Shown here: in pieces, positions 1 through 64,000 of the stretch
Layout: the number at the start of each line of letters is the position of its first letter
How positions within the stretch are numbered: position 1 is the stretch's first letter
Assembly: GCA_001777915.1 (NCBI GenBank)
Contig: MFFN01000006.1
Coordinates: forward strand, 1 to 64,000
Direction of reading: 5' to 3'
DNA: 64,000 nt
Source: Candidatus Edwardsbacteria bacterium RifOxyA12_full_54_48
Lineage (GTDB): Bacteria; Edwardsbacteria; AC1; EtOH8
Position numbers and translations under genes: made by a program
Notes under the pieces: model-generated
The model's input: only the letters and a program-made list of their open reading frames with translations
What the model was told of the DNA's origin: nothing
The model's database searches: none

Positions 1-45
1 ATCAGCCAACCTTGGGTTGACCAAATTTCAACAACTTGCTCCTAC

Positions 46-85
46 CCCTGACATTTTCACTTGCCTGTTACCCTGACATATTGAC
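46..85. repeat. Two direct 15-bp repeats near the window edge
   Basis: CCCTGACATTTTCAC (46-60) and CCCTGACATATTGAC (71-85) match at 13 of 15 positions and are 25 bp apart. No gene is visible in bases 1-118. Spaced short direct repeats of this kind occur at the ends of some IS elements, so this could be the edge of an element lying to the left; that is inference only. Confidence 0.35.
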
Positions 86-118
86 TAAGCAACGACAGCA
101 AAGAAAATTACATAATAT

Positions 119-145
119 AAGCCCCGCAGTTGCGGGGCTTTATAT
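119..145 (+). terminator. Intrinsic terminator
   Basis: A 10-bp perfect stem (AAGCCCCGCA / TGCGGGGCTT, loop GT) is followed by TATATTT. It would end transcription entering from the left and insulate the promoter at 198-226. Its stem resembles the one after the first gene (2841-2866). Confidence 0.7.
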
Positions 146-197
146 TTGATGAGTATTTGAAAGGGCTCTTACCATTTTCTGGCATATTTATTTCTTA

Positions 198-226
198 TTG
201 ACATGTAAGAAGTATGGCATTATAAT
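198..226 (+). promoter_or_regulatory. Consensus sigma-70 type promoter
   Basis: TTGACA (198-203), a 17-bp spacer and TATAAT (221-226) form a perfect consensus, about 65 bp upstream of the secreted-protein start. It implies constitutive, strong transcription of that gene. Confidence 0.8.
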
Positions 227-291
227 AATAATTGAGCATATCTTGGCAAATCATGATCGTCAACTAAAATCAAACCAATTAAAAGGAGGGG

Positions 292-2817
292 ATGATGCTA
301 AACAGAACTGTTCTGCTAATGCTTGCCCTGCTATCTACCGTTAGTTTGGGCTTGGCAACCCAGAACTTCGAGAGCAATTCTTTGACGCTAAAAGGTAAGG
401 ATTTAGTTAAGGGAAACTACCAGGGGGAGCAAACCGCTGCAACCGATGCCAAAGATGAAATATCTTTTGCGCCGAAAACGGCAGTAAAAGCCAAAAGTTC
501 GGGAGGACCTGATGCCTACGGATATATCTGGACTGATTCTGACGAGGCAGGCGGACCGACCTATAGCTGGATTGACATCACCGGCACTGGCACTCCGCTG
601 AGTATTTTAGATGACGGAGAGGCGAATATCACCATACCTTTCTCTTTCCAGTTCTACGGCATATCGTCCGCAGATCTGCGCGTCGGCAATAACGGCGGCA
701 TTATTTTCACCACCACCATCGGCGATGTCTTCGCCGGCAACACTGCCTTGCCAGCCACATCATGGACCATGGGGATAATGGCCTTCTGGGACGACATTGA
801 CGATGAGACCGGCAATGTCTACTGGGAGGTGCAGGGCATTGCCCCCAACCGCCAGCTGATAATCGAGTGGTACGACCGACCGCATTACAGCAACACCGGA
901 TCGGCCACTTTTGAGATGATCCTGTCCGAGGGATCGAACGCCATCGTTTTCCAGTATGCCGATCTGGACTTTGGCAACGCATTATATGACAACGGCCTTT
1001 CGGCCACCGTCGGCATCCAGGGAAGCAGCACTGCCGGCGACAGCCTGTATCTGTTGTACAGTTTCAACACGGCCTCGCTGCACGATAACCTGGCCATTCG
1101 CTTCTCTGATTATATCCCAGCCACCCACGACCTTGCCGTAGCCAGCATTGATACACCGACTACCATAATGCCACCCTCGGAGGGATTTACCCCCGTTGCC
1201 ACCGTAAAGAACCTAGGACTGAGCCCGGAGAGCGACTTCCAAGTGTTCTTCCAGATCAATGACAGTATGGGCTCCCAGCTTTACCTGGATTCGGCACAAA
1301 TAACCAGCCCGGACAGTATTTTATGCGATTCCTTGCGGCAATTCACCTTTAGCGCTTTCGACCCGAATGCATTTACCCGCTACACTGCAATTGCCTGGAC
1401 CGGACTGGCCGACTCTATACCATCCAACGATACCCTGAGCAAGGCCTTCCGCACCTGGGATTTGAATGTAGGAGCAACCGGTATCCTGGCTCCGGCGGTT
1501 AAAGTTAACCCCGAATCTACTGCGGTCCCGACGGCCACATTCCACAACTTTGCCACCCAGACGGCAGACTTCCAGGCCCATTTTGAGATCCGTGACAGCG
1601 CCAGCATGGTTTACGGACAGTCGCTGGCCATTACCGGACTGCCACCCGGGGGGGACACTACCATAGTCTTTCCGGACTGGGCGGCTCCGCACGCCCTGGG
1701 AAACTATAGCGCTTCTGCCTATACCGTGATGCCTCACGACCTCAATCCGAGCAACGATACGCTGACTGAAAGCTTCATCGTCGGATACCATCAATTTGGG
1801 GATATCGATACCACCATCACTATAGGCACCCTGGCTAGCTACGCTCTGACCGGCATTACCTTCTGCCAGGCGGACAGTAATTTCTATTTTGTGAGCATGG
1901 CCGACGATTGTGTCTATCGCCTCGATCCCGATACCTGGGCAACCACCCTGGCCTTCCCGGTCGACAACAGCGCCGGCGAGATCCCCTGGGGCATCTCCTG
2001 GGACGGCACCAATTTCTGGGTAGGCCAGATCGAGAACAGCATGATCTATGCTTATAACAAGCAATACACCTTTGCCGGGACCTACACCGGACTTTACTGC
2101 GACATTACCGGCATCGGCGGCAGCGGCTGGATGGCAGGCATGGATTTCGACGGCGTCCACACCTGGCAGGTGGCGGTAGGCGGAGATAACATGATCTATA
2201 GGCTGGATCTGCCGAACGGGGCAGTCATCGATACCATCAACTCCGTGCCCTGGGTTACCTCGCAACGGGGTTGTAGCTGGATACCATACACCAGCCAGTT
2301 CTTGTCCGGCGGTTGGAATACTAACCTGCTTTACAAGCTCGACTCCCTGGGTAATCAGTTAGACTCAGCCGTCATGGCCTCCATGGCCGACGTTGACATC
2401 TACGACCTTATCGCCGAGGGTGAGTATCTCTGGGGATTGGTCACCATCCAGGACGCAGCCAACTCCATCAGAAAGGTTTGGATGGGTTACCTTCGACCGA
2501 CCGGAGTGAATGGCAACCCCAACGAGCTGAACGAATCGGCAGACTTCTCCCTGCAGCCAGCCTACCCCAACCCACTTCAGGGCAACACCACCATCAGTTT
2601 CAGGCTGCCCCGGGCCTCGCTGACCAGCTTGGATATTTACAATATCATGGGGCAGAAAGTGAAGACCCTTGTTGCCGGTAATCTTGAGGCCGGCCGGCAC
2701 AGTGTCATCTGGAACGGATGTGACAACAGCGGCAGGAAAGTGGCTTCGGGGGTTTTTATTTGCCGTTTGACATCCGGCAGCGGCCAGGCCACCCGCAAGT
2801 TGCTGGTCATCAGATAA
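292..2817 (+). CDS. Secreted multidomain protein with C-terminal sorting domain
   Basis: This is an 841-residue exported protein of unknown function. It has a signal peptide (about 1-23), a beta-rich region to about 275, and two CARDB-like Ig modules at about 280-390 and 390-495 (openings HDLAVASID and WDLNVGATG). A repeat region at about 500-740 looks like a beta-propeller, with W- and D-rich blades. The last 85 residues form a FlgD-Ig/type IX-like sorting module (YPNPLQGNTTISF, YNIMGQKVKTL, GRKVASGVF, ending ATRKLLVIR). It is the only plus-strand gene here and is monocistronic, between its own promoter and terminator. ATG codons lie at 292 and 295; the AAGGAGGGG ribosome site is better spaced for 295. 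An extracellular or surface location is inferred from the signal peptide and CTD. Confidence 0.85.
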   Translation: MMLNRTVLLMLALLSTVSLGLATQNFESNSLTLKGKDLVKGNYQGEQTAATDAKDEISFAPKTAVKAKSSGGPDAYGYIWTDSDEAGGPTYSWIDITGTGTPLSILDDGEANITIPFSFQFYGISSADLRVGNNGGIIFTTTIGDVFAGNTALPATSWTMGIMAFWDDIDDETGNVYWEVQGIAPNRQLIIEWYDRPHYSNTGSATFEMILSEGSNAIVFQYADLDFGNALYDNGLSATVGIQGSSTAGDSLYLLYSFNTASLHDNLAIRFSDYIPATHDLAVASIDTPTTIMPPSEGFTPVATVKNLGLSPESDFQVFFQINDSMGSQLYLDSAQITSPDSILCDSLRQFTFSAFDPNAFTRYTAIAWTGLADSIPSNDTLSKAFRTWDLNVGATGILAPAVKVNPESTAVPTATFHNFATQTADFQAHFEIRDSASMVYGQSLAITGLPPGGDTTIVFPDWAAPHALGNYSASAYTVMPHDLNPSNDTLTESFIVGYHQFGDIDTTITIGTLASYALTGITFCQADSNFYFVSMADDCVYRLDPDTWATTLAFPVDNSAGEIPWGISWDGTNFWVGQIENSMIYAYNKQYTFAGTYTGLYCDITGIGGSGWMAGMDFDGVHTWQVAVGGDNMIYRLDLPNGAVIDTINSVPWVTSQRGCSWIPYTSQFLSGGWNTNLLYKLDSLGNQLDSAVMASMADVDIYDLIAEGEYLWGLVTIQDAANSIRKVWMGYLRPTGVNGNPNELNESADFSLQPAYPNPLQGNTTISFRLPRASLTSLDIYNIMGQKVKTLVAGNLEAGRHSVIWNGCDNSGRKVASGVFICRLTSGSGQATRKLLVIR

Positions 2818-2840
2818 GCCCTGGTATCAAGGAAACAATA

Positions 2841-2866
2841 AAGCCCCGCTTTGATGCGGGGCTTTT
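2841..2866 (+). terminator. Intrinsic terminator after the secreted-protein gene
   Basis: A 9-bp stem AAGCCCCGC / GCGGGGCTT with loop TTTGAT is followed by TT. It lies 24 bp after the stop and just before the 3' end of the convergent DUF190 gene at 2896, so it may serve both strands. Confidence 0.8.
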
Positions 2867-2895
2867 CATTGGGTGATATTATCGACCGTTTTCCC

Positions 2896-3228
2896 TCAGC
2901 TATGACGGTATTTTATCACCCGGATATCCTCCAGGGTCACCAGTCCCTCGGTTACGTTCTGGTCGATGAAAGGCATCAGCCGGTCGATATTCTCCTTGGT
3001 ATCCACCACCTCGATGACCACCGGCAGATCCTCCGACAGGTTCAATAATTTGGCGCTGTGAAGCCGGCTGTCGGCCCCGAATCCCAGGATGCCCCTAAGG
3101 ACCGTGGCCCCGGCCAGGTTCAATTCGCGGGCCTTGAGCACTATCTGCTCGTACAAAGGCTTGCCGTTATGCTTGTCGTTTTCGCCGATAAAGACCCTTA
3201 ACAGCACCGCCTGCTCCGGAAGTTTCAT
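2896..3228 (-). CDS. DUF190 family protein (CrcB-associated)
   Basis: This 110-residue protein belongs to the DUF190 (COG1993) family of small PII-like alpha/beta proteins. Visible family features are the opening beta strand VLLRVFIGENDKHNGKPLYE, the LAGATVLRGILGFG block and the ending GLVTLEDIRVI. DUF190 genes are commonly found next to crcB, so a role tied to fluoride export is likely, though the biochemical function is not established. The ATG at 3228 is chosen because GGAGG sits 8 bases upstream; a nine-codon upstream extension has no comparable site. It is the last gene of the crcB cluster and is separated from crcB by an AT-rich lipoprotein gene. Confidence 0.85.
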   Translation of the reverse strand: MKLPEQAVLLRVFIGENDKHNGKPLYEQIVLKARELNLAGATVLRGILGFGADSRLHSAKLLNLSEDLPVVIEVVDTKENIDRLMPFIDQNVTEGLVTLEDIRVIKYRHS

Positions 3229-3350
3229 CCGCCAATCCTCCCTGTTCGCTAACAATTATAAACATCTGCAATTGAGAATAAAATTTAACCTTATCATAAA
3301 TATTATGCTCCTGTTATATCGCATTTACAACATTCTCATGGCAAATCTAT

Positions 3351-3836
3351 TTAATAATATTTATTCATTATATTTGCATTGTATCTTCGTATAATATCGT
3401 TTAATTCAGACACCTCATCTTTTGTTATGGTTTTGTTATTAATAATTGATATTTCTGTGACATTCCGTGTTGGCTCAATAAAAATTGGTAAAAATAAAAA
3501 CAAGGGCTGCTTATTTTGAATATATTTGTATAGAGAAAATAACTGAACAAGGTAAGCTGGAGGCGTTGTATATTTATGAAGATTTTTCAATGGTAATTTA
3601 CACTTAAAATACTCTAAAGAATCAATTATACTTTTACTCTCTAATAAAGTCCAATCATTGTCGTAATAACATTTTATATCATGTTTTATTTCTTTGATTT
3701 TGTCGTGATAAATAGATATTTTAGAAGTTTCAGTATAAATTGGTTGCACTAAAACCGCATCTGTTCTTTTTCCAACAGAGGTTGCACAACCAAACAGAAA
3801 CAATAATAATGCATAATACAATAATTCTTTTTTCAT
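3351..3836 (-). CDS. Hypothetical AT-rich lipoprotein
   Basis: This is a 161-residue protein I do not recognise. The N-terminus has a short positive stretch, a hydrophobic run and a lipobox (LLFLFGC), so it should be a lipoprotein with Cys at about residue 17. The rest is Lys/Ile/Tyr/Asn-rich with no family motif. Codon use is strikingly AT-rich compared with all flanking genes, and no strong ribosome site precedes the ATG. It sits between crcB and DUF190, which usually adjoin, so it is probably a later insertion in the same direction. Which membrane holds it cannot be told. Confidence 0.65.
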   Translation of the reverse strand: MKKELLYYALLLFLFGCATSVGKRTDAVLVQPIYTETSKISIYHDKIKEIKHDIKCYYDNDWTLLESKSIIDSLEYFKCKLPLKNLHKYTTPPAYLVQLFSLYKYIQNKQPLFLFLPIFIEPTRNVTEISIINNKTITKDEVSELNDIIRRYNANIMNKYY

Positions 3837-3913
3837 TTATTGGCTTTCGTATTTCCCTCATGCTTTACAAGTTATTTCCCGTAATTCCACCAAGAAACCG
3901 TTGGTTTATATTT

Positions 3914-4297
3914 TTAAAATGTTTTGAGCGCCAATTTAGCGACATACATGCCGAGAACCACCAACAGCAGCCCCAATATATTGTTCAGGAGCACATTGGT
4001 CAGGCACAGCCTGATCTCGCCCTCCCGCAGCAGATTGATGGTTTCCAGGGAGTAGCTGGAGAAGGTGGTGTAGGCCCCCAAAAAACCGATGGCGATAAAG
4101 CTTCTCAGGTCGGAAGGGATCATGGCCCGGTCGAAAAATTCAAAGAACACCCCGATGGCCAGAGAGCCGGACAGATTGACAAACAAGGTCCCCCAGGGAA
4201 ATATCTCATTGACCGACAGCTGGACCAGCCGGGAAAGCCCGTAACGGGCCAAAGCCCCGGTCATGCCGCCCAGGGCGATATAGATCAAATGCTGCAC
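3914..4297 (-). CDS. crcB: Fluoride ion channel CrcB/Fluc
   Basis: This 127-residue, four-helix inner-membrane protein exports fluoride as a dual-topology dimer. Family signatures are GGMTGALARYGLSR at 10-23, WGTLFVNLSGSLAIGV near 40-55 (with the conserved Asn) and GFLGAYTTFSSYSLET near 73-88, which carries the TTFS segment that lines the pore. The start is a GTG at 4297, four bases after the stop of the thioredoxin gene, so translation is probably coupled. No fluoride riboswitch is evident in the short leader of this cluster. The DUF190 gene downstream supports the assignment. Confidence 0.93.
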   Translation of the reverse strand: MQHLIYIALGGMTGALARYGLSRLVQLSVNEIFPWGTLFVNLSGSLAIGVFFEFFDRAMIPSDLRSFIAIGFLGAYTTFSSYSLETINLLREGEIRLCLTNVLLNNILGLLLVVLGMYVAKLALKTF

Positions 4298-4301
4298 GGG
4301 A

Positions 4302-5555
4302 TCACTGCTTCAAAAGCTCCTCGACTTCGCGGGCCAGCATCTGATCCAGATTCTCGCGGTAGCCTATATGCCGGTACCTGATGACCCCCTGCTTGTCTAT
4401 CACAAAGGTGGTGGGGATTCCGGTCACGCCGTAAACCCGGTCGATACCGACGCCCATCATCCCGCCCTGCAAAATGACGAACTGATGACCCGACCTCTCT
4501 ACGAACTGCTTCACCAACTGGTTCTTGTCCCGGCCCTCCAGGTTGATGCCCAGCACCACCAGGCCTTTTCCCTGGTATTCCAGGAAGACCTGGTCGATCA
4601 GAGGCATGGCCAGCTTGCAGGGACCGCACCAGGTGGCCCAAAAATCAAGTATCACCACCCGGTCCCGGAACTGGGAAAGCTGATAGGGCTGGTCGTCCAG
4701 GTCCGGCAGGCTGAAGTCGGGGGCCGGCCGGCCGACTATTCTGGCGGCGTCGGCCTCATCCTCGGCCTGCTGGCGGGCCAGGGTTTTCTCCGCCGCCTGT
4801 TGCAGCATTTTGTCCAATCCTCTCAGGGTCCTGTATCTTTCCTCATAGACGGCCTCCAGCTCGGCTTTGGTCTTGGCCGGGTCCTCCAGCCGTCCGGCCA
4901 GGCTGGCGGCCAGGTTCTCTATGGCGCCATCCAAATCGCCCGTCCGGTATAAGGCCAGCCCCAGGTGATACTGGATGGTCGGATCCTCTGCCAGTTTAAA
5001 GGCCTTCTGCAATTCCCGCAGGGCTGCATTATAGTCTCCCTTTTGATAAAGCACCCAGCCGTAGGTGTCCAGATAATTCCCCCTCTCCATCCGGAGGATG
5101 TTTTCCCAGCGTTCCCGCGACAGGCCGGCCGGCTTCTGGCCGGATGATCTCTTGTGGGCCAGGGCCGCCGCTTTTTGAGAGTATTGCTCGGCCTGCTCCA
5201 GGTTGATCCCCTGCTTGGCCCACTCATAGGAAAGATTGTTGAGCACCTCGGCATTCTCGGGGTCCATCTTCAGAACGGACTCGAAGACCTCATACATCCT
5301 CGGCTGGTTGCCTATCTGGGCGAAACGGCCGGCCAGCATGGTATACAGCCCCAGCCGCTGTTCCCTGGTGATGAACTTCATCCCCTTGATGTCGCCCTCC
5401 GCCCGGTCAAGGCTTTCGGCCTCTCCGGCCTGGGTGATCTTTTGGGCCTGATCCAGTACCATCTCCCGCTGTTTGACGATGAAGAAGCTCAAGCCAGCCA
5501 GGGCCAGCAGACTGGACAGCACCAGTACCCAGAATAGCTTTGGAATTTTTTTCAT
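4302..5555 (-). CDS. TPR-TlpA family thioredoxin-like protein
   Basis: This 417-residue protein has an N-terminal membrane anchor (about 7-27), then TPR repeats over about 70-250 (for example NAEVLNNLSYEWAKQG and GDYNAALRELQKAFKLAED). A C-terminal TlpA/ResA-like thioredoxin domain follows, with FWATWCGPC near 305-313 and the cis-Pro motif GIPTTFVID. The CPxC-like active site predicts a periplasmic thiol-disulfide reductase, perhaps for cytochrome maturation or protein folding; TPRs would bind partners. It is first in the cluster leading to crcB and lies after the pyrG terminator. Substrates are unknown. Confidence 0.88.
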   Translation of the reverse strand: MKKIPKLFWVLVLSSLLALAGLSFFIVKQREMVLDQAQKITQAGEAESLDRAEGDIKGMKFITREQRLGLYTMLAGRFAQIGNQPRMYEVFESVLKMDPENAEVLNNLSYEWAKQGINLEQAEQYSQKAAALAHKRSSGQKPAGLSRERWENILRMERGNYLDTYGWVLYQKGDYNAALRELQKAFKLAEDPTIQYHLGLALYRTGDLDGAIENLAASLAGRLEDPAKTKAELEAVYEERYRTLRGLDKMLQQAAEKTLARQQAEDEADAARIVGRPAPDFSLPDLDDQPYQLSQFRDRVVILDFWATWCGPCKLAMPLIDQVFLEYQGKGLVVLGINLEGRDKNQLVKQFVERSGHQFVILQGGMMGVGIDRVYGVTGIPTTFVIDKQGVIRYRHIGYRENLDQMLAREVEELLKQ

Positions 5556-5584
5556 ATCTGTCCCTTTGAAACGGGTTGGCTGTT

Positions 5585-5610
5585 AAAAATGGGCTGATCT
5601 CTCAGCCCAT
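5585..5610 (-). terminator. Intrinsic terminator after pyrG
   Basis: On the minus strand ATGGGCTGA - GAGA - TCAGCCCAT is followed by TTTT. The perfect 9-bp stem lies right after the pyrG stop and separates it from the thioredoxin-crcB cluster. Confidence 0.8.
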
Positions 5611-5614
5611 GAAA

Positions 5615-7234
5615 TTATTTTTTCCCGTCCCGGTATTCCTTGGTCGCTTTGATGAAATCGCGGAACAGGGGTTGGGGCTTCATGGGCCGGGACTTGAATT
5701 CGGGATGGAACTGGCATCCCAGGAACCAGGGATGGTCCTTCAGTTCCACCATCTCCACCAGCATCCCGTCCGGCGACCGGCCGCAGAACACCATGCCCTT
5801 CTCCTCCAATTTTGCTACATAGGTGTTGTTGACCTCGTAGCGGTGGCGGTGGCGTTCCGATACCTGTTCTGTCTGGTAGGCCTGATGGGCCTTGGTGCCG
5901 GGCGTGATGACGCAGGGGTAGGCCCCCAGCCGCATGGTCCCGCCCAGGTTGCTGATGTTCCTCTGTTCCGGCAGGTAGTCTATCACCGGATGCGGGGTCT
6001 TGTCGTCGAACTCGGTGGAATGGGCCTGCTTCATGCCGCAGACGTTGCGGGCAAACTCGATGGTGGCCACCTGCATCCCCAGGCAGATGCCGAAATACGG
6101 CATTTTATTTTCCCGGGCGTACCGGGCCGCCAGGATCTTGCCCTCGATGCCCCTTTCTCCGAAGCCGGGGCAGACCAGGATGCCGTGGCAGTTAGCGAAG
6201 CGTTGGGATACATTCTCCGGGGCCAGGCTTTCGGTATCTATCCAGTCCAGGTTGACCTTGGCCCGGTTGGCGATGCCGGCATGGACGAATGATTCTATGA
6301 TGCTCTTGTAGGCGTCGTGCAGATCGACATACTTGCCGCAGATGGCCACCCGCACTTCGGATTCGGGATTCTTGTGTTTTTCGATCATCTGGCTCCAGGC
6401 GGTCAGGTCCGGCTTGTGAAAACCGGCCCCCAGCAGATGGGCCACGATCTCATCCAATCCATCGTTGTGGAATCTGAGGGCCACCTCGTAGATGCTCTCC
6501 ACGTCGATGGCCTCGATCACCGACTCGGCCGAGACGTTGCAGAACAGGCCGATCTTCTCCTTGAGTTCCTTGTCCAGGGGCTGCTCGGTCCGGCAGATGA
6601 TGATGTCCGGCTGGATGCCGATCTCCCGCAGTTTGTTGACCGAATGCTGGGTGGGCTTGGTCTTAAGCTCGCCGGAGGCGTGGATATACGGCACCAGGGT
6701 CAGGTGGATATAGGCGCAGTTCTCCCGCCCCACGTCCAGCCGGAACTGCCTGATGGCCTCGATGAACGGCAGGCTCTCGATGTCGCCCACCGTGCCGCCG
6801 ATCTCGGTGATCAGCACGTCGACGTCGCCGCTTTCGGCCAGCTTGTGGATCCGGGCCTTGATCTCGTTGGTGACGTGCGGCACCACCTGGACGGTCTTGC
6901 CCAGGTAATCGCCCCGTCGTTCCTTGGTGATGATGGATTCGTAGATCTGCCCGGAGGTCAGGTTGTTGTCCCGGGTCAGGGGCCGGTCGATGAACCTTTC
7001 GTAATGGCCCAGGTCCAGATCGGTCTCCGCCCCGTCGTCGGTGACGAACACCTCCCCGTGCTGGAAGGGGCTCATGGTCCCGGGATCGACATTCAGGTAG
7101 GGATCGAACTTCTGGATGTTGACCTTGAGGCCCCGGGCCTTAAGCAGATAGCCCAGCGATGCCGAGGCGATGCCCTTGCCCAGCGAGCTGACCACCCCGC
7201 CGGTGACAAATATGAACTTTACTTTCTTCTTCAT
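5615..7234 (-). CDS. pyrG: CTP synthase
   Basis: This 539-residue cytosolic enzyme makes CTP from UTP, ATP and glutamine, the last step of pyrimidine nucleotide synthesis. The N-terminal synthase domain shows [20 protein letters not shown] (about 9-28) and the [21 protein letters not shown] block. The C-terminal class I glutamine amidotransferase domain (about 290-535) carries the nucleophile motif FGICLGMQ and the HPEF catalytic motif. Its length matches the usual 530-550. It follows no close partner: an intergenic region of over 200 bp separates it from the M6 protease gene upstream, and a terminator follows. Confidence 0.98.
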
Positions 7235-7275
7235 AACTTTTTATGTTTCAAAAATTTGTTTTTAATGACATCGTT

Positions 7276-7323
7276 TTGTCACCCTGAGAAAGCAGCAATA
7301 CCAAGCAAGCCGAACGGGTGAAC
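7276..7323. repeat. Expanded copy of a CCCTGAG...CGGGTG palindromic repeat
   Basis: The pyrG leader contains TTGTCACCCTGAG, a central part, then AAGCCGAACGGGTGAA. The outer arms (CACCC / GGGTG) are those of a short palindrome seen in the intergenic DNA of many bacteria, here with a longer centre. No function is known, and it is not coding. Confidence 0.45.
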
Positions 7324-7413
7324 TCTTGCCGCCCTATACCTTGTGCCCCGATCAAAATGATAAGTAAAATTTGAAGTATTAAGTTTACTTTAAAAAAAGC
7401 CCCCTGTCAAATG

Positions 7414-7443
7414 AAAAAAGGGCGAAGTGAAGACACTTCGCCC
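7414..7443 (-). terminator. Intrinsic terminator after the M6 protease gene
   Basis: On the minus strand a perfect 10-bp stem GGGCGAAGTG / CACTTCGCCC (loop TCTT) runs directly into TTTTTT. It starts 18 bases after the protease stop codon. Confidence 0.9.
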
Positions 7444-7460
7444 TGGGTTTTTCTGATGAT

Positions 7461-10091
7461 CTACTGTACCACCACGAATTTCCTGGTGGCCCGGTAATTC
7501 CCGGCCTGCAGTCTGACAAAATAGACCCCCTCGGCCACATTGGCATCGCTCCATTTCAGCGAGTAGTGACCCGGCTCCTGCAGGCCCCGGTCGAAGCTCT
7601 TGACCGTCTGGCCCAGCACATTGTAGACCTTGATGTCCACCTGGGCTGCCCTGGGCAGCTGGTACCTGAAGTTGACCTGCCCCCGGGCCGGGTTGGGCCA
7701 GGCGTTTTGCAGGGCGAAGACTGCGGGGTTCCCAGCCTGCGGTTTGCCGCTTACCCCGGAGGCTCCCACGGTCATGGAGACCGGGATCTTCTTGGGGTTG
7801 TTGGCCAGATCGTTGCTGGCCAGGCAGACCGTGTCGCTGTAAGTGCCCAAGGATAATCCCGTAGCATTAAAGCTGAAGGTGACATTGCTATTGCCGGCCG
7901 CGGCCACTGTTCCCGAGGTGGGATCGATGGTGATCCAGTCGGCCAGCTTTTTGCCCAGCATGGCCTTCAGGTTCCAGTTGTAGTCAAGCGCGTAGGTTTG
8001 CAATTCAGCCCAACCGCCGGCTTCGACCCAATCCCCTTTGCCGTCTATGGCCGGGCCGTTGTCGGTTGAAGCAGGATAGGTGCCATTGACGTGCCCCACA
8101 CTGTACCCTACCCAGTAATTGATGCCGGTCTGAAGGGTTATCGGCGAAGGAAGCTGGTAGGTGTTCCATCCGTCCGCTGTCGACGCAGTGACATCGGAGG
8201 AATAGATCTCGGTGGTCGGAGAGGTGGTCCCGCCCTGCCACACTTTAACAGTCACATTGGTAATAGGAAGGATGATCAACGCCTTTACGGCATATAGTTC
8301 ATAGGTTTCGTAATAAGAAGCCAATTCGGTGCTGGTCAGCAGGATTGCGGTGGTAAAGGTCGTGCCGCCATTTCCTATGGCATCACCATTGTCAGCATTG
8401 TCATAACTTCCAATGCCGGTATTTAAATATGTCAGGTTCCAGTCCAGATCCATACCGCCGGTGTTGCCGATCACCAGGGTCTGGTCCAGGCTGTCGTTCT
8501 GGGGAACGTTGACATCATAATAGGTGTGGTCCAGGGCCATGGCCGGCCCGGTGGGAGCGCCTTCCGGCTTGACGATCAGGCTGCAGGTCATGGCCGATGA
8601 GCCGGCCGGGATCTGGCGCACCGCCACCCCGGCATGGGCCCCGCCGGTGGAGTCGGTGGCGCCGTTGTAATAGCTGACCGGGTAGGCAGTGCCGGAACTA
8701 TCAAAGCTGGCCTGGGTGCTGCTGGTCCAATAGTCGGCCGCATCTCCATCGTTGGTCCCATTCCACAATTCAGAACGGTAACCGGCGGTGGTCATATCGG
8801 TCTCCTCCACCGCCACGCCATAGGGCCGGGCCACCCCCCCGCTGGTATATTTATTATTCATCGTGTTGTTATTCAAATAGGTGGTGGTGGTATAGGTGCT
8901 GTCGATATGGTAGATGGCCAAACCGCCCGGCGAAGTTGAAGGCAGCAGAGAGTCCCAACGTACGCTGCTGACCGGACCCATGCCAAGTTCATAGCGGTTC
9001 TCCACCAGCCAGAACTGCTTGGTGGTGTCAGTGCCCAAAAAGGCCAGCTTATAGCTGCTGTTGGTGGCCGTGGTCATGATACTGTTGACGGTGTAAACAT
9101 CGTTAGCGGTGACCAGGGTAGGACTGGCCCAACCCAGAAAACGCCGGCACCACAGGTCAAGGGCCACCGGGCGGGCATTGGTGGAGCCGTTGCCGCCCCA
9201 GGAACCGCCGGCCATCAGCGAAAATTTGCCGATGCCCGAGCCGGCGCCGTAATCGTAATTATCAGTATCATAAAGGTCCGGTAGGCCCAGGGCATGCCCG
9301 AACTCGTGGCAGAATACTCCGCAGCCGATCATCTCGGTGGTGCCGCCGTTGCCGTCGGCGTAGTTGGTCCTCTCCGGCATGATGATATATTCGTTGATCC
9401 GAACCGGATTGCCGGTGAAGGGGCTAATGTCGCCGGTGGTATAATAGGTGGCCCCGCTGCCCCAGCCCGACAGATAGAAGCTGTGCGACCAGATGGCGGT
9501 GGCGCCTTCTTCTGCTCCTTTGCCGGCGTGAACCACCCACAGCACGTCGAGATAGCCGTCGTGGTTCTGGTCGTAGCTGGAATCGGCGAAGTTGACGAAC
9601 GAGTCGGCATGGGCCAGGGTTTTGATTATGAACTCATAGGTATTTCCGGTTGTCCCAGTATTGAACCCATAATTGGCCGAATAATAGGCAACGGTGTTGT
9701 TGCTGGTGCGCCAGTTGTCGACCGCGCCGGAACAGCTCATGGTGTTGTAGGACATGTCGCGGTAGTAGTTGTTGACCGATTTGTTGTTGGTCCCGGTGTT
9801 GAACAACATGCCCTGGAATTCGGCCTGGGTGTTGATGGCCGCCAGGTCGGTAAAATAGCCCATGATCACCGGGTATTCCCGGCTGCCGGTGACCTTGGCA
9901 TCGGAGCCTTTGATATCCTTAAGCTGAAAGATCAGGCCCCGTTCCGGGCTGTCCATGCCCTTCAGGCGCATGGCCTTCAGGGCTTCGGGCTCCCGGATCC
10001 CCTGATAAGGGGGCATGGCAAACAAAAAGCCGGCCATTGACGAAAGTATCGCCATGACCAAAAGTAATCGCACTATTGAGCTTTTACCCAT
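7461..10091 (-). CDS. Secreted M6-family metalloprotease with sorting domain
   Basis: This 876-residue exported zinc endopeptidase resembles the immune-inhibitor-A/M6 group. It has a signal peptide (1-25) and a catalytic domain (about 70-420) with HEFGHALGLPDLYD, giving zinc ligands His262 and His266 and catalytic Glu263. It also has the NHDGYLDVLWVVHAG segment and a downstream SLMAGGSWG Met-turn-like segment. A beta-sandwich region of lectin or jelly-roll type follows (about 520-690), then an Ig-like stretch and the 85-residue CTD ending ATRKFVVVQ. It probably degrades extracellular protein. AGGT upstream of the ATG and a consensus promoter at 10140-10168 mark it as a single-gene unit closed by a strong terminator. 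Confidence 0.93.
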   Translation of the reverse strand: MGKSSIVRLLLVMAILSSMAGFLFAMPPYQGIREPEALKAMRLKGMDSPERGLIFQLKDIKGSDAKVTGSREYPVIMGYFTDLAAINTQAEFQGMLFNTGTNNKSVNNYYRDMSYNTMSCSGAVDNWRTSNNTVAYYSANYGFNTGTTGNTYEFIIKTLAHADSFVNFADSSYDQNHDGYLDVLWVVHAGKGAEEGATAIWSHSFYLSGWGSGATYYTTGDISPFTGNPVRINEYIIMPERTNYADGNGGTTEMIGCGVFCHEFGHALGLPDLYDTDNYDYGAGSGIGKFSLMAGGSWGGNGSTNARPVALDLWCRRFLGWASPTLVTANDVYTVNSIMTTATNSSYKLAFLGTDTTKQFWLVENRYELGMGPVSSVRWDSLLPSTSPGGLAIYHIDSTYTTTTYLNNNTMNNKYTSGGVARPYGVAVEETDMTTAGYRSELWNGTNDGDAADYWTSSTQASFDSSGTAYPVSYYNGATDSTGGAHAGVAVRQIPAGSSAMTCSLIVKPEGAPTGPAMALDHTYYDVNVPQNDSLDQTLVIGNTGGMDLDWNLTYLNTGIGSYDNADNGDAIGNGGTTFTTAILLTSTELASYYETYELYAVKALIILPITNVTVKVWQGGTTSPTTEIYSSDVTASTADGWNTYQLPSPITLQTGINYWVGYSVGHVNGTYPASTDNGPAIDGKGDWVEAGGWAELQTYALDYNWNLKAMLGKKLADWITIDPTSGTVAAAGNSNVTFSFNATGLSLGTYSDTVCLASNDLANNPKKIPVSMTVGASGVSGKPQAGNPAVFALQNAWPNPARGQVNFRYQLPRAAQVDIKVYNVLGQTVKSFDRGLQEPGHYSLKWSDANVAEGVYFVRLQAGNYRATRKFVVVQ

Positions 10092-10139
10092 GAATAGTTA
10101 CCTCATTTTATATTTATGGAATGGTTACTTCCTGGATCA

Positions 10140-10168
10140 ATTATAATCACGGAAAGGCCCAATGTCAA
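10140..10168 (-). promoter_or_regulatory. Consensus promoter for the M6 protease
   Basis: On the minus strand TTGACA (10168-10163), 17 bp and TATAAT (10145-10140) form a perfect consensus about 50 bp before the ATG at 10091. It lies between rarA and the protease gene. Confidence 0.8.
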
Positions 10169-10195
10169 CCCAAAGGATGAATTAAACTTTTCCAA

Positions 10196-11515
10196 TTATT
10201 TATTGCCACCATCCTTCTTTTTCCTCCCCTCCCAGCCCCGCTCGGTGGGAAAATAGAACTTCTGGTCCTTGATCTCGTCCGGCAGGTGCTGCTGGTCCAG
10301 TTTGGCGTCGGGCTCGTCGTGGGCGTAGCGGTAGCCGGCCCCGTAGCCCACCTCCTTCATCAGCTTGGTGACGGCGTTGCGGATCACCAGCGGCACCGGC
10401 AAAGAACCGGAGCGGTCTATCTCCCGCATCACCGCGCCGTAGGCCTTGTAGACCGCGTTGCTCTTGGGCGCCAGGGCCAGATAGATCACCGCCTGGGCCA
10501 GGGCCAGCTCGCCCTCCGGCGTGCCCAGGAAATGATAGGCCTCTTTGGCCTGGTTGGCTATCAGCAGGGCGTTGGGATCGGCATTGCCGATGTCCTCGGT
10601 GGCAAAGCGGATCATCCGCCGGGCCACATACAACGGGTCCTCGCCCGAGGCCAGCATCCGGGCCAGCCAGTATAAAGATCCGTCGGGATCGGAGTCCCGC
10701 AGGGATTTATGCAGGGCCGAGATCAGGTTGTAATGCTCCTCCCCGGCCTTGTCGTACAGCAGGGATTTCCTCTGCATGGCCTCCTCGGCATCGGCCAGGG
10801 TCACCGTTCTCTTCCCGTCCTGGTCCGGTTTGACGGTGCTGACCGCCAGCTCCAGAGCGTTGAGGGCGGTGCGGGCGTCGCCGTAGGAGGACTGGGCGAT
10901 GAATTCCAGGGCCTTGGCATCGGCCGCCGGATGGAGCTCGGCCAGCCCCTTTTCTTCTATTAGAGCCCGCTCCAGAATGCCCTTGATATCCTCCTCGCCC
11001 AGGCCTTTCAGGATCAGCACCTTGCTGCGGGATAAAAGGGCCGAGATCACCTCGAAGGACGGGTTCTCGGTGGTGGCCCCTATCAGCACGATGGTCCCCC
11101 GTTCCACGTAGGGCAGAAAGGCGTCCTGCTGGGCCTTGTTGAAGCGATGGATCTCGTCCACGAAAAGGATGGTGCGCTGGCCCTGGTGGCTGCGCTTGGC
11201 CTCGGCTTGCTTGATGACCTCCTTGATCTCCTTGATGCCGGAGATCACCGCCGAGAATTCCAGAAAATTGGCCTTGACCGAGCTGGCGATGATCCGGGCC
11301 AAAGTGGTCTTGCCGGAGCCCGGCGGACCCCAGAAGATCAGCGACGGCACCTCGCCGGATTCCAGGATCTTGCGCAGCACCCGTCCGGAGCCGATCAGAT
11401 GCTCCTGGCCCACCACCTCGTCCAGGGTGCGGGGCCGCATCCGGTCGGCCAGGGGCACGGATTTGGCCTCGGCCGATCTATCGGGAAATATTTCGGTCTG
11501 ATCGGTCATGATCAT
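10196..11515 (-). CDS. rarA: Replication-associated recombination protein A (AAA+ ATPase)
   Basis: This 439-residue RarA/MgsA/WRNIP1 family ATPase acts at stalled replication forks. It shows a clamp-loader-like AAA+ core: Walker A GPPGSGKTT (about 64-72), Walker B ILFVDEIHRFNKAQQDAFLP and sensor 1 GATTENPSFEV. The C-terminal MgsA tetramerisation domain is present (ALHKSLRDSDPDGSLYWLARML, RRMIRFATEDIGNADP). Length fits the family. Two in-frame ATGs (11515, 11509) exist with no clear ribosome site, so the start is uncertain by two codons. The C-terminus is Lys-rich. It is upstream of, and apparently independent from, the protease promoter. Confidence 0.96.
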   Translation of the reverse strand: MIMTDQTEIFPDRSAEAKSVPLADRMRPRTLDEVVGQEHLIGSGRVLRKILESGEVPSLIFWGPPGSGKTTLARIIASSVKANFLEFSAVISGIKEIKEVIKQAEAKRSHQGQRTILFVDEIHRFNKAQQDAFLPYVERGTIVLIGATTENPSFEVISALLSRSKVLILKGLGEEDIKGILERALIEEKGLAELHPAADAKALEFIAQSSYGDARTALNALELAVSTVKPDQDGKRTVTLADAEEAMQRKSLLYDKAGEEHYNLISALHKSLRDSDPDGSLYWLARMLASGEDPLYVARRMIRFATEDIGNADPNALLIANQAKEAYHFLGTPEGELALAQAVIYLALAPKSNAVYKAYGAVMREIDRSGSLPVPLVIRNAVTKLMKEVGYGAGYRYAHDEPDAKLDQQHLPDEIKDQKFYFPTERGWEGRKKKDGGNK

Positions 11516-11543
11516 TTAAGGAATTGTGGTTAGTTGCTATTTT

Positions 11544-11591
11544 AGATCACCCCTTCCCCTCCTTGATCAAGGAGGGGATTAAGGGGAGGTC
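11544..11591. repeat. Nested palindromic repeat with TTGATCAA centre
   Basis: The core at 11556-11577 is a perfect palindrome (CCCCTCCTTGA and its complement). It is nested between GATCACCCCTT on the left and AAGGGGAGGTC on the right, which are themselves near-complementary. The right arm reaches the TGA stop of the amidase gene. Related copies lie at 19518-19604, 20456-20490 and 48071-48134. It looks like a non-autonomous intergenic repeat; it could also act as a hairpin at the mRNA 3' end. Confidence 0.75.
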
Positions 11592-13374
11592 ATTTTATTT
11601 TCAAAAGAAATTCTTTCATCCCGATAAAGATGGCCCTGGCGATCCTCTCCTGGAAAACTCCGTCCAATAAAAGGGCTTCCTCGCGGGGGACGATGATGAA
11701 GGCCGGCTCCACCAGGATCGAGGGGAATTCGGTGGCCCGGCACAGCACCAGGTTGCCGTAGAACAGTCCGTGGTCGTTAAGCGGAAGCGTCTTCTGAAAC
11801 TGACGGTGGACCGTCTCGGCCAGCCACCGGCTGTAGGGCTGGTAGTAATAGGTGGAATATCCGCTGTTCAACAGGGGATTGGCTCCGTCCGGCGAGGCGT
11901 TGTTGTGGATGCTGATCAAAATATCCGCCTTCCAGCCAGCCGCCCGGCTGGGGCGCTGGTAGATGCCGGCCCCCTCAGACCCCTCCCGGGTGTAGAGAAC
12001 CGAGGCCCCCTCCTTCTTCAGCATCCGGCCCAGCCGCTGGCTGATCTGCCAGTTGATGTCCTTCTCCAAAGTTCTCAAGGGGCCCACTGCGCCGTTGTCC
12101 GGGGAGTGCCCGGGATCCAGGGCTATTTTTAAATTTTTGAATGGAAGTTTATGGTTGATGGCCGGCGGGGCCTTTAAAGACAGCACCAGGTTGTTGTTCT
12201 GATAGGCAGTGCTGTATCCCCACAATTTGCCGGCCAGAGACACCTCCAGCTCCACCGTCCGGCTGTCAACCTGCCTCCAGCGGATATCGTTGACAAAACC
12301 GTCGGCCGGATCGTAGCGCACCCAGTCCATGTCGGCCCGGACATCGTAAAGCACCATCTTCAGGCTCCGTCCATCGGCTCCGGGAAAGACCTGATGGACC
12401 GAAGGCCGTGACAGCAAGATGCTCAGTTGGCTGCCGCGGGGTTCCCTGGCCGTCTTGACCAAAACCAGCTTGGCGGCAGGGAATATTTTCCCCGCCGGAA
12501 ACAGTTCCAACGAGTTCTGTTTGACCCAGGCCTCCTTGGCCTCCGAAAGCTTCAGCCGGTAATACTGATCGTGAATTCCGTTGATCTGCAGGATCGTTCC
12601 CCGGGGCAGGAACATCTCATAGCCCAGGTCCGGGGCGGTCTTGAGCACCGCAAGGGAATCCTTCACTTTGGCAAAGACCTGGCGGGCATCGTCCCAATTG
12701 CTGAGAATTGGCCCGGTGGAATCAATTACGGAATTTCCTTCCCGGTCAACCAGGTAAAAATATATTCGCTGGCTTTCCCAGCCCTCATCTCCCCTTATCA
12801 GGCAGGACCCGCCGTAGATGCCGGGCACCACAGTGGTATCGGCGGTGGAGGAGTCGGAAAAAGCCAGGACCTTGTCGTCCGGCTCGGTTGATGCATTCTG
12901 CTCAACCATCACCCGACCGCGGCCTCGGCCCACCGAAAAACTGGCCTTGCCGCCGGGCGTCCCCTGGAATGAAACATAAAGGCGATCTCCTGCCGGCAGG
13001 CTCAATTTGTAATTGGGGTTGATCGAGCCGTGCAGGATGCACAGGCTGTCAGGCCGGATGTTCTTTTTGCCCGCAGCCACCTTCACCTTGCGATCCAGGG
13101 TGGCGATGCCCGAGGCATCCAAAGCCGACAGCTGGATGATGAATTCTCCCGGATCGAACGGGATATAAGCCAGAAAGGCCCCGGTCTTGTAGACCTCCAC
13201 CTTGCGACCGTTGACCGAAAGCTGGCTGCCGGGCGTTACCGATCCCAGGATGAACGACCAGGAGACCGGCCCGATATCGGCTCCCTCCGGTGGATAGACC
13301 AGGTCTATTTGGGGGGCAGATCGGGCCAGCCCCGCAACGATAAGCAGGATAAGGATGCTGCTGATTTTTCTCAT
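11590..13374 (-). CDS. N-acetylmuramoyl-L-alanine amidase (Amidase_3 type)
   Basis: This 594-residue secreted zinc amidase cleaves the bond between muramic acid and the stem peptide of peptidoglycan. It has a signal peptide (about 1-19), a long beta-rich N-terminal part with SH3-like and AMIN-like character (about 20-400), and a catalytic domain over about 410-594. That domain shows IALDPGHSPDNGAVGP, VLYTREG, ILISIHNNA and the late Glu motif FPSILVEPAFI, the expected ligand and catalytic residues of this fold. Its start shares one base (TAATG) with the stop of the LysM-like gene upstream, so the two are translationally coupled and probably work together at the cell wall. Confidence 0.93.
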   Translation of the reverse strand: MRKISSILILLIVAGLARSAPQIDLVYPPEGADIGPVSWSFILGSVTPGSQLSVNGRKVEVYKTGAFLAYIPFDPGEFIIQLSALDASGIATLDRKVKVAAGKKNIRPDSLCILHGSINPNYKLSLPAGDRLYVSFQGTPGGKASFSVGRGRGRVMVEQNASTEPDDKVLAFSDSSTADTTVVPGIYGGSCLIRGDEGWESQRIYFYLVDREGNSVIDSTGPILSNWDDARQVFAKVKDSLAVLKTAPDLGYEMFLPRGTILQINGIHDQYYRLKLSEAKEAWVKQNSLELFPAGKIFPAAKLVLVKTAREPRGSQLSILLSRPSVHQVFPGADGRSLKMVLYDVRADMDWVRYDPADGFVNDIRWRQVDSRTVELEVSLAGKLWGYSTAYQNNNLVLSLKAPPAINHKLPFKNLKIALDPGHSPDNGAVGPLRTLEKDINWQISQRLGRMLKKEGASVLYTREGSEGAGIYQRPSRAAGWKADILISIHNNASPDGANPLLNSGYSTYYYQPYSRWLAETVHRQFQKTLPLNDHGLFYGNLVLCRATEFPSILVEPAFIIVPREEALLLDGVFQERIARAIFIGMKEFLLKIK

Positions 13375-13775
13375 TACTCTATAAACACCTTAGCGATTAA
13401 TTTTAAGGCCCATTTGGCAAACTTGGCCAGGGCAAAGAACCAGTTATTGGAAGCCTGGTTGGCATTCAACGAGCGGATATTTACCACGGCTTTTTCAATC
13501 CGAGCAATACTGCAATCTGCCTGCATCGGCCTGGCTGATCCCTGCCGGGGATCCAAATTAAGATATTTCAGCAGTTTCTCCGCCGGGACCTGGTTCCGGC
13601 GGGCGATCTGCTTCAGGGTCAGCGTGGTGTCGATCTCAACCGGCCGGAGGGATGTATCCTCTGCCCGGACAACCGGCGTCCCTAGAAACAGGATCAACAG
13701 ACACATCCCCAGCCGGGGTGATGTTGAAATCCTTTTAAAAGATGCGGCAAAGATATTTTTAACTATATGATACAT
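13374..13775 (-). CDS. Small exported protein with LysM-like segment
   Basis: This is a 133-residue protein with an N-terminal hydrophobic segment (about 21-38, ending VVRAED), suggesting export or anchoring. A segment at about 49-70 (TLTLKQIARRNQVPAEKLLK) resembles the first half of a LysM peptidoglycan-binding motif, but the motif is short and not certain. A second hydrophobic stretch lies at the C-terminus (FFALAKFAKWALKLIAKVF). Coupling to the amidase gene by a TAATG overlap suggests it targets or regulates that enzyme. No firm family assignment. Confidence 0.7.
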   Translation of the reverse strand: MYHIVKNIFAASFKRISTSPRLGMCLLILFLGTPVVRAEDTSLRPVEIDTTLTLKQIARRNQVPAEKLLKYLNLDPRQGSARPMQADCSIARIEKAVVNIRSLNANQASNNWFFALAKFAKWALKLIAKVFIE

Positions 13776-13815
13776 GTTTTATTATATTCCGGAAGCGATA
13801 ATAGATCAATAGGAT

Positions 13816-15042
13816 TTACTGTTTCTTGATCACATACTCGGCCGCAGCATTCCCGGCCGCATATCCCGAGCTCCAGGACCACTGGAGGTTGTAGCCGCCG
13901 GTGTCCCCGTCCACATCCAGCACTTCCCCGCAGAAGAACAGCCCGGGAGCCTTCTTGGACATCAAGCTTTCGGGAAATATTTGCCGGCAGTCCACCCCCC
14001 CGGCCGTGACCTGGGCCTCCTTGAAAGGCCTCGGGCCTTTTATCTGAACCGGCCAGCGGCAGAGATTTTCCAGCAGCATCGGCAATTGTTCATCCGATAT
14101 CTCCCGGCATGACGCATCGAGGTTCAATTTGCTTTGGATCATCATGACCAGTCCCAGTTTCTCCGGCAGCAGTCCGGTCAAAAAATCCCTGGTCAGGCGG
14201 GAAGCCAGTTTTTCCCTTCTGGCCCTCAGTTGGGTGATGACCTCTGTTTCATTGGTATAGGGCAGAAAATTGATCCGGCACTCAAGTCCCGGACCTTTCA
14301 TCATTCGGCTGGCCTTGAGGGCCAGCGGTCCGGACAGCCCGTAGTGGGTGAACAATCCTTCATCGACGATCTCAAAAACAGTCTGGCCGCCCCGGCTGAT
14401 GGTCAGCCTGAGGTCCATCCTCAATCCCTGGAGCTTATGGAACCAGTTCCCGGCCAGCATCAGCGGCACCAGGGCCGGCTCCGGGGGGACGATGGCATGG
14501 TTAAGTTTCGACGCCATCTCGTAGCCCTGCCCGGTGGAGCCGAACTGCGGACTGGCCGCCCCGCCGCAGGCCAGGATCACCGCAGCGGATCCATGCCCAG
14601 GCCCCCTTTGGCGGACCTGCCAGCCGGAGGAAACCCTCCCCAGGGCCACGATCTCGGACCGCAGGTTGACCTCCACCCCCAGCCGTTCCATCTCCTGCTC
14701 CAGGCAGAACAGCACCGCGGAAGCCTCGTTGCTGCGGGGAAAATACCTTCCCCGGCTGTCGGCGTAAAACGACAGTCCCAGGCCCTCGAAAAATTCCAGA
14801 GTGTTCTTCACTTTGAAATTATCAAGGATGCCGCCGGCCAGTTGCAGGTGGCCGCCGTGAAAGTTATCCAAGGAGATGTTCTGATTGGCAAAGTTACAGC
14901 GCCCGTTGCCGGTGGCTAAAAGTTTGCGGCCCAAGGAGCCGTTCTTCTCCCAGAGCCGCACCCGGCCGCCTTTCCCGGCGGCGATGATGGCCGCCATCAT
15001 CCCGGCCGGCCCGCCGCCGATAATATCGATATATCTGTTCAC
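13816..15042 (-). CDS. HI0933/YhiN-family flavoprotein
   Basis: This 408-residue FAD-dependent oxidoreductase belongs to the HI0933-like family (often annotated as NAD(P)/FAD-dependent oxidoreductase or aminoacetone oxidase-like). It shows the dinucleotide motif GGGPAGMMAAIIAAGKG at 9-25, the family motif GNGRCNFAN near 46-54, VTAGGVDCRQI near 338 and the C-terminal FAD-contact block GEVLDVDGDTGGYNLQWSWSSG. The physiological substrate is unknown. It begins five bases after the stop of hypB, which is otherwise unrelated, so co-transcription is likely. Confidence 0.92.
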   Translation of the reverse strand: MNRYIDIIGGGPAGMMAAIIAAGKGGRVRLWEKNGSLGRKLLATGNGRCNFANQNISLDNFHGGHLQLAGGILDNFKVKNTLEFFEGLGLSFYADSRGRYFPRSNEASAVLFCLEQEMERLGVEVNLRSEIVALGRVSSGWQVRQRGPGHGSAAVILACGGAASPQFGSTGQGYEMASKLNHAIVPPEPALVPLMLAGNWFHKLQGLRMDLRLTISRGGQTVFEIVDEGLFTHYGLSGPLALKASRMMKGPGLECRINFLPYTNETEVITQLRARREKLASRLTRDFLTGLLPEKLGLVMMIQSKLNLDASCREISDEQLPMLLENLCRWPVQIKGPRPFKEAQVTAGGVDCRQIFPESLMSKKAPGLFFCGEVLDVDGDTGGYNLQWSWSSGYAAGNAAAEYVIKKQ

Positions 15043-15046
15043 CGTC

Positions 15047-15733
15047 TCATCCCGTTTTGGATTTCCCCTGTTCAGCGGCCCTGGCGGCCAGCCAGTCCAC
15101 CCATTCCGCCATGCCCTGCCCGGTGGCGGCCGACAGTTCGAAGATGGGAGCCTCCCGGTTTATCCTCCGGACGTCGGCCCGGGCCTTCTCTAGATCGAAG
15201 TTCACCGCTTCCAGCAGGTCGATCTTGGAGAATATCACCGCCCCGGCCTCGGAGAAGATCAGGGGATATTTGGCCGGCTTGTCGTCGCCCTCCGGCACCG
15301 AGAGCACCACCACCTTAAAAGCCTCGCCCAGGTCGAATTCGGCCGGACAGACCAGGTTGCCCACGTTCTCCACCGCCAGGATATCCGTCTTATCAAGCTG
15401 AAAATCCTGAAAGGCCCGGTGCACCATCCCGGCATCCAGGTGGCAGCCGCCCTCGGTGTTGATCTGCACCACCGGAATGCCCAGGGCCGCCAGCCGCCGG
15501 GCGTCGTAGTCGCCGGTGATATCTCCCTCGATCACCGCAAATTCCATTTTACCTTTCAGGCCGGAGATGGTCCTCTCCAGCAGGGTGGTCTTGCCGGCCC
15601 CGGGCGAGGCGATGAAATTAAGCGCCAGGATGCCGTGTTTTTGGAACACTGCCCGGTTCTCATCCGCCCGGTGGCGGTTCTGGTCCAGGATATTTTTCAG
15701 GATCTTGATCTCTGTCATATACGGTGAATTCAA
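15047..15733 (-). CDS. hypB: Hydrogenase nickel incorporation GTPase HypB
   Basis: This 228-residue SIMIBI GTPase delivers nickel to the large subunit of [NiFe]-hydrogenase. It has P-loop ASPGAGKTTLLE (about 43-54), the EGDITGDYDARR switch block, the metal-site segment NTEGGCHLDAGMV, ENVGNLVCPAEFDLGE and the guanine motif region FSKIDLLE. There is no His-rich N-terminal nickel store. Its ATG overlaps the hypA stop by four bases. The hydrogenase subunits and the other Hyp proteins are not in this window. Confidence 0.97.
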   Translation of the reverse strand: MNSPYMTEIKILKNILDQNRHRADENRAVFQKHGILALNFIASPGAGKTTLLERTISGLKGKMEFAVIEGDITGDYDARRLAALGIPVVQINTEGGCHLDAGMVHRAFQDFQLDKTDILAVENVGNLVCPAEFDLGEAFKVVVLSVPEGDDKPAKYPLIFSEAGAVIFSKIDLLEAVNFDLEKARADVRRINREAPIFELSAATGQGMAEWVDWLAARAAEQGKSKTG

Positions 15734-16074
15734 TTATCGATTTCGATGCTGTCTATGAACATCTCCCGGCCGTCGATTATCTGGCCGCTTAAGATGCCGC
15801 ATTGGGGGCAGGTGAGGTCCAGCTGGTCCGATTGGTACTCGGCCCCGCAGTCCCGGCAGCGGCACCTGATGGGGACCCATTGGATGTCCAGCACCGCCCC
15901 TTCGGCCCTGGTGCCGGGGGTCATCATCTCGAAGTTCATCTCCACCGCCTCCGGCACGTACCCGGTCAGTCGGCCGATCTTCAGGTTGATCTTCCTTATT
16001 CGCAGGGCGCCGGCCTCCTGGGCCTTGGACAGGGCGATCTTGACCAGGCTCTGGGTGATGGCCAGCTCGTGCAT
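15730..16074 (-). CDS. hypA: Hydrogenase maturation nickel chaperone HypA
   Basis: This 114-residue protein partners HypB in nickel insertion. The N-terminal nickel site is MHELAI (His2, Glu3). The zinc-binding domain has two CxxC pairs (CRDCGAEYQ and CPQCGI), with an extra Cys just before the first. Length and order match the family. It overlaps the preceding DUF2723 gene by one base and hypB by four, forming a tight run from the folP-cdaA side of the operon. Confidence 0.97.
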   Translation of the reverse strand: MHELAITQSLVKIALSKAQEAGALRIRKINLKIGRLTGYVPEAVEMNFEMMTPGTRAEGAVLDIQWVPIRCRCRDCGAEYQSDQLDLTCPQCGILSGQIIDGREMFIDSIEIDN

Positions 16075-18629
16075 CAGCGCATTCTTTGCCGCAGATCGCT
16101 CAGCATCCTGCCGGCCCCCGGATCGTTGGGATTCTTGCGCAGCCAGTCCTGCAGGATGGAGGCCGCTTGATCGTATCTCTTCTGTTCCATGTACAGCTGA
16201 TACAGCCGGCCGTAGGCCTCGGCCAGGTTGGGATCCTGCAGCAGGGTCTGCTGGTAGTAATATTCGGCCGAGTCATACATCCGGCCCTGCTGGAAAACGC
16301 CGCCGATCTGCATCTTGGCGTAGGGATTGGCCGGGTCCTTGTCCACCAGCTTGTGCAGCCATTCGGAGGCCTTGGCGTAGTCCCCCAGTTCGGCATAGGC
16401 CACCCCCAGCCAGTTGTAACTGGCCGGTTCGTTGGGCAGGATGTTGTAAGCCTGCTGGAACTGTTCGATGGACTTCATCATCCATTCCCGATAGCGGTCC
16501 TCCCTCTTGGCGGCCCGCTCGGCCTCGGCCTGTTTCCGCATGGCCATCCCCAGCTGCCAGTAGGCCACCGCGTAGTTGCCCAGCAGCCTTTGGGTGTTGT
16601 CATCCTTGAAGATATGGGGATCGGTGATGCCCCGATAACGGTAGACCTGGGTGATGTTCTTCTGGGTCAGCTCCAGGTTGACCTGCTTGTTGGACACCCC
16701 GGGCGTCACCCGGTACAGCAGGCCCTCGAACGACAGGTGCTTCTGCAGGCCGGCCAGGTTGTCATCGGAGACGGTGACCGCGAAGTAGACCGGATATTTC
16801 TCGGTATAGTTCTTATCGAACACCAGCTGGGCGAAGCTGTCGGCCGGGGCCAGTATCTGCTGGAAGGAAAGTTTCTTCCCGGCATTGGAGGCGATGATGA
16901 ACCTGATGGCGATGTCGGACAATTTGAAGATCTGTCGGTCCTCGGTGATATAGCCCCGGCCGGCCAGCTGGTCTATCTGATACTCGGAGAGGTCCAGCGG
17001 GACGCCGTGGCGGATGGCCTGCTTGAGATACCAGTCGGTGTTGGCCAGCGACAGGTTGACTATCCGGACATCCTGGCGGATGCCGTTGGTCTCTTGCATG
17101 AACCATACCGGATAGGTGTCGTTGTCGCCGTTGGTGAACACGATGCCGCCCGGCTGGGACGATTGCAGGATGTTGTAGCCGTAATCATTGGGGATCCAGT
17201 TGTCCGAGCGGTTCTTCTCAAAATGATACTGCTTGATATTGAACAGCGCGATCAGAATAAAGATCGTTCCCAGGATGATGGGCGCCAGCCTGGCCCATTT
17301 GGCCGATCTCTCCCGGAGCATCTCCTTGACGTACTGCATCAGGCGCCAGCCGCCCATCCCAATCCAGACCGCGAAGAACAGGTAGGCCGGGGCGAAGATG
17401 TAATCCCGCTCCCGGGGCTGGGGATTGGCCATGTTCAGGTAGACCACCAGCCCCAGGCTGGTGATGATGAAGGCCGGGCCGACGATGGCAAAGCTCTTGT
17501 CCTGGCGCTTGTAGACATGGAAGAAACCGGCCACCACCCCCAGGGCTATCAGCATGGTCGCCATCGGGCTGTTGGTGAATAGGGCCACCAGGACACCCAC
17601 CACCAGCAAAACCGCCGCGGTGATCCCGAACTTTTTCTCCTCCTTTTCGAGCAGGTGGTATACCGCCCCGAACACCCCCAACACCATGGGCAGCGAGGAA
17701 AGCCACAGGGCCGGAGCGCTGTGCAGTTCGGAAGGGCCGGGCCGGATTATGGGGGCGAACTGCCAGCTGAAGTAGCGCAGGAACATGTGGCCGAACTGGT
17801 ACATGAAATCCTCTCGCCGGGTGAAGAAATTGAACGGCTCGTACTGCTTCCTCTGCAGCACGTACATCAGGGAATCCCAGTTGCGGGGATTGCACATATT
17901 TAGGGCCGGATCCAGGTTGGCCCTCAGCAGCAGATAGTAATTTATGGTGATCCCGACGAATATCAACCCGGCCGCCCAGCCCAGGAATTTCCAGTCCACC
18001 AGGGCCCGCCAGTCCACCAGCAGGATGAACAGAAATATCGGCCCGGCCGCCAGTAAAGTGGACATGTGCCCGGCGATGCCCAGGGTGAACAGGTAGACGA
18101 TCAGCAGCAGCATCTTGCGGTTGCCCACTCTCCCGATCTGGTCCCGCCACCGCAGGGCCAGCCACACGGTCATGGACATCATGAACATGGCGATGCCGTA
18201 GACCTCGGTCTCTATGGAATTGTCCCACCAGGTGGGACAGAAAGCCAGGAACAGGGCGGCCGATGCGCCGGCCAGGTGAATTATTACCTCATCCAGCCGG
18301 TCCTTGGGCTGGCCCTTCCAGACCACGATCAGTTTGACGGTCAGCAGGTAGACGATGGCGATGGTCAGGGCCGAGAACAGCGGCGACAGCAGGTTCACCC
18401 GGAAGGCTATCTCCTTGAAGAACGGCAGCAGCATGATGGTCACCCGGCCAACGATGGCGTACAGCGGGTAGCCCGGCGGGTGCGGAATGCCCAGGATCTG
18501 GGAGACGGTTATGAACTCCCCGCAGTCCCAGAAGGAGGCGGTGGGGGCCATGGTCTTCAGGTAGACTATGAAGGCGGTCAAAAATATCCCCAGCCCGATC
18601 CACAGCCTGGTCTTGGTTTCCTTGATCAT
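16074..18629 (-). CDS. DUF2723 polytopic membrane protein with TPR tail
   Basis: This 851-residue protein has an N-terminal DUF2723 domain, related to protein O-mannosyltransferase-like GT-C membrane enzymes and common in Bacteroidetes and related phyla. It has many membrane segments from residue 10 to about 460 and the early motif TASFWDCGEFITVSQILGIP, where the acidic residue after the first helix matches the GT-C catalytic position. A soluble region follows, with TPRs at about 735-840 (NWLGVAYAELGDYAKASEWL). A glycosyltransferase acting on a lipid-linked sugar at the membrane is the likely role, but donor and acceptor are unknown. It directly follows cdaA. Confidence 0.88.
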   Translation of the reverse strand: MIKETKTRLWIGLGIFLTAFIVYLKTMAPTASFWDCGEFITVSQILGIPHPPGYPLYAIVGRVTIMLLPFFKEIAFRVNLLSPLFSALTIAIVYLLTVKLIVVWKGQPKDRLDEVIIHLAGASAALFLAFCPTWWDNSIETEVYGIAMFMMSMTVWLALRWRDQIGRVGNRKMLLLIVYLFTLGIAGHMSTLLAAGPIFLFILLVDWRALVDWKFLGWAAGLIFVGITINYYLLLRANLDPALNMCNPRNWDSLMYVLQRKQYEPFNFFTRREDFMYQFGHMFLRYFSWQFAPIIRPGPSELHSAPALWLSSLPMVLGVFGAVYHLLEKEEKKFGITAAVLLVVGVLVALFTNSPMATMLIALGVVAGFFHVYKRQDKSFAIVGPAFIITSLGLVVYLNMANPQPRERDYIFAPAYLFFAVWIGMGGWRLMQYVKEMLRERSAKWARLAPIILGTIFILIALFNIKQYHFEKNRSDNWIPNDYGYNILQSSQPGGIVFTNGDNDTYPVWFMQETNGIRQDVRIVNLSLANTDWYLKQAIRHGVPLDLSEYQIDQLAGRGYITEDRQIFKLSDIAIRFIIASNAGKKLSFQQILAPADSFAQLVFDKNYTEKYPVYFAVTVSDDNLAGLQKHLSFEGLLYRVTPGVSNKQVNLELTQKNITQVYRYRGITDPHIFKDDNTQRLLGNYAVAYWQLGMAMRKQAEAERAAKREDRYREWMMKSIEQFQQAYNILPNEPASYNWLGVAYAELGDYAKASEWLHKLVDKDPANPYAKMQIGGVFQQGRMYDSAEYYYQQTLLQDPNLAEAYGRLYQLYMEQKRYDQAASILQDWLRKNPNDPGAGRMLSDLRQRMR

Positions 18630-19472
18630 CTAATTCTCCTTGCTATTTATGTCACCTGGTGTGTTTTCTTTCATCTCTGCCGGGCCGGCCTTGGTGTGCA
18701 ATGCCCGGTTGAGTTTTTCCCTCAGTTCCTGGATATTTTTCAGTTCGATCAGCTTCCCGTAACGGGCGATGGAGATGGACTGCTTCTCCTCCGAGACCAC
18801 CACCGCCACGGCGTCGGTCTCCTCGGAAAGGCCCACCGCCGCCCGGTGCCGCATTCCGTGCTCCCCGGAAAAATTTTGGTCCTTGGTGATGGGCAGGGTG
18901 CAGCCGGCGGCCACCACCGTCTCCCCCCGGATGATCACCGCCCCGTCGTGCAGCGGTCCGTCGGGCACGAACAGGGAGACCAGCAGCTGCTCGGTGAGGT
19001 GGGCGTTCAGCTCCACCCCGGTGGCGGTGTAGTTCTTCAGGCCGTCGTTCTTCTCCAGCACGATGATGGCCCCATAGCCCCTGACCAGCAGGGCCTGGCA
19101 GACCTTGATAACTTCCTCGATGGCCCGCACCTCGCCCTTGAGAAATATCCCCAGAAAGCGGTTGCGCCCCAGCTGGGTCATGGCATTGCGGATCTCCGGC
19201 TGGAACAGTATCACGAAGGCCACCACCCACACCGTCTTCAGGCTGGATATTACCCAGCTGGTGCCGGGCAATTGGTACAGCTGGGCCACTATGGCGATGG
19301 CGATCAGCACCAGCAGGCCGAACATGATCTGGACCGCCCGGGTGCCCTTCATCAGGTGAAAGATCCGGTAGATGATGTAGGCCACCAGGATTATGTCCAG
19401 GATGTCCAGCGGCCGCACCGTTAGGAAGGACAGCACGCCGGGCAGGTGAAATGTGGGAAATAATTTATCCAT
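18630..19472 (-). CDS. cdaA: Diadenylate cyclase CdaA
   Basis: This 280-residue membrane-bound enzyme makes cyclic di-AMP from two ATP. Three N-terminal membrane helices lie at about 22-95. The DisA_N catalytic domain (about 105-250) has the two signature motifs, GPLHDGAVII and GMRHRAAVGLSE. Cyclic di-AMP usually controls turgor, potassium transport and wall synthesis. In many bacteria cdaA is followed by cdaR; here it is followed by the DUF2723 gene with no gap. Its upstream neighbour is folP, separated by a palindromic repeat. Confidence 0.96.
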   Translation of the reverse strand: MDKLFPTFHLPGVLSFLTVRPLDILDIILVAYIIYRIFHLMKGTRAVQIMFGLLVLIAIAIVAQLYQLPGTSWVISSLKTVWVVAFVILFQPEIRNAMTQLGRNRFLGIFLKGEVRAIEEVIKVCQALLVRGYGAIIVLEKNDGLKNYTATGVELNAHLTEQLLVSLFVPDGPLHDGAVIIRGETVVAAGCTLPITKDQNFSGEHGMRHRAAVGLSEETDAVAVVVSEEKQSISIARYGKLIELKNIQELREKLNRALHTKAGPAEMKENTPGDINSKEN

Positions 19473-19517
19473 TAATATATTCTTTTGATAAATAAGATAC
19501 TTTTAGACCTCTAGACC

Positions 19518-19604
19518 TCCCCCGTCCCCTCCTTGATCAAGGAGAGCCTGCACTGAGCAGTGCAGATTATTTTAGATCATCGAAGTGGGATAAAGGGGTG
19601 GTTA
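19518..19604. repeat. Interrupted copy of the TTGATCAA palindromic repeat
   Basis: The left half (GACCTCCCCC...CCCCTCCTTGATCAAGGAG) matches the 11.55-kb copy, but the right half (GGGATAAAGGGGTGGTTAATC) is displaced by about 43 extra bases. The insert contains its own hairpin CTGCACT-GAGC-AGTGCAG. The right arm includes the TAA stop codon of folP. Confidence 0.7.
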
Positions 19605-20441
19605 ATCAATATTCATTACCGCCTGCGTCACCCTCAGAGCCTGTTTGGTCTCAGCCACGTCGTGACAGCGGATTATGGCCGCCCCGTTCTGCACCGCCAA
19701 GATGGCCGCCGCCAGGCTGCCTGGCAGGCGTTCTGTGGCCGGGATATCATTGTTCAATTTTCCGATGAAGGATTTCCGTGAAGCGCCGATGACGATGGGG
19801 CAGTCCAGATCTTTGAAGTATGCCAGATTCTTTATCAGGCTCAGATTATGCTCCACCGTCTTGCCGAAGCCGATGCCGGGATCTATGGCGATGGCCGATC
19901 GCTCCACTCCGGCATCCAGGGCGATCTTGATCGAGCCGCTTAAGTAGGACCTTATCTCTCCCAGCAGATCTTTATACTGCGGGTCCTGCTGCATGTCCTC
20001 CGGCGTGCCCTTGATGTGCATCAGCACCAGGCCGGATTTAAACTCCGCTGACAAGCTGGCCATCTCTGGATCAAACCGCAGCCCTGAAATGTCGTTGACC
20101 ATGGAGGCCCCGGCCTCCAGTGCTTTTCTAGCCACCTGCGATTTATAGGTATCTATCGAGATCGGGATGTCGGTTTTTTTTGCCAGCGCTTCGATGACCG
20201 GCACCACCCGCTCGATCTCCTCTTGGGCCGAGACTTTGGCCGCCCCCGGCCGGGTGGACTCGCCCCCAATATCGATGATGTCGGCCCCCTGCTCCGCCAT
20301 CTCCATGGCCCGGGCCAGGGCCTTGTCAAACGCATTGAACCGGCCCCCGTCGGAGAAGGAATCCGGGGTGACATTGAGGATGCCCATCACCAGGGTTTTA
20401 TGACTGGTGTCGAGTTTATATTTGCCGCATTGCCAGAACAT
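19602..20441 (-). CDS. folP: Dihydropteroate synthase
   Basis: This 279-residue TIM-barrel enzyme joins 6-hydroxymethyl-dihydropterin diphosphate to p-aminobenzoate in folate synthesis. Signature motifs are MGILNVTPDSFSDGGRF (about 19-35), GADIIDIGGESTRPGA (about 53-68), the ISIDTYK strand, the DPGIGFGKTVEHNLSL block and a late GASRKSFIG. The target for sulfonamides is therefore intact. The stop codon lies inside a palindromic repeat. Upstream, a secreted-protein gene separates it from folE-ftsH-hpt-tilS, with which folP is often clustered. Confidence 0.97.
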   Translation of the reverse strand: MFWQCGKYKLDTSHKTLVMGILNVTPDSFSDGGRFNAFDKALARAMEMAEQGADIIDIGGESTRPGAAKVSAQEEIERVVPVIEALAKKTDIPISIDTYKSQVARKALEAGASMVNDISGLRFDPEMASLSAEFKSGLVLMHIKGTPEDMQQDPQYKDLLGEIRSYLSGSIKIALDAGVERSAIAIDPGIGFGKTVEHNLSLIKNLAYFKDLDCPIVIGASRKSFIGKLNNDIPATERLPGSLAAAILAVQNGAAIIRCHDVAETKQALRVTQAVMNID

Positions 20442-20455
20442 ACTATGCTTTTATC

Positions 20456-20490
20456 TCCCCTCTAATAAGAGGGGCCGGGGGTGTGTCACC
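20456..20490. repeat. Palindromic repeat at the 3' end of a secreted-protein gene
   Basis: CCCCTCT-AATA-AGAGGGG (20457-20474) is followed by GCCGGGGGTGTGTCACC, whose TCA is the TGA stop of the minus-strand gene ending at 20486. Arm sequence and placement match the copies at 11544 and 19518. Confidence 0.6.
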
Positions 20491-21919
20491 TCACCACCAC
20501 CATTTTTGCCGTCGCACTCAGTCTTTCTGACTCTAACCGAATAAGATACACCCCGCTGGAAACTCTGCGGTTGCTGGCATCACAGCCATTCCACTGTAAA
20601 CTGTGAGCTCCGGAACTTTTAAATTCATTTACCAAAGAACGCACTTCCTGTCCCAGCAAGTTGTAAACCTTTAGCGAAGCAACGCCGTTTTGCGGCAATT
20701 GATAATTTATTTTATTCCCAGCAACCGTCAACTTCAAACTCTCGACTGTAAACTTATCACTGCCCGGGTTCCCCTCCACCCCGGTATACTTTGGAATAAA
20801 GGCCCCGTAAACATCTCCATCTGTGCCACTAAAATTAAGTCTGGATCCGACAGCCAAAAACCAGCCGCCTCCGAACCCGCATCCGCCAAACGGTATCCTG
20901 CCGCCCACTGAATTAAATATTATAAATGGCACGTCTATCGGCACACCCGCCGGAGTCCAGAACTGTCCCATTAGAGTAAGGTCAACCGATTGGGTCCAGG
21001 TTGCCAAATAGTGATCGCCATCAAAAGAGATACTTGGGAACCCAGGGTCTTTCGTAGAATCGCAGATGACTATCGATTCTTCCATCGTCCCCGAGGTGGT
21101 GATAAAACGTCCCATCAAGGTCCACTTTGTATTGGTATCCGGCGTTTCATGGTAGGCAAGCAAATACCGTGCACCATCACAAGCAAGTGCTGTTGGATTG
21201 TCGCTGTAATTTGGTCCGCCATCAATTAAAAAATTGGTTCCGACCAGTGACCCCGCCTTGTTGATAAACTGTCCGTATATATCTTTGTCTGTATCGGAGA
21301 TCACTTCAACCCAAGCAGCCAGATAATTGGTGCCATCGTAAGCGAGGGAAATATCCCGCGCATGATTATTGCTGATCTGTACTTGACCGCCTAGCAAAAT
21401 CCCACTTTTGCTTATTCGCTGTCCGTAGAGATGAGTGTCAGCCTTAGCAAACACCCCAAAGTAAGTAGTATCGTTAAAAGCCATACCACCGGACCAAGGC
21501 CCCTCAGTTGATGTATTTGTAGCAATGGTAAAATAGGACCCCACCAAGTTACCTGTTTCATTGATGAATTGCCCGTTTATATCGCCGGTATTTTCTTTCC
21601 AAGCCAGGAGATAGTTGGCTCCGTCAAATACAACCACTACTCCACCGGGGAAAACACCAGTTCTGCCTACCGAGATTCGGTTCCCAATTAAACTATCCGG
21701 CGGATAGACCAACTGGGCAGTAACATTGTATTGACTAAGAGTATCGCCCAATATGGCTACCAGGCCTGTTGTAGTGCCATAAACCGCACCCGTGCTAAAG
21801 GTACTGTCTCTTCCCACGGCTATGGGAAATTCCGTGAATTTTGCTTGGGCTATGGCAGTTGCCGCCGCCAGGTAGCACACCACCGCCGTCATCAGCCAGA
21901 TTGACATTTTTTTGGACAT
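20486..21919 (-). CDS. Secreted repeat protein with C-terminal sorting domain
   Basis: This 477-residue exported protein has a signal peptide (1-26) and about five repeats of roughly 60 residues (about 60-370). Each carries a strand-turn motif such as YDGTNYLAAWVE or GDHYLATWTQ and a block like DKDIYGQFINKAGSLVG, which is likely a beta-propeller. The C-terminal 85 residues are the sorting module (YNLLGQEVRSL, ASNRRVSSGVYLIRLES, ending TAKMVVVR). Function is unknown; surface binding is plausible. It has a good ribosome site (GGGGG) and interrupts the otherwise conserved folE/folP neighbourhood, with a palindromic repeat on its 3' flank. Confidence 0.85.
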   Translation of the reverse strand: MSKKMSIWLMTAVVCYLAAATAIAQAKFTEFPIAVGRDSTFSTGAVYGTTTGLVAILGDTLSQYNVTAQLVYPPDSLIGNRISVGRTGVFPGGVVVVFDGANYLLAWKENTGDINGQFINETGNLVGSYFTIATNTSTEGPWSGGMAFNDTTYFGVFAKADTHLYGQRISKSGILLGGQVQISNNHARDISLAYDGTNYLAAWVEVISDTDKDIYGQFINKAGSLVGTNFLIDGGPNYSDNPTALACDGARYLLAYHETPDTNTKWTLMGRFITTSGTMEESIVICDSTKDPGFPSISFDGDHYLATWTQSVDLTLMGQFWTPAGVPIDVPFIIFNSVGGRIPFGGCGFGGGWFLAVGSRLNFSGTDGDVYGAFIPKYTGVEGNPGSDKFTVESLKLTVAGNKINYQLPQNGVASLKVYNLLGQEVRSLVNEFKSSGAHSLQWNGCDASNRRVSSGVYLIRLESERLSATAKMVVVR

Positions 21920-22008
21920 GGTTGACCCCCTTTTTTGTTTGTTAATCCCCTTAAGTTAATTGCCAAATGGCAGATACTATCGGGAATTATAACCTCATTA
22001 ATCATTAA

Positions 22009-22030
22009 AAATCTTTCGTGATCTTCGTGG
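22009..22030. repeat. TTCGTG micro-repeat in the leader of the secreted protein
   Basis: CTTTCGTGATCTTCGTGG is one of several short intergenic sequences here built from repeated TT(C/T)GTG units; see also 28610, 29338, 44598 and 54124. It lies between folE and the secreted-protein gene. No function is known. Confidence 0.45.
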
Positions 22031-22037
22031 ACAGTCT

Positions 22038-22649
22038 TTACCGCCCTTTTATCAGCGACAGCGCCTCCAGCCGGGTGGATTCCCGCTTCATCCCTCCCCG
22101 GATGGCCGAGGTGACCACCGATGAGCCCGGCTTCTTGACCCCCCGCATGGTCAGGCACAGGTGCTCCGCCTCCACCACCACCAGCACCCCCAGCGGCTTC
22201 AGCTTCTTCATCAGCAGATCGGCGATGTCGGCGGCCAGCCGCTCCTGTAGCTGCAATCTCTTGGCCATGGCCTCCACCACCTTCACCAGGCTGGAGAATC
22301 CGGTGATCTTGTTGCGGCGGGGAATATAGGCGATATGTACTTTTCCGAAGAACGGCAGCAGGTGGTGCTCGCACAGCGAATGGAAGGTGATGTCCTTGAC
22401 CAGGATCATCTCGTCCTCGTTCTTGGCGGTATACACCTTCAGCTGGTCAATGGGGTCGTCGGCCATGCCGGACAGGATCTCCTGGTACATCCGGGCCACC
22501 CGGCAGGGGGTCTCTTTAAGCCCCTCGCGCTGCGGATCCTCGCCCACCGCCAACAGCAATTGATGAACCGCCTGCTCGATGGCCGGGCCGTCGATGCCGC
22601 CTGCCTTCTTAGGCCTGGACCTTGGGGGGGTCGTTGTTTTTCTTTTCAT
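22038..22649 (-). CDS. folE: GTP cyclohydrolase I
   Basis: This 203-residue enzyme converts GTP to 7,8-dihydroneopterin triphosphate, the first step of folate synthesis. It shows the zinc and substrate motif SLCEHHLLPFFGKVHIAYIP, the RLQLQERLAADIA block and a C-terminal LTMRGVKKPGSSVVTSA. The first 15 residues are Lys/Arg/Pro-rich and overlap the end of ftsH by 41 bases; GGAAAAG precedes the ATG. It is the end of a tilS-hpt-ftsH-folE run. Confidence 0.97.
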   Translation of the reverse strand: MKRKTTTPPRSRPKKAGGIDGPAIEQAVHQLLLAVGEDPQREGLKETPCRVARMYQEILSGMADDPIDQLKVYTAKNEDEMILVKDITFHSLCEHHLLPFFGKVHIAYIPRRNKITGFSSLVKVVEAMAKRLQLQERLAADIADLLMKKLKPLGVLVVVEAEHLCLTMRGVKKPGSSVVTSAIRGGMKRESTRLEALSLIKGR

Positions 22650-24561
22650 CGTTCTTTTCCATTTTGGGCGGCAGCTGCTCGCCCTTGATTATCATCTCCA
22701 CCTCCTCGCCGTCCAGGCATTCCCGCTCCAGCAGGGCCTGCGACAGGGCGTGGAGTTTTTCTACATTATCCTTTAACAGGGCCTTGGCTTTTTTATTGGC
22801 CCCTTCCACCAGCGACCTGATCTCGGAGTCGATCAGCTCCGAGGTCTGCTCGGAGTAATTCTTTATGTGCCCGTAGTCCCGGCCCAGAAAGACCTCCTCG
22901 TCCTTCTGGCCGAAGGTCAGCGGGCCCAGCTTGTCGCTCATGCCCCACTCGCAGACCATCTTGCGGGCCAGATTGGTGGCCTTCTCCAGGTCGTTGCCCG
23001 ATCCGGTGGACAGCTCGTCGAACACCAGCTGTTCGGCCGCCCTTCCCCCCAGCATGGTGGTTATCTGGTTGATGCACCAGGTGCGGGAATAGTTGTGCTT
23101 CTCGTCTATAGGCAGGGAGACCGTGACCCCCAGGGCCCGGCCCCGGGGGATGATGGTCACCTTGTGGATGGGATCGGTGCCGGGTATCAGCCGGCTGACC
23201 AGGGTGTGCCCGGCCTCGTGATAGGAGGTCATCTTCTTCTCATCCTCGGAGATCACCATGCTGCGGCGCTCGGCGCCCATCATCACCTTGTCCTTGGCCT
23301 CCTCGAAATCTATCATGAACACCTTGTCGCGGTTCCGGCGGGCGGCCAGCAAGGCGGCCTCGTTGACCATGTTGGCGATGTCGGCCCCGGAAAAGCCCGG
23401 GGTGCTGCGGGCCAGCACTTTCAGGTTGACGTCCTCGGACAGCGGCTTGTTCTTGGTGTGGACCTTGAGGATGCCCTCCCGGCCCACCACATCCGGCCGG
23501 TCCACCACTATCACCCGGTCGAACCTCCCCGGCCGCAACAGGGCCGGGTCCAGCACATCGGGACGGTTGGTGGCGGCCACGATGATCACCCCCTCGTTCC
23601 CGGCGAAGCCGTCCATCTCCACCAGCAGGGCGTTCAGGGTCTGCTCCCGCTCGTCATGCCCGCCCCCGATCCCGGCCCCCCGGTGGCGGCCCACCGCGTC
23701 GATCTCGTCGATGAAGATGATGCAGGGGGCGCTGCGCTTGCCCTGCTCGAACAGGTCCCGCACCCGGGCGGCTCCCACCCCCACGAACATCTCCACAAAA
23801 TCCGAGCCGGAGATGGAGAAGAACGGCACCCCGGCCTCGCCGGCCACCGCCTTGGCCAGCAGGGTCTTGCCGGTTCCCGGAGGGCCCAGCAGCAGGGCGC
23901 CCTTGGGTATCTTGCCACCCAGCTTGGTGAATTTTTTGGGCTCCTTCAGGAAGCCGATTATCTCCTGCAGATCATCCTTGGCCTCGTCGGCCCCGGCCAC
24001 ATCGCTGAAGGTTATCTTGATGCGGTCCTCGGAAAGCAGTTTGGCCTTGCTCTTGCCGAAGGAGAAGACCCCCTTCTGGCCGCCCTGCATCTGGCGCATG
24101 AAGACGAACCACAGCACCCCGATGACGATCAGGAATCCCCAGTTCATCAGAAATGACAGTATGGGGCTGGGCGCGGTGTTCTCGGCCTTGATCTGGATGC
24201 CCCGGCTCTCCAGTTCGGCGATCAGCCCGGGGTCCTCGATGGGCAGGTAGGTCTTGAACTTGGGATATTCGCTGCGGATGGACCTCTCCACCTTGACCTT
24301 GGGGGTCTTGAATTTTCCCTTGACCTCCCGGTCGTAAAAAGTGACCTGGGTTATGTTGCCGGCGTTGATCTCCTCGCGGAACTGGGAATAGATGATATCC
24401 ATCTGCTTCTCGCGGCCGCCGGAGAACAGCTGATACAGGGTGATACCCAGCATGAAGATGATCACCCAGAACAGCAGGGTGCTGGTGCCGCTCCTCCAGT
24501 TGGGGGCCGGCGGCAGCTTGTTCATCCGCTTGTTCCTGTTAGGTTTGACGGGATTGGCCAT
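22609..24561 (-). CDS. ftsH: ATP-dependent zinc metalloprotease FtsH
   Basis: This 650-residue membrane-anchored AAA+ protease removes damaged or unassembled membrane proteins and short-lived regulators. Two membrane helices lie at about 27-46 and 137-157 around a periplasmic domain. Walker A is GPPGTGKT (226-233), Walker [12 protein letters not shown], the second region of homology [20 protein letters not shown], and the zinc site HEAGH (448-452). Length is normal. The C-terminal tail is Lys/Asp-rich. It starts directly after the hpt stop. Confidence 0.98.
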
Positions 24562-25095
24562 CTATTCCTCCTCGACCCAGCTTACATATGGCAGGTTACG
24601 GTATTGCTGAGCATGGTCCAGGCCGTAACCGATGACGAACTTGTCGGGTATGGTGAACCCGACGTATTTTAAAATTCCCGGCTCCTTTTGGCGCCGTTCT
24701 TTCTTGTCCAGCAGGGCGCAGATCACCAGACTGGCGGGATTCCTGGTCTTCAGGTTGTCGATCAGGTAGGACAGGGTGATCCCGGTATCCACTATGTCCT
24801 CCACCAGGATGACGTCGCGCCCCTTGATGTTGGTGTTCAGATCCTGCAGCAGACGCACCACCCCGCTGGAGTTGGTCTGGCTGCCGTAACTCTCGACCGA
24901 GATGAAATCCACCTCCAGGGGGATGGTGACGGCCCTTATCAGGTCGGCCAGAAAGACGAAAGAGCCCCGAAGAACACCCACCAACACCGGATTTTTATCG
25001 GGGTAATCCCGTGAGATCTCCCGCCCCAGCTCGAGGATCCTTTGTTGGATCTGCTCCCGGGAGATAAGGATATTTTTTGCCCCGTTGCGGATCAT
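24562..25095 (-). CDS. hpt: Hypoxanthine phosphoribosyltransferase
   Basis: This 177-residue purine-salvage enzyme makes IMP or GMP from the free base and PRPP. The PRPP motif is VILVEDIVDTGITLSYL (about 95-111), with the flexible-loop block VDFISVESYGS and C-terminal FVIGYGLDHAQQYRNLPYV. The ATG overlaps the tilS stop by four bases and the gene abuts ftsH, which is the classic tilS-hpt-ftsH arrangement. Confidence 0.97.
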   Translation of the reverse strand: MIRNGAKNILISREQIQQRILELGREISRDYPDKNPVLVGVLRGSFVFLADLIRAVTIPLEVDFISVESYGSQTNSSGVVRLLQDLNTNIKGRDVILVEDIVDTGITLSYLIDNLKTRNPASLVICALLDKKERRQKEPGILKYVGFTIPDKFVIGYGLDHAQQYRNLPYVSWVEEE

Positions 25096-26489
25096 GATAC
25101 AAATTCCAGTTTCAGGATGTTTTTGGTCTCCCGGTTTACCGGTGCATGGTTGGAGCGTTTCAATCCGGCCAGCCAGATTATCTCGTCCCCGCGCCTGATC
25201 ACCGGCCAGGAATCGCGCTTGGCCTGTGGCACTTTGGCTTCTATGAATAACTCCTTGGTCTTCTTTTTGTGCGACGACCCGAAGGGAACCATGGCGTCGC
25301 CCGGCCGGCGTTTACCCACCGTGAGGTCCATCTCTTTCAGTCTGTCCCAGTCGTAATAGACGGCATCGTCGCTTCGGATCAGGGTCTTTCCCCAGGTATG
25401 AGATCCGACGATTTTCGATATGATCAGATGACTGTTAAAAATTGTTTTTCCCGGTACCGCCAACTTTTTAACGGCAGGGTCCTTTTTAACTATGGGGCTG
25501 GTCGGAGGTATGACGATCTCCGCTGTTTTATATCCGGTGATGCACCAGATTCCCGGCAATACTTCCACCCGGCTGCCCACCCGGCCGGCCATCAGATGGA
25601 TGCAATTCTCGACAGCCTCAAAGCTGGGGGCAACCCCTTGCCGGGCAAGACGTAGAACCGCCAGCCTCAAAACGTTTCTTTGCAACCCTTTATTATAACT
25701 ATTAAATAATGATAAGTCAATATTAATTTTGGCCTTATGGATTTTGGCCGTCTGCCTGAAAGCCTGCTCAGCCAGCTGCTCGACCAGTTCCAGATCGGAC
25801 CCCGCAGACTCGGCCAGATGGGATAATGATTGGGCTATCTGCGGGTTGTATTCTTTCAACTGCGGGATCAGGGTCAGGCGGATCCTGTTGCGGGTATGTT
25901 CCGGACTTTTATTGCTGCTGTCCTCCCGCCACTCGATCTTATTGACCCGAAGATATTCCAGGATCTCCTGCCGGCCGATGCCCAGCATGGGCCGGATGAA
26001 TTTTCCGTTGGCCGCCGGGATCCCTTTAAGTCCGGTCAGACCGGAGCCCCGAATGATGTGCATCAGCACCGTCTCGGCCTGATCGTTGAGATTGTGGCCG
26101 GTGGCGATCTTTTGACAGTTGTATTTATCAGCAGTTTTTAAAAGGAATTCCCGCCTTAGTTCCCGGGCCGCGGTCTCGATGGAAAACTTATGCCTCTTGG
26201 CGTATCCGGCCACATCGCGTTGGGCGGAGATCAGCTTGACCCCCTCTTTTTTGGCCAGGGCCTTGACGAATGCCTCGTCCTTATCAGACTCCGCGCCCCT
26301 CAGGCGATGGTTTAAATGCCCGGCCAACAAAGTGATCTTCTGATCTTCCCGCAGGGCCAGCAAAGCATGCAGCAAAAAGACCGAATCCGGCCCGCCGGAG
26401 AGGGCCACCAGCACCTGGTCCTTGGGCCTTATCAGCCGGCGGGAAACGATGAACTCCCGTATTTTATTTAATGGTTGATCCTTCGGCAT
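25092..26489 (-). CDS. tilS: tRNA(Ile)-lysidine synthase
   Basis: This 465-residue PP-loop ATPase converts C34 of the AUA-reading tRNA(Ile) to lysidine. It has the motif VALSGGPDSVFLLHALLAL (about 28-46), GHLNHRLRGAESDKDE, ATGHNLNDQAETVLM and the RPMLGIGRQEI block. The C-terminal region (about 380-465) matches the TilS C-terminal domain (TVGKRRPGDAMVPFG). It is first in the tilS-hpt-ftsH-folE cluster, with a plausible promoter just upstream. Confidence 0.97.
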   Translation of the reverse strand: MPKDQPLNKIREFIVSRRLIRPKDQVLVALSGGPDSVFLLHALLALREDQKITLLAGHLNHRLRGAESDKDEAFVKALAKKEGVKLISAQRDVAGYAKRHKFSIETAARELRREFLLKTADKYNCQKIATGHNLNDQAETVLMHIIRGSGLTGLKGIPAANGKFIRPMLGIGRQEILEYLRVNKIEWREDSSNKSPEHTRNRIRLTLIPQLKEYNPQIAQSLSHLAESAGSDLELVEQLAEQAFRQTAKIHKAKINIDLSLFNSYNKGLQRNVLRLAVLRLARQGVAPSFEAVENCIHLMAGRVGSRVEVLPGIWCITGYKTAEIVIPPTSPIVKKDPAVKKLAVPGKTIFNSHLIISKIVGSHTWGKTLIRSDDAVYYDWDRLKEMDLTVGKRRPGDAMVPFGSSHKKKTKELFIEAKVPQAKRDSWPVIRRGDEIIWLAGLKRSNHAPVNRETKNILKLEFVS

Positions 26490-26498
26490 TTGTCATGA

Positions 26499-26527
26499 AT
26501 GATAACATATAAGGGCCTTTCCCGCAA
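26499..26527 (-). promoter_or_regulatory. Possible promoter for tilS-hpt-ftsH-folE
   Basis: On the minus strand TTGCGG (26527-26522), 17 bp and TATCAT (26504-26499) precede the tilS ATG at 26489 by about 10 bp. The match is moderate and would give a very short leader, so it is tentative. Confidence 0.4.
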
Positions 26528-26540
26528 GGATAAAGACAAT

Positions 26541-26568
26541 AAAAAACCGGCCTGGGAGCCAAGCCGGG
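26541..26568 (-). terminator. Intrinsic terminator after the small kinase gene
   Basis: On the minus strand CCCGGCTTGGCTCCCAGGCCGG folds with short mismatches into a G+C-rich stem followed by TTTTTTATT. It lies 20 bases after the kinase stop and just before the tilS promoter region. Confidence 0.75.
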
Positions 26569-26587
26569 ATGCAAGCATCTTTTTAAG

Positions 26588-27118
26588 CTAAAGTTTATAA
26601 TGATCCCTGATCATCTGGGCCGCTTTTAACGGAGATAACCTGGTATTGTCGAGTTTCAAACTATTTCCATAGGGCATCGGCGTGAATAGGTCCCATTGCT
26701 TCAGGACTAACTTCAATTTAGCGGTGGACTTGATCTTCCCATGTTTCCGGCGGGAGGCATCCCCCACTCTTTTGAACAGCTCTTCCCTGCCGCAATAAAG
26801 CTGAACGAATCGGACCCGCCCGCCGTTCTTGGCAACCACCCGTATGGTCTGCTTGACGAACTTATCATCCTGCGGATGATCATAGCAATAAGTGAATATC
26901 AGCCCTTTAAGGCCGTATTTACAGGCTGTTTCGAATACCTTGAATCGCATTGCCGTGGCTGTTTCGGCAAAAGCCGGCGTGCCGAAATCGAAGATCGGTG
27001 CAATGGAATCGAAAGTCAGATGATTGTGAAATATCTTAAAGCCCGTCAACTTTGCCAGTTTTTTGGCGACGGTCAACTTCCCCGATGCCGGCGGTCCGTA
27101 GATGAATATCAGGTCCAT
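26588..27118 (-). CDS. P-loop kinase-like protein (shikimate kinase-like fold)
   Basis: This 176-residue protein opens with a Walker A loop, IFIYGPPASGKLTVAKKLA (about 4-22), and has a kinase-like layout with an Arg-rich lid region (FKRVGDASRRKHGKI, about 114-128). It is a typical small AAA_33/shikimate-kinase-type NTPase. No substrate motif lets me say more; metabolite or nucleotide phosphorylation, or a role in resistance, are equally possible. It stands alone between palindrome-bearing gaps, with a terminator behind it. Confidence 0.75.
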   Translation of the reverse strand: MDLIFIYGPPASGKLTVAKKLAKLTGFKIFHNHLTFDSIAPIFDFGTPAFAETATAMRFKVFETACKYGLKGLIFTYCYDHPQDDKFVKQTIRVVAKNGGRVRFVQLYCGREELFKRVGDASRRKHGKIKSTAKLKLVLKQWDLFTPMPYGNSLKLDNTRLSPLKAAQMIRDHYKL

Positions 27119-27169
27119 TTATTTGCCTTCATTTTTATCAACCTATTGGATGATCCCTTAAATACTGGA

Positions 27170-27191
27170 GGGACATGGCGCACCATGTCCC
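27170..27191. repeat. GGGACATGG/CCATGTCCC palindrome
   Basis: A perfect 9-bp inverted repeat (GGGACATGG, spacer CGCA, CCATGTCCC) lies in the gap between DUF4321 and the kinase gene. It has the same length and layout as the three palindromes between korC and korB at 31971-32076, but a different core. No T-run follows on either strand, so it is not an obvious terminator. Confidence 0.6.
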
Positions 27192-27275
27192 TAAAATGCA
27201 GATTATGAATTGAAAACCGAAAAATAAGTCTCTTGGTGCCCGGGTGGTTAAATTTACTATCGCGTCCCAATAAAT

Positions 27276-27545
27276 TTAAAACCACTTCAACAGATAGGCC
27301 ATCAGTATCACCCCCAGCAAAGCGATGATGTTCAGCTTGAAGGTGAATCCCAAGGTCAATGTCATAACTAATAGATTGATGGTCACCGGCGGGTTCACCC
27401 CCGGGGTCACCGCCTTGATGAAAAAGTCGTGCACCACGCCGCTGGGCAGCAGGTATCCCACCAGGTCGCCCAGGGCGCTGCCCAACAACGCCCCGCCCAG
27501 CAGTATCAGCAGAAAGAAACCCACCCCTCTTCTCTTTAAGGCCAT
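27276..27545 (-). CDS. DUF4321 membrane protein
   Basis: This 89-residue protein has two hydrophobic segments, about 9-30 (GFFLLILLGGALLGSALGDLVG) and about 57-88 (INLLVMTLTLGF to AYLLKWF). It matches the DUF4321 family of small inner-membrane proteins, whose function is unknown. It lies 16 bases after amrS, so the two are probably co-transcribed. Confidence 0.8.
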   Translation of the reverse strand: MALKRRGVGFFLLILLGGALLGSALGDLVGYLLPSGVVHDFFIKAVTPGVNPPVTINLLVMTLTLGFTFKLNIIALLGVILMAYLLKWF

Positions 27546-27561
27546 AATTCACCCCTCTTCT

Positions 27562-28545
27562 TCAAAGGCCGACGATATCGGCCTTCCTGCCGCAATTTTG
27601 GCAGTTCTTATTCTTTATTCCGGTTATCGCCGTCCGGTATCCCCGGCGTTCTATCAGCACATCCCCGCACTGGGGACAGAGGGTATCCTCTTTCCCCGGC
27701 AGGCTGAGGTTTCCCAGATAGACGTATTTGAGATCGGCCAAAGCCCGATCGTAGAATCTTATCAGCGTGCTTTCCGGCGTGGGCTCTATCTTGGTCTTAT
27801 ACTGCGGAAAGTACCGCGAGATATGCAGCGGGACCAGCGGATCCACGCTTTTCACGAAATTTACCAGGTCGTCAAAATTCTGGTCGGAATCATTGAGTCC
27901 CGGAATGACCAGGTTTGTCAGCTCGATATGACATCCGCCATATGCCGTCATGATGGTATCGAGCACGGTTTGCAGATCGCCCCGGCAGGTCTTTTTGTAG
28001 AAGCCGGCATCCATCGACTTAAGATCGATGTTCATGGCGTCTATCAGGGGCAGCAACTCCTCCAGCGGTTCCCGGTTGACCGTTCCGTTGGTCACCAGCA
28101 CATTGACCAGACCATTCTGGCGGGCCAGCCGGCAGGCATCCAGCAGGTATTCGAACCAGATGAACGGCTCGGTGTAGGTATAGGCGATGCCGATGGAGTT
28201 AGATTTAATAGCCAGATCGACCAGCTTTTGCGGTTCGATGCATTCTGTCGGCACCTCCTGCTGGGAGATCTCCCAATTCTGGCAGAATTGGCAGTCCAGG
28301 TTGCAGCCGTTGGGACCGGTGGAAAGTATCTGCTGGCCGGGATGGAAATGGAACAGCGGTTTCTTCTCGATGGGGTCCATGGACAGCGACACCACTTGGC
28401 CGTAACTGAGGGCCTCCAGCATCCCGCCCTGATTTCGCCGGACCCGGCACAGCCCGGCCCTCCCCGGCGCTATCCGGCACAGATGGGGGCACAGCAAACA
28501 TTGGACGACATCGTCCCCGGTCTTTTTATAATACTTGGCTTCCAT
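27562..28545 (-). CDS. amrS: AmmeMemoRadiSam system radical SAM enzyme
   Basis: This 327-residue radical SAM protein belongs to the PflA-like COG1180/AmrS family. The 4Fe-4S site is CNLDCQFC (Cys81, Cys85, Cys88). N-terminal Cys pairs (CLLCPHLC) and the C-terminal zinc ribbon (CPQCGDVLIERRGYR) are typical of AmrS. The TNGTVNREPLEELLP and NIDLKSMD blocks belong to the radical SAM barrel. The companion proteins, AmmeMemoRadiSam A and B, are not in the window. The reaction is not established. Confidence 0.9.
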   Translation of the reverse strand: MEAKYYKKTGDDVVQCLLCPHLCRIAPGRAGLCRVRRNQGGMLEALSYGQVVSLSMDPIEKKPLFHFHPGQQILSTGPNGCNLDCQFCQNWEISQQEVPTECIEPQKLVDLAIKSNSIGIAYTYTEPFIWFEYLLDACRLARQNGLVNVLVTNGTVNREPLEELLPLIDAMNIDLKSMDAGFYKKTCRGDLQTVLDTIMTAYGGCHIELTNLVIPGLNDSDQNFDDLVNFVKSVDPLVPLHISRYFPQYKTKIEPTPESTLIRFYDRALADLKYVYLGNLSLPGKEDTLCPQCGDVLIERRGYRTAITGIKNKNCQNCGRKADIVGL

Positions 28546-28609
28546 TTTTATATTCCCGCCGTAATGTGGGTGGAGCCGGCAGATGCTGAAGTGTAAAAAC
28601 CGGAAAATT

Positions 28610-28636
28610 TTTGTGCTCTTTGTGCCCTTTGTGGTT
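28610..28636. repeat. Triplicated TTTGTG micro-repeat
   Basis: TTTGTGCTC-TTTGTGCCC-TTTGTGGTT is three 9-bp units in the gap between amrS and yceD. It belongs to the same class as 22009, 29338, 44598 and 54124. Confidence 0.5.
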
Positions 28637-28653
28637 TAAACCTTGGGGTGGGG

Positions 28654-29187
28654 TCACTTTTTCTTTTTCCCGGCCGGCTTTTTCCCCTCCAGCTTAAGCA
28701 GGCCCTCCCAGCGGGGGTCCATGGATCGCTTGCCGCACCGGCATTCCCCGTTGTTGAGATCCTTTCCGCAGGTCGGGCAGATGCCCCGGCAGTCCTCCGA
28801 ACAGAGCGGCTTCATGGGCAGGGCCAGTACCATGGCCTCCCTGAGGTCGGGCCACAGGTCGATCTCGTTGCCCCGGTAGGCTATCACGTTCAGGTCGTCG
28901 GAAGTGAGCTCCGCCTCCTTCCCCACCAGCGCATCCTCTAATTTTCCGGTACGGTAGAAAAGCTCCAGGGGCTGGCTGACGGCGCATTCAAAATCGTTCA
29001 GGCAGCGGGAACACTCCTGAAGGGCGGTGAAACTCAAAGCGCCCCTGACCCTCAGGGTGGTGCCGCACTTCTCGATGACCAGGTCGCCCGAAAGATCGGC
29101 GAACTCCGGAGGGTCTCCGATGCTCCCCTTTCTCTCCACCCGGTAGGGATTGAACCCCTCCCGTAATTCCTTGACCCTGATCTTCAC
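28654..29187 (-). CDS. yceD: DUF177/YceD family protein
   Basis: This 177-residue YceD-family protein is linked to large-ribosomal-subunit RNA accumulation in other bacteria. It shows the family's beta-rich middle and the conserved cysteine run CSEDCRGICPTCGKDLN followed by ECRCG, a probable zinc site, near 130-155. The tail is Lys-rich (KKPAGKKKK). In many genomes rpmF (L32) follows immediately; here only a 108-bp non-coding gap and amrS follow. Confidence 0.88.
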   Translation of the reverse strand: MKIRVKELREGFNPYRVERKGSIGDPPEFADLSGDLVIEKCGTTLRVRGALSFTALQECSRCLNDFECAVSQPLELFYRTGKLEDALVGKEAELTSDDLNVIAYRGNEIDLWPDLREAMVLALPMKPLCSEDCRGICPTCGKDLNNGECRCGKRSMDPRWEGLLKLEGKKPAGKKKK

Positions 29188-29337
29188 TTGGTGCCCATTA
29201 GATTATATCGCCTTGATGATTGATCGCATGAGTTTAAAAATGGATTCCCTCTCGGGTCGGTTGAGTGCAGTAACCTGGATTTCCGCCAGAGTTTTGCTGA
29301 ATGTAATGAAACGCGTGAATGACAAGTGGGTGAAAAT

Positions 29338-29363
29338 CTTTGCGTCTTGGTGCCTTTGTGGCA
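29338..29363. repeat. TTTGCGTC/TTGGTGCC/TTTGTGGC micro-repeat
   Basis: Three degenerate 8-9-bp units occur in tandem upstream of yceD. The rest of the 29188-29379 gap shows no ORF or clear hairpin. Confidence 0.45.
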
Positions 29364-29379
29364 AGGATAACCCGGGGGC

Positions 29380-30705
<1,326 letters not shown>

Positions 30706-30774
30706 TGATACACCTCTTGAAATATATTTAAAGGTTTTTGTTAACAAGATAAGATCCGATAACCTCATCGCCTC

Positions 30775-30842
30775 TTAACCCAGCCCTTAAGGACTGGGTT
30801 AAGGACTCCGACTAAAAGCGATTAAGGCCATTCATGGCCTTA
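30775..30842. repeat. Two palindromes between ndk and ackA
   Basis: TTAACCCAG...CTGGGTTAA (30775-30802) and AAGGCCA-TTCA-TGGCCTT (about 30825-30842) are separate hairpins in the 3' gap of ndk. Neither has a strong T-run on the minus strand. They could end ndk transcription weakly or be dispersed repeats. Confidence 0.5.
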
Positions 30843-30925
30843 TGTCAATTATTTTCTGCTCTCATCAGCAACGCTGCGATTCCTTGGGATATAAAGACAG
30901 TTCAACTATTTGGCCAGTATCCCGG

Positions 30926-31420
30926 TTATCTCCTGGCGAACGGCATGCTGTAGATCCTTTTGATCCGGCGGTGGATCCTGACCATGGCGCTTTCCCGGAA
31001 GAAGAAATGCACCTCGCGTTTGGCCGATTCCGGCGAATCGGAGGCATGGACGCAGTTGAAGCGGGTGGCCGTGGCATAGTCATGGCGAATGGTGCCGAAG
31101 GCGGCCTCATCCGGGTTGGTGCTGCCCACCAGCTGGCGCAGGTTGGCTATGGCGTTCTCCCTTTCCAGCACGCACAACACGCTGGGATCCGAGGTCATGA
31201 ACTTCACCAGGGCCTTGTAGAAGTTTTTTTTGCGGTGCATCCGGTAGAACCCCTTGGCCTGGGACTCGGTCATCTTGATCATCTTCATGGCTATGATCTG
31301 GAATCCGTCCAGCTCCACCCGGTGCAGTATCTCTCCGATCAGCCCCCGCTCCACCGCATCGGGCTTGATGATCATCAGGGTCCGCTCCGGCGGCCCTTTG
31401 GGATGCTGCTGCCCGGTCAT
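30926..31420 (-). CDS. ndk: Nucleoside diphosphate kinase
   Basis: This 164-residue enzyme moves the gamma phosphate from ATP to other nucleoside diphosphates through a phosphohistidine. The [15 protein letters not shown] opening and the active-site motif NCVHASDS, with His125, are present. There is a 12-residue N-terminal extension and a slightly longer C-terminus. The ATG overlaps korC by four bases, so ndk is the last gene of the kor operon, perhaps coupling GTP/ATP balance to succinyl-CoA metabolism. Confidence 0.97.
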
Positions 31421-31959
31421 TTCTTGGCTTCCTTTCCCAGCTGGAACCCTATCTCCAGAGCTTTCTTATTCTTTTCCTCGGTTCCCTTGGGAATGCGGGA
31501 AAGCAAAGATTTTTCCAGGGCCTCCCGGCTGACCACCCCGGTGATCTGGGCGATGGCCGCCAGGGCGATGACGTTGGCGATGATCTCCAGCCCCACCTCC
31601 TCGCGGGCCTTCAGGCTCAGGGGCAGGCTGATCACTCCGGGCTTGTCGACATTCTTGACGTACCAGGAATCCACGATGGCCACGGCGTCGGGGTTGAGGT
31701 CGCTGCTGTATTTCTCCCAGGCCTCCTGGGTCATGGCCAGCAGGATGTCGATGGCGGTGGCCTTGGGGTAGAAGATCTCCTTGTCGGAGATTATCACCTC
31801 GGCCTTGCTGGCCCCGCCCCGGGCCTCCGGGCCGTAGCTCTGGGATTGGACCACGTTCTTGCCGTCATATACCCCGGCGGCCTCGGCCAGAACGATCCCG
31901 GCGGTGATCATCCCCTGGCCGCCGGAACCGGAAAGACGTATCTCGTATCTGTTCTTCAT
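31417..31959 (-). CDS. korC: 2-oxoacid:ferredoxin oxidoreductase, gamma subunit
   Basis: This 180-residue gamma subunit belongs to a 2-oxoacid (probably 2-oxoglutarate) ferredoxin oxidoreductase. It shows [20 protein letters not shown] (about 7-26), [19 protein letters not shown] and the [13 protein letters not shown] block. It lies after korB, separated by about 128 bp holding three palindromes. The complex decarboxylates the 2-oxoacid and reduces ferredoxin while making the acyl-CoA. Confidence 0.95.
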
Positions 31960-31970
31960 TTTATATCCTC

Positions 31971-32076
31971 TGTTGGGGCGAGGTTACCTCGCCCTTACTT
32001 ATCTGTTGGGGGCGCGGTCACCGCGCCCTTGCTGGTTCTTCGTCTACTGTTGGGGCACGATGCATCGTGCCCTTAC
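31971..32076. repeat. Three consecutive palindromes with constant arms
   Basis: Three hairpins occupy the korB-korC gap: GGGCGAGGT-T-ACCTCGCCC (31976-31994), GGGCGCGGT-C-ACCGCGCCC (32010-32028) and the perfect GGGCACGATG/CATCGTGCCC (32053-32072). Each is preceded by TGTTG and followed by TT or CTT(G/A), while the inner sequences differ. The copy at 27170 shares the plan. The conserved frame with a variable, self-complementary core suggests structure, not sequence, is under selection. Confidence 0.75.
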
Positions 32077-32086
32077 CATTATCATA

Positions 32087-32908
32087 TTATTTCCCCTGGG
32101 CCTTGCGGATGATCCGGTCGTAGATCTCGGTATAGGGTATGGTCTCCACGTCGTGGAAGATGCCGGTCACTATCTTTCCGCTTACCTGATCCATGGGTAG
32201 TTTTTCAGCAGCCTTGATGTTGATGGTATTGGCCTTCTGCCACTGCAGCATCTTGACCGCACTGCCCTCCTTGTTCAGCCGGCCGTAGAGGGTGGGACAG
32301 GGGCTGATGGCCTCCACCAGGGAGAATCCCTTCTTGGTCAGGGCGGTCTCGATCAGTTTTTCCAGCTCCAGGGCGTTGTAGGCCACTCCCCGGGCGGTGA
32401 AGGCCGCGCCGGCCGCCTGGGCCAGGGCGCAGGGATCGAAATCGCGCTCGGCCGTGCCGTAGGGCGCGGTGGAGGCCCGCTTGCCGATGGGGGTGGTGGG
32501 CGAGTACTGCCCGCCGGTCATCCCGTAGATGTTGTTGTTCATCAGGATCACGGTCAGGTCGGCGTTGCGGCGGCAGGCATGGATGAAATGGTTGCCGCCG
32601 ATGGCCAGAGCGTCGCCGTCCCCGGTGATCACGATCACATGCAGTTTGGGATTATGCAACTTGACCCCGGTGGCAAAGGCGATGGCCCGGCCGTGAGCGG
32701 TGTGCAGGCTGTTGAAATCCACATACACCGGCATTCGGGAGGAACAGCCGATGCCGGAGACCATCACCATCTCGTCCCGGGACCAGCCCAGTTTCTGGAC
32801 CGCCCGGATGATGGCCCCCTGGACTATGCCATGGCCGCAGCCCGGGCACCAGACATGGGGAAACTTCTTGCCGGGCCGAAGCATTTCATAGGATGGGTGC
32901 ATTCTCAT
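32087..32908 (-). CDS. korB: 2-oxoacid:ferredoxin oxidoreductase, beta subunit
   Basis: This 273-residue thiamine-diphosphate-binding subunit shows an N-terminal CPGCGHG motif, the TPP/Mg motif GDGDALAIGGNHFIHA with MNNNIYGMTGGQ, and PCPTLYGRLN near the end. This is the KorB pattern. It binds TPP and probably an Fe-S centre. The ATG overlaps korA by four bases. Confidence 0.96.
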   Translation of the reverse strand: MRMHPSYEMLRPGKKFPHVWCPGCGHGIVQGAIIRAVQKLGWSRDEMVMVSGIGCSSRMPVYVDFNSLHTAHGRAIAFATGVKLHNPKLHVIVITGDGDALAIGGNHFIHACRRNADLTVILMNNNIYGMTGGQYSPTTPIGKRASTAPYGTAERDFDPCALAQAAGAAFTARGVAYNALELEKLIETALTKKGFSLVEAISPCPTLYGRLNKEGSAVKMLQWQKANTINIKAAEKLPMDQVSGKIVTGIFHDVETIPYTEIYDRIIRKAQGK

Positions 32909-34041
32909 TTTGTCACCTCCACAATGGCGTTCAGCACTTCGTTGGGGGTCAGCATCTCGCCGTCATAGCGCTGGACCGGAACCACCTTGGTGTGGGTCTG
33001 GTTCAGGCGCTGGATCTCGCCCAGCAATTGACCCTGACTGATCTCGGCCACGATCATGGTTTTGACCTTGCGCAAGATCTCTTCCAGGGCCTTGTCCGGG
33101 AAGGGCCAGATGGTGGTGGGTCTCACTAATCCGGCTTTGATGCCACTGGCCCGGGCCTCCCGGATGGCTTGCTGGGCGCTGCGGGCCGCTCCGCCGTAGG
33201 AAAAGACCGCGATCTCGGCGTCATCCATGAATTCCTGGTCCACTTCCAGCAGCTCGGCCCGGTGGCCCTCGATTTTATCTTTCAGGCGGTCCATCTTCCA
33301 CTGGATCTCGTCGGACCGGCCAGTGGGAAATCCGTGCTGATCGTGGGTCAGGCCGGTGATATTGAAGCGGTACCCGCTGCCCATGGAGGCATATGGCCCT
33401 CCCACGCTGCTTCCGTCGCCGTAATGGGTATATTCAGCCGGGCTGACCGTCGGCTGGGGATGGGTATATAATTCCAGCTCTCCCGGGGCAGGCATCTCCA
33501 TCTTCTCACGCATGTGCCCGATGAATTCGTCCAAAAGGAGGATCACCGGCATCCGGAATTTTTCGGCCAGATTGAAGGCCTTGACGGTAAGCTTGAACGA
33601 TTCCTCCACCGATGAGGGGCAGAGCGCGATGGTGGGGTGGTCGCCGTGGGTGCCCCAACGGGCCTGCATCATGTCGGCCTGGGCCCCCTTGGTGGGCAAC
33701 CCGGTGGAAGGTCCACCCCGCTGGACGTTGACGATGACGCAGGGGATCTCGGCCATGCAGCCATATCCCAGCAGTTCCATCATCAGGGAGAATCCCGGCC
33801 CGGAGGTGGCGGTCATGGCCTTGGCCCCTGCGGCGGCGGCCCCCAGAATGGTGCCGATGCCGGCGATCTCGTCCTCCATCTGGATGAACCGGCCGCCTTT
33901 TTTCGGCAGCATCAAAGCCATATCCTCGGCGATCTCGGTGGAGGGCGTTATGGGATAGCCTCCGAAAAAATTGCATCCGGCATATAGGGCGCCCAAGGCG
34001 CAGGCTTCGTTGCCCTGCAGTAATCTGATATCCTTGTTCAT
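32905..34041 (-). CDS. korA: 2-oxoacid:ferredoxin oxidoreductase, alpha subunit
   Basis: This 378-residue alpha subunit has an N-terminal pyrimidine-type fold: LQGNEACALGALYAGCNFFGGYPITPSTEIAEDM, of which GYPITPSTEI is diagnostic. Later motifs are MEDEIAGIGTILGAAAAGAKAMTATSGPGFSLM and RGGPSTGLPTKGAQADM. I use ATG 34041, which has GGGAG upstream and a four-base ATGA overlap with korD; a longer N-terminal reading into korD is not supported. Mid-chain YTHYGDGSSVGGP and HDQHGFPTGRSDE are typical of the 2-oxoglutarate type. Confidence 0.95.
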   Translation of the reverse strand: MNKDIRLLQGNEACALGALYAGCNFFGGYPITPSTEIAEDMALMLPKKGGRFIQMEDEIAGIGTILGAAAAGAKAMTATSGPGFSLMMELLGYGCMAEIPCVIVNVQRGGPSTGLPTKGAQADMMQARWGTHGDHPTIALCPSSVEESFKLTVKAFNLAEKFRMPVILLLDEFIGHMREKMEMPAPGELELYTHPQPTVSPAEYTHYGDGSSVGGPYASMGSGYRFNITGLTHDQHGFPTGRSDEIQWKMDRLKDKIEGHRAELLEVDQEFMDDAEIAVFSYGGAARSAQQAIREARASGIKAGLVRPTTIWPFPDKALEEILRKVKTMIVAEISQGQLLGEIQRLNQTHTKVVPVQRYDGEMLTPNEVLNAIVEVTK

Positions 34042-34301
34042 TTCTTTTTCTCCCGGGTTAGAAAGATGGCCAGGTCCGGACATCTTATTTCGCACTGTTT
34101 GCAGAAGATACAGTCGTCCGGACGGGCCACTACAGGCTTGCGGTCCTCGCCCATCTCCAGGACATTCTTGGGACAGAAAGCCACACAGATCTCGCAGGAT
34201 TTGCACCAGGGCTTGTAGACATACACCGGCAGGTCATAGCCCTTTTTAAAATCCTCCTCGATGGCAAGCCTGGCCTCCATCACATCGGTATTTTTGGCCA
34301 T
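34038..34301 (-). CDS. korD: 2-oxoacid:ferredoxin oxidoreductase, ferredoxin-like delta subunit
   Basis: This 87-residue protein carries two 4Fe-4S motifs, CKSCEICVAFCP and CIFCKQCEIRCP, and passes electrons from the complex to soluble ferredoxin. ATG 34301 is chosen because GGGAG lies five bases upstream; a TTG four codons earlier has no site. It leads the D-A-B-C gene order. The gap to arcC upstream is short. Confidence 0.94.
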   Translation of the reverse strand: MAKNTDVMEARLAIEEDFKKGYDLPVYVYKPWCKSCEICVAFCPKNVLEMGEDRKPVVARPDDCIFCKQCEIRCPDLAIFLTREKKK

Positions 34302-34340
34302 AAAGTCTCCCAATATATTTAATGTTTTACTTTATCAGAT

Positions 34341-35288
34341 TCACTCAACACCAAGAATTGTTCCTGCTTTACCGTTTAGCGCTTCGGCTGCCTTTTCCAG
34401 GGAAGTGATAATAACCTGTCTGCCCCCGTATTCCAAGAATTGAATGGCGGCCTCGATCTTGGGGCCCATGCTGCCGGCTGCAAAATGCCCCTCGGCCAGG
34501 TATCTTTTGGCCTCAGCCAATGTGGCTCTGTTGAGCTCCTTGTGGTCCGGCTTTTTATAGTTCAGCGAAACCTTTTCCACCGAGGTCAGTATCAAGAGGG
34601 TCTCGGCCTCAATGTCGCGGGCCAGGACCGCCGAGGCTCGGTCCTTGTCTATCACCGCATCCACCCCCTCATAGCCTCCGTCATTCTTGGCATACACCGG
34701 CACCCCTCCGCCCCCGGCGGCGATGACGATGGTCCCGGAATGCACCAGTTCCTTGATGGTCCGGCGGTTGACGATGGAGCGGGGAATGGGGGACGGCACA
34801 AAGCGACGGTAACCCCGTCCGGCATCTTCTTTGACCACCCAGCCGCGTTTAAGCAAAGCTTCAACTTCATCCTGCTTATAATAGGGGCCTATTGGTTTGG
34901 AAGGATCCAATATCGAGGGATCATCCTTATCTACCACCACCTGAGTGACCATGGTAACCACGTCACGATCGATCTTCTCCCTGATCAGATTGTTCTGAAG
35001 GGATTGCTCTATCATGTAACCCATCCCGCCCTCGGTGTCGGCCACAATGACACCCAAAGGCAGGGCCGGAATGCCGTCCGGGAAGGTCCGTTCAACGCGA
35101 AGCAGGGCATTGCCCACCTGGGGGCCGTTGCCGTGGGAGACGGCCAGGTTGTAGCCTTCCTTGACCAGCTCGGTGATGGCCAGCACCGCCTGCCGGGTGT
35201 TGGCGAACTGCTGGTGAATGTCTTCCTTGCCGGTGGCGCCGATGGCGTTCCCGCCCAGGGCCACCACCGCGGTTTTAGTATTGGGCAT
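34341..35288 (-). CDS. arcC: Carbamate kinase
   Basis: This 315-residue enzyme makes ATP from carbamoyl phosphate + ADP, or the reverse. It shows VVALGGNAIGATG near 8-20, SHGNGPQVGNALLR, IVADTEGGMGYMIEQSL and IVIAAGGGGVPVY. Length is typical. It is not next to arginine deiminase or ornithine carbamoyltransferase; its neighbour is the COG2403 P-loop gene, 107 bp upstream. That pairing points to carbamoyl phosphate from a catabolic route other than arginine deiminase. Confidence 0.96.
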   Translation of the reverse strand: MPNTKTAVVALGGNAIGATGKEDIHQQFANTRQAVLAITELVKEGYNLAVSHGNGPQVGNALLRVERTFPDGIPALPLGVIVADTEGGMGYMIEQSLQNNLIREKIDRDVVTMVTQVVVDKDDPSILDPSKPIGPYYKQDEVEALLKRGWVVKEDAGRGYRRFVPSPIPRSIVNRRTIKELVHSGTIVIAAGGGGVPVYAKNDGGYEGVDAVIDKDRASAVLARDIEAETLLILTSVEKVSLNYKKPDHKELNRATLAEAKRYLAEGHFAAGSMGPKIEAAIQFLEYGGRQVIITSLEKAAEALNGKAGTILGVE

Positions 35289-35395
35289 ATATTTCTCTTA
35301 AGGTTGGTATCACGGCAAAGACCCCACTCTCTGCAACAGGGGGAAATATCCCCGCAGCGCAGAGCAATGAGGCCGTTGCAATGGTTAAGGTTTTA

Positions 35396-36715
35396 TTATT
35401 TTTTGATGACCTTTTTGATGGCCGCAGTTAGATCGGGATGGGAGGTCTCCTTGAGGTCATATCCCACCCGAACCGCCGGTTTGGGGAATTTGACCAGGCG
35501 GCGCAGGTCGATGGGCGTTCCCACCACATACATGTCACAGGGCGTCCGGTTGATGGTGGCCTGGAGGTCCTTGATCTGCTTGTCGGAATAGCCCATGGCC
35601 GGAAGCAGTACGCCGATGCCGGGGTATTTCTTGAAGGTGTCGGCAATGGTGCCCACTGCGTAGGGACGGGGGTCTATCATCTTGGCCACCCCGTGTTTCT
35701 TGGCCGCCACCACCCCGGCGCCGTACTTCATCTCGCCATGGGTCAGGGTCGGGCCGTCTTCGATCACCAGCACCCTCTTCCCTTTAAGGCTCTTGGGCTG
35801 TTCCACCGTTACCGGGGAATCGGCGTCGATCACCAGCGCATTGGGATTGGCCATTTTGATATTGGCTTTGACGGTCTTGATGTCCTCTTTCCTGGCGCTG
35901 TCCTCCTTGTTGATGACGATGACATCGGCCCGGCGCAGATTGACCTCGCCCGGATAATATGACAGCTCATGCCCCGGACGGTGCGGATCCACCACCACTA
36001 TCTCCAGGTCGGACTTGTAGAACGAGAAGTCGTTATTGCCGCCGTCCCAGACGATGACATCGGCCTCCTTCTCGGCCTGGCGCAAAATGGCCTCGTAGTC
36101 CACCCCGGCGTAGATAACGTTGCCGCGCACCACATGCGGCTCGTACTCCTCCATCTCCTCGATGGTGCAGTTATGCTTGGCCAGGTCCTGGACCGTGGCA
36201 AAGCGCTGGACCTTCTGCTTGACCAGGTCGCCGTAGGGCATGGGATGGCGGATGGCCACCACCTTCTTGCCCAGGGCCATCAGGATCTCGATCACCCGGC
36301 GGGTGGTCTGGCTCTTGCCGCTGCCGGTGCGCACCGCACAGACGGAGATCAACGGCTTGGTGGACTTGATCATGGTATCCTTGGGGCCCAGCATCATGAA
36401 ATCCGCCCCGGCGGCGTTGACCACGGCCGCCTTGCCCATGACGTAGGCGTAGGGCACATCGGAGTAAGCAAACACCACCTGGTCGACCTTCAGTTTGGCG
36501 ATCAGCTTGGTGAGTTCTTTCTCATCGTAGATGGCAATGCCCTTGGGGTAAAGCTTTCCGGCCAGAGCCGCCGGATATTTGCGCCCGGCAATATCGGGGA
36601 TCTGGGTGGCGGTGAAGGCCACCACTTCGTAATCCTTGTTGTCGCGAAAATAGGTATTGAAATTATGGAAATCGCGCCCGGCGGCTCCCATGATCAGCAC
36701 TCTTTTTTTGGACAT
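35396..36715 (-). CDS. COG2403 P-loop protein (cyclic 2,3-diphosphoglycerate synthase-like)
   Basis: This 439-residue protein belongs to a family annotated either as predicted GTPase (COG2403) or cyclic 2,3-diphosphoglycerate synthase. The N-terminal Rossmann-like part opens KKRVLIMGAAGRDFHNFN. A P-loop, AVRTGSGKSQTTRRV, lies at about 131-145, with VIVWDGGNNDFSFY and VVDPHRPGHE downstream. AGGAGAG sits upstream of the ATG. In thermophilic methanogens the homologue makes an unusual phosphate solute; in bacteria its role is unproven. It heads the run to arcC and korDABC. Confidence 0.85.
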   Translation of the reverse strand: MSKKRVLIMGAAGRDFHNFNTYFRDNKDYEVVAFTATQIPDIAGRKYPAALAGKLYPKGIAIYDEKELTKLIAKLKVDQVVFAYSDVPYAYVMGKAAVVNAAGADFMMLGPKDTMIKSTKPLISVCAVRTGSGKSQTTRRVIEILMALGKKVVAIRHPMPYGDLVKQKVQRFATVQDLAKHNCTIEEMEEYEPHVVRGNVIYAGVDYEAILRQAEKEADVIVWDGGNNDFSFYKSDLEIVVVDPHRPGHELSYYPGEVNLRRADVIVINKEDSARKEDIKTVKANIKMANPNALVIDADSPVTVEQPKSLKGKRVLVIEDGPTLTHGEMKYGAGVVAAKKHGVAKMIDPRPYAVGTIADTFKKYPGIGVLLPAMGYSDKQIKDLQATINRTPCDMYVVGTPIDLRRLVKFPKPAVRVGYDLKETSHPDLTAAIKKVIKK

Positions 36716-36920
36716 CTTTGGCTCTCCTGTTTATTTGATTCATTTATTTCCGGTTAAATAAAAAAAGGCAATGCTCCGCAGTAAAGTAAATAATACAGCG
36801 ATCGTGCAAATGCCCGAAATGATTCTAAATTCAGTCGAAGGGGTCTTCCCGAAGCCAGTCTAATATGTAATTACGCGATAACAACATACGGAATATTTCC
36901 ATTTGTGGAATTAGGGTTGT

Positions 36921-36949
36921 ATTTTAACACCAATACGGGCTTATGTCAA
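36921..36949 (-). promoter_or_regulatory. Promoter for the COG2403-arcC-kor run
   Basis: On the minus strand TTGACA (36949-36944), 17 bp and TAAAAT (36926-36921) lie about 205 bp before the ATG at 36715. The 339-bp gap 36716-37054 otherwise holds only this, the terminator at 37001-37028 and an AT-rich leader with no clear riboswitch. Confidence 0.7.
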
Positions 36950-37000
36950 GGATAAAAGGCCTGGCATCGAAAGACTTTAAATTAAGGTTGTAAAATAATA

Positions 37001-37028
37001 AAGGGGCTGTCCTTTAAAACAGCCCCTT
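37001..37028 (-). terminator. Intrinsic terminator after the GLUG-repeat protein
   Basis: On the minus strand AAGGGGCTGT / ACAGCCCCTT is a perfect 10-bp stem with an 8-base loop, followed by TATTATTTT. It lies 27 bases after the stop codon. Confidence 0.85.
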
Positions 37029-37054
37029 ATGTTTTATCATCTAGGTTAAGACAG

Positions 37055-40000
37055 TTACCTTACTATCAACAGTTTTTTAGTAGAGCTGAACTCCCCGGCT
37101 TGTCCGCCGGAGCCTTGGCATAGGCGGGCCTGCAAGCGGTAGAAGTAGATGCCGTTGGGCAGGGTATTGTCGTTCCAGCTGATCTGGTGGTACCCGGCCG
37201 GCTTGGTTCCCTGGTCGAACCGTTTGATCGCCTGGCCCACCACGTTGTAGACCGTCAGGCTGGCCTTGCTCTCCTTCGGCAGCTGGTACTTGAAGATGGT
37301 CTGACCCCGCGACGGGTTGGGATAGGCATTCTGAAGGGCATAGACCGTCGGCAATGATGTTCCCGGCTTCCCCGCCACCCCCGAGGGCCCGATGGCCTTG
37401 AAGCTATAAGTACTGCTGGTGCTTTGGTGGTCCAGCATGTCGCTGATCTTGAGGTAATAACTGACACTCAGGGTCTCGTCGGTGGCTGGATTTATCTCCG
37501 GTATGCTGTCCCTCAATGAGTCCGAAACCGAGAACATGGCCGTGCTGTCCCACCCTCCCCCGTTGATCCGGGTGAACATATAAGCTGTCTTGACCCCGCT
37601 CAGGTCATAGACCTTGCTGCTTACCTCGTACGGCCCGTAGGGAGAGCTGGGGTCGTCGGGTAAGTTTGTGACATACTGGATATCCGGTGCGGTGGTGTCT
37701 ATCCCAAAGGTCCGGTAGGCCGAATAGATCCCAAAATTCCCGGCCAGGTCAAAGGCCATCACCCGCCAGTAGTATTGACCTTCCGACAGGTTGAAGCTAT
37801 CCAGCAGGATATTTGTGGTATCTTCGATGATCGGCGAGGCAAAGGTGTTGTTGGTGTCCAATTGTATCACGTATGACACCTCCGAGGCCTTGGCCGCAGG
37901 CGATGCCTTCTTGGCCACCTCAGTCCAGCTGCAGACCAAGGTGGTATCTATGGTCCAGCAATCATCAATCGGGGATAGCAGGGTCGGAACGTTCGGATCG
38001 TGCGTATCCACTGTCAAATACCTGAGGCCTGAGATGCTGGTATTGCCAACAGTATCCCGGGCCACCACCCGCCAGCAGTAATTGCTGTCGGCCAGGATCA
38101 AAGCTATGCTGGTGTCGGTCAAGGTGGTCTCGGCCAGGCCCTCGGTGAACCCTGCATCGTAGGCATATTGTAAAGTGTAGTTCTTCAGGCCGCTGATGCT
38201 ATCAAAACAGCTATTCCAGATAAAATTGTTATTGCTTTGGTTGGTGATCAAGCTGTCATTGGGGCTGATCAACAAGGCCATTGCCGGTGAGGTTGTATCA
38301 TAACCAAAGTTAAAGAAGCCCGATATGCCCGGAGGATTGCCGGCCTCATCGTAGGCCTCCACCAGCCACCGGTAACGGCCCTGAGATACCAATAAAGTGT
38401 CCGATGTCAGAGACGTAGTGTCGACAACAACCGGATTTATGGTATCGGACAAAGCATAGGCTTTCAGCACATAATACACCGCCGAGGCCTTGGTCTTTTT
38501 GCTGACTGCGCTCCAGGTGCAGAAGGCGGTATCAGATGACAACCAGGCATTATTGGCCGGGGTCAGCAGACTGGGATCAATCGGACTGGTGACGTCGATC
38601 TCAAACCTCCAAACTGACGAATACTCTCCCACATTGCCGCAGGCGTCCACCGCCCGCACCCTCCAGTAATGCAGGCTGTCGGCTAATGAGACCGTCAGGA
38701 CCAGCCCGGTATCCGCTACCGCGGTATCCTGCAGGGCCGCAGTGAAGCCGGAGTCAGCCGCGCACTGAAGACGATAGTGTCCCAGCCCGAAATCATCGGC
38801 GGCCGGGCTCCACCGGAAGGTCACCGCGGAATCCCCGGAGATGGCGCCGTTGGTTGGCCAGGCCAGGGCCGGGGCCGCCGGCGGGGCGTTGTCTATGGTG
38901 ACCAGGGCTGTGGCCTGGTTGCCCCACAGGGTGTCGGAAAGTCTGACCTCCCCCACCCGGTATACGACCGTATCTACAAGTCCGCTGACGGTATTGCCCG
39001 GCAGGCTCAGGTTGCTGGCGCTGTCGGTAATCCCGGCGCTGACGCTGATCACCTGCAGCACCAAGCCCGCCTGGGCGGTCTCCAGATCGCAGTCATTGAG
39101 CAGCAGCTGGGCCAGCATGAAGGTGGTATCCGATCGCAGTGTATCCTGAAAGGCAAAGGGGGCGTTGTCCAGGGCCTTCAGGCCGGGATAGGTGCTATCG
39201 GCCCGTATGTTCCAAACACCGGAAAAATCCCACACGGAAAAACTGGCTGACTGTTTCATGGCCGTTATGGCCAGGCCGGTGGCCGAAAACGTGGCGCCGA
39301 GGTCGCTGTACCCCAGGCCGCTGCTTTTGCCGGATGATTCGATTCCCCAATAGCTGGTATTCACCGTACTAGCGGAGTTCCACCCCACCAGCCCGCCCGC
39401 ATAGGCACTTCCAGTCACAAATCCGGTGGAGTAGCTCTGGCTGATGGTGGCGGAGGTCTTATTATAGCCCACCAGGCCGCCGACGGCGCTGCTACGGACC
39501 AAGGTCACCGGGCCGGTGGCATAGCATTTGTTCACCGTGCTATACCTGATGTTGTAACCCACCAGGCCGCCGACGCAGCCCCCGCCGTACACGGTTCCGG
39601 TGGCGAAGCTTTCTGTGACGCTTCCATAGTTGTCGATGGACCCGATCAGGCCGCCCACAAACGATAAGGTGTCCGACACCATCCCAGTCGAGTAGCAGCG
39701 GCTGACCGCGCTTTGGTCGACCAAGCCGATCAGACCGCCGACGTGGTAATATCCGCCCGTTACCTGGCAGTTGGAGTGGCAATCGCTCACCGCGCCGCTA
39801 CTGATCAAATAGCCGGAAAGGCTCCCGACCGTTCCATAGCCGGAGACAACGCCACCCGCCAGTCCCAAGCTGTCTATGGTGGCGCCGCTGGCATAGCCGA
39901 ACAGCCCCACATAGTCGGTCGTCGGCCGGTTGATGTATAGATTCGAGATCAGATGCCCGGCCCCGTGGAACTTCCCGGTGAACTTGGAGCTGCCGTTCCC

Positions 40001-41641
40001 AATGGGAATGAAGCCTTCCCCGCCGTTCTCGGAAGCCGAAGGCGAGGCATCAATATCGGCCGTCATCCGGTATACCGCCCCCAGGTGGTAGGTGGAATTG
40101 ATCCCCACCGTCTTGAGGTCGGTGTAATTGGCAATCAGAAAAGGATCGCCCTCAGTGCCGCTGCCGTCCAGGGTCACCAAAGTGAGTTGCGCGGACGCGA
40201 TGTTCCCCCACAGGGTGTCGGAAGCCCGGACTTCGCCCACCCGGTACTTGACCGCGGCCACCGTCCCGTTGGGGATGCCGCCGGAAAAGGTTAGGGTGGT
40301 GGTGCTGTCGGTGGTACCGGCGCTGGTGCTTGTCACTTTAAGTACCAGAGCGCTGCCGGCCGTCTCCACGTCGAAATCGTTAGACAAAAGATTCGACAAC
40401 GGGAAGGATCTGTCGGAGGTAAGGGTGTCGTTAAAGGCGAACGGTGCGTTGTCCAAGGCCTGCAGGCCGGGATAGGTGCTGTCGGCCCGGATGTTCCAAA
40501 CACCGGGAAAATCCCACCCGGAAAAACTGGCCGATTGCCTCATCGCCGCGGTGGTCAGTCCGGTGGGGACCCCCGTCCCACTGTTGGATCCGATCCCGGT
40601 CGTCTGTCCCGACGCATCGATGTCCCAGTAGCTGCCGGACACCGTAGTGGTCTTGTGGTAGCCGATAATCCCCCCGACGGTGCCGCCTCCGGCCACTTTC
40701 CCGCTGGAATAACAATCGCTGACCGTGCCGATGCTCCAGCCGTAATTGTATCCCACCAGGCCTCCGATGTACTGTCCAGAACTGGTGACGCTGCCGGTGG
40801 CATAGCATTTGATGATCGACCCGGCGTAATAGAAGTAATTGGATCCGACCAGACCACCCACATTGTTTTCCGAGCCTGTCACCGGACCGGTGGCATAGCA
40901 CTTGGTAAGGGTGCTCGACGAATTGGACCCCGCCAGCCCCCCCACCGAACCGGTTCCCGAGACCGGGCCGGTGGCATAGCTGTCATATACCTTGCCGTAA
41001 TAGTTGCTTCCCACCAGACCGCCAGTTCCGTTGCCACCGGATACCTGGCAGTACGCATAGCATCTATCGATGGTCCCAGCCGTGGAATAGCCATTATTGC
41101 GGCCAGCCAACCCGCCCGCCGTCCCCCCATTGCCGATTACGGTTCCTGTGACATAGCATTGATTGATGGTGCCATCATTTTCTCCCGCTATACCGCCGAC
41201 ATAGGACCAGGCTCGCAGGTACAGATCTTCAAGCCCCAGGCTATCCACCAAGCCTTTGGTATAAGAGAACAAACCTGCAAACGAACTATCGGGACGGTTG
41301 ATGGTTAAATTCCTGATGACATGTCCCGATCCATGCAAGGTGCCCGTAAAAAAGGGCACCGATCTGCCGATGGGAGTAAATCCACTTCCCCCGTTCTCCG
41401 TAGCCGAGGCCGAGGCGTCGATATCAGCGGTCATCCGGTAAACTGCACCAAGGCCATACGTCGTTCCAACAGCCTTCAGATCGGCATAATCCTCCACCAA
41501 ATAGGGATCGGCAACGGTTCCGCTGCCGGACATCACTCCGCCAACGGCATAAGCCGTGGTATGAGCAACAAATGCACCGACAATCATATTAATGCTAAGG
41601 AACAAATAGTGCCTTATTGTGACAGATGATATTTTATTCAT
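37055..41641 (-). CDS. Giant secreted GLUG-repeat adhesin-like protein
   Basis: This 1528-residue protein has a signal peptide (about 1-33). Two parallel halves each open with a block like DPYLVEDYADLK...YRMTADIDAS, followed by 8-12 GLUG repeats (GGLVGYN, GGLAGSN, with the linker CYATGPVTG) and a DNAPFAF-type beta module. The halves span about 38-480 and 490-930. Four or five fibronectin-III-like domains then run to about 1430, each with YYWRVMAFD or a similar strand. The last 85 residues are the sorting CTD (YNVVGQAIKRF, ending TKKLLIVR). It is probably a fibrous surface or matrix protein for attachment. It is a single-gene unit with its own promoter and terminator. Confidence 0.88.
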   Translation of the reverse strand: MNKISSVTIRHYLFLSINMIVGAFVAHTTAYAVGGVMSGSGTVADPYLVEDYADLKAVGTTYGLGAVYRMTADIDASASATENGGSGFTPIGRSVPFFTGTLHGSGHVIRNLTINRPDSSFAGLFSYTKGLVDSLGLEDLYLRAWSYVGGIAGENDGTINQCYVTGTVIGNGGTAGGLAGRNNGYSTAGTIDRCYAYCQVSGGNGTGGLVGSNYYGKVYDSYATGPVSGTGSVGGLAGSNSSSTLTKCYATGPVTGSENNVGGLVGSNYFYYAGSIIKCYATGSVTSSGQYIGGLVGYNYGWSIGTVSDCYSSGKVAGGGTVGGIIGYHKTTTVSGSYWDIDASGQTTGIGSNSGTGVPTGLTTAAMRQSASFSGWDFPGVWNIRADSTYPGLQALDNAPFAFNDTLTSDRSFPLSNLLSNDFDVETAGSALVLKVTSTSAGTTDSTTTLTFSGGIPNGTVAAVKYRVGEVRASDTLWGNIASAQLTLVTLDGSGTEGDPFLIANYTDLKTVGINSTYHLGAVYRMTADIDASPSASENGGEGFIPIGNGSSKFTGKFHGAGHLISNLYINRPTTDYVGLFGYASGATIDSLGLAGGVVSGYGTVGSLSGYLISSGAVSDCHSNCQVTGGYYHVGGLIGLVDQSAVSRCYSTGMVSDTLSFVGGLIGSIDNYGSVTESFATGTVYGGGCVGGLVGYNIRYSTVNKCYATGPVTLVRSSAVGGLVGYNKTSATISQSYSTGFVTGSAYAGGLVGWNSASTVNTSYWGIESSGKSSGLGYSDLGATFSATGLAITAMKQSASFSVWDFSGVWNIRADSTYPGLKALDNAPFAFQDTLRSDTTFMLAQLLLNDCDLETAQAGLVLQVISVSAGITDSASNLSLPGNTVSGLVDTVVYRVGEVRLSDTLWGNQATALVTIDNAPPAAPALAWPTNGAISGDSAVTFRWSPAADDFGLGHYRLQCAADSGFTAALQDTAVADTGLVLTVSLADSLHYWRVRAVDACGNVGEYSSVWRFEIDVTSPIDPSLLTPANNAWLSSDTAFCTWSAVSKKTKASAVYYVLKAYALSDTINPVVVDTTSLTSDTLLVSQGRYRWLVEAYDEAGNPPGISGFFNFGYDTTSPAMALLISPNDSLITNQSNNNFIWNSCFDSISGLKNYTLQYAYDAGFTEGLAETTLTDTSIALILADSNYCWRVVARDTVGNTSISGLRYLTVDTHDPNVPTLLSPIDDCWTIDTTLVCSWTEVAKKASPAAKASEVSYVIQLDTNNTFASPIIEDTTNILLDSFNLSEGQYYWRVMAFDLAGNFGIYSAYRTFGIDTTAPDIQYVTNLPDDPSSPYGPYEVSSKVYDLSGVKTAYMFTRINGGGWDSTAMFSVSDSLRDSIPEINPATDETLSVSYYLKISDMLDHQSTSSTYSFKAIGPSGVAGKPGTSLPTVYALQNAYPNPSRGQTIFKYQLPKESKASLTVYNVVGQAIKRFDQGTKPAGYHQISWNDNTLPNGIYFYRLQARLCQGSGGQAGEFSSTKKLLIVR

Positions 41642-41668
41642 AAAAAGAAACCTCTATCAGTTGAGTCC

Positions 41669-41697
41669 ATTATATGCTTACTTATAGCCGGATGCAA
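41669..41697 (-). promoter_or_regulatory. Promoter for the GLUG-repeat protein
   Basis: On the minus strand TTGCAT (41697-41692), 17 bp and TATAAT (41674-41669) lie 28 bp before the ATG at 41641. A TTGACA further upstream is wrongly spaced for this -10. Confidence 0.55.
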
Positions 41698-41744
41698 TAG
41701 ATGTCAAAAGTATATTTCCAACAGGTATCTACGCCAAGGGAAGC

Positions 41745-44519
41745 CTACAAGTTCTCCAGCAGTTCATCCAGGTCCCGGCAGATGAACAGCGGCATCTTGG
41801 GCAGAGACCGGATAAAGACCTTGCCGTATTCGGTGGCGGTTATCCGGCTGTCGCCCACCACCACCGCCCCGAAGTCGGTCCGGCTGCGGATCAGCCGCCC
41901 GAAACCCTGGCGGAAGCGAATCACCGCCTCGGGCAGCAGATACTGGTTGAAGGAGCTGCCCCCGGCCTGCTCGATGGCCTGGCAGCGGGCGCTGACCAGC
42001 GGATCGCTGGGCACCGAGAACGGCAGGCGGGCGATGATCAGCAGTTCGCAGGCCTGGCCCGGCAGGTCCACCCCCTCCCAAAAACTGTTGGTGCCGAAAA
42101 TGATGGTGTCCTTCTCGTTCAACGACCGCTCCACCAGCTGGGCCGGGTTGCCGTCCAGCCACTGGGCCAGGACCTTCAGGTTGCCGCTCTCCTGTACCTG
42201 CTGGTAGCTTCTCTTCAACTGATCGAAGGCGGTGAACAGCACCAGGGTCCCCACCTTGGTGGACTCCAGCACCTCCTGGACCATGTCGTTGAAGGCCTTG
42301 TCGTAGTCCGGCAGCTTGGGCGACGGCAGATAGGTGGGCACGAATATGGCCGCCTGCTTATTGAAATCGAAGGGCGACGCCAGTGCGGAGCAGACCACCC
42401 GGTCCTGGTCAACCAGAGATAATCCGACGCGATTCTTGAAAAAGTCGAATTTGCCGTCCACCGCCAAAGTGGCCGAGGTGAACACCGCCGTCTTGACCCT
42501 GGGGAACATGATCTTGGCCAGCACCTGGCCCACCTCCAGCGGGCCGGCCACCAGCTTGATCCCGTGGTTGTGGTCGCCCGGCTCCATCCAGAAGATGTAG
42601 CCCTTGTCGTCGGCCGCTGCCAGTTTGCCCAGGGTGTTGCCGATGTTCCTGGCCTCCAGGCTGCGCCCGGATATCTCCTGACGCAGGGTATCCAGTTCGT
42701 CGGAATCGGCCGCCTCCACATCGGCCAGCCACTGGTTCAACAGGCTCAGGGAATCGGTCAGGCGGTCTAAAAGCCCCATCAACTCCTGGGCTTGCTCCAG
42801 CACCGACTGCTGGAAGCCGTCGCCCTCCAGGTAGCGCCTTTTCTCCTGCCGGCCCTTGGGATCGCCCAGCTCCCACTTTCGTTTGAAGAACCGGTCGGCG
42901 GTCTTGCCGGCCTCCAGTATCTGCTGAACTATGTCCAGCGATGATTTCTCGATGGATCCGGCCACCTCCTTGTTAAGGCCGGATTTTTTCAGCCAGTGAT
43001 TCAGGGTGGGCAGCAGTCCGGATTCCACCGGGCTCCGGTTGAATATCCCGGACAGGAACCGGGACACCGTCCAGCGGTCCAGGCTGTAGCCCAGAAAATC
43101 GGTGGCCGTCTTTTCGATGTTGTGGGCCTCGTCGATGATCACCCGCTGGTAGTCCGGCAGCACCCCGCTGGGCATCACCAGGTCGGTGAACAGCAGGGAA
43201 TGATTCACTATCACCAGATCGGCCTCCTCGGCCCTTTTCCTGGCCTGCGCCATAAAGCATTTCTTAACGAATTTGCAGCGGTGATTATGGCAGGCGGTGT
43301 GGTCGGAGCAGATCTTGCCCCACAGTCCGGGCGCCCGGCCGGGGGAGAATCCCCGGTGCTCGGCCACATCGCCGCCGGCCGTGGTCCCGGCCCACCGGCA
43401 CAGGATCAGGGCCTCCTCCCTTTCGTCCGGGGTCAGGAAAAGCTCGGGATGCAGCATCACCTCCTGCCAGCGCCGCCAGCACAGATAATTGTTCCGCCCT
43501 TTGAGCACGGTGGCGTTGAAATATCCGGCCGCCGCGCGCAGGATCGGCACATCCTTGCCGTAGAGCTGCTCCTGAAGGGTCTTGGTCTGGGTGGAGATCA
43601 CCACCCTTTCGTTGTTCAGCCGGGCCCAGATGGCCGCCGGGGCCAGGTAGGCCAGGCTCTTGCCGGTGCCGGTGCCGGCCTCCACGCACAGGAACTCGTC
43701 GTTGACAAAGGCCTCCATCACCGAGCGGGCCATGTCCATCTGCTCCTGGCGGGATTCATAGCCCGCCCCCAAAACCCCGGCCAGTCTTTTATCCGGGCCG
43801 AAGATCTCCTCCAGGTCATCGGCCCTGGGAGCCGCCGCTCCGGCCGGAATTTTCTCCCGGTCTGTTTTTTGATCAACCGTGATGCCGGTCTGCCTGGTCT
43901 CCGACATCGCCCGGGACAACAGCAGGCGGTGGAACGGCAGGGCCAGGTGCGACATCGCCTGCAGCATCGGCAGGTCCAGGTCCAGCAGCTGGTCATATAG
44001 CTTGAGGAACAGCAGTGCGGTGGAATGGGCGTCATCATCGGCCCGGTGGGCCTGCCCGGGATCGATCCCGTAGGCCGAGCAGAGGTTTTTGAGGCTGTGG
44101 CTCTTGTTGTCGGGAAGCAGGGCCCGGGCCAGGGTCAGGGTGTCCCAGCAGGGATTGGCGATCTCCAGGGCGGCCTTAAGGAATTTCAGGTCGAACTGGG
44201 CATTGTGGAACACCAGCGGCAGCTCCCCCATGAACTGCTGGAGGTCGGCGGCGCAACCCTCCAGGGGCGGGGCGTCGTCTATCTCGGCCTGGGTGATGCC
44301 GGTCAATCCCTGGATGAAAGGCGGCACCTTCCGCTCGGAGCGGACCAGGGTCTGGAACCGGGCGGTGACCGCCCCGTTCTCCACCCTGACCGCGCCCAGC
44401 TCGATGATCTGGTCCCGATCCCAGTTGAGCCCGGTGGTCTCGATGTCCACCGCAACAAAGGCGAGGGGCTCTTCCCTCGCCTGCTGGTCGATTATTTTCT
44501 CTTTCTTTTTTCTGGACAT
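41745..44519 (-). CDS. dinG: DnaQ exonuclease-DinG helicase fusion
   Basis: This 924-residue protein joins a DEDDh 3'-5' exonuclease (about 20-180) to a superfamily 2 DinG-type DNA helicase (about 255-920). Exonuclease residues are Asp25/Glu27 (DIETTG), Asp110, His158 and Asp163. The helicase has Walker A EAGTGTGKS, DEAH box VIIDEAHNIEK and late motifs TNSFWEGVDLPG and GFGRLIRS. Cys347, Cys410, Cys415 and Cys421 follow the spacing of the DinG iron-sulfur cluster (C...Cx4Cx5C). A role in DNA repair or R-loop removal is likely. No clear ribosome site. Confidence 0.94.
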   Translation of the reverse strand: MSRKKKEKIIDQQAREEPLAFVAVDIETTGLNWDRDQIIELGAVRVENGAVTARFQTLVRSERKVPPFIQGLTGITQAEIDDAPPLEGCAADLQQFMGELPLVFHNAQFDLKFLKAALEIANPCWDTLTLARALLPDNKSHSLKNLCSAYGIDPGQAHRADDDAHSTALLFLKLYDQLLDLDLPMLQAMSHLALPFHRLLLSRAMSETRQTGITVDQKTDREKIPAGAAAPRADDLEEIFGPDKRLAGVLGAGYESRQEQMDMARSVMEAFVNDEFLCVEAGTGTGKSLAYLAPAAIWARLNNERVVISTQTKTLQEQLYGKDVPILRAAAGYFNATVLKGRNNYLCWRRWQEVMLHPELFLTPDEREEALILCRWAGTTAGGDVAEHRGFSPGRAPGLWGKICSDHTACHNHRCKFVKKCFMAQARKRAEEADLVIVNHSLLFTDLVMPSGVLPDYQRVIIDEAHNIEKTATDFLGYSLDRWTVSRFLSGIFNRSPVESGLLPTLNHWLKKSGLNKEVAGSIEKSSLDIVQQILEAGKTADRFFKRKWELGDPKGRQEKRRYLEGDGFQQSVLEQAQELMGLLDRLTDSLSLLNQWLADVEAADSDELDTLRQEISGRSLEARNIGNTLGKLAAADDKGYIFWMEPGDHNHGIKLVAGPLEVGQVLAKIMFPRVKTAVFTSATLAVDGKFDFFKNRVGLSLVDQDRVVCSALASPFDFNKQAAIFVPTYLPSPKLPDYDKAFNDMVQEVLESTKVGTLVLFTAFDQLKRSYQQVQESGNLKVLAQWLDGNPAQLVERSLNEKDTIIFGTNSFWEGVDLPGQACELLIIARLPFSVPSDPLVSARCQAIEQAGGSSFNQYLLPEAVIRFRQGFGRLIRSRTDFGAVVVGDSRITATEYGKVFIRSLPKMPLFICRDLDELLENL

Positions 44520-44597
44520 TATTCAAGATACCTACTCACAAATTATCAAGAGACATTATAACAAAATAGTCAAATTTTCTCTAATCAAGCATTGCTG

Positions 44598-44720
44598 CCT
44601 TTGCGTCTTGGTGGCAGAATAATCCCTGTCAGCAATATGCGATTTGTTCCCTGGATTCCCGCATTCGCGAGAATGACAAGGCAGCAATAATAGCTTCTGT
44701 GTTCTCCGCGTCTCTGCGGT
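44598..44720. repeat. Cluster of intergenic repeats before thiC
   Basis: The 44520-44725 gap holds no gene but three repeat types: a TTTGCGTCTTGGTGG micro-repeat (44598-44616), an inverted repeat GGATTCCCGCATTCGCGAGAAT (about 44653-44674) of a kind found widely in bacterial intergenic DNA, and TTCTGTGTTCTCCGCG plus TCTCTGCGG (about 44696-44720). Confidence 0.5.
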
Positions 44721-44725
44721 AAAAC

Positions 44726-45994
44726 TTATTTCTTGTCGTCCAGCACTTCGTTCATCTTCTTCATGGCGCAGAACTCCCCGCACATGGTGCAGACCCCGGA
44801 TTCCTTCCGGGGGGCGGATTCGAACACCTGCCGGGCATAGGGCGGGTTGATGGACAGCTCGATCTGCTTCTTCCAATCCAGTTTCTTCCGGGCCTGGGAC
44901 ATGGCCCGGTCCCAATCAGCCGCCCCGGGCGCCTTTTTGGCCAGGTCGGCGGCGTGGGCCGCTATCCGCAGTACTATCACCCCTTCCCGGACGTCCTCCA
45001 GGGTGGGCAAACGCAGGTGCTCCGACGGGGTGACGTAGCACAGGAAGTCGGCCCCGAAGTAGGCCGCCCAGGCCCCGCCGATGGCCGCGGTGATGTGGTC
45101 GTAGCCCGGGGCGATGTCGGTTACCAGCGGGCCCAGCACGTAGAACGGCGCCCCCTTGCAGATCTCCTTCTGGATCCTGATGTTGGTCTCGATCTGGTCC
45201 ATCGAAACGTGCCCCGGCCCCTCCACCATGGCCTGGACCCCGGCCTTCCGGGCCCGGTCCACCAGCTCGCCCAGGATCAGCAGTTCCTCCAGCTGGGCCC
45301 GGTCGGTGGCGTCGGCCGTACAGCCGGGCCGAAAGCCGTCCCCCAAACTCAAGGTGACGTTATATTCTTTGCAAATATTCAATAAACGGTCGAACTGGCT
45401 GTAAAGCGGATTCTCGGCCTGGTTGAAATTCATCCATTCGATCATGAAGGCCCCGCCCCGGCTGACCACCCCGGCCACCCGGCCCTCCTCCTTGTAGCGG
45501 GCCACCGACTGCAGGGTGACCCCGCAATGCACGGTGATGAAATCCACCCCGTCCCTGGCCTGCTTCTCGATGACCCCAAAGATCTCATCGGGCGTCATCT
45601 CCACCAAGGATTTCTTCTTGGCGGCGGCCTCGATGGCCGCCTGGTAGACGGGCACCGTGCCCAGCGGAACCGGGCATTGATTGATTATCTCCCGCCGGAT
45701 GGCGTCGATATCACCGCCGGTGGACAGGTCCATGATGGCGTCGGCCCCGGCCCCTATGGCCGCCTTTAGCTTCTCCAGCTCGCCGGCCAGATCCGACAGG
45801 TCCTGGGAGGTCCCGATGTTGGCATTGACCTTGATCCGCATCCCGGCCCCCACCGCGCAGGGCTTGAGCAGGCGGTGGTTCTTGTTCATGGGAACCACTA
45901 TGGTCCCCTGCTCCACGCCGTTCTTTATATGCTCAAAAGAAACCTTTTCCTCTTCGGCGATGCGTTTTAAGATGGATTCGTTCAAATTTATCAC
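44726..45994 (-). CDS. thiC: ThiC-family enzyme (phosphomethylpyrimidine synthase or BzaF-type)
   Basis: This 422-residue radical SAM enzyme of the ThiC family is a short, anaerobe-type form. Conserved blocks are [48 protein letters not shown] and [19 protein letters not shown]. The C-terminal cluster motif is CTMCGEFC, one residue shorter between Cys 2 and 3 than classic ThiC. I use GTG 45994, with GAGGGAG six bases upstream; a 15-codon upstream ATG start lacks this. ThiC makes the thiamine pyrimidine from AIR; the paralogue BzaF makes 5-hydroxybenzimidazole for B12. No thi or cob genes are near, and no TPP riboswitch fits the leader, so either is possible. Confidence 0.9.
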
Positions 45995-46084
45995 CTGGCT
46001 CTCCCTCTGTTTAAATACTGAAGAAGTATGATACGACATTGCGGCTTAAAAGTCAAGAAACACAAGGCCCGGCAATCGCCTCAT

Positions 46085-46117
46085 AAAAAAGGCGACGGGC
46101 CCTGCCGGCCCGCCGCC
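46085..46117 (-). terminator. Intrinsic terminator between carboxypeptidase and thiC
   Basis: On the minus strand GGCGGCGGGCC / GGCCCGTCGCC (11 bp, one mismatch) with loop GGCAG leads into TTTTTT. It ends the M14 gene upstream and isolates thiC. Confidence 0.85.
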
Positions 46118-46135
46118 TGATTAAATTTCCCTCTT

Positions 46136-48022
46136 TCATTTCAACATGATGAATCTGACCGATCTTTCGATGCCCAGAGCCGTCAGCCGGCAGAAATAGA
46201 CCCCGGCCGAAACCTTTTTCCCAAATCGATCGCTGCCGTCCCAGGTGAAGGTCCGCACTGCTCCGGCCGGCACGGTGCCCTGGGGCAGGCTCTTTACCCG
46301 GCGTCCCGTAATATCGTAGATATCCAGAACCGCCGGCCCGGAAGCCGCTAACTGATAGCGGATATGGATCCCAGATCGTCCGGGATTTGGGTATGGCTGT
46401 TCCAGCCGGGTGATGAAGACATTGACCCCCGGCCTTCCGGCCACTCCGCTGTCGGTGGACAGGCTGAAATTGATGGTGCTGTCGTTCTCGAATTTCAGGC
46501 TGTCGTAGATGACGGTGGTGTATCCCGCGGCCGAGGCCTTCAGGCTGTAATAGTCATCTTGGTTCCAGCGCAGTTGATAGGTCCCGCCGCTGTCGGTGGT
46601 GTCGCTTCTAAGGCCGACGATCTCCACCAGCGCCCCGGGGATGGGGTTCCCGCCGCCGCTGTCGCTGACAATGCCGGTGATCAATATCGGCGCCAGTTGC
46701 ATGTCCAGATTGGTAACGCTGTCTATCCTCACCCGAACCTCATCGGCCCATTTTTCGTGGTACCCGATGGCCGAATAGATCAGATCATACTGCCCTGTCA
46801 TCAGCATCCGGTGATAATCGCCGATGGTGTCAGTATAGACCGGTTTGTCTATCCCGAAGGGGACCACCGAGGCCCAGTTGATGGGCAGCCCGGTCAGGGA
46901 GTCGGTGACGATCCCCTGCAGGCCCCACCCGGCCTGCCGGATGAAATACAGCATCCCTTCACGGTTATCTGACCAGTATGATGGCAACTGGCTTGCCGGA
47001 GGCCATTTGGTGCCGATCTCCATGGTAATATCCAGACAGGAGGTAACGTGATATGACCAATCCTGCAGGGACCCGTAAACATAATACCAATCCCAGCCGT
47101 TGGTCACCCCGCTGTCAAAAACCGTGCTGGCATACATCGGAGGATTCAGCCGTGAATACCCCAGTGAAACCTCCTTAGCCAGAGCATCATCGGGGCAACG
47201 GACGACAGTATAATCCCACGGATAGTTGGCGACCAGGGCCCCTCCATGGTAATTCAGCGAAAGCACCCCACGTTTACCCGACCAAAAGTCGATCATCCGC
47301 TGTGTCTCAACCTCATTGTTATAAGTATCATCCTCGCCGATTGAACCATCCGGAACTGGGAAGTTGCGATTCAAATCCATACTGTTGGCGTTATACCGTT
47401 GGTTCAATTCATAGCCGTCTGGATTCAATGAAGGCATAAACCAGATTTCCCTTGAATCCACCAGATCCTTAATGGTGATAATCGAGCCATATACTTTTGT
47501 CAATGAATCTATCATCGCCAAACAAAGTTCTCTGCCCACCGTTTCATCGCCATGAATATTGGCGGCCAATCGAACCTCTGCTTCATTCTCATTGGAATCA
47601 GGATTGTCGGTTACCAAAAAGGCCCACAAATCCCTGTTTTGTACCGATTTCCCTATGGATACCTTCTTCGTGATCGCCGGGTACAGAGAATGGATCGAGT
47701 CCAAAAAACTGGTCATTTGAGTATAGTTATGATATTGAGTGGCGATCTTGGGATCAACCTTTTCTATGGTCCTGCCCTCCACCTTCCAGCCCGAAGAGAT
47801 CAGCTCATCTATCTTTTCCCGGGTAACCCGGGCCTCGATATAGCCGTCCTTAAGTTCTTCGATGCCCACCCCCAGGGCGTTAAATTTGTAAACATCGTCA
47901 TGGGTGGTGATGTATATCTTCACCGGGATCAGGGTGTTTATATTGATCTCTTCGGCCCGGATGTATTGTACGGTCAAAGAGAACAGAGCGGCTGCTATTG
48001 CCAGTATCAGTGATTTTTTCAT
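46136..48022 (-). CDS. Secreted M14 zinc carboxypeptidase with regulatory-like domains
   Basis: This 628-residue exported metallocarboxypeptidase has a signal peptide (about 1-23) and a pro-region with an M14 domain at about 115-370. Zinc ligands are in NIHGDETVG (His, Glu) and SLNYHGGA (His), with the catalytic Glu in TMEIGTKWPP. Two carboxypeptidase-regulatory-like beta modules (about 375-520, for example GIVTDSLTGLPINWASV and VSDSGGGNPIPGALVEI) precede the 85-residue CTD (YDITGRRVKSL, ending VRFIMLK). It removes C-terminal residues from peptides outside the cell. Its start lies downstream of a small ORF and a palindromic repeat. Confidence 0.93.
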   Translation of the reverse strand: MKKSLILAIAAALFSLTVQYIRAEEININTLIPVKIYITTHDDVYKFNALGVGIEELKDGYIEARVTREKIDELISSGWKVEGRTIEKVDPKIATQYHNYTQMTSFLDSIHSLYPAITKKVSIGKSVQNRDLWAFLVTDNPDSNENEAEVRLAANIHGDETVGRELCLAMIDSLTKVYGSIITIKDLVDSREIWFMPSLNPDGYELNQRYNANSMDLNRNFPVPDGSIGEDDTYNNEVETQRMIDFWSGKRGVLSLNYHGGALVANYPWDYTVVRCPDDALAKEVSLGYSRLNPPMYASTVFDSGVTNGWDWYYVYGSLQDWSYHVTSCLDITMEIGTKWPPASQLPSYWSDNREGMLYFIRQAGWGLQGIVTDSLTGLPINWASVVPFGIDKPVYTDTIGDYHRMLMTGQYDLIYSAIGYHEKWADEVRVRIDSVTNLDMQLAPILITGIVSDSGGGNPIPGALVEIVGLRSDTTDSGGTYQLRWNQDDYYSLKASAAGYTTVIYDSLKFENDSTINFSLSTDSGVAGRPGVNVFITRLEQPYPNPGRSGIHIRYQLAASGPAVLDIYDITGRRVKSLPQGTVPAGAVRTFTWDGSDRFGKKVSAGVYFCRLTALGIERSVRFIMLK

Positions 48023-48380
48023 TTGTTCTTATTTCTTTTTCAGTTTTGCGACACTCGATCACTTTTGACCCAACCCCTGCCCCTTTTGGGAAGGGGTTTG
48101 ATAGTCCCCTCCCAATCGAGGGGGGTCCGTCATCCCCAGCCGTGCCCGGCGGGTGCTTCCCGACTTGCCGGCTGTCGGCAAAGTCCTTCTCCAGCGCCCC
48201 GGCGTAATCCGCTTCGGAGAAACCGGGACAGAGTTCCTTCAGAGCACCCAGCTGGAATTTCCAGACCGCTTTCCATTCCCGACCCTTGAGCTCGGGCCAG
48301 CGGCCGTCGCGGTAACGGTCGGCCAGTTCGTAGGCAACGGCATCAAGACCGGAAATATTGCTCATGCCGTGGGCACTCAC
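47898..48380 (-). CDS. Small hypothetical protein run on into a repeat
   Basis: The reading frame starts at GTG 48380, overlapping the TGA of the upstream carboxypeptidase gene by four bases, a coupling layout. The first 65-70 residues look real: a helical region AYELADRYRDGRWPELKGRE and a C-terminal GFSEADYAGALEKD. After that the frame reads through a palindromic repeat (48071-48134) and overlaps the next gene by 125 bases, giving low-complexity sequence. The true end probably lay near 48165 before the repeat arrived. Function is not recognised. An ATG at 48365 is an alternative start. Confidence 0.4.
   Translation of the reverse strand: MSAHGMSNISGLDAVAYELADRYRDGRWPELKGREWKAVWKFQLGALKELCPGFSEADYAGALEKDFADSRQVGKHPPGTAGDDGPPSIGRGLSNPFPKGAGVGSKVIECRKTEKEIRTNEKITDTGNSSRSVLFDRTIHPGRRDQYKHPDPGEDIHHHP
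48071..48134. repeat. Pair of palindromes, CCCCTT..AAGGGG and CCCTC..GAGGG
   Basis: Two adjacent hairpins (about 48080-48096 and 48105-48127) of the same G+C-rich family as at 11544 and 20456. They sit in the leader of the 628-residue carboxypeptidase and inside the run-on small ORF. Confidence 0.6.
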
Positions 48381-50677
48381 CTCAACAGGATCATCTTATA
48401 GGCTCGGAAATAAGCGGGCGTCGCCAGGCGATAGATGTATATCCCGCTGGAGACCTTCCGCCCGCTCTCATCCCGCCCGTCCCAGGTCGCCTGCCCGCTG
48501 GTCCCCGCCGTCTGGATGCCGCTGATCAGCGTTCTGACCTTCCGGCCCATGATATCGTATATCGAAAGGTCAACCTTTCCGGCGGAGGATAGCTGGTAAT
48601 TTATCCTGACCGGAGCCGAGGCCGGATTGGGTTTAATTAGTTCCAGTTTTGTTACTTTGATGTTCGGGAAAGAAGGTTTGCCGGATACCCCGGTTACCAC
48701 ATCAACCCGGTGCGGCTGACAATAATCGCCCCAGCCGTGTTCGGCCTCATAGGCCTTCACCAGATAATGGTAGTCACCGGACGTTTTTGACAAGGCATAG
48801 GAGGTGTCCGTCACCGCGCTGTCCAGCACTGCATCGCCGGAATAAACCGCTACCGGTCGAAGATCGTCGATAAAAACTCCCGGTTCGGTAACATAGCTGT
48901 CTGCCAAATATCGTACCCTGATATAAATATATTGTCCGGCGTAGGCGTTTAGTGAATACGCTTTTCTGACCCAGACGCTCGAAAGCCCGCTGAATTTATC
49001 CAGCAGGGTCCAGTTCCGCCCGTCTAATGAGACCTCAACCACCACCACATCGTAAAGCGGCTCGGTATCATACCAGCACCAAAAGCCCAGGGAATCCCCG
49101 CCCGTGACTTTGAACGGCCTTTTGGTGGTCATGACGGATATTATGTCGTCGCCCTGTCCGGAAAAAAGGCTTTTACTGCCGCTGTGATAACGGGCGGAGG
49201 AAGAGGCGAACCCACCCTCCAGCGCCCACAGGTCGCCGGAGGTTTCGAACCCGTCGCTGATCGCAGAAGCCCCGGACAGTTCCCTGACGGCATACTTGGA
49301 GGGAACGGCGCCCGATTGGGGTCTGCTCCACATCAGATTGAAATCCGGACCCGAGGAATGATCATCCGACAGATTCTCCGGGGACATGGCCCTTGGTTTC
49401 AAAACGGATCTTATGTTCCCGGCCTGCTGGATCAGGTATTCGGCCCCGTGAAAATTCTCCCTGACCACCTGATCCAATGAGCCGGCGCCGGGGATGAATT
49501 CCACGCAGGCCTCGATGGTGAATGGCAGAAGATTCTTGCCCCGAAGATACAGGCTGTATCCGTACAGCCAGTCGTCGGAGTCGCCGGTCACCGGATACAG
49601 CCCGGCCGATTGATAGGCGTCATAAGTTGCCGTACCGGATTGTTTGGTTATCCTCCCGGCGATGCTGTCCCCCAACTGCTGCAGCAGAACATCGTACTCC
49701 GTCTTGGCCGCGCCGTCAAAGCCCCAGGGCCACATCACGCATTCGGTATAAGTATGCCAGGAGATGGAAGAGATGAAGTCGTGAGAATCTATCAGGGATT
49801 TTACGGCTTGAAGCTCCGGCTCGGACATGCCGTAGGGGCCGCAGTAGGTATCATATCCGTTGTCGTGAGTGGCGGCATCCAGCCAGACCACCCCCCATTC
49901 GCCGTCCCGGGAATGATCCAGGGAGCCGGGATAATTCCGATTGAGGTCTACCCCGTCGGCGCTTTCTTCGAAAACATTGCTGCCGTTGTTGTCCCGGCAA
50001 TTCTTCCGCCACCAAGCATAGCTGGCGTATGTTTGGTAGTAATTATAATCATAATCAAATCCGTCGGGGTTGACGCAGGGCACAATCCAGATCTGATTGT
50101 TGTCGAGATAGTTAGTGATATCCGGATCCAGGCCGTATGCCATTGTAAGGGTATCGGCAATGAACAAGGTGATCTCCAGGGTGGGCCACTCCCGGGCATG
50201 GTGGCAGCTCATGAACAGGATCTCCGGCTCGCCGGGTTCTTCGATATTCACATTGTCGGATAGTTTCAGGGCCAGGATCGGTCTGTTCTGCCAGCTCCTG
50301 ACATTTAGGGTGCACAGCCGGGCGATATCGGGGTTGTACAAAGCGATATACTCGAACAGGGTATATATCTCAGGCAGGGAATGATAACTCCCCTTGGCCG
50401 GTTTAATGGAGGGAGCATCGTTCCTCGCCATCAGCTTAACTCCGGCCCGGCCCTGGATGGCCCGATATTCATCGCCGGATAGAACGATATCAAATGACTG
50501 GCCGGTTATCCGGCCGGCAATATCGGGATTCCTGATGCCGTATGATTTCAATTCCGCCCGGTCGGCGGCGGTTATCCGCACCAGATATTTGACTGGCTCC
50601 GCCGACAATTTGCCTGAAAATGAAAAAAGCAGCATCAGGCAGGCAAAGCCCAAAGCTGCATTTTTCTTTATGGACAT
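48377..50677 (-). CDS. Secreted M14 carboxypeptidase (T/A-like) with sorting domain
   Basis: This 766-residue exported metallocarboxypeptidase has a signal peptide (1-26), pro-region and M14 catalytic domain (about 100-415). Zinc ligands are in SCHHAREWP (HxxE) and SISWHTYTE, with the catalytic Glu in FTIEACVEF; the long ADGVDLNRNYPG loop is typical of carboxypeptidase T. A MAM- or lectin-like jelly roll (about 470-630) and a Fn3-like region follow. The CTD shows YDIMGRKVRTL, ESGRKVSSGIYIYRL and the end AYKMILLR. AAGGAG precedes the ATG. It pairs with the 628-residue M14 gene downstream, suggesting peptide foraging. Confidence 0.93.
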   Translation of the reverse strand: MSIKKNAALGFACLMLLFSFSGKLSAEPVKYLVRITAADRAELKSYGIRNPDIAGRITGQSFDIVLSGDEYRAIQGRAGVKLMARNDAPSIKPAKGSYHSLPEIYTLFEYIALYNPDIARLCTLNVRSWQNRPILALKLSDNVNIEEPGEPEILFMSCHHAREWPTLEITLFIADTLTMAYGLDPDITNYLDNNQIWIVPCVNPDGFDYDYNYYQTYASYAWWRKNCRDNNGSNVFEESADGVDLNRNYPGSLDHSRDGEWGVVWLDAATHDNGYDTYCGPYGMSEPELQAVKSLIDSHDFISSISWHTYTECVMWPWGFDGAAKTEYDVLLQQLGDSIAGRITKQSGTATYDAYQSAGLYPVTGDSDDWLYGYSLYLRGKNLLPFTIEACVEFIPGAGSLDQVVRENFHGAEYLIQQAGNIRSVLKPRAMSPENLSDDHSSGPDFNLMWSRPQSGAVPSKYAVRELSGASAISDGFETSGDLWALEGGFASSSARYHSGSKSLFSGQGDDIISVMTTKRPFKVTGGDSLGFWCWYDTEPLYDVVVVEVSLDGRNWTLLDKFSGLSSVWVRKAYSLNAYAGQYIYIRVRYLADSYVTEPGVFIDDLRPVAVYSGDAVLDSAVTDTSYALSKTSGDYHYLVKAYEAEHGWGDYCQPHRVDVVTGVSGKPSFPNIKVTKLELIKPNPASAPVRINYQLSSAGKVDLSIYDIMGRKVRTLISGIQTAGTSGQATWDGRDESGRKVSSGIYIYRLATPAYFRAYKMILLR

Positions 50678-50686
50678 ATCGCTCCT

Positions 50687-51034
50687 TTATTTTTTCTTGG
50701 CGACCGTTTCCTTCTTGGGGGCGGTTTCTTTCTTGGCGGCCGCTTCCTTCTTGGGGGCGGCTTCCGGCTTGGCGACCGTTTCCTTCTTGGCGACAACTTC
50801 CGGTTTGACGGCCGTTTCCTTCTTGACCTCGGCGCCTTCCTTGCGGTAACGCTTGTTGAAACGCTCCACCCGGCCGGCGGTGTCCATCAGTTTCTGCTTG
50901 CCGGTGAAATAGGGATGGCAATTGGAGCAGATCTCCACCCGGATATCCTTCAGGGTCGACTTGGTGGGGATCACGTTGCCGCAGGCGCAGGTGATGGTGG
51001 TGGTCTCATACTTGGGATGGATGCCTTTTTTCAT
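50687..51034 (-). CDS. rpmE: Ribosomal protein L31 with Lys/Ala/Glu repeat tail
   Basis: This is a 50S ribosomal protein of the zinc-binding (C+) L31 type. The first 70 residues match the family: [19 protein letters not shown], with zinc cysteines at 16, 18, 36 and 39 ([13 protein letters not shown]). Residues 71-115 are an extra tail made of KKET/KKEA and KPE units, which normal L31 (about 66-75 residues) lacks. GAGG precedes the ATG. It directly follows rho and precedes the carboxypeptidase. Confidence 0.96.
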
Positions 51035-51065
51035 TTTGACCTCGTTGATTTATTGATTATTTTTA

Positions 51066-52358
51066 TTATTCTCGGTTTCTGGATTTCTTGTCGTTGTTCT
51101 CCCGGCCGTCAAAAGCGCTCATGGCAGTGATGAAATCCTTATTGGACTTGGTGCCCTTGAGGCGTGATATCAGGAATTCCATGGCCTCCACCGGATTCAT
51201 GTCGCTCAACAGCTTCCGCAGTATCCATGACCGGTTGAGAGCCTCGGGTCCCAGCAGCAGTTCCTCCTTGCGGGTGCCGGAGCGGTTGATGTCGATGGCC
51301 GGAAATATCCGGCGGTCGGCCAGCTTGCGGTCCAACACCAGTTCCATGTTTCCGGTGCCCTTGAATTCCTCGAAGATCACCTCGTCCATCCGGCTGCCGG
51401 TCTCCACCAGGGCGGTGGCCATGATGGTCAGGCTGCCGCCCTCCTCTATGTTGCGGGCGGTGCCGAAGAACCTTTTGGGCCTCTGCAGGGCGTTGGAATC
51501 CACCCCGCCGGACAGGGTCTTGCCGGAATGCGGTATCACCGCATTGTTGGCCCGGGCCAGCCGGGTTATGGAATCCAGCAGGATCACCACGTCCCTCTTC
51601 CGCTCCACCAGCCGCTTGGCCCTCTCCAGCACCATGTCGGCCACCTGGACGTGCCTCTCGGGAGGCTCGTCGAAGGTGGAGCTGAAGACCTCGGCCTTGA
51701 CGTGCCGCTGCATGTCGGTGACCTCCTCCGGCCGCTCGTCGATCAGCAGGATGAACAGCATGATCTCGGGATGGTTGGCGGTGATGCTGTTGGCGATATC
51801 CTGCAGCAGCACCGTCTTCCCAGCCCGGGGCGGCGAGACCAGCAGCCCCCGCTGGCCCTTGCCGATGGGCGCCAGCAGGTCCATCACCCGCATCGAGAAA
51901 TCGGAGGCCCCCCGTTCCAGCACTATCCTCTCCTGGGGATATAGCGCGGTCAGGTTGTCAAAAAAGATCCGGTCCCGGGCCGTCTCCGGGTTCTCTTGGT
52001 CGATGGCCTCGACCTTTAAAAGAGCAAAGTTCTTTTCGCCCTCCTTGGGCGGCCTGATCTGCCCGGTCACCAGATCGCCGGTGCGCAGCAGAAAGCGCTT
52101 GACCTGGGTGGGCCCCACGTAGATGTCGTCCGGGCCCGGCATGTAGCTGTAATCGGGCAAACGCAGAAAACCGAATCCGTCCGGCAGCACCTCCAGCACC
52201 CCGCCGCCGAACACCAGACCGTTGCGGACAGCCTGGGCCTGCAGGATCTTATAGATGATCTCCTGCTTCTTCAATCCGCTGGCCCCCTGGATGTCCAGCT
52301 CCTTGGCTATGCTGCACAGTTCGGAGACCGTCTTGGATTTAAGCTCGACAATATCCAA
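51066..52358 (-). CDS. rho: Transcription termination factor Rho
   Basis: This 430-residue hexameric RNA helicase ends transcription. It has an N-terminal Rho_N domain (about 1-45), the RNA-binding cold-shock-like domain ([20 protein letters not shown]), Walker [16 protein letters not shown], Walker [17 protein letters not shown] and the Q/R loop region. The start reads as TTG at 52358 with a weak GGA upstream; no early ATG fits better. It is preceded by the FecR-like lipoprotein gene with an 18-base gap and followed by rpmE. Confidence 0.97.
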
Positions 52359-52376
52359 ATATATATCCGGTTGTGT

Positions 52377-52868
52377 TTACTGGGAGGTGCTGTCCTGCTG
52401 GGTGGAATCGGGAGGCATGGGTTTGCGTCCGGCGGTCCCCCGGATGCCGGCCACGGCGGTGGGCGTCTGGGTGGTCAGGGTCTGCTTGGTTCCCTGTATC
52501 TTCTGAATGCTTTTTATGACCTTGCTTCCCGCTTTGGCTTCCGAAGCGGCGGCGGTCTTTTCCAATAAGTTGGTCACTTCATCCGTCAGGGGTCCGGCCA
52601 GGTTCTGCGTCCCGCCCTGACCATCGATGAGCTGGAGTTCGGCCTTTTCGGGGAGGCTCAGGCAGTCGCCCTGGTACAGGGTGTCGCCGATGGCGGCCGT
52701 TTCCCATTTACCGCTCAGCAGCTTCTGAACATCGCCCTTGATGAAGCCGATGCTGGCGACCATGGCCGGTTTTGCCGGCTCCGGCACCTCCGCCACCTTG
52801 GGCTCCCCCTTCTTCCCGCAGCCGGAGATGACCAGCACGGCCAGAAGAGATAGAACTAACTTATACAT
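52377..52868 (-). CDS. FecR-like lipoprotein
   Basis: This 163-residue protein has a lipoprotein signal (VISGC at about residue 16) and a segment resembling a FecR beta domain: VQKLLSGKWETAAIGDTLYQ, then CLSLPEKAELQLIDG and a closing TPTAVAGIRGTAG. FecR domains often sense or transmit signals, or bind glycan, in the envelope. ATG 52868 is used because GGGGGA lies seven bases upstream. The tail is rich in Gln, Thr and Asp. It is next to rho but unrelated in function, as far as visible. Confidence 0.78.
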   Translation of the reverse strand: MYKLVLSLLAVLVISGCGKKGEPKVAEVPEPAKPAMVASIGFIKGDVQKLLSGKWETAAIGDTLYQGDCLSLPEKAELQLIDGQGGTQNLAGPLTDEVTNLLEKTAAASEAKAGSKVIKSIQKIQGTKQTLTTQTPTAVAGIRGTAGRKPMPPDSTQQDSTSQ

Positions 52869-52904
52869 AACACTTTCCCCCAAACGCAATTTTGCCTAAG
52901 GATA

Positions 52905-53549
52905 CTATATTTTCCGGCCGAAGTCAATAGAGATATCTACCTTACGCCCTTTGCCGCCCTTGAGCGTGCCCAGGGCCCCGCGGATGGTTTCCTTGATGAT
53001 ATCCGCCACGAAATCTTTCAGTGGCAGCCTTTTGCCGTCCACCTCTATGACCACCTGGCGGCTTTTCCGGCCGGGAATGATGATATCACGCTCCAGCCAC
53101 TTGATGATCTCGGCTATCTTTGAGGGCTGAAAATGCCGGACCTTGCCTGAAGAAATCTTTTTCTTGCCCACGGTGGCAATGACGCCCTTTAGATCGGCAA
53201 CCGACAATTCATCCGAAAAAAGCACCTTGGGGTAATGTTCTTTTTTGTATCCTTCTATGATCAGCAGGTCCAGTTCCTTGCTCAAAGCTTGAACTATGGC
53301 CTTGGGACTATGGCCTTGGGCCTTCTCAAACCTCACCAGCATTTTGTCGTCGCAAATGGACGATATCCCGGCCCCGGCCAGCCGGAACCGGTCGGTGTCG
53401 GTTCCCTTTTTATCGGCCTTGATGGCGCCGTGGGTGTGCTTCAGCACCCCGACCCTATAGCCCTTGCGGCTGAGGATGCGGACGATCTGTTCGATGATGG
53501 TTGTCTTGCCGGAGTTGGAATGTCCGACGACGGAGATTATTGGATTCAT
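52905..53549 (-). CDS. mobB: Molybdopterin-guanine dinucleotide biosynthesis adapter MobB
   Basis: This 214-residue protein has P-loop VVGHSNSGKTTIIEQIVRIL (about 6-25), GVLKHTHGAIKADKKGTDT and LLIIEGYKKEHYPKV, the MobB signature. A C-terminal region (from about 170) is longer than in E. coli MobB and resembles a small accessory domain. MobB is a GTP-binding helper for attaching GMP to the molybdenum (or tungsten) cofactor. It belongs with moeA and the Tup transporter upstream, though two lipoprotein-sized gaps intervene. Confidence 0.93.
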   Translation of the reverse strand: MNPIISVVGHSNSGKTTIIEQIVRILSRKGYRVGVLKHTHGAIKADKKGTDTDRFRLAGAGISSICDDKMLVRFEKAQGHSPKAIVQALSKELDLLIIEGYKKEHYPKVLFSDELSVADLKGVIATVGKKKISSGKVRHFQPSKIAEIIKWLERDIIIPGRKSRQVVIEVDGKRLPLKDFVADIIKETIRGALGTLKGGKGRKVDISIDFGRKI

Positions 53550-54074
53550 TTATTTCACCTGCTTTTTATAGAAGTAATTGGCTATCATATCAAAATAATC
53601 AGCATCCGTGGCAACTCCAAAATAAAATTTCGGATTCTTTTTCCCATCAGTCAATATAGCCCCTACTATATGCTCTTTACCAGTTTTAGAAAACATGGTG
53701 ACCTCACCATTATCTTTCACAATTTTGTAAATTGGTTTTGAAGAAATACTGCATTTGACCCCGGTTTTATTTAAAGAATCGATAACAATATTTGTGTAAT
53801 GCTGGAAATCGCTCAATACCTCATCAATTTCATTTGTTTTGCCACCGTTTTTCACAATTGAATCATATTCAGTATTTGTCAATGAAAAGAATATGACACT
53901 TTTGCCTTTTACATATAAAGTATCATTGACAATCACTTTGGTGTTTTGAACATTAGCCTCTTTCTTTGTACAACCGAATAATAACGAGAATATACAAGAC
54001 AAAATAAAAAGAAAGACTAATCTTTGATTATAGCCAGAATTGAAATACCTTATGGAAGAGATTATTGTTTGCAT
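53550..54074 (-). CDS. Hypothetical AT-rich lipoprotein
   Basis: This 174-residue protein has a hydrophobic stretch with lipobox LLFGC at about residues 31-35 and a polar Lys/Asn/Ile-rich remainder ending YFYKKQVK. I do not recognise a family. Base composition is clearly AT-rich against mobB and moeA on each side. It abuts the mobB ATG. It has the look of an inserted gene in the molybdenum-cofactor run. Confidence 0.65.
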   Translation of the reverse strand: MQTIISSIRYFNSGYNQRLVFLFILSCIFSLLFGCTKKEANVQNTKVIVNDTLYVKGKSVIFFSLTNTEYDSIVKNGGKTNEIDEVLSDFQHYTNIVIDSLNKTGVKCSISSKPIYKIVKDNGEVTMFSKTGKEHIVGAILTDGKKNPKFYFGVATDADYFDMIANYFYKKQVK

Positions 54075-54123
54075 TGTATTACCAGTTTATTCGTTTACAG
54101 TTTACATAGTTTACCATTTTGCC

Positions 54124-54165
54124 AATCCGTCTGAATCCATTAAAATCCGTGTTCATCCGTGTTCC
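54124..54165. repeat. TCCGTG micro-repeat
   Basis: AATCCGTC, AAATCCGTG and TTCATCCGTG units recur through this stretch before the moeA stop. It is the same kind of element as at 22009, 28610 and 29338. Confidence 0.45.
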
Positions 54166-54167
54166 AT

Positions 54168-55379
54168 TCACCTGAATAATTCGACAACCACTACATCCCC
54201 CGGCTTAACTCCCTCGCACTCTTCCGGCAGGATCATCAGCCCGTCGGCTTGGACCATGGAGGTCAAAATGCCCGACCCCTGCGGCCCGGTGAGCACTGCG
54301 TGATACGCGCCTTCCTGCCATTTTACTTTTGCGCGGAGGAACTCCGTCCTTTCGGCCTGTTTCCTTATTCCCTGGCCGCTGTACGCTGTCACCTGCACCC
54401 TGAATATATTCATTGCTCCCTGCATCTTCAGCAGCAACGGACGGACATACTGGTCGCAGACCACCATCGAGGACACCGGGTTGCCCGGAAGCCCCACCAC
54501 CGGCTTGCCGTTGATATGCCCATAGGCCAGCGGTTTTCCCGGCTTCTGTTTCACCTGCCAAAAGTTCATCTGCCCCAGTTCGGACAGCGCCTGTTTCATC
54601 AGGTCGTAGTCGCCCACCGACACGCCGCCGGAAGTGATGACCACATCGCATTCCCGGGCCGCCTGGTTCAGGGTTTCTTTGATCTTTTCCAGATCGTCAG
54701 TGATGATACCGTAATCCTTGACCAAGGCCCCGGCCTCTTTCACTTGTCCGCCGATGCTGAAACGGTTGGCATCGTAGATCTGGCCCGGCTTCAGCGGCTG
54801 GCCCGGCGCGGCCACCTCGTTGCCGCTGGAGATGATCCCCACCACCGGCTGTTTGGAGACCAGGGCTTCGGTCAAGCCCAAGGAAGCTATCAGCCCCACC
54901 TCCTGCGGTCGCAATCTTGTTCCCTTTGTTATCAGCAATTGCCCTGCCGTAACATCCTCTCCCTGCCTGCGGACATTGGCTCCTTGCTTGACCTCCTGTA
55001 ATATTTTGCAATTTGAAATTTGCAGTTTGCATTCAGTTAGTTCCACAGGAATCACGGCGTCCGCCCCCTCCGGTATCTGCGCCCCGGTCATGATGCGGAT
55101 GGCCTGCCCCGGTTTCAAGGACTTGGCGGGCACCCTGCCGGCCGGGACGTCCTCGATGACCTGCAGGGTCACAGGACTTTGCTCCGAAGCCCCGGCGACA
55201 TCGGAGGCGATGACGGCAAAGCCGTCCATGGCCGAGTTGTCCCTGGGCGGGATGTCGAATGAGGCCGTGACGTCCTGGGCCACTATCCGGCCCAAGAGGT
55301 CCTCCAGACGGCATTTTCCCGGGGGCAAAGGGTTTATGCCCTCCAGCATTTTGCTGCGTGCTTCGTGGAATGAAATCAT
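54168..55379 (-). CDS. moeA: Molybdopterin molybdenumtransferase MoeA
   Basis: This 403-residue enzyme inserts molybdate or tungstate into adenylylated molybdopterin. Motifs: PPRDNSAMDGFAVIASD (about 41-57), GAQIPEGADAVIPVE, GVSVGDYDLMKQAL and the GLPGNPVSSMVV loop. A MoeA C-terminal domain (about 325-403) closes the protein. The ATG comes one base after the stop of the zinc-ribbon/NDT gene and has no nearby ribosome site, so it is likely translated by coupling. Confidence 0.96.
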   Translation of the reverse strand: MISFHEARSKMLEGINPLPPGKCRLEDLLGRIVAQDVTASFDIPPRDNSAMDGFAVIASDVAGASEQSPVTLQVIEDVPAGRVPAKSLKPGQAIRIMTGAQIPEGADAVIPVELTECKLQISNCKILQEVKQGANVRRQGEDVTAGQLLITKGTRLRPQEVGLIASLGLTEALVSKQPVVGIISSGNEVAAPGQPLKPGQIYDANRFSIGGQVKEAGALVKDYGIITDDLEKIKETLNQAARECDVVITSGGVSVGDYDLMKQALSELGQMNFWQVKQKPGKPLAYGHINGKPVVGLPGNPVSSMVVCDQYVRPLLLKMQGAMNIFRVQVTAYSGQGIRKQAERTEFLRAKVKWQEGAYHAVLTGPQGSGILTSMVQADGLMILPEECEGVKPGDVVVVELFR

Positions 55380-55380
55380 T

Positions 55381-56448
55381 TTATTTGCTATCTTGATTTC
55401 CTTTGGATTTTAAGGGACCTTCACCAAACTGCTCTACAATTGAGTTGTAAATATCTTCTTCAAATTTATTTAACTTTTCTTTTGCGTCATATTCCCATAA
55501 AATAAATTGGCGGTGATTTACATCAAAATGGGTATGCCGTTCCTCTTTTATAATTCCCTTTTTCCATTGATCATTTATCTTGTATTCGCCTTCATTTTCT
55601 GCCTCTTTATTATCAAACCAATCTTTTTTACAGGTCCAAATAACATTTAGACCTAAACCCTTCGCAAAACCTGCCTCAAAATATACACCTGCACGTTGCC
55701 CGGTAAAATCGGCAATCATAAATTTACTTTTTTGTATTTCCGCTAATATTTGCGATGTCACTTCATTGTCGTGTTTTACATCCGGTATAATCATAGGTTT
55801 ATAACCAGCCCTTTCAATTGCCTTGCTAATATAGTCCAGATATACTTTATTCATTTCATCAGTAAACCACATTGCAATAAAGCACTGCTCTGAAACATTT
55901 TTAATTATTGAAAGATCCTGTATTTTCTTCCAACCATCTACTGTGATTTTATAACCCTGAGAACCTCTGTTTTGTTTAAAGAAATTTATTTCATCTAAAT
56001 ATTTAAGATAATATTTAAATTCGTTTTCATCAACGCAATAACCAAGTGCATAATCTTTTACTGGGTTGATCTCAATATCAGAACTCGGGTTATTAGCTAA
56101 ACGTGATAAATTTATAAGTAATTTATCAATTTTATCTGGTACGGTTTTTGGAGCTTGTTGAATCGCAGTTGTAATAAATGTTTTAAAATCATTCAATTTA
56201 ATATCAATGGTCCGGTTAAGTAACGTTAACTCTCTTGTATAGCCAATAAATTGAGACCGGTTTTCATTAGTAATTTCGTATGGTTTTCTTGTCTTAATAT
56301 TGTCATAACTCAATGAATATTCTAGAGAATAATTACCACAACATTGACATTCAATACTTGCTATACATAATAATGGTGCGTCTGTCCTATTAATAACTGT
56401 ATTGACATCTGGATTGCCGCAAATAATACAACCACTGATCTTTTCCAT
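55381..56448 (-). CDS. Zinc-ribbon / winged-helix / nucleoside 2-deoxyribosyltransferase-like protein
   Basis: This 355-residue protein is AT-rich in coding sequence. Residues 7-37 hold a probable zinc ribbon (CIIC and CQCC). About 143-180 resembles a winged helix (KYLDEINFFKQ, YKITVDGWKKI). The C-terminal domain (about 188-330) begins CFIAMWFTDEMNKVYLDYI and carries the nucleoside 2-deoxyribosyltransferase-like motif DFTGQRAGVYFEAGFA, whose Glu (258) aligns with the catalytic residue of that fold, related to TIR NADases. ATG 56448 has GGAG upstream. It splits the Tup transporter genes from moeA. A defence-type sensor plus nucleotide hydrolase is plausible but unproven. Confidence 0.7.
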   Translation of the reverse strand: MEKISGCIICGNPDVNTVINRTDAPLLCIASIECQCCGNYSLEYSLSYDNIKTRKPYEITNENRSQFIGYTRELTLLNRTIDIKLNDFKTFITTAIQQAPKTVPDKIDKLLINLSRLANNPSSDIEINPVKDYALGYCVDENEFKYYLKYLDEINFFKQNRGSQGYKITVDGWKKIQDLSIIKNVSEQCFIAMWFTDEMNKVYLDYISKAIERAGYKPMIIPDVKHDNEVTSQILAEIQKSKFMIADFTGQRAGVYFEAGFAKGLGLNVIWTCKKDWFDNKEAENEGEYKINDQWKKGIIKEERHTHFDVNHRQFILWEYDAKEKLNKFEEDIYNSIVEQFGEGPLKSKGNQDSK

Positions 56449-56466
56449 ATTAGACTCCAAATATAA

Positions 56467-57576
56467 TTATTGTTCTTCTTTCCAAATTCTTACAGAACTG
56501 GCCTTGAACACCGCATACACCCTGCTGCCCTTCTGCAAACCCATCTCGTCCCACGAGGCCTTGGTAATGGCCACGTCCAACGCCACGCCTCCGTTTTGCG
56601 ACATACTCTGGCGTGCAAGCACGCCCACGTCCACCGTAGCCTTGTACAACCCGCCCTCGGAAACTGCCTCGGTAACAACTCCCTCCAGCACATTGCGGGC
56701 GCTGCTGACTAATTTCTGCGATGACAAAATTATCTCATTGGGATTAAGGCTGGCCATGGCCGGGCCTTCCAGCTCTGTTACAATCTCGAACGATACACCA
56801 TTGATCTTAAACGATTTCCTATTTCCGATATTTTCAATTTGCCCGGCAAATATGTTGTCCCGTCCCAGAAACTTGCCCCAAAAGGCCTGGTCGCCTTTGT
56901 GCAGAACATCCTGGGCCGTGCCGGAGATGGAGATCACCCCGTCGTTGAGGAACCACACCCAGTCGGCTATCCGCTCCACCTGCCACAGATTGTGGGTGGC
57001 CAAAACCACTTTCTTGCCCCGGGAGGCCAGCTCCAGAATGGTCTTTTCTATCAGCTTGGCGCTCAAGGGGTCCAGATTGGCGGTGGGCTCGTCCAGAAAA
57101 ACCACCTCCGGGTCCAGCGCCAGCACCCGGCCCAAGGCCACCCGCTGGATCTCCCCGGCCGAGAGGGTCCTGGCTTCGCGTTTCCCAAAACCTTTTAATG
57201 ACAGCACCTCCAGCGCCTGGTCCGACCTTCTTCTCCGCTCTGCAGGGGACACGCCCCTAACCCGCAAACCGTATTCCAGGTTGTAGCGCACCTTGCCGGA
57301 CAGCATCACCGCCGGGTTGTGGATCAGGCCCATCTTCTTTCTGATGCCCGACGAATGCACCACCGCATCATATCCCTCGCTGTCCCGGGTCTTGTATTTA
57401 AGGGTCCCTCCGTCGCTTTTTTCCAGCAGGGCCAGCATCCGCATCAAAGTGGTCTTGCCCGAACCGTTGGGACCGACCAGGGCATAGATGCCTGAATTAT
57501 CGATGGTCAGCGAAACGTCCTTCAGCACGGCCTTGCCGTCAAAGCTTTTGGAGATGTTTTGGGCCGTTATCTTCAT
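56467..57576 (-). CDS. tupC: Tungstate/molybdate ABC transporter ATP-binding protein
   Basis: This 369-residue ATPase has Walker A VGPNGSGKTTLMR, signature LSAGEIQRVALGR, Walker B VVFLDEPTANLD and the His switch ATHN. A C-terminal region (about 255-369) has two TOBE/Mop-like beta units (FKINGVSFEI..., VVTEAVSEGGLYKATVDVG), which in molybdate/tungstate ATPases bind the oxyanion and shut transport. The ATG overlaps tupB by four bases. It is longer than the ATPases without TOBE. Confidence 0.92.
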   Translation of the reverse strand: MKITAQNISKSFDGKAVLKDVSLTIDNSGIYALVGPNGSGKTTLMRMLALLEKSDGGTLKYKTRDSEGYDAVVHSSGIRKKMGLIHNPAVMLSGKVRYNLEYGLRVRGVSPAERRRRSDQALEVLSLKGFGKREARTLSAGEIQRVALGRVLALDPEVVFLDEPTANLDPLSAKLIEKTILELASRGKKVVLATHNLWQVERIADWVWFLNDGVISISGTAQDVLHKGDQAFWGKFLGRDNIFAGQIENIGNRKSFKINGVSFEIVTELEGPAMASLNPNEIILSSQKLVSSARNVLEGVVTEAVSEGGLYKATVDVGVLARQSMSQNGGVALDVAITKASWDEMGLQKGSRVYAVFKASSVRIWKEEQ

Positions 57577-58268
57577 CGCCCGGCCCTCCCCTGCACTGCC
57601 TGAAGGACGATGTTTATCCCGATGGCCACTATCAAAAGCACCAGTCCCAGTGCGATCCCCAGCTCAAAGTTGCCCTTGATGGTCTCCAGCGCAATGGCGG
57701 TGGTCATCACCCGGGTCTCGCCTTTGATGTTGCCGCCCACCATCATGGTCATGCCGGTCTCGCCCAGCACCCGGGAGAAACCGGTGATGAAGGCCGCGGC
57801 CAGGGCAAAGCGGACCTCCCGCATTATTCCCAGGATCAGGTGCCACCGGCCGGCCCCCAGGGTGATCATGGTCTCCTTCACCCGGTGCCCCAAAGACTGC
57901 AGGGCCGAGATGCTCAGGCCAGTCATCAGCGGGATGATCAGCAGGGTCTGGGCGATGATGATGGCCGAGGGCGTATACAGCAGGCGCCAGAAACCCAGCG
58001 GCCCCGAGCGGGACAGAAGCAGATAGCAGACCAGCCCTATCACCACCGCGGGGATGGCGATGAAACTGTTGACCGTTCCGATGACGATCCTCTTGCCCCT
58101 GAATTCGTTCTGGGTGACGGCCAGGGATAGCGGGACGGCCAAAACTACGGCGATCAGCGAAGAGGCCAGAGAGACCTGCAGGGACAAAAGCACTATCTGC
58201 CAGATCTCGGGGTCGAATTTCAGCAGCAGGCCTAGGGCCTGCTGCATGCTTTGGATCAAATTGAACAT
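57573..58268 (-). CDS. tupB: Tungstate/molybdate ABC transporter permease
   Basis: This 231-residue membrane permease has five to six helices and the EAA-like loop ALQSLGHRVKETMITLGAGRW (about 121-141) that contacts the ATPase. VIGLVCYLLLSRSGPLGF and the GFSRVLGETGMTMMVGGN block match TupB/WtpB. It starts 43 bp after a 26-bp palindrome that follows the porin gene. A clear ribosome site is not seen. Confidence 0.92.
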   Translation of the reverse strand: MFNLIQSMQQALGLLLKFDPEIWQIVLLSLQVSLASSLIAVVLAVPLSLAVTQNEFRGKRIVIGTVNSFIAIPAVVIGLVCYLLLSRSGPLGFWRLLYTPSAIIIAQTLLIIPLMTGLSISALQSLGHRVKETMITLGAGRWHLILGIMREVRFALAAAFITGFSRVLGETGMTMMVGGNIKGETRVMTTAIALETIKGNFELGIALGLVLLIVAIGINIVLQAVQGRAGR

Positions 58269-58311
58269 GATACGATGATACCAAAATTGAATTTAAAAGA
58301 CAATGAAAATG

Positions 58312-58337
58312 ATAGGAGCGCAGGCCTGCGCTCCTAT
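58312..58337. repeat. 26-bp perfect palindrome inside the tup operon
   Basis: ATAGGAGCGCAGG followed directly by its complement CCTGCGCTCCTAT, with no loop, lies between the porin and permease genes. It has no T-run, so it is not a good terminator. It could be an RNA-processing or stability hairpin, a protein site or a mobile repeat. Confidence 0.75.
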
Positions 58338-58361
58338 TGCATCTTCGTTTTAAGGTGTCAG

Positions 58362-59459
58362 TTAGAATTTGACCTGCAATTGGGCCATCAAAACATTATT
58401 CTTCACCGGACGAAGCGCCATATCTTCCAGTTTGACATCATAGTTCAAGGTAACCTTGGTATTGGGATTCAGGAAATAATCGGCGCCCAGATTGCAAATG
58501 ACGACCCGGCTTTCCTGCTTGCCCCACCAGGCGGTGATCCCGTCGGTAACCAGGTCCCAGGAACAGTTTTCGCGGTACATATCGCCGCGGACATTGACCT
58601 TCAGTTTGGACAGGGGCACATAGCCCACCGTCAGATAACCTCCGCGCATCAGGTTCCGGTCCAATCCCGCCTGCTTTACCTTGACCGCGCCGACCATGAC
58701 GGAATCGGTGGCCAGGACCTTGTCATCCTGCCCTATCATGAGCTCGCCCCGGGCGAACAGCTTACCCATTTCATAATTGGCCTCCAGCCCGGCGTGGCGG
58801 TTGTAAAGGCTCTTCCCCACCAGGTTCTGGGTGCCGTATTCCACCGAGCCGCCCACGGTCATGCCCGCCAGCGGCGCATAGACAATGCGAGAAACGACCG
58901 TCTTTGACGAATTGGCGTCCTTTTCGTTGTAGGGGGAACCATTGCCCACCGAAAGCGAGTAATTCAGGTCATTCCAGACGCCGAAGCCCATCACGCCAAC
59001 CTCCCGGTTGCTGGCGTTGAACTTCCCGGTGAGCTGGGCGGCGTTGACGAAATCCATGCTGGTGGCCGCCAGCATCTGTTCATATCCGAAAGGCCGCTTG
59101 TACTGGCCCACCCGGAAGGAATAAAGCTTGGAGGGTTTCCAGTCGGCGTAGGCGTCAAACAGCCAGGTGGCATAGACCGTGCTGGTGCTTACCTTGGTGG
59201 CCTTGTTTGACTGCAGACAGATCCGGTAGGCTAGGTTGCTCCATGCGTCGCCGCTGACCACGATGGCCGCGTCCTTGGCCTCGAAACCCGAGGGAGGGTT
59301 GACCAGGGTGTCGTGATACAGGGTGTCCATGTAGGTAATTTTGAGCCAGCCCGAAACCTTGAAGGTGGGATAGGCCTGTTTGGCGTCGGTCTTGACGTCA
59401 AAGGCAAAGGCTGATCCGGCTAAGGCAAAGACCATGGCCAGTAATAATATTCTCTTCAT
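58362..59459 (-). CDS. Outer-membrane porin of the tungstate/molybdate operon
   Basis: This 365-residue protein has a signal peptide (MKRILLLAMVFALAGSAFA), then alternating beta strands and a final aromatic residue (QLQVKF), the hallmark of outer-membrane barrels. Strands such as WLKITYMDTLYHD, KLYSFRVGQYKRPFGY and KVTLNYDVKLEDM resemble OprO/OprP-like porins. Its start shares one base with the end of the second binding-protein gene, so it is coupled to it. It probably lets oxyanions cross the outer membrane. Specificity is not shown. Confidence 0.82.
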   Translation of the reverse strand: MKRILLLAMVFALAGSAFAFDVKTDAKQAYPTFKVSGWLKITYMDTLYHDTLVNPPSGFEAKDAAIVVSGDAWSNLAYRICLQSNKATKVSTSTVYATWLFDAYADWKPSKLYSFRVGQYKRPFGYEQMLAATSMDFVNAAQLTGKFNASNREVGVMGFGVWNDLNYSLSVGNGSPYNEKDANSSKTVVSRIVYAPLAGMTVGGSVEYGTQNLVGKSLYNRHAGLEANYEMGKLFARGELMIGQDDKVLATDSVMVGAVKVKQAGLDRNLMRGGYLTVGYVPLSKLKVNVRGDMYRENCSWDLVTDGITAWWGKQESRVVICNLGADYFLNPNTKVTLNYDVKLEDMALRPVKNNVLMAQLQVKF

Positions 59460-60301
59460 TATCTCTCTCTTTTAGATATTTGGTTGTTTGTTTTTGCATC
59501 GGGAATGTACAGGGGCTCGCCGAATTTGTCCATGCCCGAGACCCGGATCATTTCCTGCACTTCGGGCGAGAGCATGAATTTCACAAACTTTACCGCCAGG
59601 TCGTAGTTGATATGGGGATACTTGGCCGGCGACCCGGTGATGATCCGGATGTAATTGAGCATCAGCTGGTCGCGCTGGCAGACGATCTTGAGGTTCGGGT
59701 AATCCTTGCTGTAGGTCAGCCAGGTGGCCCGGTCGGCCAGGGTGTAGGCTCCGTCCTTGTTGGCCTTGGTTAATACCTTGACCGTGCCCAGCCCGGTCTC
59801 GGAATACCATTCGCTGTCGATGGGATCTATCCCGGCGGACTGCCACAGGGCCATCTCCTTCTGGTGGGTGCCGGACATGTCGGACCGGAAATAAAATTTG
59901 GACTTGACATCCCGCACTTTGGCCAAAGCGGTCTTGACGTCGGGCAGCGAACTGTCGATACCGGCCGGGTTGTCCAGCGGCCCCGCCAGCACGAAGTCGT
60001 TGTACATCAGGTCCCAGGCTTGGGTGCCGAAACCGGCCAGCAGCACCGCGTCCTCGGCCTTGCGGTCGTGAACTATGGCCACGTCAGCCGCCCCGGACTG
60101 CAGCAGCCCAAGGGCCTTGCCGGTGGGCAGGGAATACAGCAGTATCCTGCAGTCATTCTGCAGTTCGAATTTGGGCAGCAGGTCGGTGTACAGCCCGGTA
60201 TCGTAGGGGCTCATGGTGGAGGCCACGATCAGGGTCTGCCCGGCCAGGGCCCAGGAGCTTAATGAAAGGATTATTATACCAATTAATGCGGTCTTTTTCA
60301 T
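59459..60301 (-). CDS. Diverged TupA-like periplasmic oxyanion-binding protein
   Basis: This 280-residue protein has a cleavable signal peptide (ending WALAG) and an overall TupA layout: LPKFELQNDCRILLYSLPTGKALGLLQSG, ADVAIVHDRKAEDAV, MYNDFVLAGPLDNPAGID and FRSDMSGTHQKE. The canonical TTTS(T) binding loop of TupA is changed to ASTMSPYDTG. It follows the first tupA with no gap. The change in the loop suggests another oxyanion or affinity. Confidence 0.87.
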   Translation of the reverse strand: MKKTALIGIIILSLSSWALAGQTLIVASTMSPYDTGLYTDLLPKFELQNDCRILLYSLPTGKALGLLQSGAADVAIVHDRKAEDAVLLAGFGTQAWDLMYNDFVLAGPLDNPAGIDSSLPDVKTALAKVRDVKSKFYFRSDMSGTHQKEMALWQSAGIDPIDSEWYSETGLGTVKVLTKANKDGAYTLADRATWLTYSKDYPNLKIVCQRDQLMLNYIRIITGSPAKYPHINYDLAVKFVKFMLSPEVQEMIRVSGMDKFGEPLYIPDAKTNNQISKRER

Positions 60302-61129
60302 CTATTTCTTCTCCGCCGCCGGGTAGAACAGGGGCTGGCCGTACTTGTCCACGCCGTACTCGGCGATCAGCTTCTGGCCGCGCTCCGAGGTCAGGAAGTC
60401 CGAGAACTTTTTGGCCAGCGAATAATTGACGAACGGGTACTTGGCCGGGGCCACCAGCATGATGTGATAGGGGTTGAACAGTTCCTGGTCGCCCTCGGTC
60501 AGGATCGGAAGTTCAAACTCCTTCTGGTGGGCCAGATAGGTGCCGCGGTCGGTCAGGCAGTAAGCCCTTTTCTCGTTGGCTATGCGGAGCACCGCTTCCA
60601 TCCCGGCTCCGGCCTGGAGATACCATGATCCCTTGGGGCTCAGCCCGGCCACCGCCCACATCCTCTCCTCTTTCTTGTGGGTGCCCGACTGGTCGGCCCG
60701 GGAGACGAAGGTTGCCTGCGAAGCCTCTATCTTCTTCAGCGCTTCGGCGGCGGAGGCCAGGCCCTTGATGCCGGCCGGATCCTCGGCCGGGCCCACTATC
60801 ACGAAATCATTGTACATTAGGTATTTCCGTTCCACGAAAAAGCCTTCCTTGACCACCACTTCTTCGGCCACCGGGTCGTGGACCATCACGATGTCGGCGT
60901 TTCCGTCCTTGCCGTAGCGGATGGCGGCCCCGGTGCCCACCGCTATGATCTGCACCTTGCAGCCGTTCTCCTTTTCGAAGATGGGGACCAGGAAATCCAG
61001 CAATCCCGAATCCATGGTGCTGGTGGTGGTGGCCAGGACCAGCTTGGGCTTGTCCTTGGCCTGGGCCACGGGGACCAGCAGGGAAAGGACCAGAAGCAGT
61101 GACAGGGACAGTGTTGCAAACCTCTTCAT
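60302..61129 (-). CDS. tupA: Tungstate-binding protein TupA
   Basis: This 275-residue periplasmic protein captures tungstate (or molybdate) for TupB/TupC. It has a signal peptide (MKRFATLSLSLLLVLSLL... ending AQA), then LATTTSTMDSGLLDFLVPIFE with the TTTS loop, VGTGAAIRYGKDG, ADIVMVHDPVAEE, MYNDFVIVGPAEDPAGIKG and SRADQSGTHKKE. ATG 61129 with GGAGG just upstream is the start; a 19-codon extension is not supported. It is the first gene after the riboswitch. Confidence 0.95.
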   Translation of the reverse strand: MKRFATLSLSLLLVLSLLVPVAQAKDKPKLVLATTTSTMDSGLLDFLVPIFEKENGCKVQIIAVGTGAAIRYGKDGNADIVMVHDPVAEEVVVKEGFFVERKYLMYNDFVIVGPAEDPAGIKGLASAAEALKKIEASQATFVSRADQSGTHKKEERMWAVAGLSPKGSWYLQAGAGMEAVLRIANEKRAYCLTDRGTYLAHQKEFELPILTEGDQELFNPYHIMLVAPAKYPFVNYSLAKKFSDFLTSERGQKLIAEYGVDKYGQPLFYPAAEKK

Positions 61130-61171
61130 TTTTCCTCCAGAACAGTTAATGATTATATGGGTGATATAAAA

Positions 61172-61207
61172 TAATGAAAAGCCCATCCTGTAAGGAACAG
61201 GATGGGC
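61172..61207 (-). terminator. Terminator of the riboswitch leader
   Basis: On the minus strand an 11-bp perfect stem GCCCATCCTGT / ACAGGATGGGC (loop TCCTT) is followed by TTTTCATTATTTT, 43 bp before the tupA ATG. This is the expected off-switch for a leader that senses a cofactor. Confidence 0.85.
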
Positions 61208-61211
61208 TGCA

Positions 61212-61330
61212 GATTGCTACGGACAAACCCGAAGCAAAGTTAATCGCAACCTCTCCTTTCCAAACACGGGAGGCAAGACCGTTTCCAGTCCTACCCTTGT
61301 CCGCCCTTTTCGGGGGAACCGTCCCGTCAT
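61212..61330 (-). ncRNA. Molybdenum/tungsten cofactor (Moco/Tuco-type) riboswitch
   Basis: The leader read on the minus strand has a long-range helix CGGACAA (61303-61297) / TTGTCCG (61226-61220). Inside it are a GNRA-capped hairpin GACTG-GAAA-CGGTC (61290-61277) and the segment GCCTCCC...GGAAAGGAGAGG (61274-61250). The GCCTCC, GGAAAGG and GNRA elements fit the Moco RNA motif. The promoter lies upstream and a terminator lies between it and tupA, the genes after it are tungstate/molybdate transport plus moeA and mobB, and the position is ideal. I judged by eye; a covariance-model search would decide. Confidence 0.75.
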
Positions 61331-61378
61331 CCATGGCATTTAAGCTTTAGAAAAACGGGATCGGAGATTCAATTTGTG

Positions 61379-61407
61379 ATTATATCAGAAATGCAGATTT
61401 CTGTCAA
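61379..61407 (-). promoter_or_regulatory. Consensus promoter of the tup/moeA operon
   Basis: On the minus strand TTGACA (61407-61402), 17 bp and TATAAT (61384-61379) form a perfect consensus just beyond the SDR stop codon. The predicted start near 61372 gives a leader of about 240 bases before tupA, holding the riboswitch and terminator. Confidence 0.85.
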
Positions 61408-61410
61408 ATT

Positions 61411-62184
61411 TTACTGTTTCCGGTTCACCATGGCCGCGGCGGCCTGGTCAGTGGCAGTGATGATCATCTGCTCTATGTTGACATGCGGCGGCCGGGAGCA
61501 GGCCCACACCACCGCTTGGGCGATATCCCCGGCCGTCAGCGGTCTCACCCCCTGGTACACTTTTGCGGCCCGCTGGGAGTCCCCATGAAAGCGCACCAGG
61601 GAGAATTCCGTCTCCGCCATGCCGGGATCGATGCTGGTTACCCGGATATCGCTGCCAAAGAGGTCCATCCTCATGGCCTTGTTGAGGGCCCTGACCGCAT
61701 ATTTGGTGGCGTTGTAGACGTTCCCTCCGGGGTAGACCTCGTGTCCGGCGATGGAGCCGATGTTGACGATATGCCCGGAGTTCCGCTGGACCATGCCCGG
61801 AAGCACCGCCCGGGTAACATAGAGCAGGCCCTTGATATTGGTGTCTATCATCTCCTCCCAGTTCTGGATGACCCCTTCCTGGATCTTCTCCAGCCCCCGG
61901 GACAGCCCGGCGTTGTTCAGCAGGATATCGACATTAGCCCATTCCGCCGGCAGGCCTTCTATGGCCTTCTGGACCGCCTTCTGATCCCTGACATCCAGCG
62001 ATATGGTGAGCACCTCTGCCTTGTGTTCCTTGGACAGTTTGGCGGCCAAAGCATCCAGCCGTTCTTTGCGCCGGGCTGCCAGGATCAGCCTGGCGCCATG
62101 CTTGGCGAACTCAACCGCGCAGGCCTGGCCGATGCCGCTGGAGGCCCCGGTGATAAAGATTACTTTGCTTTCTAACAGCGTCAT
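61411..62184 (-). CDS. Short-chain dehydrogenase/reductase (SDR)
   Basis: This 257-residue classical SDR has the NAD(P) motif TGASSGIGQ near 11-19, LLNNAGLSRG near 87-96, the catalytic Ser in IGSIAGHEV and YNATKYAVR with the Tyr-Lys pair. It most resembles YdfG/serine 3-dehydrogenase-type SDRs, but the substrate is unknown. I use ATG 62184; a 50-codon upstream extension reads poorly and overlaps a hairpin (GCTTTCTCT-TTGA-AGAGAAAGC, 62216-62237) in the leader. The stop is only four bases from the tup promoter. Confidence 0.92.
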   Translation of the reverse strand: MTLLESKVIFITGASSGIGQACAVEFAKHGARLILAARRKERLDALAAKLSKEHKAEVLTISLDVRDQKAVQKAIEGLPAEWANVDILLNNAGLSRGLEKIQEGVIQNWEEMIDTNIKGLLYVTRAVLPGMVQRNSGHIVNIGSIAGHEVYPGGNVYNATKYAVRALNKAMRMDLFGSDIRVTSIDPGMAETEFSLVRFHGDSQRAAKVYQGVRPLTAGDIAQAVVWACSRPPHVNIEQMIITATDQAAAAMVNRKQ

Positions 62185-62464
62185 AACACACTTTCTTAAA
62201 GATATGTTTTTCTCCGCTTTCTCTTTGAAGAGAAAGCTACAAAGAGAACTATCGCTACACCGCTGCCCGGAAGCTATGTTATCCAGCTGCCTAAATGTCT
62301 TGACCACGAAACAGGGCACCCGCAGACAAAACATTCTTAACGGCAGCTTTTTGCCGGACAGCAGCGCTGATGCGATCCAGGGGGGTGATACCGGGGCCCC
62401 GCCTTTCAGTGGAGCGGCGCATGCTTCAGCCCCGATAAAGCAGTCATTGCGTTATTTGCATCCT

Positions 62465-62614
62465 GCTTGTTCTGGTTCAATGAATGCCGGGACGTAGGTC
62501 TTACTAACCGCGGAGCTGGGCGGGAAAGACTCCCTTAGTTTGCCGAGCAAGCAGACTACCTCAGGACAAGCCTTTGCTTACTTCCGGCGCCTGCCCTGAA
62601 AATAGCAACCCGCC
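62465..62614 (-). ncRNA. Candidate structured non-coding RNA (6S-like?)
   Basis: The 62185-62651 gap (467 bp) has no convincing ORF but strong structure on the minus strand. Helices seen are GCTTGT/ACAAGC (62566-62571 with 62465-62470), GGGCAGGC/GCTTGTCC and a hairpin TAGTCTGC/GCAAACTA. One stretch, GCTCCGCGGTTAGTAAG (+62501-62517), matches 15 of 17 bases of an E. coli 6S RNA segment as I recall it. A fragment also resembles a dispersed CCTGAG repeat, so a repeat-derived origin is the main alternative. No definite promoter; TTTCAA and TATTTT are spaced 16 bp upstream. Confidence 0.3.
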
Positions 62615-62651
62615 TTGGGTTTGAAAGGTCATAACAAAGTAACATATTGTT

Positions 62652-63956
62652 TCATATTATTTCTTTGATCAATATGACTTCTTCCGGCTTCGTATTTGAA
62701 ATATTGATGCATCTTTGAAGCCGATGGGCCGCTTCCCGCCCCTTCTGCTCATCATTGCAAAGCACTTTGACCATGGTGTCCCCTGCTTTGACCTGGTCGC
62801 CGATCCTGCGTTCAAAGATGAATCCGGCCGAGGGATCGATCACATCATCCATCTTCAGCCGGCCGCAGCCCAAAAAGACCCCTGTCATGCCCACCTCGCG
62901 GTTATCCATGGAGGAGATGTATCCGGATCGCTCCGCTTTTGCCTCGATGACATGCTTGGCCTGGGGCAGCACTTTCTTATAGTCATCGGCCACTTTGGCA
63001 TCCCCGCCGTGGGCCGCTACCATCTCCCTGAACTTCTCCAGCCCCTGACCGGAAGAGACTATCTGCTCAAGGACCCGTTTGCCCGATTCTGCATCCTGGG
63101 CCCGTTCGCCCATCACCAGCATCTCGGCTCCCAGGGCATAGGTCAACTCCATCAGGTCGGCAGGGCCCTTGCCTTTAAGACAGTCCACGCATTCCTCTAT
63201 CTCCAGAGCATTGCCCACCGCCCGGCCCAACGGCTGGTTCATATCGGTGATCAGGGCCTTCATCTTTTTGCCCATTCCCTGCCCAATGGCCGTCATGGTT
63301 TTGGTCAGCGCCAGGGCGTCCTGCTGCTTCTGCATGAAGGCCCCGCTGCCGGTCTTGACGTCCAGCACCAGCCCGTCGGCCCCCTCGGCCAGCTTCTTGG
63401 ACATGATGGACGCGGCTATCAGCGGAATGCAGTCCACCGTGGCGGTGACGTCGCGCAGGGCGTAGAGTTTCTTGTCGGCCGGAGCCAGGTCCGGGGTCTG
63501 CCCCATCATGGCCAGCCCGATCCGGGCCAAAGTATGCCGGAACTCATCGTATGAAAAGTTGGTGCGGAAACCCTGTATGGATTCCAGCTTGTCCAGCGTT
63601 CCGCCGGTGTGGCCCAGCCCCCGGCCTGAGACCATCGGCACCGGCACTCCGGCCGCGGCCACCATCGGGGCCAGGATGATGGATACCTTGTCCCCCACCC
63701 CGCCGGTGGAATGCTTGTCAATTTTTATGCCGGGAATATCCGACAGGTCGAACACCTTTCCGGAGTTCATCATGGCCATGGCCAGTTCGGTGGTCTCCTG
63801 TGCCGTCATGCCTTTCAGGAAGATGGCCATCAGCAGGGCCGAGGTCTGGTAATCGGGAATGGCGCCTGAGGTATAATTGGCGATGAACCATTTGATCTCG
63901 TCCGGCGTAAGCTCGCCGCCATTGCGCTTTTTATAGATGATCTCGTAAGGGGTCAT
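62652..63956 (-). CDS. deoA: Pyrimidine-nucleoside phosphorylase
   Basis: This 434-residue enzyme splits thymidine and/or uridine with phosphate to the base plus (deoxy)ribose 1-phosphate. The N-terminal helical domain, the phosphate site KIDKHSTGGVGDKVSIILAP (about 80-99), SGRGLGHTGGTLDKLES, the DVKTGSGAFMQ motif and the C-terminal PYNP barrel-sandwich domain are present. It may be thymidine phosphorylase (deoA) or the broader pyrimidine phosphorylase (pdp); sequence alone does not say. GGAGG precedes the ATG. The upstream gene lies outside the window. Confidence 0.95.
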   Translation of the reverse strand: MTPYEIIYKKRNGGELTPDEIKWFIANYTSGAIPDYQTSALLMAIFLKGMTAQETTELAMAMMNSGKVFDLSDIPGIKIDKHSTGGVGDKVSIILAPMVAAAGVPVPMVSGRGLGHTGGTLDKLESIQGFRTNFSYDEFRHTLARIGLAMMGQTPDLAPADKKLYALRDVTATVDCIPLIAASIMSKKLAEGADGLVLDVKTGSGAFMQKQQDALALTKTMTAIGQGMGKKMKALITDMNQPLGRAVGNALEIEECVDCLKGKGPADLMELTYALGAEMLVMGERAQDAESGKRVLEQIVSSGQGLEKFREMVAAHGGDAKVADDYKKVLPQAKHVIEAKAERSGYISSMDNREVGMTGVFLGCGRLKMDDVIDPSAGFIFERRIGDQVKAGDTMVKVLCNDEQKGREAAHRLQRCINISNTKPEEVILIKEII

Positions 63957-64000
63957 AAAGCCTCCGATCTATAATATGGAAAGCCAAATATTCCGGGGAT

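Follow-up and report, generated by a model that had tools for sequence, protein, structure and literature searches.

A candidate single-protein anti-phage effector with a zinc ribbon and an NDT/TIR-like domain between tupC and moeA in Candidatus Edwardsbacteria

Introduction

Several described defence proteins join a recognition module to a domain of the nucleoside 2-deoxyribosyltransferase (NDT) or TIR type. In DUF4062/Swarozyc, a TIR-type effector has been shown to be joined to a recognition module (PMC13174449). Retron effectors pair NDT-like and winged-helix domains in defence (PMC12548924), and fusions of AbiJ-NTD to NDT or TIR domains, some with a zinc ribbon, are a predicted abortive-infection layout (PMC3710099). 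Here, we analyse a gene at positions 55381-56448 of a 64,000-nt stretch of Candidatus Edwardsbacteria bacterium RifOxyA12_full_54_48 (contig MFFN01000006.1, positions 1 to 64,000; hereafter, the window).

The encoded protein shares with the TIR and TIR-like NADases (SPARTA TIR-APAZ, DUF4062/Swarozyc) the fold, a single catalytic Glu, the fusion to a recognition module and a Phe adjacent to the active site, but its recognition module is a different one and it has no Argonaute. The DUF4062 profile (PF13271) matched only one of 62 family members, weakly (E 0.003), and did not match the window protein. The domain pairing is that of the NDT–winged-helix retrons, to which the window protein adds a zinc ribbon; no reverse transcriptase was found among the neighbouring ORFs, so the locus does not classify as a retron, and the solved retron effectors gave no sequence match to the protein. 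An N-terminal recognition domain followed by an NDT/TIR toxin also recalls the AbiJ-NTD fusions, and the N-terminal half matched none of the AbiJ domains in Pfam. No CD-NTase partner lies beside the gene, whose flanks are tupC and moeA, which sets it apart from CBASS. With PF05014 and DNPH1 (Rcl), the family has the fold and the catalytic Glu motif in common, and it adds a sensor half, a C-terminal HFDxxxxxxIxW motif and a Phe in place of the Tyr associated with deoxy specificity. PHROG 16139, an uncharacterised phage family, covers the middle and catalytic parts (phrog_16139, residues 80-280, E 4.3e-36), with the zinc ribbon outside the match. No validated defence system of this architecture was found in the libraries searched.

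Results

An AT-rich gene within a tungstate/molybdenum operon

The features of the locus are as follows.

55381..56448, minus strand: coding sequence (P0001, 355 aa) of a candidate single-protein defence effector that combines a zinc ribbon, a putative sensor of helical/winged-helix type and a catalytic domain of the NDT/TIR fold.
56269..56448, minus strand: zinc ribbon, residues 1-60 (C7, C10, C34, C37); cysteines near-invariant among 62 relatives, with weak profile matches to IF2-beta and LysW-like zinc ribbons.
55894..56268, minus strand: helical linker and winged helix (presumed sensor), residues 61-185, based on the secondary structure of the model and on PadR/MarR-type matches.
55426..55893, minus strand: NDT/TIR-like domain, residues 186-341, with F190, A192, D247, E258, F308 and D309 invariant.
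56449..56466, no strand: 18-nt spacer from tupC to the gene, containing a GGAG Shine-Dalgarno-like motif; upstream edge of the insertion. The corresponding empty site in genome G005 reads tupC-TAG-T-ATG-moeA.
55380..55380, no strand: the one base that separates the stop codon of the inserted gene from the moeA start; the 1-nt spacing is identical in genomes G001 and G002.

The gene is encoded on the minus strand, from an ATG at 56448, with the GGAG motif 6 nt upstream, to a TAA at 55383-55381. Both flanking genes, tupC (56467-57576) and moeA (54168-55379), are co-directional with it. Its GC content is about 30-31%, against 0.55-0.60 in the neighbours. Coordinates, strand and composition thus agree with the sequence-only reading, which had described an AT-rich gene lying between tupC and moeA in the same direction. 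The minus-strand operon is arranged as two tupA-like genes, tupB, tupC, the 55381-56448 gene, moeA, a small lipoprotein-like gene and mobB, and the neighbours gave ABC_tran plus TOBE (tupC), MoeA and MobB domain matches. A scan of the minus strand from tupC to moeA found no terminator-like site, which makes transcription of the gene from the operon promoter plausible. Full-length homologues occur in many phyla, so that a chance ORF is excluded on comparative grounds and the ORF is taken to be a real gene.

The operon has other variable parts. A second AT-rich gene (GC about 0.33; 174 aa) lies between moeA and mobB at window positions 53550-54074 on the minus strand. Its product carries a lipoprotein-like signal (LLFGC) and matched no family; a copy with 78% identity is present in G003, and the gene is missing from G001, G002 and G007. 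The two tupA-like substrate-binding proteins are encoded in tandem at 59459-61186, and the second one is missing in G001, G002 and G006.

Domain architecture and fold

Conservation and profile tests were based on an alignment of 62 relatives. All 62 matched the Pfam family Nuc_deoxyrib_tr (PF05014) at E<=0.01, with a best value of 1.3e-7; the window protein alone reached E 0.0054 and 17.3 bits, below the curated cut-off of 28.8 bits. The PADLOC 'Effector / TIR' model matched the window protein at 2.4e-6 and was matched by all 62 relatives (best 1.9e-16), covering only the shared catalytic domain. Searches of solved structures with the single window sequence returned nothing meaningful, and the family profile found DNPH1/Rcl and the trypanosome NDT. 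A search of NCBIfam with the window protein gave no match.

The full-length AlphaFold2 model has a mean pLDDT of 89 and a pTM of 0.76. Its leading Foldseek matches were NDT, SPARTA TIR-APAZ chains, the CMP N-glycosidase BcmB, DNPH1 and the SARM1 TIR domain, with modest scores because the alignment is limited to the C-terminal part. Proteins of the TIR-type fold (SPARTA TIR-APAZ, RPP1 and SARM1) were found at E 0.004-0.05, with TM-scores of about 0.45-0.65 when normalised by single TIR-domain targets. We therefore assign the protein to the broad superfamily of the PF05014/TIR fold. Modelled separately (pLDDT 92), the N-terminal half begins with a cysteine ribbon and continues with helices and a winged helix. 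The CxxC...CxxC residues C7, C10, C34 and C37, as well as G38, are nearly invariant in the 62 relatives. A profile of this half weakly matched the PadR-type regulator 1xma over residues ~98-170 (E 0.006), and the model resembles the MarR, CRP and pNOB8 winged helices with low scores. The proposed succession of zinc ribbon, winged-helix-like and NDT-like parts was accordingly upheld by the conserved cysteines, by weak winged-helix matches and by PF05014 in all the relatives.

Active site and predicted substrate

The catalytic Glu lies in a GxxxExGxA motif and corresponds to E258 of the window protein. Since VYxEAGxA was part of the pattern used in the genome scan, the invariance of this motif is partly built in; we therefore tested conservation again in relatives from plasmids and whole genomes that had been retrieved without the motif. 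Of the 19 intact members in this set, 18 retain Glu258, the exception being a protein (L175) that has lost D309 too; a stop codon interrupts a further relative (L172). Conservation of the catalytic Glu, named beforehand as one of two points on which the sequence-only reading would stand or fall, thus held in homologues found independently of the motif, apart from the degenerate L175. F190, A192, D247, F308 and D309, which are independent of the search motif, are invariant in the 62 members.

Three hhalign comparisons, all in the same register but with a low overall probability, place the conserved Tyr of true NDTs opposite the invariant F190. In work on Thoeris, a Tyr hydrogen-bonded to the Glu accompanies 2'-deoxy specificity, and TIR NADases usually have a Phe or Ala (PMC11204291). 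As the deoxy-specific Tyr is replaced by Phe, as in TIR NADases, a ribo-substrate such as NAD+ is favoured for the family, a prediction that draws on one residue position.

Distribution of the family and neighbours of homologues

The genome scan retrieved 522 relatives, and the best 80 of these, which were kept, are scattered over many phyla. In an unbiased survey, the family was present at E<=1e-20 in 17 of 241 genomes (mostly cross-phylum), with full-length copies in about 10-11 of the 241, three of them in the genus of the window. Viral contigs scanned with the single sequence yielded none, as did a protein search of phage records; an alignment query later retrieved 38 IMG/VR contigs carrying the family, eight of which have terL within 7 kb. 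The homologues are poorer in GC than their own flanks in 70 of 75 loci, with a mean difference of -8.7 points compared to +0.5 for control ORFs. Most annotated relatives are labelled 'hypothetical protein' and one is labelled 'nucleoside 2-deoxyribosyltransferase'.

The genome of the window also encodes a 328-aa paralogue (33% GC) without the zinc ribbon, on contig C5 (L038 8198-9184), with a type II/III DNA methyltransferase gene some 5 kb away. The region L038 1491-9184 is an AT-rich island that comprises this methyltransferase, a 540-aa AT-rich ORF, small AT-rich ORFs and the catalytic-domain paralogue.

A constant partner gene was sought around 102 non-redundant loci and none was found; it is mainly restriction, phage and resolvase genes that recur. 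In the comparison loci, genes were called by longest ORFs, and contigs from metagenome-assembled genomes may contain errors. In six of 78 loci (L057, L082, L099, L106, L117 and L120), the gene lies within or next to a complete hsdM/hsdS/hsdR set. The homologue lies between hsdM and hsdS in L057 and between hsdS and hsdR in L082 and L117. Based on the hsdR frequency in 193 genomes, 0.2-0.4 type I restriction–modification (R-M) loci would be expected among the 78 (P 5e-8 to 6e-6); this Poisson estimate is a rough one, takes no account of variation from genome to genome and concerns a similarity-ranked set of 80 loci. Type I R-M excepted, the general PADLOC content of the immediate neighbours was similar to that of control sets taken 5-7 kb away, and a general defence-island location is therefore not claimed. 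The majority of the neighbours are ordinary genes, defence linkage being seen in a minority of loci. Plasmid relatives adjoin genes for SEFIR, NACHT or TIR-domain proteins. Surveying the neighbours of homologues for defence genes, as the sequence-only reading proposed, thus gave a mixed outcome: type I R-M and prophage contigs link the family to defence genes and mobile elements, the kind of association by which anti-phage genes are recognised, and the general defence content is that of the controls.

Some neighbouring genes deserve mention in their own right. In L117, a 588-aa ORF directly 3' of the homologue (10977-12743), inside the type I R-M operon, weakly matched the PADLOC model Aga_REase-PNTD1-PNTD2 and may be a partner. 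In G001, an AT-rich (35% GC) zinc-ribbon gene 3' of an rpmE-like gene (L030 12629-13315) matched PADLOC PD-T7-4 at 1.9e-11. In G002, a KAP NTPase gene of 28% GC (L031 10830-12200) replaces the gene found at window positions 62652-63956; it matched PDC-S20, PifA and QatA (7e-31, 2.8e-20 and 1.6e-19, respectively). Both the PD-T7-4-like and the KAP genes are AT-rich and defence-like and lie within the conserved neighbourhood and the genus of the window.

The tupC-moeA junction in close relatives

Homologues lying mostly next to Mo/W genes had been named in advance as an outcome contrary to a defence role. Such adjacency is limited to Ca. Edwardsbacteria, where it is indeed found: outside this family, MoeA, MobB or tupA genes occurred within 7 kb of none of ~78 chromosomal homologues. 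Distant ABC-transporter genes, not tup-specific, are present near some of the latter.

The content of the junction varies among the relatives of the window. It is occupied by homologues in G001 and G002, and by REP-associated transposase-like ORFs, Y1-type by appearance, in G003 (L032 9023-9580) and G007 (L033 8316-8855), which end in or at the moeA start. It consists of about 100-200 nt of non-coding DNA in G006 and G008, and is empty in G005, where the tupC stop is separated by a T from the moeA ATG. In all five of these genomes (G003, G005, G006, G007 and G008), moeA is intact and no homologue is present at the junction. A further homologue (L045, DCUZ01000011.1) overlaps moeA by ATGA, and this moeA is 66% identical to that of the window. 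The record is titled Holophagales bacterium UBA2201; gene order and identity indicate that the contig appears to belong to the Edwardsbacteria family. It has an ORF start in common with G009, which belongs to the same family as the window genome, and the moeA genes of L045 and G009 show about equal similarity to the window moeA. The moeA identity and the ORF shared with G009 place L045 in another genus of the family.

In the phylogeny, the four moeA-linked homologues formed one group, with a support of 89, which is not strong. The catalytic core of the G001 and G002 proteins is closer to that of UBA2201 (70%) than to that of the window gene (56%), and among the relatives the window gene is far more divergent than moeA (42% vs 80-89%). 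The closeness to UBA2201 raised the possibility that the window allele was replaced recently, but the tree did not reject a single clade of the three genus members (p-AU 0.996). The moeA-adjacent site is shared by at least two genera, which argues against a recent one-off insertion. Residence at this site thus goes back far in the history of the family; it has been broken by losses or replacements, and the AT-richness has persisted.

Divergence of the sensor and catalytic halves

Between the sister species G001 and G002, only four base differences were found over about 730 nt, from the extreme end of tupC to ~codon 238 of the gene. Third-position identity is 99% for codons 1-225 and drops to 58% in the remainder of the gene, comparable to 60% in moeA and 63% in tupC. 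Because the N-terminal codons are near-identical while the catalytic half has diverged like the flanks, the sensor half was exchanged recently between the two species. Simple assembly mixing is disfavoured, as differences exist inside the exchanged tract. When recognition evolves in an arms race, sensor modules are expected to be exchanged while the catalytic domain stays resident, as with the specificity subunits of restriction systems.

Discussion

Architecture, conserved residues, position, recombination of the sensor half, GC content and the association with R-M loci and prophages together are best explained by a one-protein, phage-responsive abortive-infection effector, a reading to which we assign a probability of about 0.58. 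Phage sensing, NAD+ cleavage, abortive infection and co-transcription are the parts of it that we infer. In this model, the zinc ribbon and helical/winged-helix half would recognise a phage-derived nucleic acid or protein, and recognition would release or cluster the C-terminal NDT/TIR-fold domain. Glu258 as the nucleophile, together with Asp247 and probably also Asp309, would then cleave a ribosyl bond, most likely the nicotinamide–ribose bond of NAD+ and less likely that of a nucleotide base, and substrate depletion would halt phage growth. The tupC-moeA junction would offer a safe, constitutively transcribed berth, at which an in-register insertion would keep moeA translationally coupled. 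Against this reading, at least two genera have retained the gene 5' of moeA, a longer stay than would be expected if it were a freely moving defence gene. The domains named in the sequence-only reading were right, and the anti-phage layout that it saw in them is, on genomic evidence, the best-supported interpretation, that of a candidate.

Other roles would account for part of these observations. The resemblance of the N-terminal winged helix to PadR, MarR and CRP proteins and the position of the gene within the operon would suit a nucleotide-responsive transcription regulator, with a DNA-binding zinc ribbon and winged helix and an NDT-like ligand sensor; its target might be the tup/moe operon. 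We consider this unlikely, given that D247, E258 and D309 are conserved across phyla beyond the needs of a mere ligand pocket, that homologues outside the family have no Mo/W genes nearby and that the presence of the gene is patchy. The gene might instead be a phage-derived moron or selfish cargo, such as a superinfection-exclusion factor or toxin-like stabiliser, caught at an insertion-tolerant junction and useless to the host. The phrog_16139 match, the homologues on prophage contigs and the transposase-like ORFs at the same junction in two genomes point in that direction, but the catalytic half has been kept at the site, with a G001/G002 divergence at the vertical level, which suggests retention for a function and makes useless cargo less probable still.

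The least likely of these alternatives is a nucleotide-processing enzyme tied to MoeA/MobB, acting in cofactor chemistry or nucleotide salvage. Its NDT/DNPH1-like fold and its direct coupling to moeA in the window's own genome, G001, G002 and UBA2201 would be in keeping with such a role, and nucleotide modification for cofactor chemistry had been put forward earlier as the alternative to defence. It is disfavoured by the five family genomes in which moeA is intact without the gene at the site, by homologues elsewhere that are unlinked to Mo/W genes, and by a strongly AT-rich composition and a divergence far exceeding that of moeA.

Beyond this locus, the abortive-infection reading may extend to an undescribed cross-phylum family of stand-alone defence enzymes, in which zinc ribbon–winged helix sensors would pass as modules from one species to another and the NAD+-cleaving TIR/NDT domain would remain where it is, and for which junctions of housekeeping operons and type I restriction operons would serve as landing sites. 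This generalisation is tentative, and we hold it at somewhat less than even odds. If true, a one-gene defence family has been missed by annotation, and defence genes may be hidden within conserved metabolic operons, outside defence islands. The swap of the sensor half would then indicate which half of the protein recognises the phage, and the Tyr-to-Phe change provides a substrate prediction for the family, namely NAD+ rather than deoxynucleotides.
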